Assembly (NCBI GenBank): GCA_030695945.1
Contig: JAUYOG010000023.1
Location: 62,001-126,000, forward strand
Origin: Ramlibacter sp.
GTDB taxonomy: Bacteria; Pseudomonadota; Gammaproteobacteria; Burkholderiales; Burkholderiaceae_C
Reading direction: 5' to 3'
DNA: 64,000 nucleotides
Shown: piece by piece, positions 1 to 64,000 of the stretch
How positions within the stretch are numbered: the first letter of the stretch is position 1
How the letters are laid out: every line of letters begins with the position of its first letter
Notes under the pieces: generated by a model
Told to the model about the DNA's origin: nothing
Seen by the model: the letters and a program-made list of their open reading frames with translations, nothing else
The model's database searches: none
Translations under genes and position numbers: made by a program

Positions 1-285
1 CCTGCGTCGCGCCAGGCGGCACCCGGCAGCGGCTCATACTGTGACGGTCGTCGCACTGCGACGACTCCGCTTCGCTACCCTCGGCCTGGGGCCGGCGCCG
101 TGGCACTCGCTACGCGCCCTGAGGCCGCTGCGCTCGGACAGCTACGGCGAGCATGAAACGTAGCGCGCTGCGCGCGCCCGTCCCCAGGCCGAGCCGCTGC
201 GCCGCCACAGAAATCGCCACTGCCGGGTACCGCCTGACGCTCAGGTGCCGTCGGGGCACGCCACCGGAGGCGCGCCAACATTGTG

Positions 286-521
286 TCTGCAAAGCCGCGT
301 GCGGGTGGGCTGTGTCGCGCAATCAGGCAAGGCGCCTGCGATGGCCGGCTTTGCGGTCGGCGCGAAGCGCTACGTCAACATGCTCATCGCGGCTGTTCGA
401 ACGAAGCGGCCTTGGCGTAGTGAGTTCCGCGATGCGACCGCAAAACCGGGCGTCGCAGGTTCAGTCGGCGCAGCCGACCGCCTTGTCGCGCGACACAGCC
501 CACCCGTGCGCGGCTTTGCAG
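286..521. repeat. Imperfect inverted repeat in non-coding region (arms 286-319 and 488-521)
   Basis: CTGCAAAGCCGCGTGCGGGTGGGCTGTGTCGCGC at 286-319 is the reverse complement of 488-521 (GCGCGACACAGCCCACCCGTGCGCGGCTTTGCAG) apart from two mismatches; inner segments (TTTGCGGTCG / CGACCGCAAA) also pair. Confidence 0.75.
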
Positions 522-583
522 CGAGGACGAGGCGTGGAAGGCGCGCTGGAAATGAATGCCGGATCGTGCCCGGCATGCGGCTG

Positions 584-2296
584 TCAACTCGTCAGCGTGA
601 AAACGGCCCGCTTGCTGTCGGGCGCGACGTTGTTCAGCAGCGCGGAGAGCCGGTCGATCACCTGCTGCGCGTCGGCCCTTTGCGTGGGCACCAGCGTCTG
701 CGCGACGCGCACCTGTGCCACCCAGTCGATCGGCTTGTTCTTGAACGGCATCAGGCAGCGCGCCACGATGCGCGGGCCGGCGGAGGCGGCATCCTCGGCG
801 GTGAGAGGCCCTTCCACCAGCATGCCGAACCGCAGTTCCGACAGACGCGCCACGCCGTCGATTTCGCGCGCCGCCGACAGCAGCCGGCCGGCCACGCGCA
901 GGGGCAATTCCTCGGCCGAGCGTGCGCCGAAGGTGCGCCGCACCTGGTCGATGTTGACGAGGTCGATCACCAGCACGGCGCTCTGGTACTTCAGCCGCTC
1001 GGAGCGCGCCATCATGCGGGCCAGCCGCTCGACGAACACCTGCCCGTTGATGAGGCCGGTGGCCGGGTCGATGCGGTCCAGGCCGTGGATGCGGCGGTTG
1101 TGCTCGCGCCGCTGCTGGCTGCGCACCATCAGGATCACCAGCAGCACCGGCAGCTCGATGGCGATTCCCACCTGCATGCCGTGCATCGTCCAGAAGCTCA
1201 CCGGGATCAGCCCCCACAGCCGGGCTAGCGGGAACGCCGAGCCGACGATCACGGGCAGCATGCCCGCCATCAGGCCGGGCGCGTAGCGGTCGCCGCGCCG
1301 GGCGGCCCAGAGCACGGCGGTCACGGCCACACTGCTCGCGACGACGATATACGGCACCATCAGGCGCAAGCGCAGCGACGGCTCGACGAGCATGACGCCC
1401 AGCGCGACCGGCGCCGACAGCAGGGCCAGCCCGATGAGCACCAGGTTCAGCTTGCGGGAGCGCTCGGGCATCGAGACCACGGCGGCGAAGAACCACAGCA
1501 GGGAGCCCACGGCCAGCACCGGCAGCACCATGGACGACACGTCGTTCCATGCGGGCCAGTGCGGCCACAGGTGCAGGCCGCCGATGCCTGTCATGGCGGC
1601 CTGCGCCAGGCCCATCAGGGCGACACTGGCCGCGTAGAGGCCGTAGGCGCCGTCGCGCAGCGAGACGGCGCTCAGTGCGCCGACGGCGACGGCGAGCCCG
1701 GCCAGGCCGAAATAGATGCCCAGGATCAGCGAGGTCCGCTGTTCGTGGCGGCTCAGGTAGCTTTCGCTCACGAAGGTGAGCGGCGCGCTGAAGCTGTGCG
1801 GGTTGTCGATCCGCAGCAGGAACTTGCGCGGCTCCTCGGCGGAGACGACCACCGGCAGCAGCGGGTGGCGGTGGGGGACGGGCCAGTCGGCCACGGCCAG
1901 CGTGTCGCCGGCCGACTGGGGCAGCCACTGCCCCACGCTGTCGGGCGTGTACAGCGTGGCGCGGTTGACGGAGGGATAGGGAATCTCGAGGTACCAGCGT
2001 TCGGCGTCGGGCGCCGGCGGGATCGTGAATCGGATCCACAGCGACTTCCCCGTCGTGACCGGGTAGATCGCGCCCTGGCGGGTCGGTGCCCATTCGATGC
2101 GGGTATCGGACGCGACGTTGTCCACGAGCGTTTCACCGGTCGTATCGATCCAGGCGTCGCCCCAGTCCTGCAATTGCACCGGCTGCCGCGCGGGGTCCAG
2201 CTCCAGGACCGTGCGCGCCTCCACCGGCGCCGCAGCGACCGTGACAAGCAGCAACACGATTCCCAGCAGCCTGCGGCCGCTCTCCTTCAACCCCAT
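584..2296 (-). CDS. 7TM-DISM sensor protein with C-terminal degenerate GGDEF-like domain
   Basis: Signal peptide, extracellular DISMED2-like region, seven hydrophobic segments, then DPATGLINGQVFVERL...LVIDLVNIDQVRRTFG, GGDEF-like fold with motif replaced by SELRF. ATG at 2296 chosen over longer ORF start. Confidence 0.8.
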   Translation of the reverse strand: MGLKESGRRLLGIVLLLVTVAAAPVEARTVLELDPARQPVQLQDWGDAWIDTTGETLVDNVASDTRIEWAPTRQGAIYPVTTGKSLWIRFTIPPAPDAERWYLEIPYPSVNRATLYTPDSVGQWLPQSAGDTLAVADWPVPHRHPLLPVVVSAEEPRKFLLRIDNPHSFSAPLTFVSESYLSRHEQRTSLILGIYFGLAGLAVAVGALSAVSLRDGAYGLYAASVALMGLAQAAMTGIGGLHLWPHWPAWNDVSSMVLPVLAVGSLLWFFAAVVSMPERSRKLNLVLIGLALLSAPVALGVMLVEPSLRLRLMVPYIVVASSVAVTAVLWAARRGDRYAPGLMAGMLPVIVGSAFPLARLWGLIPVSFWTMHGMQVGIAIELPVLLVILMVRSQQRREHNRRIHGLDRIDPATGLINGQVFVERLARMMARSERLKYQSAVLVIDLVNIDQVRRTFGARSAEELPLRVAGRLLSAAREIDGVARLSELRFGMLVEGPLTAEDAASAGPRIVARCLMPFKNKPIDWVAQVRVAQTLVPTQRADAQQVIDRLSALLNNVAPDSKRAVFTLTS

Positions 2297-2382
2297 GTTC
2301 CGGACACTCCTCAGGCGCCTATTGTGCAGTCCGGCGGCCACCGGCGAATTGCCGGGGGCGACAAGGCCGGACAATCGGGCCC

Positions 2383-3564
2383 ATGAAAACGATCCGGCTC
2401 AAAGACGGCAAGGAGCGCTCGCTGCTGCGCCGCCACCCATGGATTTTCGATTCCGCCATCGCCAAGGGCGGTGGCGACCCCGGGGAGACCGTGCGCGTGG
2501 AATCGCACGCGGGCCAGTTCCTCGCCTGGGCCGCCTTCAGTCCGGCCTCGAAAATCCGGGCCCGCGCCTGGAGCTTCGACGAGGCCCAGCGCATCGATGC
2601 GGCCTTTCTTGCCGCCACCTGCGAGCGGGCGGTGCGGGCGCGCTCGCGCTTCGACATCCGCAGCGACGCCATGCGGCTGGTGCACGGCGAATCGGACGGC
2701 CTGCCCGGGCTGATCGTCGACCGCTACGGCGACACGCTCGTGGCGCAGTTCCTCTCCGCGGGGGTGGAGCGCTGGAAGCCGCAGCTGGCGGACGCGCTCC
2801 TGAAGGAGACCGGGCTGGCCCGGCTCTACGAGCGGTCCGACACGAGTTCGCGCCCGCTCGAAGGGCTCGCGCCGGCGGCCGGCTGGTTGCGCGGCGAGGG
2901 GCCCACGGAACTCACGATCCGGGAGAACGACTGGACGCTGACGGTGGACATCGCCGGCGGGCACAAGACCGGGTTCTACCTGGACCAGCGCGACAGCCGG
3001 CGCAAGTTCTCCGAATTCACGCGGCGGCTGCGGTTCCAGCGCGTCCTGAACTGCTATTGCTACAGCGGTGGCTTCACCGTGGCCGCCCTGGCGGGCGGCG
3101 CGGCGCACGTTACCTCCATCGACTCGTCCGCGCCGGCCCTGGAGCGGGCGCGCGCGCACGTGGCGCTGAACGGTTTCGACGCGGCGCGGGCCGATTTCCT
3201 GGATGCCGATGTCAATGCCACGTTGCGCCGATTCATCGAGGAGGGCCGTACCTTCGACGCGATCGTCCTCGACCCGCCCAAGCTCGCCCCGACGGCCGCC
3301 CATGCCGACCGGGCCGCCCGGGCCTACAAGGACATCAACCGGCTGGCCCTCAAGCTGCTGGAGCCGGGAGGCGTGCTGTTCACCTATTCCTGTTCGGGCG
3401 GGATCAGCGCCGACCTGTTCCACAAGATCGTGGCGTCCGCGGGCGCCGACGCCGGGGTGGACGGCTACATCGGCGAACGGCTGGGGGGCGCGCCCGATCA
3501 TCCGATGACGCTGGCCTTCCCGGAAGGGGAATACCTCAAGGGGCTGGTGATCGTGCGCAGGTAA
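2383..3564 (+). CDS. rlmI: Class I SAM-dependent rRNA methyltransferase, RlmI-like (23S rRNA m5C1962)
   Basis: N-terminal PUA-like region (RHPWIFDSAI), TGFYLDQRDSR, NCYCYSGGFTVAAL SAM motif, LDPPKL and YSCSGG motifs. Confidence 0.85.
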   Translation: MKTIRLKDGKERSLLRRHPWIFDSAIAKGGGDPGETVRVESHAGQFLAWAAFSPASKIRARAWSFDEAQRIDAAFLAATCERAVRARSRFDIRSDAMRLVHGESDGLPGLIVDRYGDTLVAQFLSAGVERWKPQLADALLKETGLARLYERSDTSSRPLEGLAPAAGWLRGEGPTELTIRENDWTLTVDIAGGHKTGFYLDQRDSRRKFSEFTRRLRFQRVLNCYCYSGGFTVAALAGGAAHVTSIDSSAPALERARAHVALNGFDAARADFLDADVNATLRRFIEEGRTFDAIVLDPPKLAPTAAHADRAARAYKDINRLALKLLEPGGVLFTYSCSGGISADLFHKIVASAGADAGVDGYIGERLGGAPDHPMTLAFPEGEYLKGLVIVRR

Positions 3565-3649
3565 AGGGCGGGGGCGGGCGGCCTCACCGCCCGCCGACCC
3601 TTGATTTGCCCGCTAAACTGCCCCACCTCCGAAGTATTTGGGCGCCATC

Positions 3650-4720
3650 ATGAGTCTCATTCCCGCCACCATCCTCACCGGCTTCCTGGGTTCCGGCAAG
3701 ACCACCCTGCTCAAGCGCGTGCTCGAGGAAGCGCACGGCCAGAAGATCGCCGTCATCGAGAACGAGTTCGGCGAGGAGAACATCGACAGCGACATCCTCG
3801 TGTCCGACACCCAGGAGCAGATCATCCAGATGAGCAACGGCTGCATCTGCTGCACCATCCGCGAGGACCTGCGTACGACCCTGCAGGACCTGGCTGCCAA
3901 AAAGCGCAAGGGCCTGCTGGAGTTCGACCGGGTGGTGATCGAGACCACCGGCCTGGCCGATCCGGGCCCTGTGGCGCAGACCTTCTTCATGGACGACGAG
4001 ATCGCAGAGACCTACCTGCTGGACTCGATCCTGACGCTGGTGGATGCCAAGCACGCCGCCCAGCAGCTCGACGACCGGCAGGAAGCGCGGCGCCAGGTGG
4101 GCTTCGCCGACCAGATATTCATCAGCAAGACCGACCTGGTCGCCCAGGACGAGACCGACGCGCTGATCCACCGCCTGAAGCACATGAACCCCCGCGCGCC
4201 GCAGCGGGCGGTGCACTTCGGCGAGGTGGCGCTCTCCGAGGTGTTCGACCTGCGTGGCTTCAACCTGAACGCCAAGCTGGACATCGACCCGGACTTCCTC
4301 AAGGAGGAGGAAGAACACCATCACGATCACGAGCATGGCGAGCATTGCGACCATCCCTCGCATGCGCACGAGGGGCATGGAGAAGGACGCGCCGGCGCGT
4401 CGGGACACCACCATCATCACGACGACGACGTGAAGAGCTTCGTCTTCAAGGCCGACCGGGCGTTCGACCCTGCGAAGCTGGAGGATTTCCTGGGGGCCGT
4501 CGTGAACATCTACGGCCCCCGGATGCTGCGCTACAAGGGCGTGCTCCACATGAAGGGCACCGACCGCAAGGTCATATTCCAGGGGGTGCACCAGCTGATG
4601 GGCAGCGATCTGGGCCCGCTTTGGGCCGAGGGCGAGTCGCGGGGCAGCAAGATGGTCTTCATCGGCATTGACCTGCCTAAAGATATCTTCATGCAGGGCC
4701 TTGAACAGTGCCTGATCTGA
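3650..4720 (+). CDS. CobW/COG0523 family GTPase (metal chaperone-like)
   Basis: GFLGSGKTTLLKR Walker A, NGCICCTIREDL CxCC motif, SKTDL, CobW C-terminal domain; His-rich insert at about 4314-4430. Confidence 0.9.
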   Translation: MSLIPATILTGFLGSGKTTLLKRVLEEAHGQKIAVIENEFGEENIDSDILVSDTQEQIIQMSNGCICCTIREDLRTTLQDLAAKKRKGLLEFDRVVIETTGLADPGPVAQTFFMDDEIAETYLLDSILTLVDAKHAAQQLDDRQEARRQVGFADQIFISKTDLVAQDETDALIHRLKHMNPRAPQRAVHFGEVALSEVFDLRGFNLNAKLDIDPDFLKEEEEHHHDHEHGEHCDHPSHAHEGHGEGRAGASGHHHHHDDDVKSFVFKADRAFDPAKLEDFLGAVVNIYGPRMLRYKGVLHMKGTDRKVIFQGVHQLMGSDLGPLWAEGESRGSKMVFIGIDLPKDIFMQGLEQCLI

Positions 4721-4989
4721 CCATTTAAAAAAGTCGCTGCGCGACATTTTTAAATGGTTGATATGCGTAGCAAGGCCCGGCGGAGCCGGATCCTTCCCAC
4801 GAGTGGGGCTGCCCTGCACGTCGTTTCGGGCGGCCCGGTCCGGCGAGCAGCGAACGCTGACCGCCCGCAGATTGCGCGCAGCAACGCGCAGCGCAATCTC
4901 ACTTGAGGACGGGATCCGGCTCCGCGGCGCCTGGCCTCACTGATCAGCCTCTTAAAAATCGCCTCGGTGATTTTTAAGAGATTTATCAG
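4721..4989. repeat. ~270-bp nested palindromic element with hairpin-containing terminal inverted repeats
   Basis: Hairpin CCATTTAAAAAAGTCGC-TGC-GCGACATTTTTAAATGG (4721-4757); hairpin CTCTTAAAAATC-GCCTCGGT-GATTTTTAAGAG (4949-4980); GGCGGAGCCGGATCC (4779-4793) versus GGATCCGGCTCCGC (4912-4925) inverted; internal hairpin AGATTGCGC...GCGCAATCT (4869-4899). Confidence 0.75.
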
Positions 4990-5235
4990 TTAGGCTAGCG
5001 CCTTCCAAAAATAAGGCGGGGGCGCCGGATGATTGTCTCGATTCTGCAACTTATGGGTTTTCCCTTTGGCAGTGGCGCGTCCGAACGCAGGGGTGAAAAC
5101 CCCAGCGGCGGGCGCCCGGGGGGGGACAATCGGGGTATAACTCGCACTCATGAAGGCGACAGATCACCAGAACAAGGACAGTGGGCGGGCGCGCAGACGG
5201 ACCATGCCGTCGCCGCTGCTGCGAGGAGAGAAGAA

Positions 5236-6195
5236 GTGAAGTCCCCCATCAAGGCCAGCAAACCCGCGGCCAAGGCCAAGCCGGCCGCCAAGGCAGCCAA
5301 GCCGGCTGCCAAGAAGGCAGCGCCGGCCAAAAAGGCGCCGGCCAAGAAGGCGTCGGCCAAGGCGGCCAAGCCGGCCGCGAAGGCCCCGGCCAAGAAGGCG
5401 CCGGCCAAGGCGGCCAAGCCGGCCGCGAAGAAACCAGTGGCTGCGCCCAAGGCCAAACCGGCCGTCAAGGCAGCGGCCACCAAGCCCAAGGCAGTTCCCG
5501 CCAAGACCCCCGCCAAGGCGAAAGCCCCGGCAGGGCCGGCGTTGCCAAGGGCCATGCCCCCCCGTCCCGACGCGGCCGCCCTCGGCGCCGAGCCGGCACG
5601 GGCCACCAAACCTTCGGCGCGGCTCGCGCAGATCACGGTGCCCTCCATGGCGCAATCCGTGGCGTCGACCGCCGCCAAAGCCAGTTATATCCAGACCATG
5701 TCCCCTTCCGTCCTCACTCCTCCACCCCTGGTGGCCATCAAGAAAGACCCCAAGCTCGCCAACAACTGGAAGAGCAAGGCGGTCGAGCAGCTCTCCGACG
5801 CCGAGGTCCTGGCCATGCCGGACTCGGAGTACATGAACGACAAGCAGATGGCGTTCTTCCGCCTGAAGCTCACCCAGCTCAAGCAGGACATCCTCAACAG
5901 TGCCGGTGAAACCACCGAACACCTGCGCGAGGACACCGTGATCGTTCCCGACCCGGCGGACCGCGCCACCATCGAGGAAGAGCACGCCCTGGAACTGCGC
6001 ACGCGCGACCGCGAGCGCAAGCTGCTCAAGAAGATCGAGCAGTCCATCGCGCGCATCGACGCCGGTGACTACGGCTACTGCGACGAGACCGGCGAGCCGA
6101 TCGGCGTGGGGCGCCTGTTGGCGCGGCCCACGGCCACCCTCTCGCTGGAGGCCCAACAGCGCCGCGAGCTCAAGCAGAAGATGTTCGGGGACTGA
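5236..6195 (+). CDS. dksA: DksA/TraR-family RNA polymerase-binding protein with long Lys/Ala/Pro-rich N-terminal extension
   Basis: C-terminal DksA-like coiled coil and [47 protein letters not shown]-terminal (A/P)AKKA-type repeats. GTG at 5236 preceded by GGAGAGAAGAA; ORF is open from 5029. Confidence 0.8.
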
Positions 6196-6198
6196 TTT

Positions 6199-6276
6199 GG
6201 CCCCCACGCTCGTCACTCCACGTGCGTCGCCGCGCCCCGAGGGGGCGGCAGACGGCTTGGGGTGGCCCGGCGCCGT
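6199..6276. repeat. Dispersed GC-rich intergenic repeat, type A copy 1
   Basis: GGCCCCCACGCT...GCCCCGAGGGGGCGGC...TGGCCCGGCG; same layout as copies at 12055, 23270, 42236, 47923, 53831. Confidence 0.6.
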
Positions 6277-6317
6277 CTGAGCCCCCCAGCAGTACCCCCG
6301 TCCACCCTACCTCCGCC

Positions 6318-8228
6318 ATGCCGCCGAAGGAAGAGCCAACCGGCCTGCTGTCCAAGGTAGTGAAGTTCGTCAAGAACCCGACGACGAACTGGGCTGACCT
6401 CGACCAGCAGGAAACCGACCGCGAGAGCAGCTACTCCAAGCAGATGCTCAAGGAGATGATCGAGCGCAAGCGCCGCAACGATTTCGTCCGCAAGCGCGAG
6501 TTCGACATGCTGCGAAAGATGCGCCGCAGCGAGGTGATGGCCGGGCAGGACCCGGCGGCGCGGCCGTCCTTCTTCCAGAGCTCCATGCCGTCCAAGCCGG
6601 ACGACCGCGCGACCACTCTCAAGAAGATCGACGAGATCGAGGCGCAGATGTCGATGCAGTGGTGGAAGACCAAGCATGGCGAAGTCTCCAGCCGCAGCGG
6701 CAGCAGCACGAACTTCCCGATGTCGTCGCACGTGCCGCCAGACGCGGCCGGGCGTCCTTCGGGCGCGCCGCCCATGCGCTCCACGGCTTACACGCGCACG
6801 GAGCCCCAGCCGCTGGAGTCGAGCAAGCAGAACGACAAGACGGAACCAGCCGACCTGGCGCCGATGATGGATTTCGAAACGCCGGAGTCGGCCTCGCACC
6901 TTTCAGTGGCGCCGCCGTCCCCTTCGGTGTTCCCGTCCGTGGCGCCGCCCGCCGCGCGAGTGCCGCCGCCTGCGCAGCGCGGGGCGACGCCGCTGGCGAA
7001 GCCGGCCTCGGCCCCCTCGATTTCCGCCGTGACGCCGGCCGCGGGGCCCAATTCGGAGCCAGCCAGTTCCAGCACGGGGTTCTCGGCGTCCAAGCTGTTC
7101 GCCATCGACGTCGACGAGTTCGCGCACGACCCCGAACTCGAGGAGGCCTCCATCCGCTTTGCCAATGGCGACGACGCGGGCGCCGAAGCCGGCCTGATGG
7201 AGGTGCTGAGCCCTCAGGGCGCTCGCATCGATCACGACGAGACCTGGCTGACCCTGTTCGACCTGTACCGTGCCACCGGCCAGCAGGACCGTTTCGAGAC
7301 GGCCGCGATCGACTTCGCGGGGCGTTTCGGCCGCTCCGCCCCGCAGTGGTTCTCCATTCCCGAAGCCGTCGGCCGCATGCACGCGGCGCCAGCGGCCGCG
7401 ACCGCCGGCGCCGTGCAGCAGCCGGCCCACTGGACCTGCCCCGCGACGATGGGGACCCAGACCGTCGCAGCCATGGCCATCGCGCTGGGCAAGGCCACGC
7501 CGCCGTGGCGCCTCTCGTGGGTCAAGCTCAATACGATCGACGAGGCCGCGGTGGAAAGCCTGACCAGGCTCTTCACGCAGTGGGCCTCGCAGGCGGTGCA
7601 GCTGCGCTTCATCGGTGCGGACAACTTCGAGAAGGTCCTCAAGAACGCCACCCCGTCGGGCGACAAGAGCGTGAGCCCGGCCTGGTGGAAGCTGCGGATG
7701 GAGGTGTTGCGTGTCATGCACCGCCCCGACGAGTTCGAGCTGGTGGCGCTGGACTACTGCGTCACGTACGAGGTGTCGCCGCCGTCGTGGGACAGCGCAC
7801 GCTGCGAATACAAGCCGCTGCAGGAAGATGGCAGCTACGTGCCCGGCCACACGATCATCGGCGAGGCCTTCCGCGACTCCCTGTCCTCCGGCATGAGCAT
7901 GGGCTACAGCGACACGCACGCGGCAGGGCCCAATTCACAGATGTCCAACATCGCCACCGTCGAGCTGGCCGGCCAGATCCTGGGCGACGCGACCGAGGCG
8001 CTGGACATGCTCGAAACCAGGATGGGCGCGGCCGACGTGATGGTGATCTCCTGCGCCCGGCTGATCCGCATCGACTTCTCCTCCGCCGGCACGCTGCTCA
8101 ACTGGGTGACGGCGCGGCAGGCCGAGGGCCGGCAGGTCCAGTTCGTCGAGGTGCACCGCCTCGTGGCCGCGTTCTTCAACGTCATCGGCATCAGCGAGCA
8201 CGCGCGGGTGCTGGCGCGCACGGACTGA
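6318..8228 (+). CDS. STAS-domain protein of unknown function
   Basis: ATG at 6318; charged N-terminal half, Pro/Ala-rich linker, C-terminal STAS-like segment [51 protein letters not shown]. Confidence 0.7.
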
Positions 8229-8326
8229 TACCGTCCCGCGGCCCGGAGCCGGGGCTGTTGCTGAGCTTCCCGGGGGTATCCTTCCGGTTGCCTTGCATTC
8301 GCGAGCCGAACCCCAAACTGGGCCCA

Positions 8327-8875
8327 ATGGAACAATTTCACGGCACGACCATCGTCAGCGTGCGCCGCAAGGACGCTGACGGCCGCTGGCAGGTGGCGAT
8401 CGGCGGCGACGGCCAGGTGACACTGGGTAACGTCGTGGTCAAGGGCACGGCGCGCAAGGTGCGCAAGCTCTATCACGACAAGGTGATCGCCGGCTTCGCG
8501 GGCGCCACGGCCGATGCCTTCACCCTGTTCGAGCGTTTCGAAGCCAAGCTGGAGAAGCACCAGGGCCACCTCGTGCGCTCGGCGATCGAGCTGACCAAGG
8601 ATTGGCGCACCGATCGCGTGCTGCGCCGGCTGGAGGCGATGCTCGCGGTGGCGGACAACGAGGCTTCGCTGATCATCACCGGCAACGGCGACGTGCTGGA
8701 GCCCGAGCACGGCATCATCGCCATCGGCTCGGGTGGCGCTTACGCGCAGGCGGCGGCCAAGGCGCTGCTGGACAACACGCAGCTCGGCGCGCGGGACATC
8801 GTCAAGAAGTCGCTGGAGATCGCGGGCGAGCTGTGCATCTACACCAACATGCACCACACCATAGAAACCCTCTGA
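8327..8875 (+). CDS. hslV: ATP-dependent protease subunit HslV
   Basis: TTIVSVRR N-terminal catalytic Thr region, [36 protein letters not shown]; directly followed by hslU. Confidence 0.97.
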
Positions 8876-10191
8876 TGTCTTCGATGACTCCCCAGGAAAT
8901 TGTGTCCGAGCTGGACCGGCACATCGTCGGCCAGGCCGACGCCAAGCGCGCCGTGGCCATCGCCCTGCGCAATCGCTGGCGCCGCCAGCAGGTGGACGAG
9001 AAGCTGCGCGGCGAGATCACGCCCAAGAACATCCTGATGATCGGCCCCACGGGTGTCGGCAAGACCGAGATCGCGAGGCGGCTGGCGCGCCTGGCCGATG
9101 CGCCCTTCATCAAGGTGGAAGCCACCAAGTTCACCGAAGTCGGCTACGTCGGCAAGGACGTCGATTCGATCATCCGGGACCTGGCCGAGATGGCGGTGAA
9201 GCAGACGCGCGTCGCCGAAATGCGCAAGGTGCGCGCCCGGGCCGAAGATGCCGCGGAAGACCGCATCCTCGACGTGCTCGTGCCGCCACCCCGCATGGGG
9301 GACGCGCCGGGCGAGGGCGCCGCGCGCCAGGCCTTCCGCAAGAAGCTGCGCGAAGGGTTGATGGCGGAGACGGAGATCGAGATCGACGTGGACGAGCCGC
9401 GCCAGCAGCTGGAGATCATGGGCCCGGCCGGCATGGAGGAGATGGCCGAGCAGCTGCGCGGGATGTTCAGCCAGTTCGGCGCTAACCGGCGCAAGACGCG
9501 CAAGCTCAAGATTGCCGAGGCACTGAAGCTGCTGGCCGAGGAGGAAGCAGCCAAGCTGGTCAACGAGGACGAGATCCGCACGGCCGCCATCCACAACGCC
9601 GAGCAGAACGGCATCGTCTTCATCGACGAGATCGACAAGGTGGCCTCGCGCAGCGAAATGAGCGGCGCGGACGTCTCGCGGCAGGGCGTGCAGCGCGACC
9701 TGCTGCCGCTGGTGGAAGGCACGACCGTTTCCACGAAGTACGGGCCAATCCGCACCGACCACATCCTGTTCATCGCGAGCGGGGCATTCCACCTGTCCAA
9801 GCCGAGCGACCTGATCCCCGAGCTGCAGGGACGCCTGCCGATCCGCGTCGAGCTGCAGTCGCTGTCGGTCCAGGACTTCGAGGCGATCCTCACGCAGACC
9901 CACGCCTCGCTCGTCAAGCAATACCAGGCGCTGCTCTCCACCGAGGGGGTGACACTGGAATTCCAGCCCGGCGCCATCACGCGCCTCGCGAACATTGCCT
10001 TCGAGGTGAACGAACGCACCGAAAACATCGGCGCACGGCGTCTGGCCACGGTCATGGAACGGCTGCTGGACGAGGTAAGCTTCGATGCCACCCGCCTCGG
10101 GGGGCAAACCGTCAGCATCGATGCAGCCTATGTCGATGCCCGCCTGAAGGAACTGAGCCGCGATGACGATCTGTCGCGCTACATTCTTTAA
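8875..10191 (+). CDS. hslU: ATP-dependent protease ATPase subunit HslU
   Basis: [60 protein letters not shown] overlap with hslV. Confidence 0.97.
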
Positions 10192-10352
10192 CATTAGACA
10201 GCGTGCTGAGGATTCACTTTCACAGCACTCGCTAAGTGCTTCATTTAGAACGGCTTTTGTCGTGTTGAGTCATGTCAAATCCGCTCTAAGTCCTTGATTT
10301 CATTACAAAAACTGGCAGCGGCCTCGCTTGCATCGCTGAGTTTTCCTGCTAC

Positions 10353-10387
10353 AGTGCAAAAAAGTGCAATTAAGTGGTGAAGAGTGC
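10353..10387 (+). promoter_or_regulatory. Putative MraZ operator: four direct AGTG(C/G) boxes at 10-bp spacing upstream of mraZ
   Basis: AGTGC-N5-AGTGC-N5-AGTGG-N5-AGTGC at 10353, 10363, 10373, 10383, immediately upstream of mraZ. Confidence 0.8.
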
Positions 10388-10435
10388 CTTCGCACCTCCA
10401 CAGTTGCGCTTTTTCTGTAGCAAGGGCTCACACAG

Positions 10436-10864
10436 GTGTTTCAAGGCGCTTCGTCGCTCAGTCTCGATGGCAAAGGCCGGCTCTCGGTGCCGACCCGGCA
10501 TCGTGACGTCCTGAGCGCGACCGCCGGCAACCAGCTCACCATCACGCGCCACCCTCATGGCTGCCTGATGATCTTCCCCCGCCCGGAATGGGAGAAATTC
10601 CGGGACCGTATCGGCGCGTTACCCATGGCTGCCCAGTGGTGGAAGAGAATATTCCTGGGCAACGCAATGGATGTCGAGCTCGACGGCACGGGCCGCGTGC
10701 TGGTCTCCCCCGAGCTGCGTGCCGCGGCGGGCATCGAGAAGGAAACCATGCTGCTCGGCATGGGCAACCACTTCGAGCTCTGGGACAAGGCGACGTACGA
10801 GGCCAAGGAAGCGGAGGCGCTGCGCGGCGAAATGCCCGACGTCTTCAAGGATTTCTCCTTTTGA
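10436..10864 (+). CDS. mraZ: Transcriptional regulator MraZ
   Basis: [23 protein letters not shown] and [18 protein letters not shown] AbrB-like halves; GTG start; head of dcw cluster. Confidence 0.96.
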
Positions 10865-10873
10865 GAGCAGGCG

Positions 10874-11785
10874 GTGGAAAGCACATGGCAACACACCACC
10901 GTCTTGTTGAACGAAGCAGTAGACGCTCTTCTCACCAAGCCGGATGGCACCTACATCGACGCGACCTTCGGCCGCGGCGGCCACTCGCGGCTGATCCTCT
11001 CGCGGCTCGACGAGACCGGCCGGCTGATCGCGTTCGACAAGGATACGGAAGCCGTGGCCGTCGCCAATGCGATCGAGGACACCCGCTTTTCGATTCGGCA
11101 CGAAGGCTTCAGCGGCCTGCGCGACCTGGAAGGCGGCAGCGTGGCCGGAATCCTGATGGACCTGGGCGTGAGCTCGCCGCAGATCGACAACCCGGCGCGC
11201 GGATTCTCTTTCCGGGGCGACGGGCCGCTGGACATGCGGATGGACACCACGCGCGGCGACAGCGTGGCCGACTGGCTCGCCACGGCCGAAGCCGGGCAGA
11301 TCGCGGAGGTGATACGTGACTACGGCGAGGAACGGTTTGCTGTTCAGATTGCAAAGGCGATTGTGGCTCGCCGACAGGAACGGGGCCCTCTTGCAACCAC
11401 CGCCGAACTGGCCCAGCTCGTGGCTGGCACGGTCAAAACCCGCGAGCCGGGCCAGGACCCTGCAACGCGCACATTTCAGGCTCTTCGGATTTTCATCAAC
11501 GCCGAGCTTGAAGAGCTGCAACAGGCGCTAGAGGCCAGCTTGGACATCCTCCAACCCCAGGGACGGCTCGTGGTGATCAGCTTTCATTCGCTGGAAGACC
11601 GCATCGTCAAGCAGTTCATCGCGAGCCACTCGAAGGAAGTGTTCGACCGGCGCGCGCCGTTCGCCGCGCCCAAGGCGATGAAGCTGAACGCCCTGGGGCG
11701 TGTGAAGCCGACGGCCGAAGAAGTCGCGGTGAACCCGCGTTCGCGCAGCGCGATCATGCGCGTGGCCGAGAGGACAGGCGAATGA
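10874..11785 (+). CDS. rsmH: 16S rRNA (cytosine1402-N4)-methyltransferase RsmH
   Basis: [56 protein letters not shown]. Confidence 0.97.
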
Positions 11786-12132
11786 CGAGATTGAACCTCG
11801 TCCTGCTCATCGCCGTGATCGCGAGCGCGCTGTACCTCGTGCGGACGCAGTACGAATCGCGCAGCCTCTACGCCGAGATCGACAAGGCGGCGGGTGAAGC
11901 GCGCAAGATCCAGCAGGAAAACGAGCGCCTGCAGGTCGAAAAGCGCGCGCAGGCCACGCCGCTGCGGGTGGAGAAGCTCGCCAAGGAGCAGCTGCAGATG
12001 CGCGGCGCCTCGCCTGCCATCACGCAATACGTCAATGCGCGGCCCTTGAGCGCCGCCGGGCCGCCCCAAGGCGCGAACGCCCCCTCGGGGGGCCGCGCAG
12101 CGGCTTCAGCCGCAAGCGTGGGGGCCCAATGA
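11782..12132 (+). CDS. ftsL: Cell division protein FtsL
   Basis: Small bitopic protein with N-terminal TM and leucine-zipper-like region between rsmH and ftsI; C-terminal tail lies in a GC-rich repeat. Confidence 0.92.
12055..12129. repeat. Type A repeat copy 2, overlapping the 3' end of ftsL
   Basis: GCCGGGCCGCCCCAAGGCGCGAACGCCCCCTCGGGGGGC at 12055-12093 is identical over 39 nt to 47923-47961; ends AGCGTGGGGGCC. Confidence 0.85.
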
Positions 12133-13862
12133 CCCGCAGCGTCGCCTATACCTCCAGCCCGCTGCTGGCGAGCAAGACGCCGGTGTGGCGCAGCAAGTTC
12201 ATCGTGGCGGCGATCGCCATGGGTTTCGTCGTGCTCGCCGGACGCGCCGCGTGGGTGCAGGTGTTCGCCAACGACTTCTTCCAGCGGCAGGGGGAGGTGC
12301 GCTTCGCGCGCACCCTCGAGCTGCCGGCCAATCGCGGCCGGATCCTGGACCGCAACGGCCTGCTGCTCGCGTCCAGCGTTCCGGCGCCGAGCATCTGGGC
12401 CATCCCCGAGGACGTGGAGCGCGATCGCGCCAAGCTTTCGCGGCTGGCAAAACTGCTGGAAATGCCGCTGGCCGAGCTCGAGAAAAAGCTCGAGGACGAG
12501 GACAAGACTTTCGTCTGGCTCAAGCGGCAGGTGGAGGACACCGTCGCGCAGCAGATCACCGCGCTCGACATCAAGGGCATCTACCAGCGCAAGGAATACA
12601 AGCGCCAGTACCCCGAGGGCGAGGCCGCGGCCCACGTCGTGGGCTTCACCAACGTCGAGGACCGCGGGCAGGAAGGCGTCGAGCTCGCGTTCGAAAAGGA
12701 CCTCGCGGGGCGCGCCGGCATGCGCCGCGTGATCAAGGACCGTCTGGGCCGCGTCGTCGAGGACGTCGGCGAGCAGGTCCTGCCGGTGCCCGGCCGCGAC
12801 CTGCAGCTGTCGATCGACAGCAAGGTGCAGTTCTTCGCCTACCAGAAGCTGCGCGACGCCGTGCTCGAGCACAAGGCGCGCGCCGGCAGCGTGGTGGTGC
12901 TGGATGCGGTGAGCGGAGAGCTGCTGGCGCTGGCCAACTACCCGAGCTACGTGCCCGGCAAGCGCCAGAACCTTTCGGGCGAGCAGCTGCGCAACCGCGC
13001 GATGACCGACGTTTTCGAGCCCGGCTCGACGATGAAGCCTTTCACCGTGGGCCTGGCGCTGGAGAGCGGGCTGGTGACGCCGCAGACGCCGATCCAGACT
13101 GCGCCGGGCTTCATCGTGATCGGTGGCCGGAAGATCTCGGATGCGCACGCCCACGGCGTGCTCAGCGTGCAGCAAGTCATCCAGAAATCCAGCAATGTCG
13201 GCACGCTCAAGCTGGCGATGCAGATGCAGCCGCGCGAAATGTGGGAGATGTTCACGCAGGCGGGCTTCGGGCAGAAGCCGCAAATCGCCTTCCCCGGCGC
13301 CGTCACCGGCCGCTTGCGCCCGTACAAGAGCTGGAAGCCGGTGGAGCAGGCGACCATGTCGTACGGCTACGGCCTTTCCGCCTCGCTGTTCCAGGTCGCG
13401 CGTTCCTACACCGTGTTTGCGCACGACGGGCAGATCATCCCGGCGACACTGCTCAAGACCGACGAGCCCGCGACCGGCACCCGCGTGTTCTCGGCCAGGA
13501 CTGTCGCGGAAATCCGCACCATGCTGCAGATGGCGGCCGGCCCCGGCGGCACGGGCCCCAAGGCGCAGACGCTCGGCTACTCGGTCGGCGGCAAGTCGGG
13601 TACCGCCTACAAGCAGGTGGGCAAGGGCTACGTGACCAACAAGTACCGTTCGTGGTTCGTCGGCATCGCGCCCATCGAAAAGCCGCGGATCATCGTCGCG
13701 GTGATGCTGGACGAACCCTCCAACGGCAAGCATTACGGGGGCGAGGTCGCCGCGCCGGTGTTCAGCGCCACCGTACAGCAGACGCTGCGCATGCTGGGCG
13801 TGCAGCCCGACATGAACGTCAAGCCCCAGATCGTGGTGCAGGCCGTGGAGGAGTCGTTCTGA
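12129..13862 (+). CDS. ftsI: Peptidoglycan D,D-transpeptidase FtsI (PBP3)
   Basis: GSTMKPF (SxxK), SSN, GGKSGTAYK (KSGT) motifs; N-terminal TM; dcw position. Confidence 0.97.
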   Translation: MTRSVAYTSSPLLASKTPVWRSKFIVAAIAMGFVVLAGRAAWVQVFANDFFQRQGEVRFARTLELPANRGRILDRNGLLLASSVPAPSIWAIPEDVERDRAKLSRLAKLLEMPLAELEKKLEDEDKTFVWLKRQVEDTVAQQITALDIKGIYQRKEYKRQYPEGEAAAHVVGFTNVEDRGQEGVELAFEKDLAGRAGMRRVIKDRLGRVVEDVGEQVLPVPGRDLQLSIDSKVQFFAYQKLRDAVLEHKARAGSVVVLDAVSGELLALANYPSYVPGKRQNLSGEQLRNRAMTDVFEPGSTMKPFTVGLALESGLVTPQTPIQTAPGFIVIGGRKISDAHAHGVLSVQQVIQKSSNVGTLKLAMQMQPREMWEMFTQAGFGQKPQIAFPGAVTGRLRPYKSWKPVEQATMSYGYGLSASLFQVARSYTVFAHDGQIIPATLLKTDEPATGTRVFSARTVAEIRTMLQMAAGPGGTGPKAQTLGYSVGGKSGTAYKQVGKGYVTNKYRSWFVGIAPIEKPRIIVAVMLDEPSNGKHYGGEVAAPVFSATVQQTLRMLGVQPDMNVKPQIVVQAVEESF

Positions 13863-15340
13863 TGCGCGAACTCCACAGCCCGCAGGAAGCCGCGCAATGG
13901 CTGCGCGACCGGGTCACGGGCACGCTGCACATTGACAGCCGCAACATCGGCGCGGGCGACGGTTTCATCGCCTGGCCGGGCGCGGCCACCGATGGCCGAG
14001 CGCATGTGCCGTCGGCGCTGGGCCGGGGCGCGGCGGCCTGCCTGGTCGAGCGGGAAGGCGTGGAGGCATTCGGTTTCGAAGGCGAAGCGATCTCGGCGTA
14101 CGCGCAGCTCAAGGCGGCCACCGGCCCCATCGCCGCGGCGTATTTCGGCCAGCCGACCGAGCAGCTGCAGGTGCTGGCGGTGACGGGCACGAACGGCAAG
14201 ACTTCCACGGCGTGGTGGCTGGCCCAGGCGCTGTCCAACCTGCAGGGCGCGCATGCGACGCCCTGTGGCCTGATCGGCACGCTGGGCACCGGCCGCCCGC
14301 CGGAGGTCGAGTTCGTCGGCCTCACGACGCCCGACCCGGTGCTGCTGCAGCGGCAGTTCCGCCGCTTCGCCGACGACGGCCTGAAGGCCTGCGCGATCGA
14401 GGCTTCGTCGGTCGGCGTCGTCGAGCGGCGGCTGGACGGCACGCATGTCCGCGTCGCGATCTTCACGAACTTCACGCAGGACCACCTGGACTACCACGGC
14501 ACGATGGAGGCGTATTGGGAAGCCAAGGCCGAGCTGTTCCGCTGGCCCGGGCTGCGGGCCGCGGTGATCAACATCGACGACGAGAAGGGCGAAGCGCTTT
14601 CGCAATCGCTGCCAGCCGGCCTGGAACTGTGGACGGTGTCCTGCCAGCAGCCCGCGCGGCTCGCGGCGCAGGAGATCGGCTACGACCAGGGCCTGCGCTT
14701 CGCGGTGGTGGAGGGCGCCGAGCGGCATGAGCTCGCGACGCAGCTGATCGGCCAGTACAACGTGTCCAACCTGCTGGGCGTGATCGCCGCGATGCGCGCG
14801 CTGGGCGTGCCGCTGGCCGACGCCGTCGCGGCCTGCGGCGGCCTGCTGCCCGTGCCGGGGCGCATGGAACGCCTGCAGGAAGCAGGCAAGCCGGTGATCG
14901 CGGTGGACTACGCGCACACGCCCGATGCGCTGGACAAGGCGCTGCAGGCGCTGCGGCCGCTGGCGGCGCAGCGCGGCGGCAAGCTGTGGTGCGTGTTCGG
15001 CTGCGGCGGCGACCGCGACCCGACGAAACGCCCCCTGATGGCGGCGGTGGTCGAGAAGAACGCCGACCGCGTGGTCGTCACCAGCGACAACCCGCGCAGC
15101 GAGAAGCCCGAGAACATCATCAGCCAGATCCTGCTGGGGCTGTCGCACCACGAATGCGTGCAGGTACAGGCCGATCGGGCATTGGCCATCGCGGAAACCA
15201 TCGCGGCGGCCGGCGCGCAGGACGTCGTGCTGATCGCCGGCAAGGGCCACGAGGACTACCAGGAGGTGGCGGGTGTCAAGCACCCGTTCTCCGACAAGGT
15301 CCATGCGCAGCGCGCGCTGGATGCGAGGAGCGCGGGATGA
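13862..15340 (+). CDS. murE: UDP-N-acetylmuramoyl-L-alanyl-D-glutamate--2,6-diaminopimelate ligase
   Basis: [25 protein letters not shown] (DNPR meso-DAP motif), IAGKGHEDYQEV. Confidence 0.97.
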   Translation: MRELHSPQEAAQWLRDRVTGTLHIDSRNIGAGDGFIAWPGAATDGRAHVPSALGRGAAACLVEREGVEAFGFEGEAISAYAQLKAATGPIAAAYFGQPTEQLQVLAVTGTNGKTSTAWWLAQALSNLQGAHATPCGLIGTLGTGRPPEVEFVGLTTPDPVLLQRQFRRFADDGLKACAIEASSVGVVERRLDGTHVRVAIFTNFTQDHLDYHGTMEAYWEAKAELFRWPGLRAAVINIDDEKGEALSQSLPAGLELWTVSCQQPARLAAQEIGYDQGLRFAVVEGAERHELATQLIGQYNVSNLLGVIAAMRALGVPLADAVAACGGLLPVPGRMERLQEAGKPVIAVDYAHTPDALDKALQALRPLAAQRGGKLWCVFGCGGDRDPTKRPLMAAVVEKNADRVVVTSDNPRSEKPENIISQILLGLSHHECVQVQADRALAIAETIAAAGAQDVVLIAGKGHEDYQEVAGVKHPFSDKVHAQRALDARSAG

Positions 15341-16731
15341 TGTTCACGCTCGCGCAGGCCCTGCAGTGGATCCCCGGTGGCAAGCTGGTGGGCGAGGGCG
15401 CCACGGAAGTCCTGCGCGTCCACAGCGACACGCGCACGCTGCAGCCCGGCGACCTGTTCGTCGCGCTCAAGGGCGAGCGTTTCGACGCCAACGATTTCCT
15501 GGCCGACGCGAAGGCCAAGGGCGCCGCCGCCGCCATCGCGCACCGCGGCAAGCTGCCGGCAGGCCTGCCGGGCATCGAGGTGGACGACAGCAAGCTCGCG
15601 CTCGGCACGCTCGGCGCGGGTTGGCGCTCGCAGTTCGGCCTGCCCCTCGTCGCCGTCACTGGCAGCAACGGCAAGACCACGGTGACGCAGATGATCGCCT
15701 CGATCCTGCGCGCCTGGCAGCCGGACGCGATGCTCGCGACGCAAGGCAACCTGAACAATGACATCGGCCTGCCGCTGCAACTCCTGCGGCTGCGCGCGGA
15801 CCATCGCGTCGCCGTGCTGGAACTGGGCATGAACCACCCGGGCGAGATCGGCTACCTGGCCGGCCTCACCCAGCCTACCGTCGCGCTAGTGAACAACGCG
15901 CAGCGCGAGCACCAGGAATTCATGGCCACCGTCGAGGCGGTGGCGCGGGAGAACGGCTCCGTGTTCGCGGCCCTGGCTCCGACCGGCGTGGCCGTGTTCC
16001 CCGCCGGCGAGGAGTTCACGCCGCTGTGGAAGGAATTGGCGGGCGCGAGGCCCTGCATGACTTTCGGCGACGCGCAGGGCGCCGCCGACATCGTTTTGGC
16101 CGGGACTGAATGGCAAGAGGGGCTCTGGCAGGTGGGCGTGCAAACGCCCGCCGGCCCGGTGGCATACCGACTCCATATCGCCGGCCGCCATAACGTGCGC
16201 AACTCGCTGGCCGCGGTGGCCTGCGCACTCGCAGCCGGCGTCCCGCTGGCTCCCATCGCTCAGGGCCTGGAGGCGTTCGAGCCGGTCAAGGGGCGCTCGC
16301 GGGCACTGGCGGTGCAGCTGGGCGGCCGGACGATCACGCTCGTCGACGACACATACAACGCCAACCCGGATTCCGTGCGGGCCGCCATCGACGTGCTGGC
16401 CGAACTGCCGGGGCCGCGCCTGCTGGTGCTGGGCGACATGGGCGAGGTGGGCGACCAGGGCCCGCAGTTCCACGCCGAGGTGGGCGAGCATGCGCGCCGG
16501 CGCGCCATCGAGCACCTCTTCACGATCGGCGACCAATCCACTGCCATGCGCGGCCGCCACTTCACGGCGATCGATGCGCTCAACGCCGCCGTGCTGGCCG
16601 AGTTGCCGCATGTCGCCAGCGTACTGGTGAAGGGGTCGCGGTTCATGCGAATGGAACGTGTGGTCGAGGCGATCGGGGCCCATTCGCCACAACAAGAACA
16701 AGACCCGAAGGAGTCCGGCCATGCTGCTTAG
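15337..16731 (+). CDS. murF: UDP-N-acetylmuramoyl-tripeptide--D-alanyl-D-alanine ligase
   Basis: [49 protein letters not shown]. Confidence 0.97.
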
Positions 16732-17899
16732 CCTCGCCCAGTGGCTGCAAACGCTGTCGCCGGAATTCGGCTTCCTGCGCGTGTTCCAGTACATCACGTT
16801 CCGCGCCGTGATGGCCGCGATGACCTCGCTGCTGATCGGTCTGATCGCCGGGCCCTGGGTGATCGACCGGCTGGCCCACCTCAAGATCGGCCAGCCGGTG
16901 CGCGGCTACGGCATGGAGACGCACCTGACCAAGACGGGCACGCCCACCATGGGCGGCGTGCTGATCCTGCTGGCCATCGCGATCTCCACCCTGTTGTGGT
17001 TCGACCTCACCAACCGCTTCGTGTGGATCGTGCTGGCCGTCACCCTCGGCTTCGGCGCCATCGGGTGGGTGGACGACTGGCGCAAGGTGGTCAACAAGGA
17101 CCCGGAAGGCATGCGCTCGCGCGAGAAGTACTTCTGGCAGTCGGTGATCGGGCTGCTGGCCGCGCTGTACCTGGTCTTCAGCATCTCGGAGAGTTCCAAC
17201 TGGCGCGTGCTGCAGCTGTTCTATACCTGGGTGGCGTCCGGGTTCGACGTCAACCTGCCGCCCAAGGCCGGCCTGCTGTTGCCCTTCTTCAAGGAAGTGA
17301 GCTACCCGCTGGGCGTGTTCGGCTTCGTGATCCTGACCTACCTGGTGATCGTCGGTTCCAGCAACGCGGTGAACCTCACCGACGGCCTCGATGGCCTGGC
17401 GATCATGCCCGTGGTGATGGTCGGCTCCTCGCTCGGCGTGTTCGCGTACGTCACAGGCAGCGCCGTGTATTCGAAGTACCTGTTCTTCCCCCACATCCCC
17501 GGCTCGGGCGAGCTGATGATCTTCTGCGCCGCGATGGCCGGCGCGGGGCTGGCATTCCTGTGGTTCAACACCCATCCGGCTCAGGTCTTCATGGGCGACG
17601 TCGGCGCGCTGGCGCTGGGCGGCGCGCTCGGCACGAGCGCGGTGATCGTGCGGCAGGAGATCGTGCTGGCGATCATGGGCGGCATCTTCGTTGTCGAGGC
17701 GCTGTCGGTGATGGCGCAGGTGATGTACTTCAAGTACACGCGCAAGAAGTACGGCGAGGGCCGGCGCTTCCTGAAGATGGCGCCGCTGCACCATCACTTC
17801 GAGAAGAGCGGCTGGAAGGAGACCCAGGTCGTCGTGCGCTTCTGGATCATCACGATGCTGCTGTGCCTGGTCGGCCTCTCCACCCTGAAATTGAGGTAA
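16721..17899 (+). CDS. mraY: Phospho-N-acetylmuramoyl-pentapeptide transferase
   Basis: [36 protein letters not shown]; polytopic. Confidence 0.97.
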
Positions 17900-17901
17900 C
17901 C

Positions 17902-19446
17902 GTGCAGGATCTGAAAGACCGCCACGTTCTCGTCCTCGGCCTCGGCTTGTCCGGGCTGGCGATGGCGCGCTGGTGCGCGCGCAACGGCGCGCGGGTCACC
18001 GTTGCCGACACGCGGGACGAGCCACCGCAGATCGAAGCCATGCGCGGGCAATTGCCGCAGGTGGAGTTCATTGGCGGCGCATTCGGTGCCTCGCTGCTGG
18101 ACGGCGAGGTACAGGCGGTGTTCCGCAGCCCGGGCCTGTCACCCCAGCAGGTTGCGCCCGTGGTGTCGGCCGCGGCCGAGCGGGGCATCCCCGTCGGCGG
18201 CGAGTTGAGCCTCTTTGCCGCGGCGCTGGCCGGGCTGCGCGCGCAGGACGGCTACGCGCCGGCCGTCCTGGCAGTGACAGGCACGAACGGCAAGACGACC
18301 GTCACGGCGCTCACGGGCCAGCTCGTGGAGCGTGCCGGCAGGACGGTCGCTGTCGCGGGCAACATCGGCCCGTCGCTGCTCGACACGCTGGCCGCGAAGA
18401 TCGATGCGCAGGCCCTGCCCCAGGCGTGGGTGATCGAGCTGTCCAGCTTCCAGCTGGATGCCGCGGGCGACTTCGAGCCCACCGCGGCGGCCGTTCTCAA
18501 TCTCACGCAGGACCACCTCGACTGGCACGGCAGCATGGATGCATACGCGAAGGCCAAGGCCCGCGTCTTCGGCAAGGGCGGCCTCATGATCCTCAACCGC
18601 GAGGACCCGCTGGTGATGAAGATGCTGCCCGAGCCCGTGAGGCTCAAGGGTGGAAAGATGGAGCAGCGCGAGTACGTCACCTTCGGCGGCGACATGCCGC
18701 AGCGGCCCGGCGACTTCGGCATCGAAGTGGTGAACGGCATGGCCTGGCTGGTGCGCGCGCTCGAAGCGGACGAAACCCTGAAGAAGCGCAAGGACAACGA
18801 CGAAGAGTTGCACTTCCAGCGCCTGATGCCCGCCGACGCGCTGCGCATCCGCGGCCGCCACAACGCCGTGAACGCGCTGTCGGCCCTGGCGCTGGCCACG
18901 GCCGCAGGTTGCACGCTCGGCCCCATGCTTTACGGGCTGCGCGAATACCGGGGCGAGTCGCATCGCGTCGAGCCCATCGGCGTGATCCACGACATCGAGT
19001 ATTTCGACGACAGCAAAGGCACCAACGTCGGCGCGACGGTGGCCGCCCTGCAGGGGCTGGGCGAGCAATTGGGCGAGCCGACTGCCGCGGGCTCGCGGCG
19101 CCAGCTGGTGGTCATCCTCGGCGGCGACGGCAAGGGGCAGGACTTTTCGCCCCTGGCGGCGCCAGTGGCCCGCTACGCGCGCGCCGCGGTGCTGATCGGG
19201 CGCGACGCGCCCCTGATCCGCGCCGCGCTGGAGTCCGCGGGGGTGCCACTGCTGGATGCGGAATCGATGGAGCAGGCCGTGTCGCTCGCCACGCAGCGTG
19301 CGCATGCTGGCGACGCCGTCCTGATGTCCCCCGCTTGCGCCAGCTTCGACATGTTCAGGAACTACCCGCATCGCGCCGAAGTCTTCCGCGCGGCGGTGCG
19401 TGCCATCGCCCATGATGCGGGCGTGCAGCTGGAGGGCAGCGCATGA
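17902..19446 (+). CDS. murD: UDP-N-acetylmuramoylalanine--D-glutamate ligase
   Basis: [64 protein letters not shown]. Confidence 0.96.
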
Positions 19447-20690
19447 ACGTTGTCATGCAGCGCATCAACGGCTGGTTCGGCGGGCTGTCGCCCGTGGACG
19501 GCCCGGCCCCTGCCATCCGGGGCGCGGGCTACGGCCGCGCGACCGCGGCGACGCCGGTGAGGGGCTTCGACCAGGCCTTGCTGTGGGTGACGGTCGCGCT
19601 GCTCGCATTCGGTCTCGTCATGGTGTATTCGGCGTCGGTGGCGCTCCCGGACAACCCCAAGTTCGCCCGTTACGCGCACAACCATTTCCTGGTCCGCCAC
19701 GCCATCTTCACCGTGCTCGCGTTCGTCGCCGCGCTGCTGGCCTTCCAGGTGCCGATCGCGACCTGGGAGAAAGTGGCGCCGTGGCTCTTCGTCGCCTCCC
19801 TCATCCTGCTGATCGTCGTGCTCATCCCGCACGTCGGCAAGGGCGTGAACGGCGCGCGCCGCTGGATCGGCCTGGGCTTCATGAGCTTCCAGCCGTCGGA
19901 GCTCGCCAAGTTCGCGGTGCTGCTCTACGCGGCGGACTACATGGTGCGCAAGATGGATGTGAAGGAGCGGTTCTTCCGCGCGGTGCTGCCCATGGCCGCG
20001 GCTGTGGCCATCGTCGGCATGCTCCTGCTGGCCGAACCCGACATGGGCGCGTTCATGGTGATCGCCGTGATCGCGATGGGCATCCTCTTCCTGGGCGGCG
20101 TCAACGCCCGCATGTTCTTCCTGATCGCGGCGGTGATCACCATCGCCTTCGTGCTGATGATCGCGCTGTCCGACTGGCGGCGCGAACGCATCTTCGCGTA
20201 CCTGGATCCGTGGAGCGAGAAGCACGCGCTGGGCAAGGGCTACCAGCTGTCTCATTCGCTGATCGCCATCGGGCGTGGCGAGATCTTCGGCGTCGGCCTG
20301 GGCGGCAGCGTGGAGAAGCTGCACTGGCTGCCCGAGGCGCATACCGACTTCCTGCTGGCCGTGATCGGCGAGGAATTCGGCCTCATCGGCGTGCTGGTCG
20401 TGATCGGCCTGTTCCTGTGGATGACGCGCCGGATCATGCACATCGGCCGCCAGGCCATCGCGCTGGACCGTGTGTTCGCCGGGCTGGTGGCGCAGGGGGT
20501 GGGCATCTGGATCGGCTTCCAGGCCTTCATCAACATGGGCGTGAACCTGGGCGCGCTGCCGACCAAGGGCCTTACGCTGCCGCTCATGAGTTATGGCGGC
20601 TCGGCGATCCTGATGAACCTCGTCGCGATCGCGGTCGTGCTGCGGGTGGACTACGAGAACAAAGTGCTGATGCGCGGAGGCCGGGCATGA
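19443..20690 (+). CDS. ftsW: Peptidoglycan glycosyltransferase FtsW
   Basis: SEDS family; [43 protein letters not shown]. Confidence 0.96.
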
Positions 20691-20776
20691 AGACTTTGTT
20701 TCGCCAAAACAAGGTCAGCGCGCAGCGCTGCAAGGCGCGGAACGCGGCTTGGCTGATGCGCGGAGGCCGGGCATGA
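20666..20776 (+). repeat. 25-bp direct repeat flanking a 61-bp spacer at the ftsW/murG junction
   Basis: GCTGATGCGCGGAGGCCGGGCATGA at 20666-20690 and again at 20752-20776. Confidence 0.93.
20687..20776 (+). CDS. 29-aa micro-[32 protein letters not shown] coupled by ATGA to ftsW and murG
   Basis: ATG overlaps ftsW TGA; its TGA overlaps murG ATG; expression unknown. Confidence 0.35.
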
Positions 20777-21843
20777 GCGGCCGCTGCGCACTCGTCATGG
20801 CCGGCGGCACGGGCGGCCACATCTTCCCGGGGCTGGCCGTGGCCGAAGCGCTGCGCGAGAAGGCGTGGCGCGTGCACTGGCTGGGCGCACCGGGCAGCAT
20901 GGAAAGCCGCTTGGTGCCGCCGCGCGGTTTCACCTTCGAAGCCATCGACTTTTCCGGCGTGCGGGGCAAAGGCCCGAAGACCCTTTTCCTGCTGCCGCTG
21001 CGGCTGTTGCGGGCTTTCTGGCAGAGCATCGCCGTCGTGCGGCGCGTCAAGCCGGACGTGGTGATCGGCCTGGGCGGCTACATCACCTTCCCCGGCGGCA
21101 TGATGAGCGTGCTGCTCGGCAAGCCGCTGGTACTGCACGAGCAGAACTCGGTGGCCGGCATGGCCAACCGCATCCTGGCCGGCGTCGCCGACCGCGTTTT
21201 CACCGCGTTCCCGAACGTGCTGAAGAAGGCTGTTTGGGTAGGCAACCCGCTGCGCGCCGGCTTCCTGCAACAGCCGGGCCCGGTCGAGCGGATGGGATCG
21301 CGAGCTGGCCGCCTGCGCCTGCTGGTGGTGGGCGGCAGCCTCGGCGCGAAAGCTCTGAATGACGCCGTGCCGAAGGCATTGGCGCTGATCCCCGAGGCCG
21401 CCCGGCCGATCGTGCTGCACCAAAGCGGCGAGAAACAGATCGACGCCTTGCGGGCCAGCTACGAGGCGGCGGGCGTCCAAGCCGAGCTGACACCCTTCAT
21501 CGAGGACACGGCGCAGGCCTATGCCGATGCGGACCTGATCGTGTGCCGAGCCGGAGCCAGCACCGTCACCGAGATCGCCGCCGTCGGCTGCGCCGCGGTG
21601 TTCGTGCCGTTCCCCTCCGCGGTCGATGACCACCAGACGACCAATGCGAAGTTCCTGGTCGAGAAGGGTGGCGGCTGGCTGGTGCAACAGCGCGACCTGA
21701 CGCCCGAATGGCTGGCCCACCTGCTGCAGGTGGTGGAGCGGGGCGAGCTGATCCAGCGCGCGATCGCGGCGAAATCCATGCAGAAGACCAAAGCCACGAC
21801 CGAGGTCGTCGCGGCCTGCGAAGCATTGGCGAGGAAACCATGA
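20773..21843 (+). CDS. murG: UDP-N-acetylglucosamine--N-acetylmuramyl-(pentapeptide) pyrophosphoryl-undecaprenol GlcNAc transferase
   Basis: [59 protein letters not shown]. Confidence 0.97.
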
Positions 21844-23249
21844 AACACGCCGTCAAGCATATTCACTTCGTAGGCGTGGGCGGCGCCGGCATGTCCGGCA
21901 TCGCCGAGGTGCTGCGCAACCTCGGCTACCTGATCTCCGGCTCCGACCTGTCCGACAGCCCGACGCTGCGGCGGCTCGAGGGGCTGGGCATCAAGACGTT
22001 CGTGGGCCATGCGGCCAGCCACGTGATCGGCGCGGACGCCGTGGTGACTTCCACGGCCGTGCACGAGGACAACCCCGAAGTGCTGGCGGCGCGCAAGCGC
22101 AAGATTCCCGTGGTGCCGCGCGCGATGATGCTGGCCGAGCTCATGCGGCTGAAGCAGGGCATCGCCATCGCCGGCACGCACGGCAAGACGACGACCACCA
22201 GCCTCGTGGCCAGCGTGCTGGCCGAGGGCGGGCTGGACCCGACCTTCGTGATCGGCGGGCGCCTGAACAGCGCCGGGGCCAACGCCAAGCTCGGCGGCGG
22301 CGACTACATCGTGGTGGAGGCCGACGAGTCCGATGCCTCGTTCCTGAACCTCATGCCGGTGATGGCCGTCGTCACGAACATCGACGCCGACCACATGGAG
22401 ACCTACGGCCACGACTTCAACCGGCTCAAGGGCGCGTTCGTCGAGTTCCTGCACCGCATGCCGTTCTATGGCACCGCGATCCTGTGCACCGACGACCCGG
22501 CGGTGCGCGAGATCGTCCCCGACGTGCAGTGCCCGATCACCAGCTACGGCTTCGGCGAGGACGCGCAGGTGCGCGCCGTGGACGTGCGCGCGGTCGGTCC
22601 CCAGATGCACTTCACCGCGCAGCGGCGCAACGGCGTCACGTTGCCCGACCTGAAGATCGTGCTCAACCTCGCGGGCATGCACAACGTGCTGAACGCGCTG
22701 TCGGCGATCGCGGTGGCGGTGGAGCTGAACATTCCCGACGAGGCCGTGCAGAAGGCGCTGGCGGAATTCCACGGCGTGGGCCGCCGGTTCCAGAGCTATG
22801 GCGAGCTGCCCGTGAAGGCGGAGCACGGCGGGGGGTGCTTCACCGTCATCGAAGACTACGGGCACCACCCGGTGGAAGTCGCCGCCACGCTCGCCGCGGC
22901 GCGCGGCGCCTTCCCGGGCCGGCGCCTGGTGCTCGCCTTCCAGCCGCACCGCTACACCCGTACGCGCGACTGCTTCGAGGATTTCGTGAAGGTGCTCGGC
23001 CACGCCGACGCCGTGCTGCTGGGCGAGGTGTACCCGGCCGGCGAAGCGCCGATCGTCGCGGCCGATGGCCGTTCGCTGGCGCGCGCGGTGCGCGTGGCCG
23101 GCAAGGTGGAACCCGTGTTCGTCGACGACATTGCCGGGATGCCGGATGCCATCCTGGAAACCGTGCGCGACGGCGACGTGGTGATGTGCATGGGCGCGGG
23201 CTCGATCGGCGGCGTGCCGGCGAAGCTGGTGGAAATGGGAGGCGTATGA
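21840..23249 (+). CDS. murC: UDP-N-acetylmuramate--L-alanine ligase
   Basis: [50 protein letters not shown]. Confidence 0.97.
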
Positions 23250-23341
23250 GCGCTGCGCAGAACCGCTTCAAGCAAGCTCGCGCCCCCTTGGGGGGCAGTG
23301 CAGCCGCCCTGGCGGCAAACGTGGGGGCCAACATCACATGA
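23246..23341 (+). CDS. 31-aa micro-[34 protein letters not shown] coupled by ATGA to murC and ddl
   Basis: ATG overlaps murC TGA, TGA overlaps ddl ATG; body lies in type A repeat; expression unknown. Confidence 0.35.
23270..23330. repeat. Type A repeat copy 3 between murC and ddl
   Basis: AAGCTCGCGCCCCCTTGGGGGGCAGTGCAGCC...AACGTGGGGGCC. Confidence 0.6.
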
Positions 23342-24318
23342 CCGCAGGCAAGGAAAGCCAGGACTTCGGCAAGGTCGCCGTGCTGATGGGTGGCCGTTCG
23401 GCCGAGCGCGAGGTCTCGCTCATGTCCGGCAGCGGCGTGCTCAAGGCCCTGCAGTCGAAAGGCGTGGATGCGCATGCGTTCGACCCGGCCGAACGCGACC
23501 TGTCGGAGCTCAAGCGCAAGGGCTTCAAGCGCTGCTTCATCGCGCTGCATGGCCGGTTCGGCGAGGACGGGACGGTGCAGGGTGCGCTCGAGCTGCTGGG
23601 CATCCCCTACACGGGCTCGGGCGTCATGGCCTCCAGCATCTCCATCGACAAGGTCATGACCAAGCGCGTCTGGCTGGCCGAAGGGCTGCCCACGCCGAAA
23701 TACGTGCTGCTGCGCCGGGGCTCCTACACGCGCGAGCAGGTCCGCGCCGTCCCCGACGACCTGAACCTGCCGCTGATCGTGAAGCCGGCGCGCGAGGGCT
23801 CGTCCATCGGCGTGGCCAAGGTCCATGGCTACTCCGAGATGGCCGATGCCGTGGACCAGGCGGCGGCGTTGGACGCCGACGTGCTGTGCGAGCAATTCAT
23901 CAGCGGGGACGAAGTGACCTGCCCGGTGCTCGGCTCCGGCGACGAGGCCCGGGCCCTGCCCGTCATCCGCATCGTCGCGCCCGAAGGCAATTACGACTAC
24001 CAGAACAAGTACTTCACCGACGACACCAAGTACCTGGTGCCGTGCGGGCTTCCCCAGGGCGAGGAAGAGGCGATCCAGGAGATCGTCGTCAAGGCCTACC
24101 GGGTGCTCGGCTGCCGCGGCTGGGGCCGCCTGGACGTGATGATCGATTCGGCCACGCGCAAGCCTTACCTGCTGGAGATCAACACGTCGCCGGGCATGAC
24201 CGGGCATTCGCTGGTGCCGATGTCCGCCCGCGCCGCGGGCATCAGCTACGAAGACCTGTGCGTGCAGCTGCTGGCCTCGGCCGCGCTGGACCAGGAGAAA
24301 GGAGCGCAACGGCCATGA
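23338..24318 (+). CDS. ddl: D-alanine--D-alanine ligase
   Basis: [75 protein letters not shown]. Confidence 0.97.
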
Positions 24319-25103
24319 AAGCCCCCCTGCAGCAGCCCTTCGACGTCAAGCTGATGAACGTCGCCGCCTCGGCGCTGTTCGCGGCCGGCATCGTGCTGCT
24401 GCTCGCGGCGGTGTTCTGGTGGGCGCTGAGGCATCCGCTCTTCGCGATTTCCGGCATCACCGTGCAGGGCGACGTGGCGCACAACAACGCCGTCACCTTG
24501 CGGGCCAACGTGGCGCCGCGCCTTGCCGGGAACTTCTTCACGGTGAACCTGGCGACGGCGCGGGAGGCCTTCGAGGGCGTGCCGTGGGTGCGCGCCGCGG
24601 TGGTCCGGCGCGAGTTCCCGAACCGGCTGCGTGTTTCGCTGGAGGAGCACCGCGCCGCGGCTTTCTGGGGGGCCGAGGGCGAGGGCCGCCTGGTCAACAA
24701 CTTCGGCGAGGTGTTCGAGGCGAATCCCGGCGACGTCGAGTCCGATGGACTGCCGCGCCTCTCGGGCCCGCAGGAGCAGGCGGCGCTGGTGCTGACGATG
24801 TACCAGACGCTCCAGCCGATGTTCGAGGCGCTCGACCTGGGGCTGGAACACGTGGCGCTGACGTCGCGTGGCAGCTGGCAGGTGGAACTGGACAACGGCG
24901 GGCAGGTGGAACTGGGGCGCGGCACGCCGGAGGAAGTGGTGGCGCGCACGCAGCGCTTCCTGCAGACGCTGACGCAGGTGACGTCCCGCTATAGCCGGCG
25001 CCCTGACGCGCTGGTGTCGGCGGACCTGCGGCATGGCGACGGGTATGCGGTGCGGTTGAGGGGCGTGGGCACGACGGGTGCCGACGCGGTGGGCAAAAAC
25101 TAA
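24315..25103 (+). CDS. ftsQ: Cell division protein FtsQ
   Basis: N-terminal TM, POTRA-like [14 protein letters not shown]..., [18 protein letters not shown]; between ddl and ftsA. Confidence 0.95.
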
Positions 25104-25124
25104 ATGGCTTGACCAGAGACGAAC

Positions 25125-26354
25125 ATGGCAAAAGAGTACAAGGACCTGGTGGTAGGCCTGGACATCGGAACCGCCAAGGTGATGGTGGTGGTGGCCGAGG
25201 TCATGCCCGGCGGCGAGCTCAAGCTCGCGGGGTTGGGCGTGTCCGCGTCCAACGGGCTCAAGCGAGGCGTGGTGGTGAACATCGACGCCACCGTGCAGAG
25301 CATCCAGCAGGCGCTGAAGGAGGCCGAGCTGATGGCCGACTGCAAGATCACCCGCGTCTACACCGGGATCACGGGCAACCACATCCGGGGCATCAACTCC
25401 AGCGGCATGGTGGCCGTCAAGGACAAGGAAGTCACGCAGGCGGACGTCGCCCGCGTGATCGAGACGGCGCGCGCGATCAACATCTCCACCGACCAGCGGC
25501 TGCTGCTGGTCGAGCCGCAGGAATTCGTGATCGACGGCCAGGACGTGAAGGAGCCGATCGGCATGAGCGGTATCCGGCTGGAGGCCAAGGTGCACATCGT
25601 CACCGGCGCACAGAGCGCGGCCGAGAACATCATCAAGTGCGTGCGGCGCTGCGGGCTGGAAGTGGAGCAGCTGCTGCTCAACGCCCTGGCGTCGAGCCAG
25701 GCCGTGCTGACCGAGGACGAGAAGGAGCTCGGCGTGGCGCTCGTGGACATCGGCGCCGGCACGACGGACGTTGCGATCTATACCAACGGCGCGATCCGCC
25801 ACACGGAGGTGATCCCGATCGCCGGCGACCTGATCACCAGCGACATCGCGATGGCGCTGCGCACCCCCACCAAGGACGCGGAGAACATCAAGGTCGAGAA
25901 CGGCTACGCCAAGGAACTGCTGGTCAACCCGGACGAACAGGTCGAGGTGCCCGGCCTGGGCGACCGCGAGCCGCGCCAGATGGCGCGCCAGGCCCTGTCG
26001 TACGTGATCGAGAAGCGGGTGGAGGAGATCTACCTGTGCGTGCGCAACGTGATCCGCGACACCGGCTACGAGGAGGTGCTGTCCTCCGGGATCGTGATCA
26101 CCGGCGGCAGCGCCCTGATGCCGGGCATGGTCGAACTGGGCGAGGACGTGTTCCTGAAACAGGTGCGCCGAGGGCTGCCGAGGTATTCGGGCGCGCTGGC
26201 GGACATGGTCACCCAGCCGCGCGCGGCCACCGTGATGGGCTTGCTGGAAGAAGCGCGCCTCGCGCGCATCCGCGGCTTCAAGGTGGCGCAACAGAACGGC
26301 TCCATGAAGACGGCTTTCGGCCGCTTCAAGGATTTCATCGTGGGGAACTTCTGA
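25125..26354 (+). CDS. ftsA: Cell division protein FtsA
   Basis: VVGLDIGTAKVMVVVAEV, VALVDIGAGTTDVAIYTNG, ITGGSALMPGMVEL, C-terminal amphipathic FGRFKDFIVGNF. Confidence 0.97.
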   Translation: MAKEYKDLVVGLDIGTAKVMVVVAEVMPGGELKLAGLGVSASNGLKRGVVVNIDATVQSIQQALKEAELMADCKITRVYTGITGNHIRGINSSGMVAVKDKEVTQADVARVIETARAINISTDQRLLLVEPQEFVIDGQDVKEPIGMSGIRLEAKVHIVTGAQSAAENIIKCVRRCGLEVEQLLLNALASSQAVLTEDEKELGVALVDIGAGTTDVAIYTNGAIRHTEVIPIAGDLITSDIAMALRTPTKDAENIKVENGYAKELLVNPDEQVEVPGLGDREPRQMARQALSYVIEKRVEEIYLCVRNVIRDTGYEEVLSSGIVITGGSALMPGMVELGEDVFLKQVRRGLPRYSGALADMVTQPRAATVMGLLEEARLARIRGFKVAQQNGSMKTAFGRFKDFIVGNF

Positions 26355-26504
26355 TGTGCCAGCCCAGCAAGCTGTGGCTGGCCAGGGGCAGCCCCCCGCC
26401 GAGAAAGGAGCGATGGCGATGCACCGATCCGCCGACGCGACCTTCATGAGCGACGACATAACAATCTATCCAGTGGCAACTGCAAACGTATTCAGGAGAT
26501 TCAA

Positions 26505-27740
26505 ATGAGCATCGAAATGATTGAAGTCGAAGAGTTCCACCTCGGCACCCAGATCAAGGTGATCGGCGTCGGCGGTGGCGGCGGCAACGCGGTCGACCAC
26601 ATGATCGGCCGGGCAGTGCAGGGCGTGGAGTTCATCTGCGCCAACACCGACGCGCAGGCGCTCTCGCGCACCGCGGCGCACAAGACGATCCAGCTGGGCC
26701 AAAGCGGACTGGGTGCCGGCAGCAAGCCCGAGAAGGGCCGCGAAGCGGCCGAAGCCGCGGTGGACGACATCCGCACCGCGATCAATGGGGCGCACATGCT
26801 GTTCATCACCGCCGGCATGGGCGGCGGCACGGGCACCGGGGCCGCACCGGTGATTGCGCGCATCGCCAAGGAGATGGGCATCCTCACCGTGGGCGTGGTC
26901 ACCAAGCCCTTCGACTGGGAGGGCGGGCGCCGCATGACCAACGCCGACAACGGCCTGGCCGAGCTGGAAGCCAACGTCGATTCGCTGATCGTGGTGCTCA
27001 ACGAGAAGCTGCTCGACGTGCTCGGCGACGACATCACGCAGGACGAGGCTTTTGCCCATGCGAATGACGTGTTGAAAAACGCCGTCGGTGGCATCGCCGA
27101 GATCATCAACGTCCCCGGCCATGTGAACGTCGACTTCGAAGACGTGCGCACGGTGATGGGCGAGCCGGGCAAGGCGATGATGGGTACGGCCGTGGCCAAC
27201 GGTCCGGACCGCGCGCGCATCGCGGCCGAGCAGGCCGTGGCCTGCCCGCTGCTGGAAGGCATCGACCTGTCGGGCGCCAAGGGCGTGCTGGTGCTGATCA
27301 CCGCGGCCAAGGGCAGCCTGAAGCTGTCGGAGTCGAAGCTCGCGATGAACACCATCCGCGCCTATGCGTCGCCCGACGCGCACGTGATCTATGGCACGGC
27401 ATACGACGACGACCTCGGCGACGAAGTGCGCGTCACGGTCGTCGCCACCGGCCTGTCGCGCCAGGGCCAGCGCCGCACGGCCCCGCCGCTGCAGGTGCTG
27501 CGCACCGGCACCGACAACGTGGCGTTCAACATCCCCACGGTGAACAACGCCGTGGGAGGGCCCGGCGCCATCGCCACCCGTGAAGCCCCGCATGCCACCC
27601 AGCCCGATTACGGCGGCATGGCCGTGCCCAGCGTCTGGCGCACCAACCGCACGCAGGCGGCGGCGAGGGTCGACGCGCTGTCCAATGGCGGCATGGACGA
27701 TTTCGAGATCCCGGCGTTCCTGCGCAAGCAGGCGGACTGA
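26505..27740 (+). CDS. ftsZ: Cell division protein FtsZ
   Basis: IKVIGVGGGGGNAVDHMI, GMGGGTGTGAAPVIA tubulin signature, C-terminal DDFEIPAFLRKQAD. Confidence 0.98.
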   Translation: MSIEMIEVEEFHLGTQIKVIGVGGGGGNAVDHMIGRAVQGVEFICANTDAQALSRTAAHKTIQLGQSGLGAGSKPEKGREAAEAAVDDIRTAINGAHMLFITAGMGGGTGTGAAPVIARIAKEMGILTVGVVTKPFDWEGGRRMTNADNGLAELEANVDSLIVVLNEKLLDVLGDDITQDEAFAHANDVLKNAVGGIAEIINVPGHVNVDFEDVRTVMGEPGKAMMGTAVANGPDRARIAAEQAVACPLLEGIDLSGAKGVLVLITAAKGSLKLSESKLAMNTIRAYASPDAHVIYGTAYDDDLGDEVRVTVVATGLSRQGQRRTAPPLQVLRTGTDNVAFNIPTVNNAVGGPGAIATREAPHATQPDYGGMAVPSVWRTNRTQAAARVDALSNGGMDDFEIPAFLRKQAD

Positions 27741-27830
27741 CTGACTGAAATAAAAGAGTGTTCTCCAAGGGAAGTGCTTGGGGGTGGGCCTTGCAAGGGG
27801 TTCACCCTCTTTTCTTCGCATTCACCGGTT

Positions 27831-27865
27831 GTCATTGCGGGCTTGACCCGCAATCCAGGCCATGA
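27831..27865. repeat. REP-like palindrome in ftsZ-lpxC intergenic region
   Basis: GTCATTGCGGGCTTGACCCGCAATCCAGGCCATGAC: TTGCGGG/CCCGCAA stem with outer GTCAT/ATGAC pairing. Confidence 0.65.
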
Positions 27866-27920
27866 CGGCGATTTACCCTTCGTTCATGAAGGCACGCGGC
27901 TGACCGCCTAAAATTGCACC

Positions 27921-28844
27921 ATGCTCCAGCAACGCACCCTGAAGACCTTGACCAAAGCGGTCGGCGTCGGCCTGCACAGCGGCCAGCGGGTCGAGCTGAC
28001 GCTGCGCCCGGCCCAGCCGGACACGGGCATCGTGTTCCGGCGGGTGGACCTGCCGATCCCGGTGGACATCCCGGTGTCGGCGCAGGCGGTGACGGATACA
28101 CGGCTGGCCTCCACCATCTCGAACGGCGGCGCCAAGGTGCACACCGTCGAGCACTTGATGTCGGCCTGCGCGGGCCTGGGTATCGACAACCTGTACGTGG
28201 ACATCACGGCCGAGGAAGTCCCCATCCTCGACGGTTCCTCGGCCTCGTTCGTGTTCCTGCTGCAAAGCGCGGGCATCGTCGCGCAGAACGCGCCGCGCCG
28301 CTTCATCCGCGTGCTGAAGCCCGTGGAAGTGCGCGAAGGCGACGGCGACAACCTCAAATGGGTGCGGCTGGACCCCTACCACGGCTACAAGCTGCGCTTC
28401 GAGATCGATTTTGCCCACCGCGTGGTGAGCTCCACCGGCCAATCCGTGGAGTTCGACCTGAGCACCGGCTCCTATGCCCGCGACATCGCGCGGGCCCGCA
28501 CCTTCGGCTTCACGAAGGATGTCGAGATGATGCGCGCCAACGGGCTGAGCCTGGGCGGCGGCCTGGACAACGCCGTGGTGATGGACGATTACCGCGTGCT
28601 CAATGCCGACGGCCTGCGCTACGACGACGAGTTCGTCAAGCACAAGATGCTGGACGCGATGGGCGACCTGTACCTGATCGGCCGTCCCCTGCTGGCCGCC
28701 TACAGCGCCTTCCGCTCCGGCCACGCGCTGAACAACAAGTTGCTGCGCGAGTTGCTCGCGCAGCCGGGCAGCTACGAAGTCGTCACCTTCGACGACGAGA
28801 AGCTCGCGCCCGCCGGCTTCACCCAGCCCGCCAGGGCCTGGTAA
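27921..28844 (+). CDS. lpxC: UDP-3-O-acyl-N-acetylglucosamine deacetylase
   Basis: [62 protein letters not shown]. Confidence 0.97.
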
Positions 28845-28850
28845 ACCGCG

Positions 28851-29027
28851 ATGCTGCTGTTCCGGTGGGCGATGCTGATGCTGCTGCTGGCAGCGGCGGT
28901 CTGCTTCGTCTTTTACGCCGGCACGGGGCAGGTGCGTTTCAAGCGCTACGGCCTCGTCACGCTGAAGTGGACGCTGATCGCGGCGTTCGCGTTCTTCGCC
29001 ATCCTGATCCTCGAGCGGTTGGGCTAG
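28851..29027 (+). CDS. Small (58 aa) predicted two-TM membrane protein downstream of lpxC
   Basis: [61 protein letters not shown], read directly; below the ORF track length cutoff. Confidence 0.6.
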
Positions 29028-29572
29028 TACGTCCGCCCGCCCTTGTACATCCCGCTGGTCCGGCGGGCGGTCGACGTGGCCTGCGCGATCCGGCTCATTG
29101 CCGCGCCGGCATGGGCGTGCGTGATGGCCAGCCCGAGCGCGTCGGCGGCGTCCTTGCCCGGCAGGCCGGGCAGCTTCAGCAGCCGCTTGACCATCTCCTG
29201 CACCTGCCCCTTGGCTGCCTTGCCGTGGCCCGCGATGGCTTTCTTCATCTGCAGCGCGGTGTATTCGGCGACCGCCAGTTCGCAGGCGACCAGCGCGGTG
29301 ACACATGCGCCGCGCGCCTGGCCGAGCAGCAGCGTGGCCTGGGGATTGACGTTGACGAACACGATCTCGACGGCCGCGACGTCGGGGCTGTAGCGCTCCT
29401 TGACTTCGGCGATGCCGTCGAACAGCACCTTCAGCCGCGCGGGCAGGTCGCCGCGCTCCAGGTGCGTCGTGGTGATGGTGCCGCTGGCGACGTAGGTGAG
29501 GGCGTGCCCGGCCACGTCGACCACACCGAAGCCGGTGGTCTGCAGGCCGGGGTCGATGCCGAGAATTCGCAT
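29024..29572 (-). CDS. ruvC: Crossover junction endodeoxyribonuclease RuvC
   Basis: [53 protein letters not shown]. Confidence 0.96.
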
Positions 29573-29579
29573 ACGCGTA

Positions 29580-30560
29580 TTAGGCTCCAAAGTACCAGCG
29601 CGCGGAATGAAAGAAGATCGGCGCGGCGAAGCACAGGGCGTCCACCCGATCCAGCAACCCGTTGGCCCCCGTGACCGACATGTCGCGCTGGCCCCAGGCC
29701 GTGACGCCCCGGTCGCGCTTGAGCGCCTTCATCACCAGGTGTCCCATCGACCCGGCGACGCAGGCGACGAAAGCCATGGCCAAGGCCTGTCCGGGCTTGA
29801 ACGGCGTTATGAAGGACAACAGGCCGCCGACCACGCCCCCGACGATCACGCCGAGGAGCCAGCTGGTCCAGTTGAAGCTCTTGCTCACCTCCGGGGCGCT
29901 GGGCGCACCTTTCATGCGGCGCGTGGCAACATGCTGCACGATCATGCAGGTCTGCACCACGAACACCAGGAAGAACACCAGGAAGGCGCCCTTGCCCTCG
30001 TAGTTGCGGAAGTCCAGCAGCATCAGCGCGGGGACGTGGCTCATGCCGTAGACGCAGACCATGATGCCCCACTGCAGCTTGGCGTTGCGTTCGAGGAAGC
30101 GGTGCGGGTCGCCCGAGAGCGCGCTCACCACTGGGATCGCGAGGAACACGTAGACCGGAATGAACACGGTGAACAGGTCGAAGTGCTCGGTGCGCACCAG
30201 CCAGAACTGGATCGGCAGCACGATGAAAAACGCCAGCACCAGGCTGCGGTGGTCGCCCCGGCGCGTGGGCGAGAGCGTGATGAACTCGCGCAGCGCGAAG
30301 AACGCGATCAGTCCGAACAGCACCGTTGCCACCGTGTCGCCCACGGCCCAGGCGACCCAGAACACCACGACCATGAACCACGAGGTGCCCAGGAGCCTGC
30401 GGAAGTTCTTTAGCTCGGCGTTCCATGCCTCGTCGTGCTCCTCGGCACGGAACGAGAGCAGGAACGCCGTCACGCTCACGGCGATGAGGATGCCGAAGAC
30501 GATGAGGAACAGGGCCGCCACCTGCTGGGTGGGCGTGAGGCTGCGCAGGAACTGGTTCAT
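29580..30560 (-). CDS. CdsA-like phosphatidate cytidylyltransferase family membrane protein
   Basis: Polytopic; [38 protein letters not shown] resembles the CdsA signature. Confidence 0.8.
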
Positions 30561-30569
30561 GGCAACGCC

Positions 30570-31181
30570 TCAGACGTCCCGCAGGGCAATGACCGCCTGC
30601 CGCGCGCGATCCAGGAATTCGCGGCGCTCTTCGTCGTTGCCCAACTGGATCGGCGCGCCGAACGTTACCGAGCACAGGATCGGCACGGGGACGACCTCGC
30701 CCTTGGGCATGACGCGCTGGATGTTGTCGATCCAGGCGGGCACCAGCACCACGTGCGGGAATTTCTCGGCCAGGTTATAGAGACCCGCCTTGAAGGGCTG
30801 CGGCTCCTCGGCGTTGCCGCGCGTGCCCTCGGGAAAGATGATGATCGAGTCGCCGCGTTCCAGGGCGTCGATGAGCGGCTCCAGCGGATCCTGGTCGGCG
30901 GTGCGCGCGCGGTCGACGTAGATGGCATTGAACACCGCCGTGGTGATCCACTTCTTGAACGGCGACTTCGTCCAGTAGTCCTTCGCGGCGATCGGCCGCG
31001 TGATGCTGCGCAGCTCCTGCGGGAGCGCCGCCCAGATCATCACGAGGTCGGCGTGGCTTTGGTGGTTGGCGAAGTAGATGCGCTGTTCGGCCTTGGGCGG
31101 GCAGCCGTACCAGCGCGCCTGCGCGCCGGTCAGCACGCGCACCAGGCCCAGCAGGAACAGGCTCATCAGCTTGGCAAGCAT
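30570..31181 (-). CDS. 1-acyl-sn-glycerol-3-phosphate acyltransferase (PlsC family)
   Basis: FANHQSHADLVMIWAAL (HxxxxD) and IIIFPEGTRGN motifs. Confidence 0.88.
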   Translation of the reverse strand: MLAKLMSLFLLGLVRVLTGAQARWYGCPPKAEQRIYFANHQSHADLVMIWAALPQELRSITRPIAAKDYWTKSPFKKWITTAVFNAIYVDRARTADQDPLEPLIDALERGDSIIIFPEGTRGNAEEPQPFKAGLYNLAEKFPHVVLVPAWIDNIQRVMPKGEVVPVPILCSVTFGAPIQLGNDEERREFLDRARQAVIALRDV

Positions 31182-31215
31182 GCGCGGATGATAAGGCTGA
31201 GCTGCAGCGCTTGCG

Positions 31216-31956
31216 TCAGGGCAGTTCGGCGTCGCGCATGCGGGCCACGATGGTCGAGGCGCGGCTCGCGAGGTAACCGGAGTTGGGCACCCGTTCGAAG
31301 TACTTGGGCCGCGGCAGCATCACGGCCAGGCGCGCTGCCTCGTAGGCGGAGAGTTGCGCGGCCCCCTTGCGGTAGTAGTGCCGGGCGGCGGCCTCCGCGC
31401 CGAACACCCCTTCACCCCATTCAACGCTGTTCAGGTAGATCTCCAGGATTCGCTCCTTCGAGAGCATCTTTTCCAGCGCGAACGCCAGCACGAACTCCTG
31501 GCCCTTGCGCAGGAGCGTCCGCTCGCCGGACAGCAGGATGTTCTTCGCCAGCTGCTGCGTGATGGTGGACCCGCCGACGATCTTGGGCGGCTTCACGGCC
31601 CGGGGCGCCAGCTGCGCCCTCCCGGCGCGCCGGGCCGCCTGTTCCTCGGCCTTGACGTTGCGCTCCCAGGCTTTCTCCAGCGCCTCCCAGTCCACGCCTT
31701 CGTGGCTGGTGAAGCTGCCGTCTTCCGAGGCGATCACCGCGCGCTTGAGGTTGTCGGAGATCTTCTCGTACGGCACCCACTGCTGGCGCCAGCGCAGCCT
31801 GTCTTTCTGGGTGGCGATGCGCCACGCCTCGGAGCGTTGGAACGTCGTGGACTGCGGGTCGATCGTCGCCATCAGCGCGATGCGTGCCAGGAAGAAGAAC
31901 TGCAAGGCCAGCCCCGCGACGAGCACCAGCGCGGCCCAGCGAAGCAGCGACCTCAT
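31216..31956 (-). CDS. mtgA: Monofunctional biosynthetic peptidoglycan transglycosylase
   Basis: N-terminal TM; GT51 motifs ASEDGSFTSHEGVDWEA, GGSTITQQLAKN, EKMLSKERILEIYLNSVEWGEGVFGAEAAARHYY. Confidence 0.95.
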   Translation of the reverse strand: MRSLLRWAALVLVAGLALQFFFLARIALMATIDPQSTTFQRSEAWRIATQKDRLRWRQQWVPYEKISDNLKRAVIASEDGSFTSHEGVDWEALEKAWERNVKAEEQAARRAGRAQLAPRAVKPPKIVGGSTITQQLAKNILLSGERTLLRKGQEFVLAFALEKMLSKERILEIYLNSVEWGEGVFGAEAAARHYYRKGAAQLSAYEAARLAVMLPRPKYFERVPNSGYLASRASTIVARMRDAELP

Positions 31957-32786
31957 GGGAGCGTGGCGCGCAGTTCGGCGAGCACCTGCGCCGCCGGTGG
32001 GTGCACACCGCGCCAGACCAGGAAGGCCTCGGCCGCCTGTTCCACCAGCATGCCCAGGCCATCGCGCGGGGTGGCGCCGTGCTCTCGCGCCCAATCCACG
32101 AAACCCTGCGCGGCAGGGCCATACATCAGGTCGCAGGCCAGCGCGCCGGGCTTTAGGGCGGTGGCGGGGATGGGGATGCCGCCGCCGCTCAGGCTGCTGG
32201 CCGTCGCATTGATGACGATGTCGAACGCGCCGCGCACCTGTGCCGGCTCGATAGCGGCAAGCTCGACGCCGTGTTGCTGCGCCAAAGCGGCATGGCGTTC
32301 TATCAATTCAACGGCGCGGGAGAGGGTGCGGTTGGCGATGACGATGCGCCGCGGACGGACCTCGATGAGCGGGCCCAGCACGCCCGCCGCCGCGCCGCCC
32401 GCGCCGGCGAGCAGCAGGTCGCGCCCGGCGAGGTCGACGCCGGCGTTGCCGCGGATGTCGTTGACCAGACCCACACCGTCGGTGTTGTCACCCAGCACGG
32501 CGTCGCCGTCGAAGCGCAGGGTGTTGCTGGCCTGCGCCAGCTGCGCTCGCGGCGTCAGCTGCGTCGCCAGGGCCGGTGACTCGAATTTGAACGGCACGGT
32601 GACGTTGCAGCCCTTGCCGCCCTCGGCGCGGAACTCGCGCACGGCCTGCGCGAAGCCGCCCAGCGGCACGAGCCGCTTGCCATATTGCAGCTTCTGCCCC
32701 GTGAGCTGCGCGAAGCGCGCGTGGATCCACGGCGACTTGCTGTGCTCGACGGGGTTGCCCATGACGCAGTAAAGATCGGTGGTCAT
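31953..32786 (-). CDS. aroE: Shikimate dehydrogenase
   Basis: YCVMGNPVEHSKSPWIHARFA, GDNTDGVGLVNDI, LLAGAGGAAAGVL. Confidence 0.96.
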   Translation of the reverse strand: MTTDLYCVMGNPVEHSKSPWIHARFAQLTGQKLQYGKRLVPLGGFAQAVREFRAEGGKGCNVTVPFKFESPALATQLTPRAQLAQASNTLRFDGDAVLGDNTDGVGLVNDIRGNAGVDLAGRDLLLAGAGGAAAGVLGPLIEVRPRRIVIANRTLSRAVELIERHAALAQQHGVELAAIEPAQVRGAFDIVINATASSLSGGGIPIPATALKPGALACDLMYGPAAQGFVDWAREHGATPRDGLGMLVEQAAEAFLVWRGVHPPAAQVLAELRATLP

Positions 32787-33637
32787 CGGGCCAGCTGCTT
32801 CGTCTCGAGCGTTTCGTCGCGGGTGAACTTGAAGCGCGACACCACGACGATCTGGTCGGCCTGCCTGCGCATGGCGTCGTTGAAGCGCCCGAACGGACCG
32901 GCGGCCCGCGCGATCGTCTTCGCGCGGCGGTCCAGGGCAAGGCTGCCGGAACTCTCGGCCACTTCCGCGTCCAGCACCTTGCCGTCGAAGTTCACGGTGA
33001 CGACCATCGTGAGCTCGCCATACAGCTTCTTGCCGGCGACCTCAGGGAAATTGTGCGTGCCCTTGTCCTCGATCTTGCGGCGCAGGCCGTCGTAGTAGAT
33101 CGCGTACACCTCCTCGCGCGTAGAGGGGCTGATGTACCGCTTCTTGGGCCGGGCGTTTTCCTCGTTGATGCGCCGCTCGATCTCCGCGAGGATCTTGATC
33201 AGCTGGCGCCGCTTGTCCTCGCGGGCCTGCGCTTCGGGGTTGCTCGTGGGTTGCTTCGGGTCCGGCGGGGGCAGGGCGGCCAGCATCTTCTTGACCTGCC
33301 CGAGCAGCAGCATCTGCTGCTCCTGCATCGCGTCGATCTTGCGTTGGGCGTCCTCCGGCGAATCGCCCAGCTCGGTCAGCGCCGACGGCGGCAGCGGCGA
33401 AGTGGCGCGGCCCTTGGCGGCGTCGCCGCCGCCGGCCAGGCGGGTCTGCGCGATGGCGTGGGCCTTGTCGGCCTTCTCGTTGGTCTTGGTGTTGACCAGG
33501 ATCACTTCCAGCGGGGTGTCCTCGAACACGCGGTTGAAACCTTCGGGGTCGACGATGCGCAGCCCCAGCAGCGCCGCGTGCACCGCAACGGAGATGCCGA
33601 GCGCGATCTGCAGGGTGCTGAAGGAACGCCAGTTCAC
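32783..33637 (-). CDS. TonB-family energy transducer-like protein
   Basis: Single N-terminal TM, charged linker, C-terminal TonB-like ELTMVVTVNFDGKVLDAEVAESSGSLALDRRAKTIARAAGPF. Confidence 0.8.
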   Translation of the reverse strand: MNWRSFSTLQIALGISVAVHAALLGLRIVDPEGFNRVFEDTPLEVILVNTKTNEKADKAHAIAQTRLAGGGDAAKGRATSPLPPSALTELGDSPEDAQRKIDAMQEQQMLLLGQVKKMLAALPPPDPKQPTSNPEAQAREDKRRQLIKILAEIERRINEENARPKKRYISPSTREEVYAIYYDGLRRKIEDKGTHNFPEVAGKKLYGELTMVVTVNFDGKVLDAEVAESSGSLALDRRAKTIARAAGPFGRFNDAMRRQADQIVVVSRFKFTRDETLETKQLAR

Positions 33638-33734
33638 GAGGGGAAATTATCCGGTATTGCGGATGAGTTACATGCTATCGGGGGATGCTGCGCACCCCGA
33701 TAGCCCGGCGCGTTGGACGGGACCAACAGGCCCG

Positions 33735-35783
33735 TCAACTTGCCGCTGGCGAATCGGCCGTCGCGGATTCGCTTTCGCTGACATCCACCGCGATCGCGAT
33801 CGGGCCGGCGACCGGCTCGTCTTCCGCTTCCTCTTCGGCTTCCAGGGGCTCGGGCGCGAGGTCGAGCCGCTCGATCACCGTCCCCTTCACGTCCAGCGTG
33901 ATCAGGTCGATCTCGCCCAGCTTCACGCGCACGTGGGCGCCGCGCGGCAGGTCGGCGCCGCCCAGCACCGGCAGCACCAGCGGCAAGTCATCGGCGCGGA
34001 CCAGGCCTTCCTTGAAGACGACGCCCGTCAGCTCGGACAAACCCTGCTGCTGCAGGTACTTGAGCGTCCAGAAACGCTCCATGCCCGCCTGGTGCCCGTT
34101 GTAGGCGGCGTAAGCGGCGTCGAACCCGGAGATGATGGAGAACAGCTCGGCATCCTTGGGCTTGAACGGGGCGGCCAGGGCGGCGGTGCGGCCATGCCGG
34201 GCCGCCGCGATGATCTGCCACTGGTTCACCAGGTCGGTGTAACGGCGCAAGGGCGAGGTGCTCCAGGCGTAGCTCTTCACGCCGATGCCGGCGTGCGGCA
34301 GCGACTTGGTGCCCATGCGCACCTTGACACCGGGGGCCAGGCTGGCCTGGCTGCGGTAGATCGCCGGCACGCCGAGTTCGGCCAGCCACGCGCCCCAGGT
34401 GCTGTTGGCCAGGATCATGGCCTCGGCGACGATCAGGTCCAGCGGCGCGCCGCGCCGACGCACCGTGATCTGCACCTGCTCGTCGCCCGTCGGTTCGGCG
34501 CCGCCATTGCCGACGAGGCGGAAGTTGTAATCCGGCCGGTTGAAGTTCTCCGGCTTGCCGCGCACCACCTCGCGCTGCGACTTGAGCTGCGAGGCGAGAC
34601 GATGCAGGAAACCCAGTTGCAGTCGCAGGGCCGCGACCGCATCGGGCACATCCACGTCCGGCTCGAGGCCTTGCAGCCACTCCTCGGTCACGACGGCGTC
34701 CAGCCGGTCGTGCCGCAGGTTGACGGTGATCGGAACCCGCTCCAGCCGGGTCAGCGTTTCCTTCAACTGCAGCGTCGCCTCGTCGAAGGTGGCGTAAAGC
34801 GAAACGGAAGGGCAGTCCCGGCCTTCCTGGAGGGTGTAGGCCTGCACCACGTCGTCGGGTAGCATGGTGACCTTGTAACCCGGCATGTAGACGGTGGAGA
34901 GGCGCTGCCGCGCGACGCCGTCGACCGGCGTCGAAGGCTGCAACGCGAGCGCGGGCGCCGCGATGTGGACGCCGACGATGACGGTGCCGCTGCCCAGCCC
35001 CCGCACCGAGAGCGCGTCGTCGATTTCCGTGGTGTGCGAATCGTCGATCGAGAATGCCTGCGCGTCGGCCAGCGGCAGCTCGTCGCGGATCTCCGGCGCC
35101 GACAGCGGCGGAAAGCCGGTGCCCTTGGGAAAGTTGTCGAACAGGAAGCGCTTCCAGTGAAACTGGTAAGGGCTGGCGATGGCGCCGGCCTTCTGCAGCA
35201 GCTCCAGCGGCGCCGTATGCGTATGGCGCGAAGCCTCGACCACGGCCTTGTACTCGGGCGCGTTCTTGTCGGGCTTGAAGAGGATCTTGAACAGCTGGTC
35301 GCGGATGGCGGGCGGGCAGCTGCCGGCGGCGAGTTCCGCGGCCCACGCTTCGATCTGCGCCTGCACCTGCTTCTTCTTTTCGATCGCCGCGAGCGCCTGT
35401 TGCAGGATTTCGGCGGGCGCCTTCCTGAACCGTCCCTTGCCGGCGCGCCTGAAGTAGTGGGGTGCCTCGAAGAGGCGCAGCAACGCGGCGGCCTGCTGCT
35501 CCAGCGTCGCCTTGGCGCTGAAATAGTCGCGCGCCAGGTCCGCGAAGCCGAACTCCTCTTCGGGCGCGAATTCCCACGCGAGTTCCAGCTCGATGGATTG
35601 CGCCAGCGCCTGGGCATCGCGCATCAGTTCCGCCGGCGAGGGCTTCTCGAATTTCAGCAGGATGTTGGCGGCCTTGACCTTGACGCGCTTGCCGCTGTCG
35701 AGCTCCACCTGTGCCGATGCTTCGGCTTCGGCCAAAACGCGGCCCGCCTGGAACTTCCCGGCTTCTTCAAACAATACGAACAT
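33735..35783 (-). CDS. RNB-domain ribonuclease (RNase II/R family)
   Basis: AFSIDDSHTTEIDDALSV catalytic motif; YAWSTSPLRRYTDLVNQWQI. Confidence 0.9.
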   Translation of the reverse strand: MFVLFEEAGKFQAGRVLAEAEASAQVELDSGKRVKVKAANILLKFEKPSPAELMRDAQALAQSIELELAWEFAPEEEFGFADLARDYFSAKATLEQQAAALLRLFEAPHYFRRAGKGRFRKAPAEILQQALAAIEKKKQVQAQIEAWAAELAAGSCPPAIRDQLFKILFKPDKNAPEYKAVVEASRHTHTAPLELLQKAGAIASPYQFHWKRFLFDNFPKGTGFPPLSAPEIRDELPLADAQAFSIDDSHTTEIDDALSVRGLGSGTVIVGVHIAAPALALQPSTPVDGVARQRLSTVYMPGYKVTMLPDDVVQAYTLQEGRDCPSVSLYATFDEATLQLKETLTRLERVPITVNLRHDRLDAVVTEEWLQGLEPDVDVPDAVAALRLQLGFLHRLASQLKSQREVVRGKPENFNRPDYNFRLVGNGGAEPTGDEQVQITVRRRGAPLDLIVAEAMILANSTWGAWLAELGVPAIYRSQASLAPGVKVRMGTKSLPHAGIGVKSYAWSTSPLRRYTDLVNQWQIIAAARHGRTAALAAPFKPKDAELFSIISGFDAAYAAYNGHQAGMERFWTLKYLQQQGLSELTGVVFKEGLVRADDLPLVLPVLGGADLPRGAHVRVKLGEIDLITLDVKGTVIERLDLAPEPLEAEEEAEDEPVAGPIAIAVDVSESESATADSPAAS

Positions 35784-35809
35784 GGGCGGGATTGTCCCAT
35801 GCAGATGCT

Positions 35810-36403
35810 TCAGCCCGGTGTGCCCGCCCCGATGAAATCGAACACCTCATCGATATGCGCGTCGAAATCCGACAGCGCATGGTCCCCGCCTTCCAGCAGC
35901 TTGATCCTGGCCCCGGCGTAGCGGGCCGTCATCTCCCGCCAGTCGAGGACTTCGTCGCCCTTGGCGACGACGGCGAAGAAATCCGCCGGGCGGATGAGCG
36001 GGCCGGTTTCGAGCCGCCGCAACTCCTCCACGTATTCCGGGGCGAAGAAGAAGTGCTGGCCGGGGTCGTGCCAGGCCGTCTGTTCGCCGATGTGGCGGGC
36101 CAGGTCCCGCGCCGGGTCGATCGCGGGGTTGAGCAGGACGGCGCGGCAGCCCGTGGCCTGCGCCACGCACGTGGCATAGAAGCCGCCCAGCGATGAGCCG
36201 ATCACGGCCATCGAGTCGCGCGGCCAGCCGGCGATACCGCCCATGACCATGGCCATCGCGGCCCGGGGAGAGGGCGGCAGTTGCGGGCACCACCATACGA
36301 CTTCCGGGTGACGCTCCCTCACGCGGGCGGCGACCTGCCGGGCCTTGGTCGATTGCGGGGACGAGCGGAAGCCGTGCAGGTAGAGCAAGTGGGTGAGGGC
36401 CAT
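35810..36403 (-). CDS. YqiA-like alpha/beta-hydrolase fold esterase
   Basis: LLYLHGFRSSPQSTKA, VIGSSLGGFYATCVA, NPAIDP, GGDHALSDFD. Confidence 0.85.
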   Translation of the reverse strand: MALTHLLYLHGFRSSPQSTKARQVAARVRERHPEVVWWCPQLPPSPRAAMAMVMGGIAGWPRDSMAVIGSSLGGFYATCVAQATGCRAVLLNPAIDPARDLARHIGEQTAWHDPGQHFFFAPEYVEELRRLETGPLIRPADFFAVVAKGDEVLDWREMTARYAGARIKLLEGGDHALSDFDAHIDEVFDFIGAGTPG

Positions 36404-36452
36404 GTGGGGATGTTTCCATGTTTGCGCCGGGCAGGCCGGATAATGCCCTGCC

Positions 36453-37607
36453 ATGGCAGCAGTGTTCGAAAAACCCCCCATCACGCACCGGCTGGCCCCG
36501 ATGCTGCAAGGCTTCGACGGGCCACTGGCGTTTGCCGTGTTCCTGCTCGCCTGCGCCGGGCTGTTGACGATGTATTCGTCGGGATTCGATCACGGCACTC
36601 GCTTCGCCGACCACAGCCGCAACATGGTGCTCGCGGGCGTGATCATGTTCGTGGTGGCCCAGGTGCCGCCGCAGCGGCTCATGAGCTTCGCCGTGCCGCT
36701 CTATACCGTGGGCGTGGCGCTGCTGATCGCGGTGGCGATCTTCGGCCTCACCAAGAAGGGGGCGAGGCGCTGGCTCAACGTCGGCATCGTGATCCAGCCC
36801 AGCGAGATCCTGAAGATCGCCACGCCCCTGATGCTGGCCTGGTGGTTCCAGAAGCGCGAATCCCAGATGCGGCCCCTTGACTTCCTGGTGGCCGGCATCC
36901 TGCTGGCGATCCCGGTCGGCCTGATCGTGAAGCAGCCGGACCTGGGCACGGCCATCCTCGTGATGGTGGCGGGCCTGTCCGTGATTTTTTTCGCGGGCCT
37001 GTCGTGGAAGCTGATCGTGCCGCCGGTGGTGCTCGGCATCGTGGCCGCGGTGCTGCTGATCGTGTTCGAGGACCAGCTGTGCGCCGCGGGCGTGCGCTGG
37101 CCGATCCTGCACGACTACCAGCAGCAGCGGATCTGCACATTGCTGGACCCCGGCAAGGACCCGCTCGGCAAGGGCTTCCACATCATCCAGGGCATGATCG
37201 CGATCGGCTCCGGGGGATTCCTCGGCAAGGGGTTCATGCCGGGCACGCAGACCCACCTGGAATTCATCCCCGAGCGGACGACCGACTTCATCTTCGCGGC
37301 GTTCTCGGAGGAGTTCGGCCTCGTCGGCAACCTGTGCCTGATCGCCGGCTTCCTGTTCCTGGTGCTGCGGGGGCTGGCCATCGCGCTTGAAGCTTCGACG
37401 GTGTTCTCGCGGCTGCTGGCCGGTGCGATCACCATGATCTTCTTCACCAACGCTTTCGTGAACATGGGCATGGTGAGCGGCATCCATCCCGTGGTGGGCG
37501 TGCCGCTGCCCTTCATCAGCTATGGCGGCACGGCCATGGTCACGCTGGGCATGGGCCTGGGGATCCTGATGTCGATCTCCAAGGCCAAGCGACTGGTGCA
37601 GTCATGA
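36453..37607 (+). CDS. rodA: Rod shape-determining protein RodA
   Basis: SEDS family; ARRWLNVGIVIQPSEILKIATPLMLAW, LPFISYGGTAMVTL. Confidence 0.93.
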   Translation: MAAVFEKPPITHRLAPMLQGFDGPLAFAVFLLACAGLLTMYSSGFDHGTRFADHSRNMVLAGVIMFVVAQVPPQRLMSFAVPLYTVGVALLIAVAIFGLTKKGARRWLNVGIVIQPSEILKIATPLMLAWWFQKRESQMRPLDFLVAGILLAIPVGLIVKQPDLGTAILVMVAGLSVIFFAGLSWKLIVPPVVLGIVAAVLLIVFEDQLCAAGVRWPILHDYQQQRICTLLDPGKDPLGKGFHIIQGMIAIGSGGFLGKGFMPGTQTHLEFIPERTTDFIFAAFSEEFGLVGNLCLIAGFLFLVLRGLAIALEASTVFSRLLAGAITMIFFTNAFVNMGMVSGIHPVVGVPLPFISYGGTAMVTLGMGLGILMSISKAKRLVQS

Positions 37608-37610
37608 AAC

Positions 37611-37700
37611 ACCCCCCGAAGCGCCTGCGGCGCCTCCCCCCTCAAGGGGGGCGACACCAGCGGCCCGGCGAAACCGGTTCCGCGGTGTCCCCCGAAGGGA
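37611..37700. repeat. Dispersed GC-rich repeat, type B copy 1
   Basis: CCCCCCGAAGCGCCTGCGGCGCCTCCCCCCTCAAGGGGGGCGACACCAGCGGCCCGGCGAAACCGGTTCCGCGGTGTCCCCCGAAGG; near-identical to 52803-52890. Confidence 0.85.
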
Positions 37701-37751
37701 GCGCGCCGTTTCGTGCGTCGCGAGTCACGCGCAGCGCGGTGGGGAACTGAG

Positions 37752-38626
37752 ATGAGAGGAGTCGCCATCGTCGGCGTCGGCAACATGGGCGGCGCGATCG
37801 CGCGGCGCCTGCTGGACCAGCGCTGGCCGGTGCAGGTGTTCGACGTCGACGCGGCCAAGGTCGCGGCATTGCAGGCGCTGGGCGCCGGCGGCCGCGGCGA
37901 CGCTGCCGCGGCGGTGGTGGGGTGCGGCGTCCTGGTCGTTTGCGTGGTGGATGCGGCCCAGGTCGAGGACGTCCTGTTCGGCCCCCGTGGCGCGGCGCAG
38001 GTGATGCGGGCGGGACAGGCCGTGCTGCTGTGCCCGACGATCGCGCCCGGCGACGTGGAGGATTTCGCCCGGCGCCTCGGAGAGCGCGGCATATCGGCGA
38101 TCGACGCGCCCATGTCCGGCGGCCCCGCACGCGCCCGGGACGGCTCCATGAGCCTGATGGTCGCCTGCGACGAGGTGGTTTTCGAGCGCCAGCGCATGGT
38201 GATCGAGGCCATGAGCAGCAAGGTGTTCCGCATCAGCGGCAGCCCCGGCGACGGCGCGCGCACCAAGCTGGTCAACAACCTGCTCGCCGGCATCAACCTG
38301 GCAGGCGCGGCCGAGGCCCTGGCGATGGCGCAGCGCCTGGGCCTGGACCCCGCCGGCACCTCGACGTGATCGAGCAATCCAGCGGCCAGAGCTGGATCGG
38401 CTCGGACCGCATGCGGCGCGCGATCGCCGGCGACTATGCGCCGCGCGCCCACGTCACCCTGTTGCAGAAAGACACCCGGCTTGCCGTGGAAGCCGCCGCC
38501 GCCGCCGGTTTCATCGGGCCGCTCGGGCCGGCCGCGCGCGACGTGTTCGCGCGCGCGGCCGCCGCGGGCCTGGGCGACCTCGATGACGCGGCCCTGTTGC
38601 GGTTGCTCTCGGAGCCGGGCCGCTAA
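37752..38626 (+). pseudogene. NAD(P)-dependent 3-hydroxyisobutyrate dehydrogenase-like oxidoreductase, frameshifted near 38360
   Basis: MRGVAIVGVGNMGGAIARRLLDQ..AEALAMAQRLGLDPAGT in one frame continues as DVIEQSSGQSWIGSDRMRRAIAGDYAPRAHVTLLQKDTRLAVEAA in the next; consistent with loss of one C in GGCAC(C)CTCGAC. Confidence 0.85.
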
Positions 38627-38668
38627 ACTGGGGCCTGGCCGCGGTACAGAGGAGGCGGCCCGCCCCCC

Positions 38669-40756
38669 ATGACGCAAATCCTGATCGTCGAGGACGACGA
38701 CGCCATCCGCAACAACATCATCCGGCTGCTCAAGCTGGAGGGCTACGACATCGTGTCGGCCATCAACGGCCGGTTGGGGCTGGAGCGCGCGCGCGAAATG
38801 CGCCCCGACGTGGTTATCTCCGATGTCAGCATGCCGGAGATGGACGGCTTCCAGCTGCTGGAGGCGATCCGGGCCGACCGCGACCTCGCGGCCACCTCCG
38901 TGATGCTGCTCACGGCGTTGGACGACCGTGCCAGCATGCGGCGCGGCATGACGGCGGGCGCCGACGATTACCTGGCCAAGCCGTTCACCCGGCTGGAACT
39001 GCTGGAGGCGCTGGAGGGGCTGCTCAGGAAGAAGGGCCGCATCGAGGAGACCATCGAGTCGGCCGTCAAGGCGCGCGAGGAGCACCTGCGCCGCGCGTTC
39101 ACGGAAAGCCTTGGCGGCACGGCCCTTCCGGACAAGTTCGCCCTGGAGGCGCCGCATGGGGCGATCCCCGACACGGTCATCGAGGCGACGGTGCTGTTCT
39201 CCGACATCCGCAACTTCACTTCGCTCGCCGAGAAGCTCAGTTCCCCCGAGGTGGCTGAACTGCTCACCGAGTATTTCGAGCGCACCTGCGAGCCCGTTCT
39301 CAAGAACGGCGGCCGCCACCTGAAGTTCATCGGCGACGGCCTGATGAGCGTATTTGCCGATACTTTGAGCGGAGGCTCGCCGCTGCCGGCGTCGCGCCGC
39401 GCGGTCTCGGCGGCGCTGGGCATGGCGCTGGCCACGCACGAGTTCCGCGGCTGGCTGGACCGGCGCTTCGGGCAGCGCGGCCTGCCGCCGTTCGCCATCG
39501 GCGTCGGGCTGCATGCCGGCGAAGTCACGATCTGCCGGCTGGGCACCATCCACAACAAGGAAACCACGCCGATCGGCGATACGGTGAACGTCGCGGCGCG
39601 CCTCGAGGCGGCGAGCAAGGAGCTGGGCTGGACCGTGGTTGCCAGCAGCGCGGTGCTGGGCACGGCCGGCGACGGCGTCCAGACCGGCGGCATGACGTCG
39701 CTCGCCGTGCGCGGCAAGAACGCATTCGTCGACGTCGCGGAGATCACCGGGCTGGTGACGAACATCGACGATCAGCGCCACGGCATGGCGACCCTCACCG
39801 AGCGCGCCGGCGAGGTGCGCGACGCGGTGCAGGTGAATTCGGAGATCACGGCCCGCGCCGTCAAGGGGGCGCTGCAGTCCAAGCTGTCGGCATTCAAGGA
39901 CCACCAGTTCGAGTCCGGGCAGGCCCCCCTGCGGCTCAAGGGTTATTGCCTCAGCCGCAAGATCGGCTCGGGCGGCATGACCGAGGTGTACCTGGCCGCC
40001 CGCGAAAGCGACGACCTGCCGGTCGTGCTCAAGGTGCTGGACGCCAGCGGCAAGGCGGCCAGCGAGCACCTTTCGCGCTTCATCCAGGAGTACGCGCTGC
40101 TGTCGCGGATCGAGCACCCGAACGTCATCCGGATCTACGACCAGGGCTTCACCGACGACCACGCGTACATCGCGATGGAGTATTTCGAGCAAGGGGACCT
40201 GCGCGCGGAGATCGCCGCGGGCATGAGCCAGCAGCGCGTGCTGGCGATCGTCGCTCAGGCGGCGCAGGCGCTGGCGGCGATCCACGAACGCGGCGTGATC
40301 CACCGGGACCTGAAGCCCGAGAACATCATGCGCAGGCCCGACGGCAGCGTGGCGCTGGCGGACTTCGGCATCGCCAAGTCGATGCTGCAGGCCGAGAACA
40401 TGGCGCTGACGCAGACGCGGCACGGCGATGTCGTGGGAACGCCGTACTACCTGAGCCCCGAGCAGGCCACCGGCCAGGTGATCACGCCGCGGTCCGACCT
40501 GTACAGCCTCGGGGTCATGATGTTCGAGATGCTGGCCGGCGAACGGCCCTTTCGCGCCGAGTCGCTGGACCTGCTGTTGGCGCGCCATCTGACGGCCCCG
40601 ACGCCCGCGCTGCCGCCCGCGCATGCGGCGCTGCAACCGGTCGTCGAACGGCTGATGGCCAAGAAGCCGGAGGACCGTTACGAGTCCGCGCTGGGCCTCT
40701 TGGCGGACCTGGACCAGAGGGCGCTGCTGCAAACCGTTACGGGGCCAAAAGCCTAG
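38669..40756 (+). CDS. Response regulator receiver - class III adenylate/guanylate cyclase - Ser/Thr protein kinase fusion
   Basis: REC: VEDDDAIRNN, VISDVSMPEMDG, KPFTRLE; cyclase: ATVLFSDIRNFTSLAEKL, LKFIGDGLMSVF, GDTVNVAARLEAAS; kinase: GSGGMTEVYLA, VVLKVL, HRDLKPENIM, DFGIAKS, GTPYYLSPEQ. Confidence 0.92.
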   Translation: MTQILIVEDDDAIRNNIIRLLKLEGYDIVSAINGRLGLERAREMRPDVVISDVSMPEMDGFQLLEAIRADRDLAATSVMLLTALDDRASMRRGMTAGADDYLAKPFTRLELLEALEGLLRKKGRIEETIESAVKAREEHLRRAFTESLGGTALPDKFALEAPHGAIPDTVIEATVLFSDIRNFTSLAEKLSSPEVAELLTEYFERTCEPVLKNGGRHLKFIGDGLMSVFADTLSGGSPLPASRRAVSAALGMALATHEFRGWLDRRFGQRGLPPFAIGVGLHAGEVTICRLGTIHNKETTPIGDTVNVAARLEAASKELGWTVVASSAVLGTAGDGVQTGGMTSLAVRGKNAFVDVAEITGLVTNIDDQRHGMATLTERAGEVRDAVQVNSEITARAVKGALQSKLSAFKDHQFESGQAPLRLKGYCLSRKIGSGGMTEVYLAARESDDLPVVLKVLDASGKAASEHLSRFIQEYALLSRIEHPNVIRIYDQGFTDDHAYIAMEYFEQGDLRAEIAAGMSQQRVLAIVAQAAQALAAIHERGVIHRDLKPENIMRRPDGSVALADFGIAKSMLQAENMALTQTRHGDVVGTPYYLSPEQATGQVITPRSDLYSLGVMMFEMLAGERPFRAESLDLLLARHLTAPTPALPPAHAALQPVVERLMAKKPEDRYESALGLLADLDQRALLQTVTGPKA

Positions 40757-40765
40757 AATGACCCG

Positions 40766-42226
40766 ATGATTTCCCGCGAACCCACCATCGAGCGCCTGGC
40801 CACGGCGCAACGCCTCCTGCTGGAGCCTTTCGGCCTGACCGAAACCCACCTGTCGCGCGCCCTCGCCGAGATCGCCACGCACAGGGTTGATGACGCCGAC
40901 CTGTATTTCCAGTACACGCGCAGCGAAGGCTGGAGCCTGGAAGAGGGCATCGTCAAGACGGGCAGCTTCAGCATCGACCAGGGCGTCGGTGTTCGGGCCG
41001 TGAGCGGCGAGAAAACGGCCTTCGCCTATTCCGACGATATCTCCGAGTCGTCGCTGATGGACGCCGCGCGCACGGTGCGCACCATCGGCGCGGCGGCCGG
41101 CCAGGGCCGCGTGAAGGTGGCCACGCGCAAGATCGCGGGCGGCCGCTCGCTGTATGGCGGCGTGGATCCCATCTCCACGCTCGACAGCACGGCCAAGGTG
41201 CAATTGCTGGAGCGTGCCGAGAAGTTGGCCCGCTCCAAGGACCCCCGGGTGGCCCAGGTCATGGCGGGACTGGCCAGCGAGTACGACGTGGTCATGGTCG
41301 CGCGTGCCGACGGCACCCTGGCAGCGGACGTACGTCCGCTGGTGCGGCTGTCGATCACCGTCATTGCCGAGCAGGACGGCCGGCGCGAGGTCGGCTCCGG
41401 CGGCGGCGGCGGCCGTTTCGGCTTGGCCTACTTCGATGACGAGCGCATCGAAAGCTACGTGGACGACGCGGTCAGGGCCGCGCTCACGAACCTCGAGTCG
41501 CGTCCCGCGCCAGCGGGGGAGATGACCGTGGTGCTCGGCCCCGGCTGGCCCGGCATCCTGCTGCACGAGGCCATCGGCCATGGCCTGGAAGGCGACTTCA
41601 ACCGCAAGGGCTCGAGCGCGTTCTCCGGGCGCGTGGGCAAGCGGGTGGCGGCCAAGGGGGTCACTGTCCTCGACGACGGGACGATCGCGGACCGCCGCGG
41701 CTCGCTGAACGTGGACGACGAGGGCAACGCCAGCCAGCGCACCGTGCTCATCGAGGACGGTATCCTGCGCGGCTACATCCAGGATTCGCTCAATGCGCGC
41801 CTGATGGGCGTGACGCCGACCGGCAACGGCCGCCGCGAAAGCTACGCGCACGTCCCGATGCCGCGCATGACCAACACCTACATGCTCGGCGGCGACCGCA
41901 AGCCCGACGAGATCGTGGCCAGCATCAAGAAGGGCCTCTATGCGACCAATTTCGGCGGCGGGCAGGTGGACATCACGTCGGGAAAGTTCGTGTTCTCGGC
42001 CAGCGAGGCCTTCTGGGTCGAGAACGGCAAGATCCTCTACCCGGTCAAGGGCGCCACGATCGTCGGCAACGGGCCGGACGCGCTGACGCGCGTGACCATG
42101 ATCGGCGACGACATGGCGCTGGACACCGGCGTGGGCACCTGCGGCAAGGAGGGCCAGAGCGTGCCGGTGGGCGTGGGCCAGCCGACACTGCGCATCGACG
42201 GCCTGACCGTCGGCGGCACGGCCTGA
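40766..42226 (+). CDS. tldD: TldD/PmbA-family metalloprotease, TldD
   Basis: GWPGILLHEAIGHGLEGDFNRKGSSAFSGRVG (HExxxH) and RMTNTYMLGG, GGGQVDITSGKFVFSASEAFWVENG. Confidence 0.95.
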   Translation: MISREPTIERLATAQRLLLEPFGLTETHLSRALAEIATHRVDDADLYFQYTRSEGWSLEEGIVKTGSFSIDQGVGVRAVSGEKTAFAYSDDISESSLMDAARTVRTIGAAAGQGRVKVATRKIAGGRSLYGGVDPISTLDSTAKVQLLERAEKLARSKDPRVAQVMAGLASEYDVVMVARADGTLAADVRPLVRLSITVIAEQDGRREVGSGGGGGRFGLAYFDDERIESYVDDAVRAALTNLESRPAPAGEMTVVLGPGWPGILLHEAIGHGLEGDFNRKGSSAFSGRVGKRVAAKGVTVLDDGTIADRRGSLNVDDEGNASQRTVLIEDGILRGYIQDSLNARLMGVTPTGNGRRESYAHVPMPRMTNTYMLGGDRKPDEIVASIKKGLYATNFGGGQVDITSGKFVFSASEAFWVENGKILYPVKGATIVGNGPDALTRVTMIGDDMALDTGVGTCGKEGQSVPVGVGQPTLRIDGLTVGGTA

Positions 42227-42235
42227 AGAGATGTT

Positions 42236-42306
42236 GGCCCCCACGCTCCCAGTGGTCGCTGCCCCCCGAGGGGGCCTGGCCCTGCTTGGGAGCGGCCCGG
42301 CGCAGG
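42236..42306. repeat. Type A repeat copy 4
   Basis: GGCCCCCACGCTCCCAGTGGTCGCTGCCCCCCGAGGGGGCCTGG...GCGGCCCGGCGCA. Confidence 0.65.
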
Positions 42307-42307
42307 G

Positions 42308-42889
42308 GTGACCGCGCGGCGGACAGAACGCATGGCCCGCGACCCGCGCCTTCCGATCGACCCGTCCACCAACCTGCCGAGCATCCACTCGTTCGGCGAG
42401 CTGAGCAACTTCCTGCGCGGCTCCGTCGCCGACGAGGACAGCCGGCATTTTTCGGACAGCATGAGCCAGCTCGCGGTGCACATCGAGGCGATCATCGCGG
42501 GCCTGCGCCTGAACCGCGCGCGCGTCACGGTCGCGCCGATGCTGGTGGACCTGCTCACGGTCGTGCGCGGCCACCGCAACCTCGTCGTCGGGCTGGGGCT
42601 GCCCTGGCGCGGCCTCTATGAATATGCCGCCTACCTGCAGGCGCTGAACAACTTTCGCGTCCTGATCGGCCAGTGGCTGCTGGACGGCGGTCCGCGCAGC
42701 GCGCAGCTGCTGGTCTCTGCCGAGGACTTCGAGCTGGTGGCCTGGCGCACGCTGGGCGAAGGCATGCTGCTGATCGACATGTACGAGCAGTGGGCGGGCA
42801 GCGATCACCCGGAGCAGTCCTCCCTGGCGTCCCTGAGCGAGCCGCAGGTGGAGCGCGCGCTGCAATGGTGGAAGAAGCTGAGGCTGTAG
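42308..42889 (+). CDS. Uncharacterised protein
   Basis: 193-aa ORF; coding-like composition; helical with no recognised catalytic motif; possible later start at 42332. Confidence 0.65.
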   Translation: MTARRTERMARDPRLPIDPSTNLPSIHSFGELSNFLRGSVADEDSRHFSDSMSQLAVHIEAIIAGLRLNRARVTVAPMLVDLLTVVRGHRNLVVGLGLPWRGLYEYAAYLQALNNFRVLIGQWLLDGGPRSAQLLVSAEDFELVAWRTLGEGMLLIDMYEQWAGSDHPEQSSLASLSEPQVERALQWWKKLRL

Positions 42890-42921
42890 GACCTATGCCG
42901 CGTTGTGCTACATTTCCTTCC

Positions 42922-42993
42922 ATGCATACGGTTCGCGCGTATTTTTTTGGCTACTTTTGGCATCTCACGTCCACCGGCGGCAGAGAGATCTGA
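42922..42993 (+). CDS. Putative aromatic amino-acid leader peptide MHTVRAYFFGYFWHLTSTGGREI
   Basis: 23-aa ORF with TAT TTT TTT GGC TAC TTT TGG codon run upstream of a terminator and DAHP synthase. Confidence 0.85.
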   Translation: MHTVRAYFFGYFWHLTSTGGREI

Positions 42994-43055
42994 GCGTACC
43001 CAGCAAAAACGCAACGACCCCCTAGCAAACCGCCGGATCCCGGCGGTTTTTTTTT
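42974..43055 (+). promoter_or_regulatory. Transcription attenuator: antiterminator CCGGCGG (42974-42980) / CCGCCGG (43030-43036) competing with terminator
   Basis: 42974-42980 is identical to the 3' arm of the terminator stem (43040-43046), so both can pair with 43030-43036. Confidence 0.8.
43030..43055 (+). terminator. Rho-independent terminator in aroG leader
   Basis: CCGCCGG-ATC-CCGGCGG stem followed by nine T residues. Confidence 0.93.
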
Positions 43056-43093
43056 GCCCGAACCCATTTTCCGAACCCGAGAGGAGCCCGCGA

Positions 43094-44218
43094 ATGAATG
43101 CCAAAGCCACGGCCGCCAGCGAAGGCTGGTATGCGCACCCCGTCGACAAGACCAGCGAGACCGACGACGAGCGCATCAAGGACATCACCGTGCTGCCCCC
43201 TCCGGAACACCTGATCCGCTTCTTCCCGATCCACGGGACGGCGGTGGAAGCGCTGATCACCGACACACGCCGCAACATCCACAACATCATGGCCGGCAAG
43301 GACGACCGCCTGCTCGTCGTGATCGGCCCCTGCTCGATCCACGATCCCGGTGCGGCCCTCGACTACGCGCGCCGGCTGAAGGAGGCGCGTGGAAAGTACG
43401 CCGGCACCCTGGAAATCGTGATGCGGGTCTATTTCGAGAAGCCGCGCACGACCGTCGGCTGGAAGGGCCTGATCAACGACCCCTACCTCGACGAGAGCTA
43501 CCGCATCGACGAGGGCTTGCGCATCGCGCGGCAGCTGCTGATCGAGATCAACCGCCTGGGCCTGCCGGCCGGCAGCGAGTTCCTGGACGTCATCTCGCCG
43601 CAGTACATCGGCGACCTGATCTCCTGGGGCGCGATCGGCGCGCGCACGACGGAAAGCCAGGTGCACCGGGAGCTTGCGTCGGGCCTCTCGGCGCCGATCG
43701 GCTTCAAGAACGGCACCGACGGCAACATCCGGATCGCCACGGATGCGATCCAGGCGGCCGCCCGCGGGCACCATTTCCTGTCCGTGCACAAGAACGGCCA
43801 GGTGGCGATCGTGCAGACCAACGGCAACAAGGACTGCCACGTGATCCTGCGCGGGGGCAGGGCGCCCAACTACGACTTCGCCAGCGTGGCGGCGGCCTGC
43901 AAGGACCTGGAAGCGGCCAGGCTGCCGCAGACGCTGATGGTCGATTGCAGCCATGCCAACAGCAGCAAGCAGCACGACAGGCAGGTGGACGTGGCGCGGG
44001 ATATCGCCGGCCAGGTCGCCAGGGGGTCGCACTGCGTTTTCGGCGTGATGGTGGAAAGCCACCTGAACGCCGGCGCCCAGAAGTTCACGCCCGGCAAGGA
44101 CGATCCGGCCGCGCTGGACTACGGCAAGAGCATCACGGATGCCTGCCTGGGCTGGGGCGAGTCGCTCCAGGTGCTCGACCTCTTGTCCGATGCCGTCAAG
44201 GCACGCCGTCTCCTCTAA
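43094..44218 (+). CDS. aroG: 3-deoxy-7-phosphoheptulonate (DAHP) synthase, class I
   Basis: VVIGPCSIHDPGAALDYARRL, MRVYFEKPRTTVGWKGLINDP, GARTTESQVHRELASGL, MVDCSHANSSKQ. Confidence 0.96.
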   Translation: MNAKATAASEGWYAHPVDKTSETDDERIKDITVLPPPEHLIRFFPIHGTAVEALITDTRRNIHNIMAGKDDRLLVVIGPCSIHDPGAALDYARRLKEARGKYAGTLEIVMRVYFEKPRTTVGWKGLINDPYLDESYRIDEGLRIARQLLIEINRLGLPAGSEFLDVISPQYIGDLISWGAIGARTTESQVHRELASGLSAPIGFKNGTDGNIRIATDAIQAAARGHHFLSVHKNGQVAIVQTNGNKDCHVILRGGRAPNYDFASVAAACKDLEAARLPQTLMVDCSHANSSKQHDRQVDVARDIAGQVARGSHCVFGVMVESHLNAGAQKFTPGKDDPAALDYGKSITDACLGWGESLQVLDLLSDAVKARRLL

Positions 44219-44309
44219 ACCAGCCATATACAGAAACACTGTTTACATAAAGTAACGTTTGGGGTAGATTTGCTCCCGGCCCCGCAGTGCACTTGGGGCT
44301 GCCAGCAAT

Positions 44310-45323
44310 ATGACCATTGAACATCCTGTGCTGCGCCTGGGCCTCGCCGGTTTCTCGGCACGGGAGCAGGACGAGATCAGGGCGGCCGTTCCGGCCGTCG
44401 CCCCGGGAGTGCCGTGGGTGCTGGCCGAACTCGGCGACGCCGATGCATGGTGGGTGAATGGCTCGCGACTGCGCATGCTGGACGAGGCGACGGTCAAGGT
44501 CGCCGCTGCGGAGGCGACGGCCCGATCCCTGCGCCTGCGGTTGCCCGACATCGACCGGCCGGTGGCGTTCACGCTGCCGCTCTCCTGCGAGGGGTTGCCG
44601 CCCGCGTACACCCTGGACGTCGCGTCGGGCGACAGCATGGCGGCTGTTCTCGGCAAGTTCGAGGACTGGCTGTCGCCCCTGACGGCGCAGTTGTGCCTGG
44701 CCTCGCACATCGTCGAGCACCAGGCCGCGCTGGGCAGCGGCATCTTCGAGGTGAGGCTGGACGGGCGGCTCCTCGCGGTGGTCGACATGCATGGCGAGGC
44801 CGGCGTGCTGCCCGGCACCGGGCCGGCGGATTTCGAGGATGCCGAATGGCGGCGGCGGGCCTCGCGCCACGTGCCCGAGGACCTCGCGCACGCCAGCATG
44901 TCGCAGCTGATGTGGCAATACAGCGTCCGCACCCAGCGGGACTTGCTCCCGCGCCATTACCGCACGGGCTTGCTCTATTTCCGGCGTCCGCCGCGGCTGC
45001 CGAACCGCCTCCTGCGCGACTCCCACCTGTTGCTGATGCGCGAGCTGGCGGGCGGGCCGGCGAGCTTCCAGGCGCTGCAGCGCGCTACCGGCCTGCACCC
45101 CGCCCGGCTTGCCCAGGACCTGGCCGCCCTGTATTTCGTCGGAACGATCACCTCGAACCCGAAGCGGGCGCCCCTGTACCAGCTGCCCCGCGCCGACCAC
45201 GTCGACCTGGCCACTGCGCACAGCAGCCTGCCTTCGGGCCTGGACTCCGGACTGCCGCGAGAGGACGGTCGCGCAGCCAGCCGGTCCGACTTGACGGCGC
45301 CGGCACCCCTTGAACGGCATTAG
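44310..45323 (+). CDS. Uncharacterised protein, tandem paralog 1 (receiver-like N-terminus, HTH-like C-terminus)
   Basis: Shares DADAWWVNG, DRPVAFTLPL, LLPRHYRTGLLYFRR, LLRDSHLLLMREL and C-terminal SDLTAPAPLERH with the next ORF. Confidence 0.8.
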   Translation: MTIEHPVLRLGLAGFSAREQDEIRAAVPAVAPGVPWVLAELGDADAWWVNGSRLRMLDEATVKVAAAEATARSLRLRLPDIDRPVAFTLPLSCEGLPPAYTLDVASGDSMAAVLGKFEDWLSPLTAQLCLASHIVEHQAALGSGIFEVRLDGRLLAVVDMHGEAGVLPGTGPADFEDAEWRRRASRHVPEDLAHASMSQLMWQYSVRTQRDLLPRHYRTGLLYFRRPPRLPNRLLRDSHLLLMRELAGGPASFQALQRATGLHPARLAQDLAALYFVGTITSNPKRAPLYQLPRADHVDLATAHSSLPSGLDSGLPREDGRAASRSDLTAPAPLERH

Positions 45324-45442
45324 CCGCGGGGCCGGTTTTCTCCCCCAAATGGGGGGCGACGGGTGCAGCCGGACGCGCCATGATGGGGCGGCGAGGCGGG
45401 GGCGCCTCGGTATGAAAGCACCAATAACAAGGAAGTACCCCG

Positions 45443-46501
45443 GTGAGAGAAGAAAAGACAGCCGGCGCAGCTGTGGAGCAGCCGATCCTCTGGCTTGGCA
45501 TGGCGGGCTTCGCTCCGCAGGAGCGGACCGTGCTCGAGGCTTCGCTGGACCGCTACGGCGGCCTGCCGCGCTGGCGTCCCAGCGCGTTCGGGGATGCCGA
45601 CGCCTGGTGGGTGAACGGCGCCAAGGTGCGGCCGACACCGGAAGGCAACCTGAAGGTCTCGCCCGGGATGCCCACCGAGCACACGCTGAACCTCAACCCC
45701 AGCGAAGTCGACCGGCCGATCGCCTTCGCCTTGCCGCTGGTCGGTGACGACTTCGAGCCGAGGTATACCTTCGACCCCGTGTCGCAGCCCAGCATCGACG
45801 GCGTGCTGTCGCAGTTCGACCATTGGCTCTGGCTTGTCCGCGCGCAATTCGTGCTGGGGGCGCAGATCATCGACCGCGCCACGACGCTGCGCCGCGACGT
45901 TTATCACGTGGGCCACGCCGGCAGGCTGCTTGCGGTGCTCGATTTTCACCACGGCAAGGCGGCGCTCGCGCCACGCGCGCATCCTGTCGACCTCTGGCAG
46001 GCCCAATGGCTCAAGCGTCCGATCGGGGCCCATGGCCTGCCCGAAAGTTTCGTGCCGATGACGCCTGCGCACCTGACCTGGACGTACGTGCGGCGCACGG
46101 ATCGCAACATGCTGCCCGAGCGCTACCGCACGCAGACGATCTACTACCGCCATGTTCCGGGCGTTCCCCTGTGGTGGCTGCGGGACTCGCAGCTCATGCT
46201 GCTGCGGGAGCTCTCGGCCGAGCCCGGGACCATCGAGGCACTGCGACAGCGCACCGGCTTGCCGCTCGGGACCATCGAGCACGACCTGAGTTGCCTCTAT
46301 TACGCCTACGCCATCACGACCACCCGGGAGAAGGCTGCGGCGCCAGTTGCCTCGCCGCACGAACGCCAGGCGCCTTCTTCCCAATCGATGATGGATTCGG
46401 TGTTCAGCAACCAGTCGCGCCCGTCGCAGCCGCATCGCGACCTGACGGCGCCCGCGCTGCTGGAACGACGGAAGCCCGCCGACCCGGACCCGGCGGACTA
46501 G
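45443..46501 (+). CDS. Uncharacterised protein, tandem paralog 2
   Basis: Shares DADAWWVNG, DRPIAFALPL, MLPERYRTQTIYYRH, WLRDSQLMLLREL and C-terminal RDLTAPALLERR with the previous ORF. Confidence 0.8.
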   Translation: MREEKTAGAAVEQPILWLGMAGFAPQERTVLEASLDRYGGLPRWRPSAFGDADAWWVNGAKVRPTPEGNLKVSPGMPTEHTLNLNPSEVDRPIAFALPLVGDDFEPRYTFDPVSQPSIDGVLSQFDHWLWLVRAQFVLGAQIIDRATTLRRDVYHVGHAGRLLAVLDFHHGKAALAPRAHPVDLWQAQWLKRPIGAHGLPESFVPMTPAHLTWTYVRRTDRNMLPERYRTQTIYYRHVPGVPLWWLRDSQLMLLRELSAEPGTIEALRQRTGLPLGTIEHDLSCLYYAYAITTTREKAAAPVASPHERQAPSSQSMMDSVFSNQSRPSQPHRDLTAPALLERRKPADPDPAD

Positions 46502-47883
46502 GCTGCTTCGCGCTGCGGCGCCGCCAGCGCGCCCAGCAGCTTCGCGTGCACGTCCCCGAAGCCGCCGTTGCTCATGCACAGGATGTGGTCACCGGGGCGG
46601 GCCACCTGCGCGACTTCCCGCACCACCTCATCGATGGAGGCGCACACCCGGGCCCGCCCGCCCATGGGCGCGAGCGCTTCCGCCGCGTCCCATTCGAGGC
46701 CGCCACTGTGGCAGAAGGAAAGGTCCGCCTGCTCGAGGCTCCAGGGCAGCTGCGCCTTCATGGCGCCGAGCTTCATGGTGTTGCTGCGCGGCTCGAACAC
46801 CGCGAGGATCCGTTGCGCGCCCACCTTGCGGCGCAGGCCATCGACGGTCGTGCGGATCGCCGTAGGATGGTGGGCGAAATCGTCGTACACCGTGACGCCG
46901 GCGACGCTGCCCCGCACCTCCATGCGCCGCTTGACATTGCGGAACTCGCGCAGCGCGCGGGCGGCGGCTTCCGGCGGGACGCCGACATGCTCGGCGGCGG
47001 CGATCGCTGCCAGCGCGTTGAGCTGGTTGTGCACGCCGGTGAGCTCCCACTCCACGCGGGCGACCGGCTTGCCGCGTTCCAGCACGTCGAAGCTGTGCGG
47101 CTCGCCTTGCGCGCAGAAATCGCTCACGGCGGCGCCGAAGCTGCGCAGCTCGCTCCAGCACCCCATGTTCAGCACGCGCTGCACGCTCTCCTCCAGGCCG
47201 TTCGCGATCACCCGCCCGCTGGACGGCACGGTGCGCACCAAGTGGTGGAACTGCCTCTCGATCGCCGGCAGGTCGTCGAAGATGTCGGCGTGGTCGAACT
47301 CGAGGTTGTTGAGGATGGCCGTTCGCGGGCGGTAATGGACGAACTTGCTGCGCTTGTCGAAGAATGCCGTGTCGTACTCGTCGGCCTCGATCACGAAGCT
47401 CTTGCCTTGCCCCAGCCGGGCCGAGATGCCGAAATTGGTAGGCACGCCGCCGACCAGGAAGCCGGGCTGCAGCCCTGCGTGTTCCAGGATCCAGGCGAGC
47501 ATGGACGTGGTGCTGGTCTTGCCGTGCGTCCCGGCCACCGCCAGCACATGCCGGCCCTGCAGCACGTGCTCGGACAGCCACTGGGGCCCGCTGGTGTAGG
47601 GCAAGCCGGCATCGAGTATGGCCTCCATCAGCGGGTAGCGCGGCGTGCCGTCGGGCTTGCGCGCGCGTGACACGACGTTGCCCACGATCCAGGCGTCGGC
47701 CTGCAGCGCGAGCTGGTCGGCACCGAAGCCTTCGATGAGGTCGATGCCCAGCGCGCGCAACTGGTCGCTCATGGGCGGGTACACGCCGGCGTCGCAGCCC
47801 GTGACCTTGTGGCCCGCCTCGCGGGCTAGTGCGGCAAGGCCTCCCATGAACGTGCCGCAGATGCCGAGGATATGGATGTGCAT
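46498..47883 (-). CDS. mpl: UDP-N-acetylmuramate:L-alanyl-gamma-D-glutamyl-meso-diaminopimelate ligase
   Basis: MHIHILGICGTFMGGLAALAREAGHKVTGCD, VAGTHGKTSTTSMLAWIL, VYDDFAHHPTAIRTTVDGLR. Confidence 0.96.
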   Translation of the reverse strand: MHIHILGICGTFMGGLAALAREAGHKVTGCDAGVYPPMSDQLRALGIDLIEGFGADQLALQADAWIVGNVVSRARKPDGTPRYPLMEAILDAGLPYTSGPQWLSEHVLQGRHVLAVAGTHGKTSTTSMLAWILEHAGLQPGFLVGGVPTNFGISARLGQGKSFVIEADEYDTAFFDKRSKFVHYRPRTAILNNLEFDHADIFDDLPAIERQFHHLVRTVPSSGRVIANGLEESVQRVLNMGCWSELRSFGAAVSDFCAQGEPHSFDVLERGKPVARVEWELTGVHNQLNALAAIAAAEHVGVPPEAAARALREFRNVKRRMEVRGSVAGVTVYDDFAHHPTAIRTTVDGLRRKVGAQRILAVFEPRSNTMKLGAMKAQLPWSLEQADLSFCHSGGLEWDAAEALAPMGGRARVCASIDEVVREVAQVARPGDHILCMSNGGFGDVHAKLLGALAAPQREAA

Positions 47884-47922
47884 CGAGCGATTATCCAAGC
47901 TTCGTCGCAGGAACTGAGCGAC

Positions 47923-47994
47923 GCCGGGCCGCCCCAAGGCGCGAACGCCCCCTCGGGGGGCAGCGAACCACACGCAGTGGGGAGCGTGGGGGCC
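47923..47994. repeat. Type A repeat copy 5
   Basis: 39-nt exact match to 12055-12093; ends AGCGTGGGGGCC. Confidence 0.85.
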
Positions 47995-47997
47995 ATG

Positions 47998-49629
47998 CTA
48001 TTTCGGGAAGCGCTCGCGTAACTTCATCTTCCAGAACTTGCCCGTCGATGTCCGCGGGACGGCCTCGATGAATTCATAACGATCGGGCAGCTGCCACTTG
48101 GCGAAACTCTGGCGCAGCAGGTGGGCATTGAAATCCCCGGGCGTTGCCGACTGGCCCGGGCGCAGCACCACGCAGGCGAGCGGCCGCTCGCTCCATTTTT
48201 CGTCGGGGATGGCGATCACCGCTGCCTCGGCGACCGCCGGGTGCGCCATGATGGCGTTCTCCAGGTCCACCGAGCTGATCCACTCGCCGCCGGACTTGAT
48301 CAGGTCCTTGGTGCGGTCCGAGATCTTCACGAAGCCCAAGGGGTCCACCGAGGCGACGTCGCCCGTGCGCAGCCACCCGTCGGCCGTGAATTTCTCCGCC
48401 TCCACCGGCACCTCATGGTAGCTCGCCGTGATGAAGGGCCCGCGCACCTGGATCTCGCCGACGCTCTTGCCGTCCCAGGGCTGGTCGCCGCCGGTGTCGC
48501 CGCGAACCCGCAGGTCCACCAGCGGCACCGGGACGCCCGCCATCGCGGCGCGGCGGTAGCGCTCGTCGGCGCTGGCGTCGCGCAGTTCGGCACGCGGGTA
48601 CGAGATGGTGCAGACCGGCGAGGTTTCCGTCATGCCCCAGCCCTGCAGGATCCAGATGCCGTGCCTGTCGAACGCGCGGATCAACGCTTCGGGCACGGCG
48701 GCGCCGCCGACCAGCGACCGCATGCCGCGCGGGAGCTTCCAGCGGCCGTGATGGGGCGACCCCTCGGCCTGCGCGGCGTCGTAAGTCTGGATCAGGCTCA
48801 TCCAGATGGTGGGCACGCCCAGCGACAGGGTCGGCGGCTCCTGCTGGATCAGGTCCAGCAGGTCCTCCGGATGCAGGTGCGGTCCGGGGAAGACCAGCTT
48901 CACGCCCATCATCACCGCGCCATAAGGCATGCCCCAGCTGTTGGCGTGGAACATGGGTGTCACCGGCAGGACGACGTCGGTGCCACGCAGGCCCCAGAAG
49001 TCGCCCAGGCTCGCCACCAGGGTGTGCAGGATGGTGGAGCGGTGGGAGTACGCGACGCCCTTGGGCCGGCCGGTGGTGCCGGACGTGTAGCACATGGCCA
49101 CCGGGTCGTTCTCGTCGTGCTCGGCGTACTCGAAGCCGTCCGGGTCGGCCACATCGAGCAACGCCTGGTAGTCGGCAAATTCCGGGGCGACGGGTGCGCC
49201 GGAGAAGGGAAAGACGATGACCTTCTCGAACTTGTGCAGGTGCGCGAACTGCCTGTACAGCGGCAGCAGGACGTCGTCGATCACGAGGAACCGGTCCTTC
49301 GCGTTGCCGGCGATCCAGCCGACCTCGTCCGGCGAAAGACGCAGGTTCAGCGTGTGCATGACGCCGCCGGCCGCGGGGATGCCGAAATAGCATTCCAGGT
49401 GGGCGTGGTGGTTCCAGCACAGCGTCGCAACCCGGTCGCCCTTCTTAAGGCCGAGCTTTTGCAGGGCGGCGCCGAGCGCGCGGGTGCGGCGGTAGAACTC
49501 GCCGTAGGTGTGCCGGCGCAAGGATTTGTCGGGCAGGCGCGAGACGATCTCGTTGCCGCCGAAGAGCTTTCCCGCTCGCTCGAGCAGGTGATTGAGCGAG
49601 AGGGGAACATCCATCATCGTGCTTTGCAT
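47998..49629 (-). CDS. Medium/long-chain acyl-CoA synthetase (AMP-forming)
   Basis: MCYTSGTTGRPKGVAYSHRS, QGWGMTETSPVCT, WLRTGDVASVDPLGFVKISDRTKDLIKSGGEWISSVDLE. Confidence 0.93.
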   Translation of the reverse strand: MQSTMMDVPLSLNHLLERAGKLFGGNEIVSRLPDKSLRRHTYGEFYRRTRALGAALQKLGLKKGDRVATLCWNHHAHLECYFGIPAAGGVMHTLNLRLSPDEVGWIAGNAKDRFLVIDDVLLPLYRQFAHLHKFEKVIVFPFSGAPVAPEFADYQALLDVADPDGFEYAEHDENDPVAMCYTSGTTGRPKGVAYSHRSTILHTLVASLGDFWGLRGTDVVLPVTPMFHANSWGMPYGAVMMGVKLVFPGPHLHPEDLLDLIQQEPPTLSLGVPTIWMSLIQTYDAAQAEGSPHHGRWKLPRGMRSLVGGAAVPEALIRAFDRHGIWILQGWGMTETSPVCTISYPRAELRDASADERYRRAAMAGVPVPLVDLRVRGDTGGDQPWDGKSVGEIQVRGPFITASYHEVPVEAEKFTADGWLRTGDVASVDPLGFVKISDRTKDLIKSGGEWISSVDLENAIMAHPAVAEAAVIAIPDEKWSERPLACVVLRPGQSATPGDFNAHLLRQSFAKWQLPDRYEFIEAVPRTSTGKFWKMKLRERFPK

Positions 49630-49693
49630 GCCGGTCTCCTTATGGAGAGCACTGTACGGCCCGGGCGGGCGTGATCAATGCAGAATGACCCCT

Positions 49694-50287
49694 ATGGAAA
49701 GCGCGAAGTCGGAGATCGCCGCGACAGCGGCACGGATGGTGGTGGAGGAGGGCCTGGAATACGGCCCCGCCAAGCGGCGGGCGGTGCGCCAGCTCGGCCT
49801 GAACAGCCGCAGCGCCTTGCCCGACAACGATGCCCTCGAGGAGGCGGTCCGCGAGTACATCGAGCTTTTCTGCGCCGACACCCAGCCTGTGGAATTGGCC
49901 GCGTTGCGCAAGCTGGCGCTGACCTGGATGGAGCGGTTGGCCCAGTTCCGGCCTTACCTGGGCGGCGCGGTCTGGCACGGGACGGCCACGCGGCTGTCCG
50001 ACATTTATATCCAGCTGTTCTGCGACGACCCGAAATCGGCCGAGATGGCGTTGATCGAGAACAAGGTCGACTACGTGCCCCGCACGGTCACGGGCCTCAA
50101 TGGCGAGCCGGTCGAGGCGCTGAGCCTGTCGAGCATCAGCCGGGAGCTTGGTGAACCCATCGGCGTCCACCTGCTGATTTACGACCACGACGACGTTCGA
50201 GGCGCACTGAAGCCTGATGCCAAGGGCCGGACCCCGCGTGGGGACATCGCCGCGGTCCGCGCGCTGGTGGAGAATCGGGCGCCATGA
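49694..50287 (+). CDS. Uncharacterised protein
   Basis: 198-aa ORF, coding-like, ATGA coupling to following TlpA-like gene; alternative ATG at 49685. Confidence 0.75.
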   Translation: MESAKSEIAATAARMVVEEGLEYGPAKRRAVRQLGLNSRSALPDNDALEEAVREYIELFCADTQPVELAALRKLALTWMERLAQFRPYLGGAVWHGTATRLSDIYIQLFCDDPKSAEMALIENKVDYVPRTVTGLNGEPVEALSLSSISRELGEPIGVHLLIYDHDDVRGALKPDAKGRTPRGDIAAVRALVENRAP

Positions 50288-50844
50288 ACGTCCAACCCGA
50301 AATCCCACCGGCTCCCGCCGATCCTGCGCGCCGCCGCCTTCTCTATGCCGGGGTCGCGGGGGCTGCGGCGCTCGCGGGTGCCGGCGCGGCGCTGTGGAAA
50401 TGGAGGGTCGAGGCAGGCCGGCGGGATGCAGCGGCCGTCCTCTGGCCGATGAGTTTCGACACCCCGACCGGTGCGACGCTGGCGATGCAATCGCTACGCG
50501 GCAAGCCGCTGGTGCTGAATTTCTGGGCCACCTGGTGCCCGCCGTGCGTGGAAGAGTTGCCGCTTCTGGACCGTTTCTACCGCGAAAATGCAGCTAAAAG
50601 CTGGCAAGTAGTCGGCTTGGCGATAGACCAGCCGAGTGCGGTGCGCAAGTTCCTCGAGCGCGCACCGGTCAGCTTTCCGATCGCCATCGCGGGCCTGGGG
50701 GGCACCGAACTGGGTCATGCATTGGGCAACCTGGGAGGCGGGCTGCCCTTCACGGTCGTCGTCGGCGCGGGTGGGGATGTGCTGCAGCGTAAAATGGGCC
50801 GGGTCACCGCCGCTGACCTGGCGGGCTGGACGCAGCTGCGATAG
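50284..50844 (+). CDS. TlpA-family thioredoxin-like protein
   Basis: N-terminal TM; LVLNFWATWCPPCVEELPLLDRFY CxxC motif. Confidence 0.92.
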   Translation: MNVQPEIPPAPADPARRRLLYAGVAGAAALAGAGAALWKWRVEAGRRDAAAVLWPMSFDTPTGATLAMQSLRGKPLVLNFWATWCPPCVEELPLLDRFYRENAAKSWQVVGLAIDQPSAVRKFLERAPVSFPIAIAGLGGTELGHALGNLGGGLPFTVVVGAGGDVLQRKMGRVTAADLAGWTQLR

Positions 50845-50985
50845 CGCAGTTCGTGCCGGGATGGGCTGGCCGCCGGTTCGTCAAGTGAAATGCTATAAAT
50901 AAACGAAAAATGGCTGCAGAAGCGTGAGTTAAGTGAATTTTGCTGTAAATTCGCCTTCCTTTCGTTCGCACGCGTTGGAGATCAA

Positions 50986-51435
50986 ATGGACTTGCGCAAA
51001 TTAAAGACGTTGATCGACCTGGTGTCGGAATCCAACGTTTCCGAGCTGGAGATCACCGAGGCCGAGGGCAAGGTTCGCATCGTCAAGGGTGGTGGCGCCT
51101 CGCCGCAGCCACTGGCCGGCCCGGCCATGGCGGTGGCTGCTCCCGCCGCTGCGCCCGCCATCGGCGCACCGGCCGCGGCCCCGGCCGCTCCCGTTCCGTC
51201 CGGCCACATCGTCAAGTCGCCCATGGTGGGCACCTTCTACCGGTCTTCGAGCCCCGGCGCCAAGCCGTTCGTCGAGATCGGAAGCCAGGTCAAGGAAGGC
51301 GAGACGATCTGCATCATCGAGGCGATGAAGATCCTCAACGAAATCGAGACCGACAAGGCCGGCACCATCGTCAAGATCCTGTGCGAAAACGGACAGGCCG
51401 TCGAATACGGGCAACCGCTGTTCGTGGTCGAGTAA
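50986..51435 (+). CDS. accB: Acetyl-CoA carboxylase biotin carboxyl carrier protein
   Basis: [25 protein letters not shown], Ala/Pro linker, [13 protein letters not shown] biotinylation motif. Confidence 0.97.
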
Positions 51436-51445
51436 GCACTCCCTC

Positions 51446-52795
51446 ATGTTCAAGAAGATTCTTGTCGCCAACAGAGGCGAGATAGCCCTTCGTATCCAGC
51501 GCGCGTGCCGCGAACTCGGCGTCAAGGCCGTGATGGTCTATTCCGAGGCCGATCGCGAGGCCAAGTACGTGAAGCTGGCGGAGGAAGCGGTGTGCATCGG
51601 CCCGGCGCCTTCGCCCCAGAGCTACCTCAACATGCCGGCCATCATTTCGGCCGCCGAGGTGACCGACGCCGAGGCAATCCATCCGGGCTACGGCTTCCTG
51701 TCGGAGAACGCCGATTTCGCCGAGCGCGTCGAGAAGAGCGGCTTCCAGTTCATCGGCCCCACGCCCGAGAACATCCGCATCATGGGCGACAAGGTCTCGG
51801 CCAAGCAGGCGATGATCAAGGCGGGCGTGCCGTGCGTGCCCGGTTCCGAAGGCGAACTGCCGGACGACCCGGTGATGATCCGCCGCACGGCCAAGGCCGT
51901 GGGCTATCCGGTGATCATCAAGGCCGCCGGGGGCGGCGGCGGGCGTGGCATGCGCGTGGTGCACACCGAGGCGGCGCTGATCAACGCGGTGCAGATGACC
52001 AAGGCGGAAGCGGGCGCGGCATTCGGCAATGCGGCCGTCTACATGGAGAAGTTCCTGCAGAACCCGCGTCACATCGAGATCCAGATCCTGTCGGACAAGC
52101 ACAAGAACGCGGTGTACCTGGGCGAGCGCGATTGCTCCATGCAGCGCCGCCACCAGAAGATCATCGAGGAAGCCCCGGCACCGGGCATCCCGCGCAAGCT
52201 GATCGAGAAGATCGGCGAGCGCTGCGTCACGGCCTGCAAGAAGATCGGCTACCGCGGCGCGGGCACCTTCGAGTTCCTGTACGAGAACGGCGAGTTCTAT
52301 TTCATCGAGATGAATACGCGCGTCCAGGTGGAGCACCCCGTCACCGAGCTGATCAGCGGCGTGGACATCGTGAAGACGCAGATCATGGTGGCCGCCGGGG
52401 AGAAGCTGCCTTTCGCCCAGCGCGACATCACCTTGCGCGGCCACGCGATCGAATGCCGCGTGAACGCGGAGGACCCGTACAAGTTCGTGCCTTCGCCGGG
52501 TCGCATCACCATGTGGCACGCGCCGGGCGGCCCGGGCGTGCGAGTGGATTCCCACGTCTACACCAATTATTTCGTGCCGCCGAACTACGACTCGATGATC
52601 GGCAAGATCATCGTGCACGGCGACACGCGCGAGCAGGCCCTGGCGCGCATGCGCACCGCCCTGCTCGAAACCGTGGTGGAAGGCATCAACACCAACATCG
52701 CGCTGCACCGCGAGCTGATGGTGGACGCCAAGTTCATGGACGGCGGCACCAACATCCACTACCTGGAAGAGTGGCTGTCGCACCACAAGCGGTAG
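51446..52795 (+). CDS. accC: Acetyl-CoA carboxylase biotin carboxylase subunit
   Basis: [54 protein letters not shown]. Confidence 0.98.
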
Positions 52796-52802
52796 AAATG
52801 GC

Positions 52803-52890
52803 TCCCCCCCGAAGCGCCTACGGCGCCTCCCCCTCAAGGGGGCGCAACCAGCGGCCCGGCAAAGCCGGTTCCGCGGTTGCCCCCGAAAGG
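52803..52890. repeat. Type B repeat copy 2 between accC and prmA
   Basis: CCCCCCCGAAGCGCCTACGGCGCCTCCCCCTCAAGGGGGCGCAACCAGCGGCCCGGCAAAGCCGGTTCCGCGGTTGCCCCCGAAAGG. Confidence 0.85.
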
Positions 52891-52898
52891 TCGCTTCT

Positions 52899-53780
52899 GT
52901 GTTCGAGTTGAGTCTGCTTTGCCCCGAGGACCGCATTGAAGTGGTGAGCGAGGCACTGGACGCGCTCGATGCCCTCAGCGTGTCCGTGGAGGACGCCGAC
53001 GCGCAGACCGACGCCGAGCAGGCGCTGTTCGGCGAGCCGGGCATGCCGCCGCCGAAGGAGGGCTGGCAGCGCTCCCGCGTGATTGCCCTGTTCGCGACCG
53101 ATGCCGCGGCCCGCGATGCTTTACGGTTGCTCGAAGTCCAGGATTTCTTCGGCAGCTGCAGGTTCCTCGGCGTGACGCCGGTGCCGGACCAGGATTGGGT
53201 GCGCCTCACGCAGTCGCAGTTCGCGCCGGTGGAGATCACGCCCGAATTCTGGATCGTGCCGACATGGCACGAGCCGCCCGCGCAGGCGCGGCAGGTGATC
53301 CGCCTGGATCCGGGCCTGGCCTTCGGCACGGGCACGCATCCCACCACCCGCATGTGCCTGCGCTGGATCGCGCGTCACGCGATGCGGGGCCAACGCGTGC
53401 TGGACTACGGCTGCGGCTCGGGCATCCTGGCGATCGGCGCCGCACGCTTCGGGGCCTCGCATATCGATGCGGTCGACATCGACCCGGCCGCCGTGCAATC
53501 CACCGTCGACAACGCCACCGCCAACGGGGTCCGGGTCAACGCGGGCCTTCCCGACAAGGCCGGGGGCCGCTACGACACCGTGCTGGCCAACATCCTCGCG
53601 ACGCCGCTCAAGGTGCTGGCGCCGCTCCTGTGCTCTTACGTGGCGCCAGGCGGCGCGCTGGTGCTGGCGGGCATCCTCGAGCGCCAGGCCGACGAACTCC
53701 GGGCCGCGTATGCACCTTTCGCCAGGCTCGACGTGGCCGATGCGGAGGATGGCTGGGTGCTGATGACGGCGACGCTCTGA
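52899..53780 (+). CDS. prmA: Ribosomal protein L11 methyltransferase
   Basis: LDPGLAFGTGTHPTTRMCLRWI, VLDYGCGSGILAIGAARFGA, VLANILATPLKVLAP. Confidence 0.95.
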   Translation: MFELSLLCPEDRIEVVSEALDALDALSVSVEDADAQTDAEQALFGEPGMPPPKEGWQRSRVIALFATDAAARDALRLLEVQDFFGSCRFLGVTPVPDQDWVRLTQSQFAPVEITPEFWIVPTWHEPPAQARQVIRLDPGLAFGTGTHPTTRMCLRWIARHAMRGQRVLDYGCGSGILAIGAARFGASHIDAVDIDPAAVQSTVDNATANGVRVNAGLPDKAGGRYDTVLANILATPLKVLAPLLCSYVAPGGALVLAGILERQADELRAAYAPFARLDVADAEDGWVLMTATL

Positions 53781-53830
53781 GTTCGACGCCAGGGCGGCGG
53801 GGGCGCGCTGGCTACAATCGCGGGCTGATG

Positions 53831-53907
53831 CCGGCCCCCACGCTTGTCACTTCGTTTACTGCGCTGCCCCCCTGGGGGGCTTCAGCCTCCTTGAGGCGGC
53901 TCGGCGG
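53831..53907. repeat. Type A repeat copy 6
   Basis: CCGGCCCCCACGCTTGTCACTTCG...GCTGCCCCCCTGGGGGGCTTCAGCC...GGCGGCTCGGCGG. Confidence 0.65.
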
Positions 53908-53914
53908 AGGCTGA

Positions 53915-54910
53915 ATGAGCCTGATCACGCGCTGCCCCGCCTGCGGGACGATGTTCAAAGTCGTGCCCGACCAACTCAGGATCTCGGAAGGATGGGTGCG
54001 CTGCGGGCATTGCGCCGACGTCTTCGATGCCTCCGCGCACCTGCAGGCCGATGCCCCCGTCGTGCCGGAGGCTCCGCCCGTCGAGAGCCCCGCCACACTG
54101 GTGCGGGAAAGCGGCGGCGTCGCTGCCCCCGCCGATACACCGGACATTGATGAGGGGCAGGCCGAACCCGAGGAGTTCCTGTCGTCGCTGAACACGGAGG
54201 TGGACGGCGCGATGGCGCTGGATGCGCCGGATTCGGCGCAGCTGGAAGCCGAGGCGCGGACGTTGCGCGAAACGCCGCTGGACCGGCCGTTCGAATTGCG
54301 GCGACAGGATGAGGCCGACGAGGTCGCCGAGCCGCTGCCCTCGCGATTCACGCCCGTGCCCGAATCGGAACTCGAACCCGAACTCCACGACCTGTCGTTC
54401 GTGCGCCAGGCGCGCAGCCAGGAGTTCTGGCGCAAACCCGGCATCCGCGCGGTCCTCGCGCTCGTGCTGTTGGTGCTGGTCTTCCTGCTGGCGGCGCAGA
54501 TCGGCGTGCATGACCGGGACCGTCTCGCGGCCGCGCACCCCGCGCTGCGACCCTGGCTGGCCCGGCTGTGCGAGCCGCTCAGGTGCCGCATCGCACCGCC
54601 GCGCCAGATCGACGCGATCGTGATCGACAGTTCGTCTTTCAACAAGTTGCGCGGCGATGCCTACCGGCTCAACTTCACCCTGAAGAACCAAGCCACCATG
54701 CAGGTGGCGATGCCCGCGCTGGAGCTGACGCTGACCGATGGCCAGGAGCAGCCCGTGGTGCGGCGCGTACTGCTGCCGGCGGATCTCGGGACCCATCCCG
54801 GCGTCATTGCCGCCACGGCGGACTGGTCCGGCTCGCTCGCGCTGGCCGTGGCGGGCAACGGCGCCGGTGCACGGATCGCCGGTTATCGCCTGCTGGCTTT
54901 CTACCCCTGA
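53915..54910 (+). CDS. Zinc-ribbon (MJ0042-type) and DUF3426-like membrane protein
   Basis: MSLITRCPACGTMFKVVPDQLRISEGWVRCGHCADVFDA; single TM; C-terminal SSFNKLRGDAYRLNFTLKNQATMQVAMPALELTLTD. Confidence 0.88.
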   Translation: MSLITRCPACGTMFKVVPDQLRISEGWVRCGHCADVFDASAHLQADAPVVPEAPPVESPATLVRESGGVAAPADTPDIDEGQAEPEEFLSSLNTEVDGAMALDAPDSAQLEAEARTLRETPLDRPFELRRQDEADEVAEPLPSRFTPVPESELEPELHDLSFVRQARSQEFWRKPGIRAVLALVLLVLVFLLAAQIGVHDRDRLAAAHPALRPWLARLCEPLRCRIAPPRQIDAIVIDSSSFNKLRGDAYRLNFTLKNQATMQVAMPALELTLTDGQEQPVVRRVLLPADLGTHPGVIAATADWSGSLALAVAGNGAGARIAGYRLLAFYP

Positions 54911-54932
54911 CTACCCTCACGGAACCTTCACC

Positions 54933-55814
54933 ATGGCAGCATTGATCTGTGGCTCCCTTGCCTTCGACACCATCATGGACTTCGAGGGGCGCTTTGCCGA
55001 GCAGATCCTGCCGGACCAGCTGCACATCCTCAACGTTTCCTTCCTGGTGCCGGCGCTGCGGCGCGACTTCGGGGGCTGCGCGGGCAACATCGCCTACAGC
55101 CTGAAGATGCTGGGTGGCGAGCCCCTGCCGATGGCGACCGTCGGCAGCGACGGCGCGGACTACCTGGCGCGGCTGGAGGCGCTGGGTATCGCCACGCAAT
55201 ACGTCAAGGTGGTCGGCGACACCTACACGGCGCAGGCGATGATCATGACCGACCGCGACAACAACCAGATCACGGCGTTCCATCCCGGCGCGATGATGCA
55301 GGCCCACGCCACGCGCATCGAGGCGAGGCCGGATGTCAAGCTGGGCATCATCTCGCCCGACGGCCGCGACGCGATGCTGCAGCACGCGCAGCAGTTCGTG
55401 GATTGCGGCATCCCGTTCGTCTTCGACCCGGGCCAGGGCCTGCCGATGTTCGACGGCAGGGAACTGGCGCGTTTCATCGAGCAGGCGACGTGGGTGACGG
55501 TGAACGACTACGAAGGCAAGATGCTGGGCGAGCGGACGGGCTGGAGCAGCGCGGAAATCTCGCGCCGGGTCGAGGGCCTGGTCGTGACGCTCGGCGGCGA
55601 GGGCTGCGAGGTGTGGATCGATGGGGAGAAGACGACCGTGCCGCCGGTGAAGGCGCGCGAGATCGTGGACCCCACCGGCTGCGGCGATGCCTGGCGCGGC
55701 GCGCTGCTGCACGGGCTGGAGCAGGGCTGGCCGCTCGCGCGCTGCGCCGAGCTTGGCAACCGGGTGGGCGCGACCAAGATCGCGAGCCGCGGCCCGCAGA
55801 ACTGGAAACCCTAG
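54933..55814 (+). CDS. PfkB-family carbohydrate/adenosine kinase-like protein
   Basis: GGCAGNIAYSLKMLGGEPLPMATVGSDG and VDPTGCGDAWRGALLHGL motifs. Confidence 0.92.
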   Translation: MAALICGSLAFDTIMDFEGRFAEQILPDQLHILNVSFLVPALRRDFGGCAGNIAYSLKMLGGEPLPMATVGSDGADYLARLEALGIATQYVKVVGDTYTAQAMIMTDRDNNQITAFHPGAMMQAHATRIEARPDVKLGIISPDGRDAMLQHAQQFVDCGIPFVFDPGQGLPMFDGRELARFIEQATWVTVNDYEGKMLGERTGWSSAEISRRVEGLVVTLGGEGCEVWIDGEKTTVPPVKAREIVDPTGCGDAWRGALLHGLEQGWPLARCAELGNRVGATKIASRGPQNWKP

Positions 55815-56578
55815 CCGCGCGCCAGCGTCACGCCGCCATCGACGACGATGGTCTGGCCGACCACGTAATCGCCGGCCCGTGAGGCGAGGTAGATCGCGAC
55901 GCCCGCCATGTCCTCCTCCGTGCCGATCCGCCCGGAGGGAATGCGCCTGGCCACTTCGTCGCCATGGTCGCGTGCCAGCCGGTTCATGTCGGAGGCGAAG
56001 GCGCCCGGCGCGATGCCGCTGACCACGATGTTGTCCTGCACCAGGCGCAGCGACATGCGCTTGGTCAGGTGGATCAGGCCGGCCTTGCTGGCGGCGTACG
56101 AGTAGGTCTCCTGCGGATTCACCGAGACGCCGTCGATCGAGGCGATGTTGATCACCTTGGCGCAATGGGACTTGGCGCCGTATCGCAGCTGCTCGTGCAG
56201 CGCCTGGGTGAGGAAGAACGGCGACTTGACGTTCAGGTCCATCACCTTGTCCCACCCCTTCTCCGGGAAGGTGTCGAACGATTCGCCCCAGGCCGCGCCC
56301 GCGTTGTTCACGAGGATGTCGAGCGCGCCTTCCTTCGCTGCGTAGGCCGAGGCCAAGCCCCGGGCGCCTTCCACGGTGGACACGTCGGCGGGGAGCGCGA
56401 AGCACGGGCCCAGCGCCGAAAGCTCCCGGGCGGTGTCTTCGCAGGCGGCGGCCTTGCGCGAGGAGATGTAGACGCGTGCGCCCTGCATGAGGAAGCCCTT
56501 GGCGATCATGCGCCCGATGCCGCGCGAGCCGCCGGTGACGAGGGCGGTGCGGCCCTTGAGCGAGAAGAGGTCGTTCAT
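55811..56578 (-). CDS. SDR-family oxidoreductase
   Basis: ALVTGGSRGIGRMIAKGF, LVNNAGAAWGE, YSYAASKAGLIHLTK. Confidence 0.94.
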   Translation of the reverse strand: MNDLFSLKGRTALVTGGSRGIGRMIAKGFLMQGARVYISSRKAAACEDTARELSALGPCFALPADVSTVEGARGLASAYAAKEGALDILVNNAGAAWGESFDTFPEKGWDKVMDLNVKSPFFLTQALHEQLRYGAKSHCAKVINIASIDGVSVNPQETYSYAASKAGLIHLTKRMSLRLVQDNIVVSGIAPGAFASDMNRLARDHGDEVARRIPSGRIGTEEDMAGVAIYLASRAGDYVVGQTIVVDGGVTLARG

Positions 56579-56668
56579 TGCTGTTTCGAGGTTGGGACAG
56601 CGGCAGGTTAGCGCCTGCCCGCCGGGCGGCCAATCACCTGGATGACACCCTGGCGCGGCCGGGCTGGC

Positions 56669-57616
56669 TCAGGCGCGGGCGCGCCGCCGGTCCATCCAGG
56701 CGCGCAGCTCGCCGACCACGCCCTTGCGGAAGGCCAGAACGCAAACCACGAAGATCGCACCGATGATCACCGTCACCCAGCTGCCCACCTTGTCGGCGAG
56801 CATGTCCTGCAATGCGATGACGATGCCGGCGCCGAACACCGGGCCGAAGAACGTGCCCACGCCGCCCAGCAGGCTCATCAGGATCACCTCGCCGGACATC
56901 GTCCAGTGAACGTCCGACAAGGTCGCGAAGCCCATCACCAGCGTCTTGAGCGAACCGGCCAGCCCCGAGAGCGCGGCGGACAGCACGAAGGCCAGCAGCT
57001 TGTAGCGGTCGACCTCGTAGCCGAGCGACACGGCGCGCGGCTCGTTCTCGCGGATCATCTTGAGCACCTGGCCGAACGGCGAGGTGACGATGCGCGTGAT
57101 GCCGAGGAAGCACGCGATGAAGATGACCACGACCACGTAGTACATCACGGTGTCGGACGACAGGTCGAGCACGCCGAAGAGCGTGCCGCGCGGAACGCCC
57201 TGCAGGCCGTCCTCGCCGCCGGTGAACGGCGCCTGCAGGCAGATGAAGAACACCATCTGCGCCAGCGCAAGGGTGATCATCGCGAAGTAGATGCCCTGGC
57301 GGCGGATCGCCACCAGGCCGACCAGCAACCCGAGGAAGCCGGCGACGACGACGCCGGCGGCGATCGCCAGCTCCGGGGACCAGGCCTGCGACTTGACGAA
57401 GTAACCCGTCACGTAGGCTGAAAATCCGAAGAACGCCGCATGCCCGAACGAGAGCAGGCCGGTGAACCCGAGCAGCAGGTTGAACGCGCATGCGAACAAC
57501 GCGAAGCACAGCAGCTTCATCACAAAGACGGGGTACAGCCCGATCAGCGGCGCCACGAGCGCCAGGGCCAGCAGCGCCACATAAGTGGCGCGGATCAGTT
57601 TCTTGTCGTTGGTCAT
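56669..57616 (-). CDS. Branched-chain amino-acid-type ABC transporter permease (LivM-like)
   Basis: Polytopic; FTGLLSFGHAAFFGFSAYVTGY, LLGGVGTFFGPVFGAGIV. Confidence 0.92.
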   Translation of the reverse strand: MTNDKKLIRATYVALLALALVAPLIGLYPVFVMKLLCFALFACAFNLLLGFTGLLSFGHAAFFGFSAYVTGYFVKSQAWSPELAIAAGVVVAGFLGLLVGLVAIRRQGIYFAMITLALAQMVFFICLQAPFTGGEDGLQGVPRGTLFGVLDLSSDTVMYYVVVVIFIACFLGITRIVTSPFGQVLKMIRENEPRAVSLGYEVDRYKLLAFVLSAALSGLAGSLKTLVMGFATLSDVHWTMSGEVILMSLLGGVGTFFGPVFGAGIVIALQDMLADKVGSWVTVIIGAIFVVCVLAFRKGVVGELRAWMDRRRARA

Positions 57617-57621
57617 TTTTT

Positions 57622-58506
57622 TCACGCCTCCTTGCCGAAGAGGCCGGCGGGGCGCAGGATCAGGACGACCACCATCACGACGAAGACGACGACACTGGAT
57701 GCCTCGGGGTAGAACACGCGCGTCATGCCCTCCACGACGCCCAGCCCCAGGCCGGTGATGACGGAGCCCAGAATCGAACCCATGCCGCCGATCACCACCA
57801 CGGCAAAGACGACGATGATCAGGTTCGAACCCATCAGCGGGTTGACCTGGATGATCGGGGCGGCCAGCACGCCCGCCAGCGCGGCCAGCGCGGCGCCGGC
57901 GCCATAGGTGAGCATCACCATCATCGGCACGTTGACCCCGAACGCCTGGACCAGCTTGGCGTTCTCGGTGCCGGCGCGCAAATAGGCGCCCAGCCGCGTG
58001 CGTTCGATCAGGAACCAGGTGCCCAGGCAGACCACCAGCGAAGCCAGCACCACGAAGGCGCGGTAGTTCGGCAGCACCATGAACCCCAGGTTGGTGGCGC
58101 CGGCGAGCAGGTCGGGCACCGGGTAGTTCTGCCCGGAAACGCCGTACTGGTCGCGGAAGATGCCTTCGAATATCAACGAAAGCCCGAATGTGAGCAGCAG
58201 ACCGTACAGCGGATCGAGCCCGTACAGGTGCTTGAGCATGGTGCGTTCTATCACCACCCCGAGGATGCCGACCACGAGCGGTGCCAGGACCAGGGCGAGC
58301 CAGAAGTTGACACCGAACTTGTCCAGCATGATCCACGCGGCGAACGCGCCCAGCATGTACAGCGCGCCATGCGCGAAGTTCACGATGTCCAGCAGGCCGA
58401 AGATGACGGCCAGGCCCAGGCTGAGCATGGCGTAGAAAGCGCCGTTCACCAGGCCCAGCATGAGCTGGCCCAGGAAGGCCTGGTGGGGGATGCCGAAAAT
58501 CTCCAT
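57622..58506 (-). CDS. Branched-chain amino-acid-type ABC transporter permease (LivH-like)
   Basis: LVNGAFYAMLSLGLAVIFGLLDIVNFAHGALYMLGAF; GGMGSILGSVITGLGLG. Confidence 0.93.
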   Translation of the reverse strand: MEIFGIPHQAFLGQLMLGLVNGAFYAMLSLGLAVIFGLLDIVNFAHGALYMLGAFAAWIMLDKFGVNFWLALVLAPLVVGILGVVIERTMLKHLYGLDPLYGLLLTFGLSLIFEGIFRDQYGVSGQNYPVPDLLAGATNLGFMVLPNYRAFVVLASLVVCLGTWFLIERTRLGAYLRAGTENAKLVQAFGVNVPMMVMLTYGAGAALAALAGVLAAPIIQVNPLMGSNLIIVVFAVVVIGGMGSILGSVITGLGLGVVEGMTRVFYPEASSVVVFVVMVVVLILRPAGLFGKEA

Positions 58507-58532
58507 GGGGGTAACGCTTCGCGAAAGGAAGA

Positions 58533-58554
58533 AGCCGGCCCGCGGGGGCCGGCT
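58533..58554 (-). terminator. Intergenic hairpin between substrate-binding protein and LivH-like permease genes
   Basis: AGCCGGCCCGCGGGGGCCGGCT perfect 9-bp stem; weak pyrimidine tract on the minus strand, so attenuator/stabiliser rather than strong terminator. Confidence 0.5.
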
Positions 58555-58566
58555 ATTTCTGGGTTT

Positions 58567-59682
58567 TTACTTCTTGAGCAGTGCGCACTTGGACTCGGCC
58601 ACGGTGGTGAACGCCTGGTCACCCGGCACCTTCTGCACCAGCTTGTAGTAATCCCACGGCGTGGTCGATTCCTTCGTGCCCTTGACCTGGAACAGGTACA
58701 TGTCGTGGATCATGCGGCCGTCGGCGCGGATCTTGCCCTTGCTGTAGAAGTCGTTCGCGCCCGTCTTCTTGATCTCGGCCATCACCTTGTCGGCGTCCGT
58801 CGAGCCCACGGCCTTCACCGCGTTCAGGTACGTCAGGGTCGCGGAGTAGTCGGCGGCTTGCAGGCTGGAGGGCATGCGCTTGTACTTGTCGAAGAAGCGC
58901 TTGGCGAACTTGCGCGAGGCGTCGTCCTGGTTCCAGTACCAGCTGTCGGCCAGCTGCAGGCCTTCGGTGTTCGCCAGCCCCAGGCTGTGCACGTCGTTGA
59001 TGAACACCAGCAGGCCGGCGATCTTCATCGTCTTGTTGATGCCGAACTCCTTGGCTGCCTTCATCGCGTTCGTGAAGTCGCCGCCGGCGTTCGCCAGGCC
59101 CAGGATCTGCGCCTTGCTGGACTGCGCCTGCAGCAGGAACGACGAGAAGTCAGAGGCGTTCAGCGGGTGGCGCACGGCGCCCACCACTGTGCCGCCGTTG
59201 GCCTTGACCAGCGCGTTGCCGGCAACCTTGGCCAGCGCCACGGTGTCGTAAGCGTAGTGGACCGTGTAGGGTGAGCAGTCCTCGTTGGTCAGGCGGGCCG
59301 AGCCGGCGCCGATGACCAGGAACGGGCGCTTCTTCTCGAGTGCCACCTTGGACATGGCCAGCGCGGTGCCCGAGCTGGTGCCACCCACCAGCATGGAAAG
59401 GTTTTCCTTGTCCATCCACTCGCGGGCCTTCGAGCTCGCGACGTCGGCCTTGTTCTGGTGGTCGGCCGTCAGCACTTCGATCGGGCGGCCCAGCACCTTG
59501 CCGCCGAAGTCCTGCGCGGCCCACTTGATCATTTCTCCGCCGGCCGGGCCGTCGATGTCGGCGTACAGGCTCGACATGTCGGTGATGAAGCCGATCTTCA
59601 CCGGGCCGGAACTGCTCTGCGCGAAGGCGCTGAACGTGCCCAGGCCGACGGCCAGTGCTGCCACGAGGGTCTTGAGTTTCAT
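58567..59682 (-). CDS. ABC transporter substrate-binding protein (Leu/Ile/Val-binding family)
   Basis: Signal peptide; PVKIGFITDMSSLYADIDGPAGGEMIKWAAQDFGG; located in Liv-type operon. Confidence 0.93.
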   Translation of the reverse strand: MKLKTLVAALAVGLGTFSAFAQSSSGPVKIGFITDMSSLYADIDGPAGGEMIKWAAQDFGGKVLGRPIEVLTADHQNKADVASSKAREWMDKENLSMLVGGTSSGTALAMSKVALEKKRPFLVIGAGSARLTNEDCSPYTVHYAYDTVALAKVAGNALVKANGGTVVGAVRHPLNASDFSSFLLQAQSSKAQILGLANAGGDFTNAMKAAKEFGINKTMKIAGLLVFINDVHSLGLANTEGLQLADSWYWNQDDASRKFAKRFFDKYKRMPSSLQAADYSATLTYLNAVKAVGSTDADKVMAEIKKTGANDFYSKGKIRADGRMIHDMYLFQVKGTKESTTPWDYYKLVQKVPGDQAFTTVAESKCALLKK

Positions 59683-59728
59683 GTAAGTCTCCTGAAAAAA
59701 CGGGGTTGGGTGACGTGGACGGGCGGCG

Positions 59729-60433
59729 CTACACGCCCAGGAATTCCTGCAGCATGGCCATGTTGCCGGCCAGTTCGCGCTGCTCGAACTGCTTGACGAT
59801 GCGGCCGTGTTCCATCACGTAGAAACGGTCGGCCAGCGGCGCCGCGAAGCGGAAGTTCTGCTCCACCAGGACGATGGTGTAGCCCTTGGCCTTCAGGGTG
59901 CGGATCATCTCGGCCAGCTTCTGCACGATGACGGGGGCCAGGCCCTCGGAGATCTCGTCCAGCAACAGCAGGCGGGCGCCGGTGCGCAGGATCCGCGCCA
60001 CCGCCAGCATCTGCTGCTCGCCGCCCGACAGGCGCGTGCCGGGGCTGCCGGCACGCTCCTTGAGGTTGGGGAACATCTCGTAGATGTCGGCCACGCTCAT
60101 GCCGCCAGGGGCGATCACCGGTGGAAGCATCAGGTTCTCTTCGGCCGAGAGGCTGGCGAAGATGCCGCGCTCCTCGGGGCAGTAGCCCACGCCGAGCCGC
60201 GCAACTTTGTGCGGCGGCAGCTTGATGGCTTCCTCGCCGTGGATGCGGATCGATCCCTTGCGGCTGCCGGTGAGCCCGACGATCGCGCGCATGGTCGTGG
60301 TGCGGCCCGCGCCGTTGCGGCCCAGCAGGCAGACCACCTCGCCCTCGTTGACGGTGAGGTTCACGCCGTGAAGGATGTGCGATTCGCCGTACCAGGCGTT
60401 CAGGTCCTCGATGCGAAGGAGCTCCTTGGCCAT
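59729..60433 (-). CDS. ABC transporter ATP-binding protein (LivF-like)
   Basis: LLGRNGAGRTTTMRAIVGL (Walker A with K to R), LSGGEQQMLAVARIL, LLLLDEISEGLAP. Confidence 0.93.
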   Translation of the reverse strand: MAKELLRIEDLNAWYGESHILHGVNLTVNEGEVVCLLGRNGAGRTTTMRAIVGLTGSRKGSIRIHGEEAIKLPPHKVARLGVGYCPEERGIFASLSAEENLMLPPVIAPGGMSVADIYEMFPNLKERAGSPGTRLSGGEQQMLAVARILRTGARLLLLDEISEGLAPVIVQKLAEMIRTLKAKGYTIVLVEQNFRFAAPLADRFYVMEHGRIVKQFEQRELAGNMAMLQEFLGV

Positions 60434-60434
60434 A

Positions 60435-61208
60435 TCAGTGGGCTCCCTGGAGGGCGGCATCGGCCGTGCCCATGTACGCCTCGATGACCTGCGGGTTGGC
60501 CGACACCTCGGCGTACGGCCCGTCGGCGATGATGGCGCCGCGCTGCAGCACCGTGATCCGGTCGGCAATGGAGGCGACGACGTTCATGTTGTGCTCCACC
60601 ATCAGGATGGTGCGGCCGGTGGACACCTTCTTGATCAGCTCCGTCACGCGGTGCACGTCCTCGTGGCCCATCCCCTGCGTCGGCTCGTCCAGCAGCATCA
60701 GGTCGGGCTCCAGGGCCATGGTGGTGGCCAGTTCGAGCGCGCGCTTGCGGCCGTAGGGAAGGTTGACGGTGAGCTCGTCCGCGAAATCCTTCAGGTCCAC
60801 CGCGGCCAGCAGCTCGTCCGCTCGTTCATGCAAGTGGTGCAGCGAGTGCTCCGGTCTCCAGAAGTGGAACGAGGTGCCCAGGCCGCGCTGCAGGGCGGCG
60901 CGCACGTTCTCGAGCACGGTCATGTGGGGGAACACCGCGGAAATCTGGAAGGAGCGGACAATGCCGCGCCGCGCCGTTTGCGCGGGCTTCTCGTGCGTGA
61001 TGTCCTCGCCGCGGTAGATGATGGTGCCGCGGGTGGGGATGATGAATTTGGTCAGCAGGTTGAAAAAAGTCGTCTTGCCGGCCCCGTTCGGGCCGATCAG
61101 CGCATGGATATGCCCGCGCGCGACCTTCAGGTCGACGTTGTTGACCGCGACGAAGCCCTTGAACTCCTTGGTCAGGCCCTTCGTCTCGAGAATGAACTCA
61201 GCTGCCAA
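60435..61208 (-). CDS. ABC transporter ATP-binding protein (LivG-like)
   Basis: ALIGPNGAGKTTFFNLLTKF, NLPYGRKRALELATTMALEPDLMLLDEPTQGM. Confidence 0.94.
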   Translation of the reverse strand: MAAEFILETKGLTKEFKGFVAVNNVDLKVARGHIHALIGPNGAGKTTFFNLLTKFIIPTRGTIIYRGEDITHEKPAQTARRGIVRSFQISAVFPHMTVLENVRAALQRGLGTSFHFWRPEHSLHHLHERADELLAAVDLKDFADELTVNLPYGRKRALELATTMALEPDLMLLDEPTQGMGHEDVHRVTELIKKVSTGRTILMVEHNMNVVASIADRITVLQRGAIIADGPYAEVSANPQVIEAYMGTADAALQGAH

Positions 61209-61382
61209 TCCGCCTCCTGCGTTGAACGAGTTGCTCCAGCCAGTAGCGGAGCAACGGGATGGCGAATGCTAAGAACGCATGCTGCACTGCGATAGGGGGT
61301 AAGACCTTAGGTAGTTTTGCGTGATGGACCGCGCCAGAGGGCGGCTCCTCGAGCATGCTGTCAGAAGCCTGACTGACGCGCG

Positions 61383-61505
61383 CTAATGGCCCTCGCGGGC
61401 CCTTGCCAGCAGCTCCGCCGGGAACGCGTTCATGTGGCCCACATGGTCGCAGTGCCACGGGTAGACGGCGCCACGGTAGGTGATGCCCGCCTCGGCCGCC
61501 CTCAC
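61383..61505 (-). pseudogene. Truncated N-terminal remnant of a hotdog-fold acyl-CoA thioesterase
   Basis: [40 protein letters not shown] stop; YRGxVYPWHCDHxGHMN is a thioesterase N-terminal signature; GTG overlaps icmF stop. Confidence 0.55.
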
Positions 61506-64000
61506 ATGTTCCTGCGGTACTGGCCGCCGACCTCGAACAGCGCGTTCGTGATCTGGCCCAGCGAACAGACGCGCACGGCGTCCATCAGCACCTCGAACAC
61601 GTTGCGGTTGTCGATGACGGCCTGCTGGAGGCGCTTGAGCATGGCCGGCGCCTGTTTGGCGTTGCGCGCCTGGAAGTCCTCCAGGCGCCTGAGCTGGCCC
61701 TGTTTTTCCTCCTCGGTGGAGCGGGCGAGCTCCAGCTTGTCCTGCACGGCATCGCCATGCGGGTTGCGAAAGGTGTTGACGCCGACGATGGGCAGCTCGC
61801 CGGTGTGCTTGAGCATCTCGTAATGCATGCTCTCGTCCTGGATGCGGCCGCGCTGGTAGCCGGTCTCCATCGCGCCCAGCACGCCACCGCGCTCGGCGAT
61901 GCGTTCGAACTCCGCCAGCACCGCTTCCTCGACCAGTTCGGTGAGCTCCTCGATGATGAAGGAGCCCTGGTTCGGGTTTTCGTTCTTCGCCAGGCCCCAT
62001 TCGCGATTGATGATCAGCTGGATGGCCATCGCGCGGCGCACGCTGTCCTCGGTCGGCGTGGTGATCGCCTCGTCGAACGCGTTGGTGTGCAGCGAGTTGC
62101 AGTTGTCGTAGATCGCGATCAGCGCCTGCAGCGTGGTTCGGATGTCGTTGAACTGGATCTCCTGCGCGTGCAGGCTCCGCCCGGAGGTCTGGATGTGGTA
62201 CTTGAGCTTCTGGCTGCGCTCGTTGGCACCGTACTTTTCCTTCATCGCCACGGCCCAGATGCGGCGGGCCACGCGCCCCATGACCGTGTATTCCGGGTCC
62301 ATGCCGTTGGAGAAGAAGAACGACAGGTTCGGCGCGAAGTCGTCGATGTGCATGCCACGCGCCAGGTACGCCTCGACGAAAGTGAAGCCATTGGACAGCG
62401 TGAACGCCAGCTGGCTGATCGGGTTGGCGCCGGCCTCGGCGATGTGGTAGCCGGAGATCGACACCGAGTAGAAGTTGCGCACGTTGTGGTGCACGAAGTA
62501 CTCGGCAATATCGCCCATCACCTTCAGGCTGAACTCGGTCGAGAAGATGCAGGTGTTCTGGCCCTGGTCTTCCTTCAGGATGTCGGCCTGCACCGTGCCG
62601 CGCACATTGGCCAGCACCCACTCGCGGATTTTCTGGCTCTCGGTGTCCGTGGGCTCGCGGCCATTGTCGGCCTTGAACTTCTCCAGGTTCTGGTCGATGG
62701 CCGTGTTCATGAACATCGCCAGGATGGAGGGGGCGGGGCCGTTGATCGTCATCGACACAGAGGTGCTCGGGCTGCACAGGTCGAAGCCCGAATACAGCAC
62801 CTTCATGTCGTCCAGCGTCGCGATGGACACGCCCGAGTTGCCGACCTTGCCGTAGATGTCGGGGCGCAGGTCGGGGTCGTTGCCGTACAGCGTGACCGAA
62901 TCGAAGGCCGTGGACAGGCGCTTGGCCGGCATGCCCGAGCTGAGCAGCTTGAAGCGGGTGTTGGTGCGGAAGGCGTCGCCTTCGCCCGCGAACATGCGGG
63001 TCGGGTCCTCGTTCTCGCGCTTGAAGGCGAAGGTACCCGCCGTGTACGGGTAGCTGCCCGGCACGTTGTCCAGCATCAGCCACTTGAGGATCTCGCCGTG
63101 GTCTTCGTATGCAGGCAGGCTGACCTTGCGGATGGTGGTGCCCGAGAGCGACCTGGTGGTCAGTTGCGTGCGGATTTCCTTGTCGCGGATCTTGACCACG
63201 TACTCGTCGCCCGAATATGCCTTCTGCATCTGCGGCCACTGCGCCAACAGCTTGCGCGCGGCTCCATCGAACCGGGCGTCGCGCTCGTCGGCCAGCCGCA
63301 GGACGGTGTTCTTTGCGCCGTCGCGCTCGGCGTCATCCTCGTGCAGCATGCGGGCGCTCTCGCGCAACTGCTGGATCTCGCGCGCCAGCCGGGCCTGCTC
63401 GCGCGCCTGCTTCTTGTAGCCGCGCACGGTGTCGCTGATCTCGGCCAGGTAGCGGGTGCGCGCCGCGGGCACGACGGGCGTCTGGTTGGTGCTGTGACGC
63501 ACATTGACGGCCGGAAGCTCGCCTTCCTTCAGCTTCAGCCCCAGCTCGGCCAACCGCGGTTTCAGCGCCTGGTACAGGGCCGTGACGCCATCGTCATTGA
63601 AACGCGCGGCCATCGTGCCGAAGACCGGCATCTCGTCCGGCTTCCTGCCAAAGGCCTCCTTGTTACGCTGGACTTGCTTGGCAACGTCGCGGAGCGCATC
63701 GAGCGAGCCCTTGCGGTCGAACTTGTTGATCGCGACGAACTCCGCGAAGTCCAGCATGTCGATCTTCTCGAGCTGGCTGGCCGCGCCGAACTCGGGCGTC
63801 ATCACGTACATGGGAATGTCCACCAGCGGCACGATGGCGGCGTCTCCCTGGCCGATGCCCGAGGTTTCGACCACCACCAGGTCGAAGCCGGCCGCCTTGC
63901 ATGCGGTGACGACGTCCGGCAGGGCAGCCGAGATCTCGCTGCCGAAATCGCGCGTGGCCAGCGAGCGCATGAAGACGCGCGGACCCTGGCGCCACGGGCC
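61502..64000 (-). CDS. icmF: Fused isobutyryl-CoA mutase (IcmF)/methylmalonyl-CoA mutase family, 5' end beyond window
   Basis: MeaB-like GTPase segment ([33 protein letters not shown]) followed by mutase large-subunit domain ([61 protein letters not shown]). Runs off right edge. Confidence 0.93.

Follow-up and report, generated by a model that had tools for sequence, protein, structure and literature searches.

A ribosome-mediated transcription attenuator of the trp/pheA type very probably controls the DAHP synthase gene in the Ramlibacter sp. DNA analysed here (64,000 nucleotides, referred to as the window; positions are counted from its first letter and all parts of the attenuator lie on the + strand). 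This attenuation logic had been proposed by the first-pass annotation, made from the window alone, and it is supported by the conservation of the element, by paired base changes in its helices and by folding with an occluding ribosome. Most likely, the cell makes more DAHP synthase when Phe, and probably Tyr and Trp, are in short supply.

Anatomy of the probable attenuator

The predicted leader peptide ORF (42922-42993) extends from an ATG at 42922 to a TGA at 42991-42993, with 23 codons that would yield MHTVRAYFFGYFWHLTSTGGREI. It holds 2 Tyr, 3 Phe and 1 Trp, and the putative sensor codons TAT TTT TTT GGC TAC TTT TGG (Tyr, Phe, Phe, Gly, Tyr, Phe, Trp) occupy 42940-42960. Four RNA segments can be distinguished. 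Segment 1, the protector arm (42940-42966), emerges from folding of 42922-43037 and of 42940-43020. Segment 2 (CCGGCGG, 42974-42980) is the 5′ arm of the antiterminator and lies within the leader ORF, as seen in the sequence and in the counts of 2:3 pairs. Segment 3 (CCGCCGG, 43030-43036) is common to the antiterminator, formed with segment 2, and to the terminator, formed with segment 4 (CCGGCGG, 43040-43046), which is followed by the T9 tail (43047-43055). The intrinsic terminator as a whole, AAACCGCCGG-ATC-CCGGCGGTTT plus T9 (43027-43055), is recognized by a terminator scan, by folding and by its conservation in relatives; the scan gives a 10-bp stem at 43027-43049 with the loop ATC. The presumed target gene (43094-44218, 374 aa) codes for a DAHP synthase of class I (aroFGH family), its product matching TIGR00034 at 527 bits (cut-off 173) as well as Pfam DAHP_synth_1, in agreement with the initial assignment. 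All coordinates given earlier for the leader ORF, the two copies of CCGGCGG, CCGCCGG and T9 are exact. The identical 7-base arms, taken at first for the entire design, are present and turn out to be the core of a longer conserved one.

Among all ORFs of 8-50 codons in the 64 kb window, the leader ORF is the only one with at least 6 aromatic residues in 8 codons, and no short ORF that rich in aromatics (at least 6 in 8) occurs in 15 random windows generated with a Markov-1 model; it is therefore not a product of chance. The attenuator region also folds more stably than shuffled sequences (z = -2.25). Thus, a run of end-product codons, an intrinsic terminator and an exclusive antiterminator arm within the leader, all expected of a ribosome-mediated attenuator, are found together at the locus; a further expected property, the freeing of this arm by a stalled ribosome and its masking by one at the stop codon, comes from folding only. 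Just 3′ of the leader stop (42994-42997 with 43009-43012 in the window), some relatives have GCGT..ACGC and others ACGT..ACGT, which suggests a small additional covarying hairpin inside the antiterminator loop.

Predicted leader peptide and sensor codons in relatives

By its nearest named relatives, the genome is a Ramlibacter-like member of the Comamonadaceae. The leader is found in 108 of 111 DAHP synthase loci of the genome's own family, that is in 108 of 108 assessable ones: two of the three loci without it (L026 and L058) are cut by contig ends, and the third (L002) is the second DAHP synthase of the genome. The 108 loci, drawn from two overlapping collections, do not represent 108 species; they contain 105 distinct leader regions. 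Both alternative arms are located in 107 of the 108 leaders. The aromatic run is conserved in 108 of 108 assessable orthologues of the family, where a typical leader reads MxSxRFYFxYFWFSxxxGGREI. When more distant lineages are included, conservation of the leader ORF, of its aromatic run and of the alternative pairing extends to >150 relatives, and the conservation on which the first-pass annotation made its reading depend is thus found, including the ability of both CCGGCGG copies to pair with 43030-43036.

The residues are not conserved to the same extent. Phe codons are present in every leader of every lineage, and Tyr in 85-100% of distinct leaders depending on the group. For Trp, the share of distinct leaders is 93% in the own family, only 39% in the remaining Burkholderiales, and again 93% in the gamma families other than these; outside the class it reaches 100%. 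Phe, Tyr and Trp are combined in 92% of the distinct leaders of the own family, in 93% of those from the other families of the class and in 100% of those from outside it, and f13 has leaders such as MSKPAASFFFFGFFLPLAEG, with Phe as the only aromatic. The idea that one leader senses all three end products is therefore secured only in part, Phe codons being universal and Tyr codons nearly so, while Trp is missing from many Burkholderiales leaders; judged by codon content, sensing of the three amino acids together is plausible, and only that of Phe can be considered secure.

Codon choice is also biased. TTT accounts for 65% of leader Phe codons versus 21% in the downstream genes and is more frequent in the leader in 97 of 105 sequences, an excess that fits slow decoding or a need for unstructured RNA. 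In family leaders L003-L111, the codon 5′ of Trp is TTT in 88 of 95 cases and the codon 3′ of Trp is TTC in 78 of 95, apparently a site-specific choice between synonymous codons.

Pairing and covariation of the arms

Among the leaders, 95 carry the GGCGG of segment 2 in frame 0, where it encodes Gly-Gly, while 52 carry it in frame 2 (as in PLAEG) and 7 in frame 1 (as in HRRR); since it occurs in all three frames, the RNA and not the peptide is conserved at this position. Bases 3′ of the arm are conserved as well, and in the Acidovorax group the GAGAGG that follows the arm falls past the stop codon yet is conserved.

Within the family the 7-bp core is too invariant for informative covariation, and an order-wide set of sequences was for this reason needed. 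Next to the core, 26 sequences of the order-wide alignment have U-A and 23 have C-G in the 2:3 helix; in the 3:4 helix, A-U occurs in 38 sequences and G-C in 29. Cells with double changes, whose counts can be inflated by relatedness of the sequences, number 26 in the antiterminator (12.3 in shuffles) and 36 in the terminator (13.6 in shuffles), and neither value is reached in any of 500 shuffles. The true pairing is kept in 91% (antiterminator) and 97% (terminator) of cases, compared with 17-57% and 19-60%, respectively, for slid structures. The compensatory changes that had been looked to as a check of the proposal are thus found in both helices. Covariation of the 1:2 protector pairing was sought in the family and gave no signal.

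In the window, pairing beyond the 7-bp core is weak (-1.2 kcal/mol). Over the family, covariation of a GAGAG:CUCUC extension is modest: the extension is favoured over swapped partners when these are exchanged across sequences (4/10000), but is not significant when sequence classes are permuted (1132/10000); this pairing likely extends the antiterminator.

Folding with a ribosome in silico

The ribosome was assumed to cover 13 nt 3′ of the first A-site base, and the remaining RNA was folded up to segment 3. In the window, the antiterminator forms with a probability of 1.00 wherever the A site lies between the Tyr codon at 42940 and the Trp codon at 42958, both included, so that stalling at Tyr or Trp codons frees segment 2 no less than stalling at Phe codons. 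The value remains 1.00 at His (42961), drops to 0.00 at Leu (42964) and stays there through the stop. Both predictions made at the outset, namely that a stalled ribosome frees 42974-42980 and that a ribosome at the stop codon masks it, are thus reproduced in silico. Without a ribosome the probability is 0.00, because segment 1 then covers segment 2 and the bases after it.

The antiterminator hairpin has a folding energy of -19.5 kcal/mol and the terminator one of -16.2. In the full transcript at equilibrium the terminator is always preferred; the switch must therefore be kinetic and decided before segment 4 emerges.

The same behaviour extends to the relatives. In 158 of 164 of them, the permissive stretch ends no more than one codon away from the final aromatic codon, and at the stop codon the probability of the antiterminator is 0 in all 164. 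The ribosome-free RNA gives values below 0.5 in 69% of family members and in 51% of the remaining relatives, and this state of termination is not equally convincing in all of them.

Predicted promoter and leaderless start

An extended -10 element, TGC-TACATT (42906-42914), has its final base 7 nt 5′ of the leader ATG; transcription is therefore expected to start at about 42921. The leader ATG should thus lie at about +1 of a leaderless mRNA, a feature absent from the first-pass annotation. That annotation regarded a start downstream of 42922 as incompatible with the attenuator; the best promoter match would instead put the start at the leader ATG. All 108 family relatives have an extended -10 (TGn-TACATT or near) that ends 6-10 nt, mostly 6-8, 5′ of the ATG. 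A promoter score of at least 6 is reached at this site in 99% of the family versus 0% at upstream control positions, and none of 105 family sequences has an SD-like sequence. Elsewhere, the same score is reached in 88% of other gamma loci, in 32% of other Burkholderiales and in none of the loci outside the class. On these promoter matches, a start at the leader ATG appears well supported in the genome's own family and likely in f63.

In four loci of one family outside the class (L247 and L249-L251), two in-frame ATGs (CTATATGA.. and CATGAT..) are candidate leader starts, the first overlapping a -10-like element.

Proposed mode of action and alternative explanations

The following course of events can be proposed. 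Transcription would start at or next to the leader ATG, as suggested by the promoter, and a ribosome would load on the leaderless transcript. When charged tRNAPhe (or, from the position of the codons, tRNATyr or tRNATrp) is scarce, this ribosome would stall at 42940-42960, covering segment 1 and leaving segment 2 free; segments 2 and 3 would then pair before segment 4 is made and the polymerase would read into the DAHP synthase gene. A ribosome that moves past the aromatic codons would cover segment 2, and the 3:4 hairpin would terminate transcription. If the leader is not translated, 1:2 would form, with termination as the outcome too. We infer this response to tRNA charging, and the readthrough that would follow, from the anatomy, conservation and folding described above.

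Some observations can be read differently. The gene at 42308-42889 has the same orientation, and 138 nt separate its end from the hairpin, which could thus be a mere 3′ terminator of this gene, with the short ORF being incidental. Such a role is very improbable and was rejected, since the element is always found with DAHP synthase while the gene on its 5′ side changes (the end of tldD in many relatives), and since a plain terminator needs no conserved aromatic run, start codon, promoter spacing or leader arm. The stability of the leader RNA relative to shuffles and the conservation of the bases following the arm might, in turn, point to a signal other than tRNA, be it a metabolite or protein that binds the folded leader or Rho- or translation-coupled effects, the peptide being secondary. 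Against this explanation, which appears highly unlikely, the structure outside the alternative arms is variable whereas the aromatic run and its distance to segment 2 are constant, and no riboswitch or leader family of Rfam matches.

The identity of the amino acids that are sensed is less clear-cut. It is conceivable, though rather doubtful, that the element is a true attenuator sensing essentially Phe alone, the Tyr and Trp codons adding little. Phe is indeed in every leader, 61% of the distinct leaders from other Burkholderiales lack Trp, and f13 leaders dispense with both Tyr and Trp; moreover, the aroR leader of Corynebacterium glutamicum (Phe-Tyr-Phe) responds to Phe and not to Tyr (PMC11802643). 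The co-occurrence of all three residues in at least 92% of distinct leaders, both in the own family and in the other families of the class or beyond it, argues the other way, as does the folding result that a Tyr or Trp stall frees segment 2 as well as a Phe stall. The broader alternative is a leaderless OR gate that would read shortage of Phe, Tyr and Trp at once and thereby set the level of the enzyme through which the whole aromatic pathway is entered. Leader and DAHP synthase would form one widespread and hitherto undescribed travelling unit, found throughout Burkholderiales, in further families of the same class and in one or more additional classes of the phylum; taken with all its parts, this reading comes close to being probable but falls somewhat short of it.

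Distribution and evolution

A covariance model built from the family (R1) was searched in 300 genomes of the order; its full-length matches with E <1e-4 were all fetched and all lie just upstream of DAHP synthase. With a further model (R2), 400 genomes of the order were searched and 110 of them gave a match at E <= 1e-4. In the class outside the order, R2 matches occur in f63 (15 of 61 genomes) and f68, and outside the class full-length matches occur in three families (f253, f256 and f260). Leader, arms and a DAHP synthase gene directly downstream are present in 16 of 16 class loci and 11 of 11 outside-class loci inspected. Weak or partial matches (E about 1e-4 to 1e-2) were dropped, those inspected being mostly terminators without an adjacent DAHP synthase.

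In a protein tree of 67 DAHP synthases, midpoint-rooted for drawing only and thus giving no direction of transfer, the sequences from outside the class cluster with those of the other gamma families (100/99), next to the Burkholderiales family f4. Because of this grouping, the leader and the DAHP synthase gene seem to have been inherited or transferred as one unit. The gene content 5′ of the attenuator varies, since tldD directly adjoins the leader in many relatives. The second class I DAHP synthase of the genome (L002, G000:C39:56077-57147) is 54% identical, and no aromatic leader is detectable in the 450 bases upstream of it.

Comparison with known systems and significance

The DAHP synthase genes of Escherichia coli are noted for TyrR- and TrpR-mediated repression and not for attenuation. 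Here, the first committed aromatic step seems to be under translation-sensing control in much of the Burkholderiales and beyond. The nearest functional analogue, likened by design and without claim of homology, is aroR of C. glutamicum, which precedes aroF and encodes a Phe-Tyr-Phe leader with reported ribosome stalling (Neshat et al. 2014, summarised in PMC11802643; see also PMC4046766). Both systems have an aromatic leader peptide ahead of DAHP synthase, but aroR is actinobacterial, its aromatic run is short and without Trp, and the reported response is to Phe only. The enterobacterial pheA leader (RF01859, Phe_leader) shares the Phe-rich peptide, the alternative hairpins and the intrinsic terminator but controls pheA rather than DAHP synthase; at the locus its model scores 17.8 bits versus a gathering score of 55 and aligns the terminator and little else. 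The trp attenuators follow the same leader peptide logic with Trp codons and trp genes, and among them rnTrpL (trpL) of Sinorhizobium meliloti is leaderless too, beginning with the ATG of the leader ORF (PMC7298713).

Two predicted elements also precede DAHP synthase genes. In Acholeplasma, the predicted uORFC-13-1 upstream of aroF contains one or more Phe codons and is trailed by a terminator (PMC8632094); compared by description only, it resembles the present element in placing a predicted Phe uORF and a terminator before DAHP synthase, and differs in its restriction to Acholeplasma and environmental sequences, in having an RBS and in that no run of the three aromatics is described. In Vibrio, a prediction database lists an attenuator ahead of the aroAI-tyrA operon (PMC1173090), likewise before a DAHP synthase operon in Proteobacteria, but this operon also holds tyrA and its leader is not described in that source.

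Searches of the window and 15 related loci against Rfam release 15, at permissive and gathering thresholds, gave no match beyond chance level or beyond the terminator. In the openly readable literature, the element is not described for these lineages, though an earlier prediction may exist. The kind of attenuator is itself known from trp/pheA and from C. glutamicum aroR, and what no Rfam family covers is the attenuator of DAHP synthase. With this element it can be tested whether a single leader integrates three end products and how attenuation works on a leaderless mRNA, and it should be of direct use for annotation and for engineering aromatic production in bacteria that carry it.

Neighbouring genes in the window

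Searches of Pfam and NCBIfam gave no match for the 193-aa ORF at 42308-42889, which lies between tldD and the attenuator, nor for the ORF at 44310-45323. The latter and the adjacent ORF at 45443-46501, both on the + strand, begin alike (VLRLGLAGFSAREQ.. and ILWLGMAGFAPQERTV..) and look like tandem paralogues.
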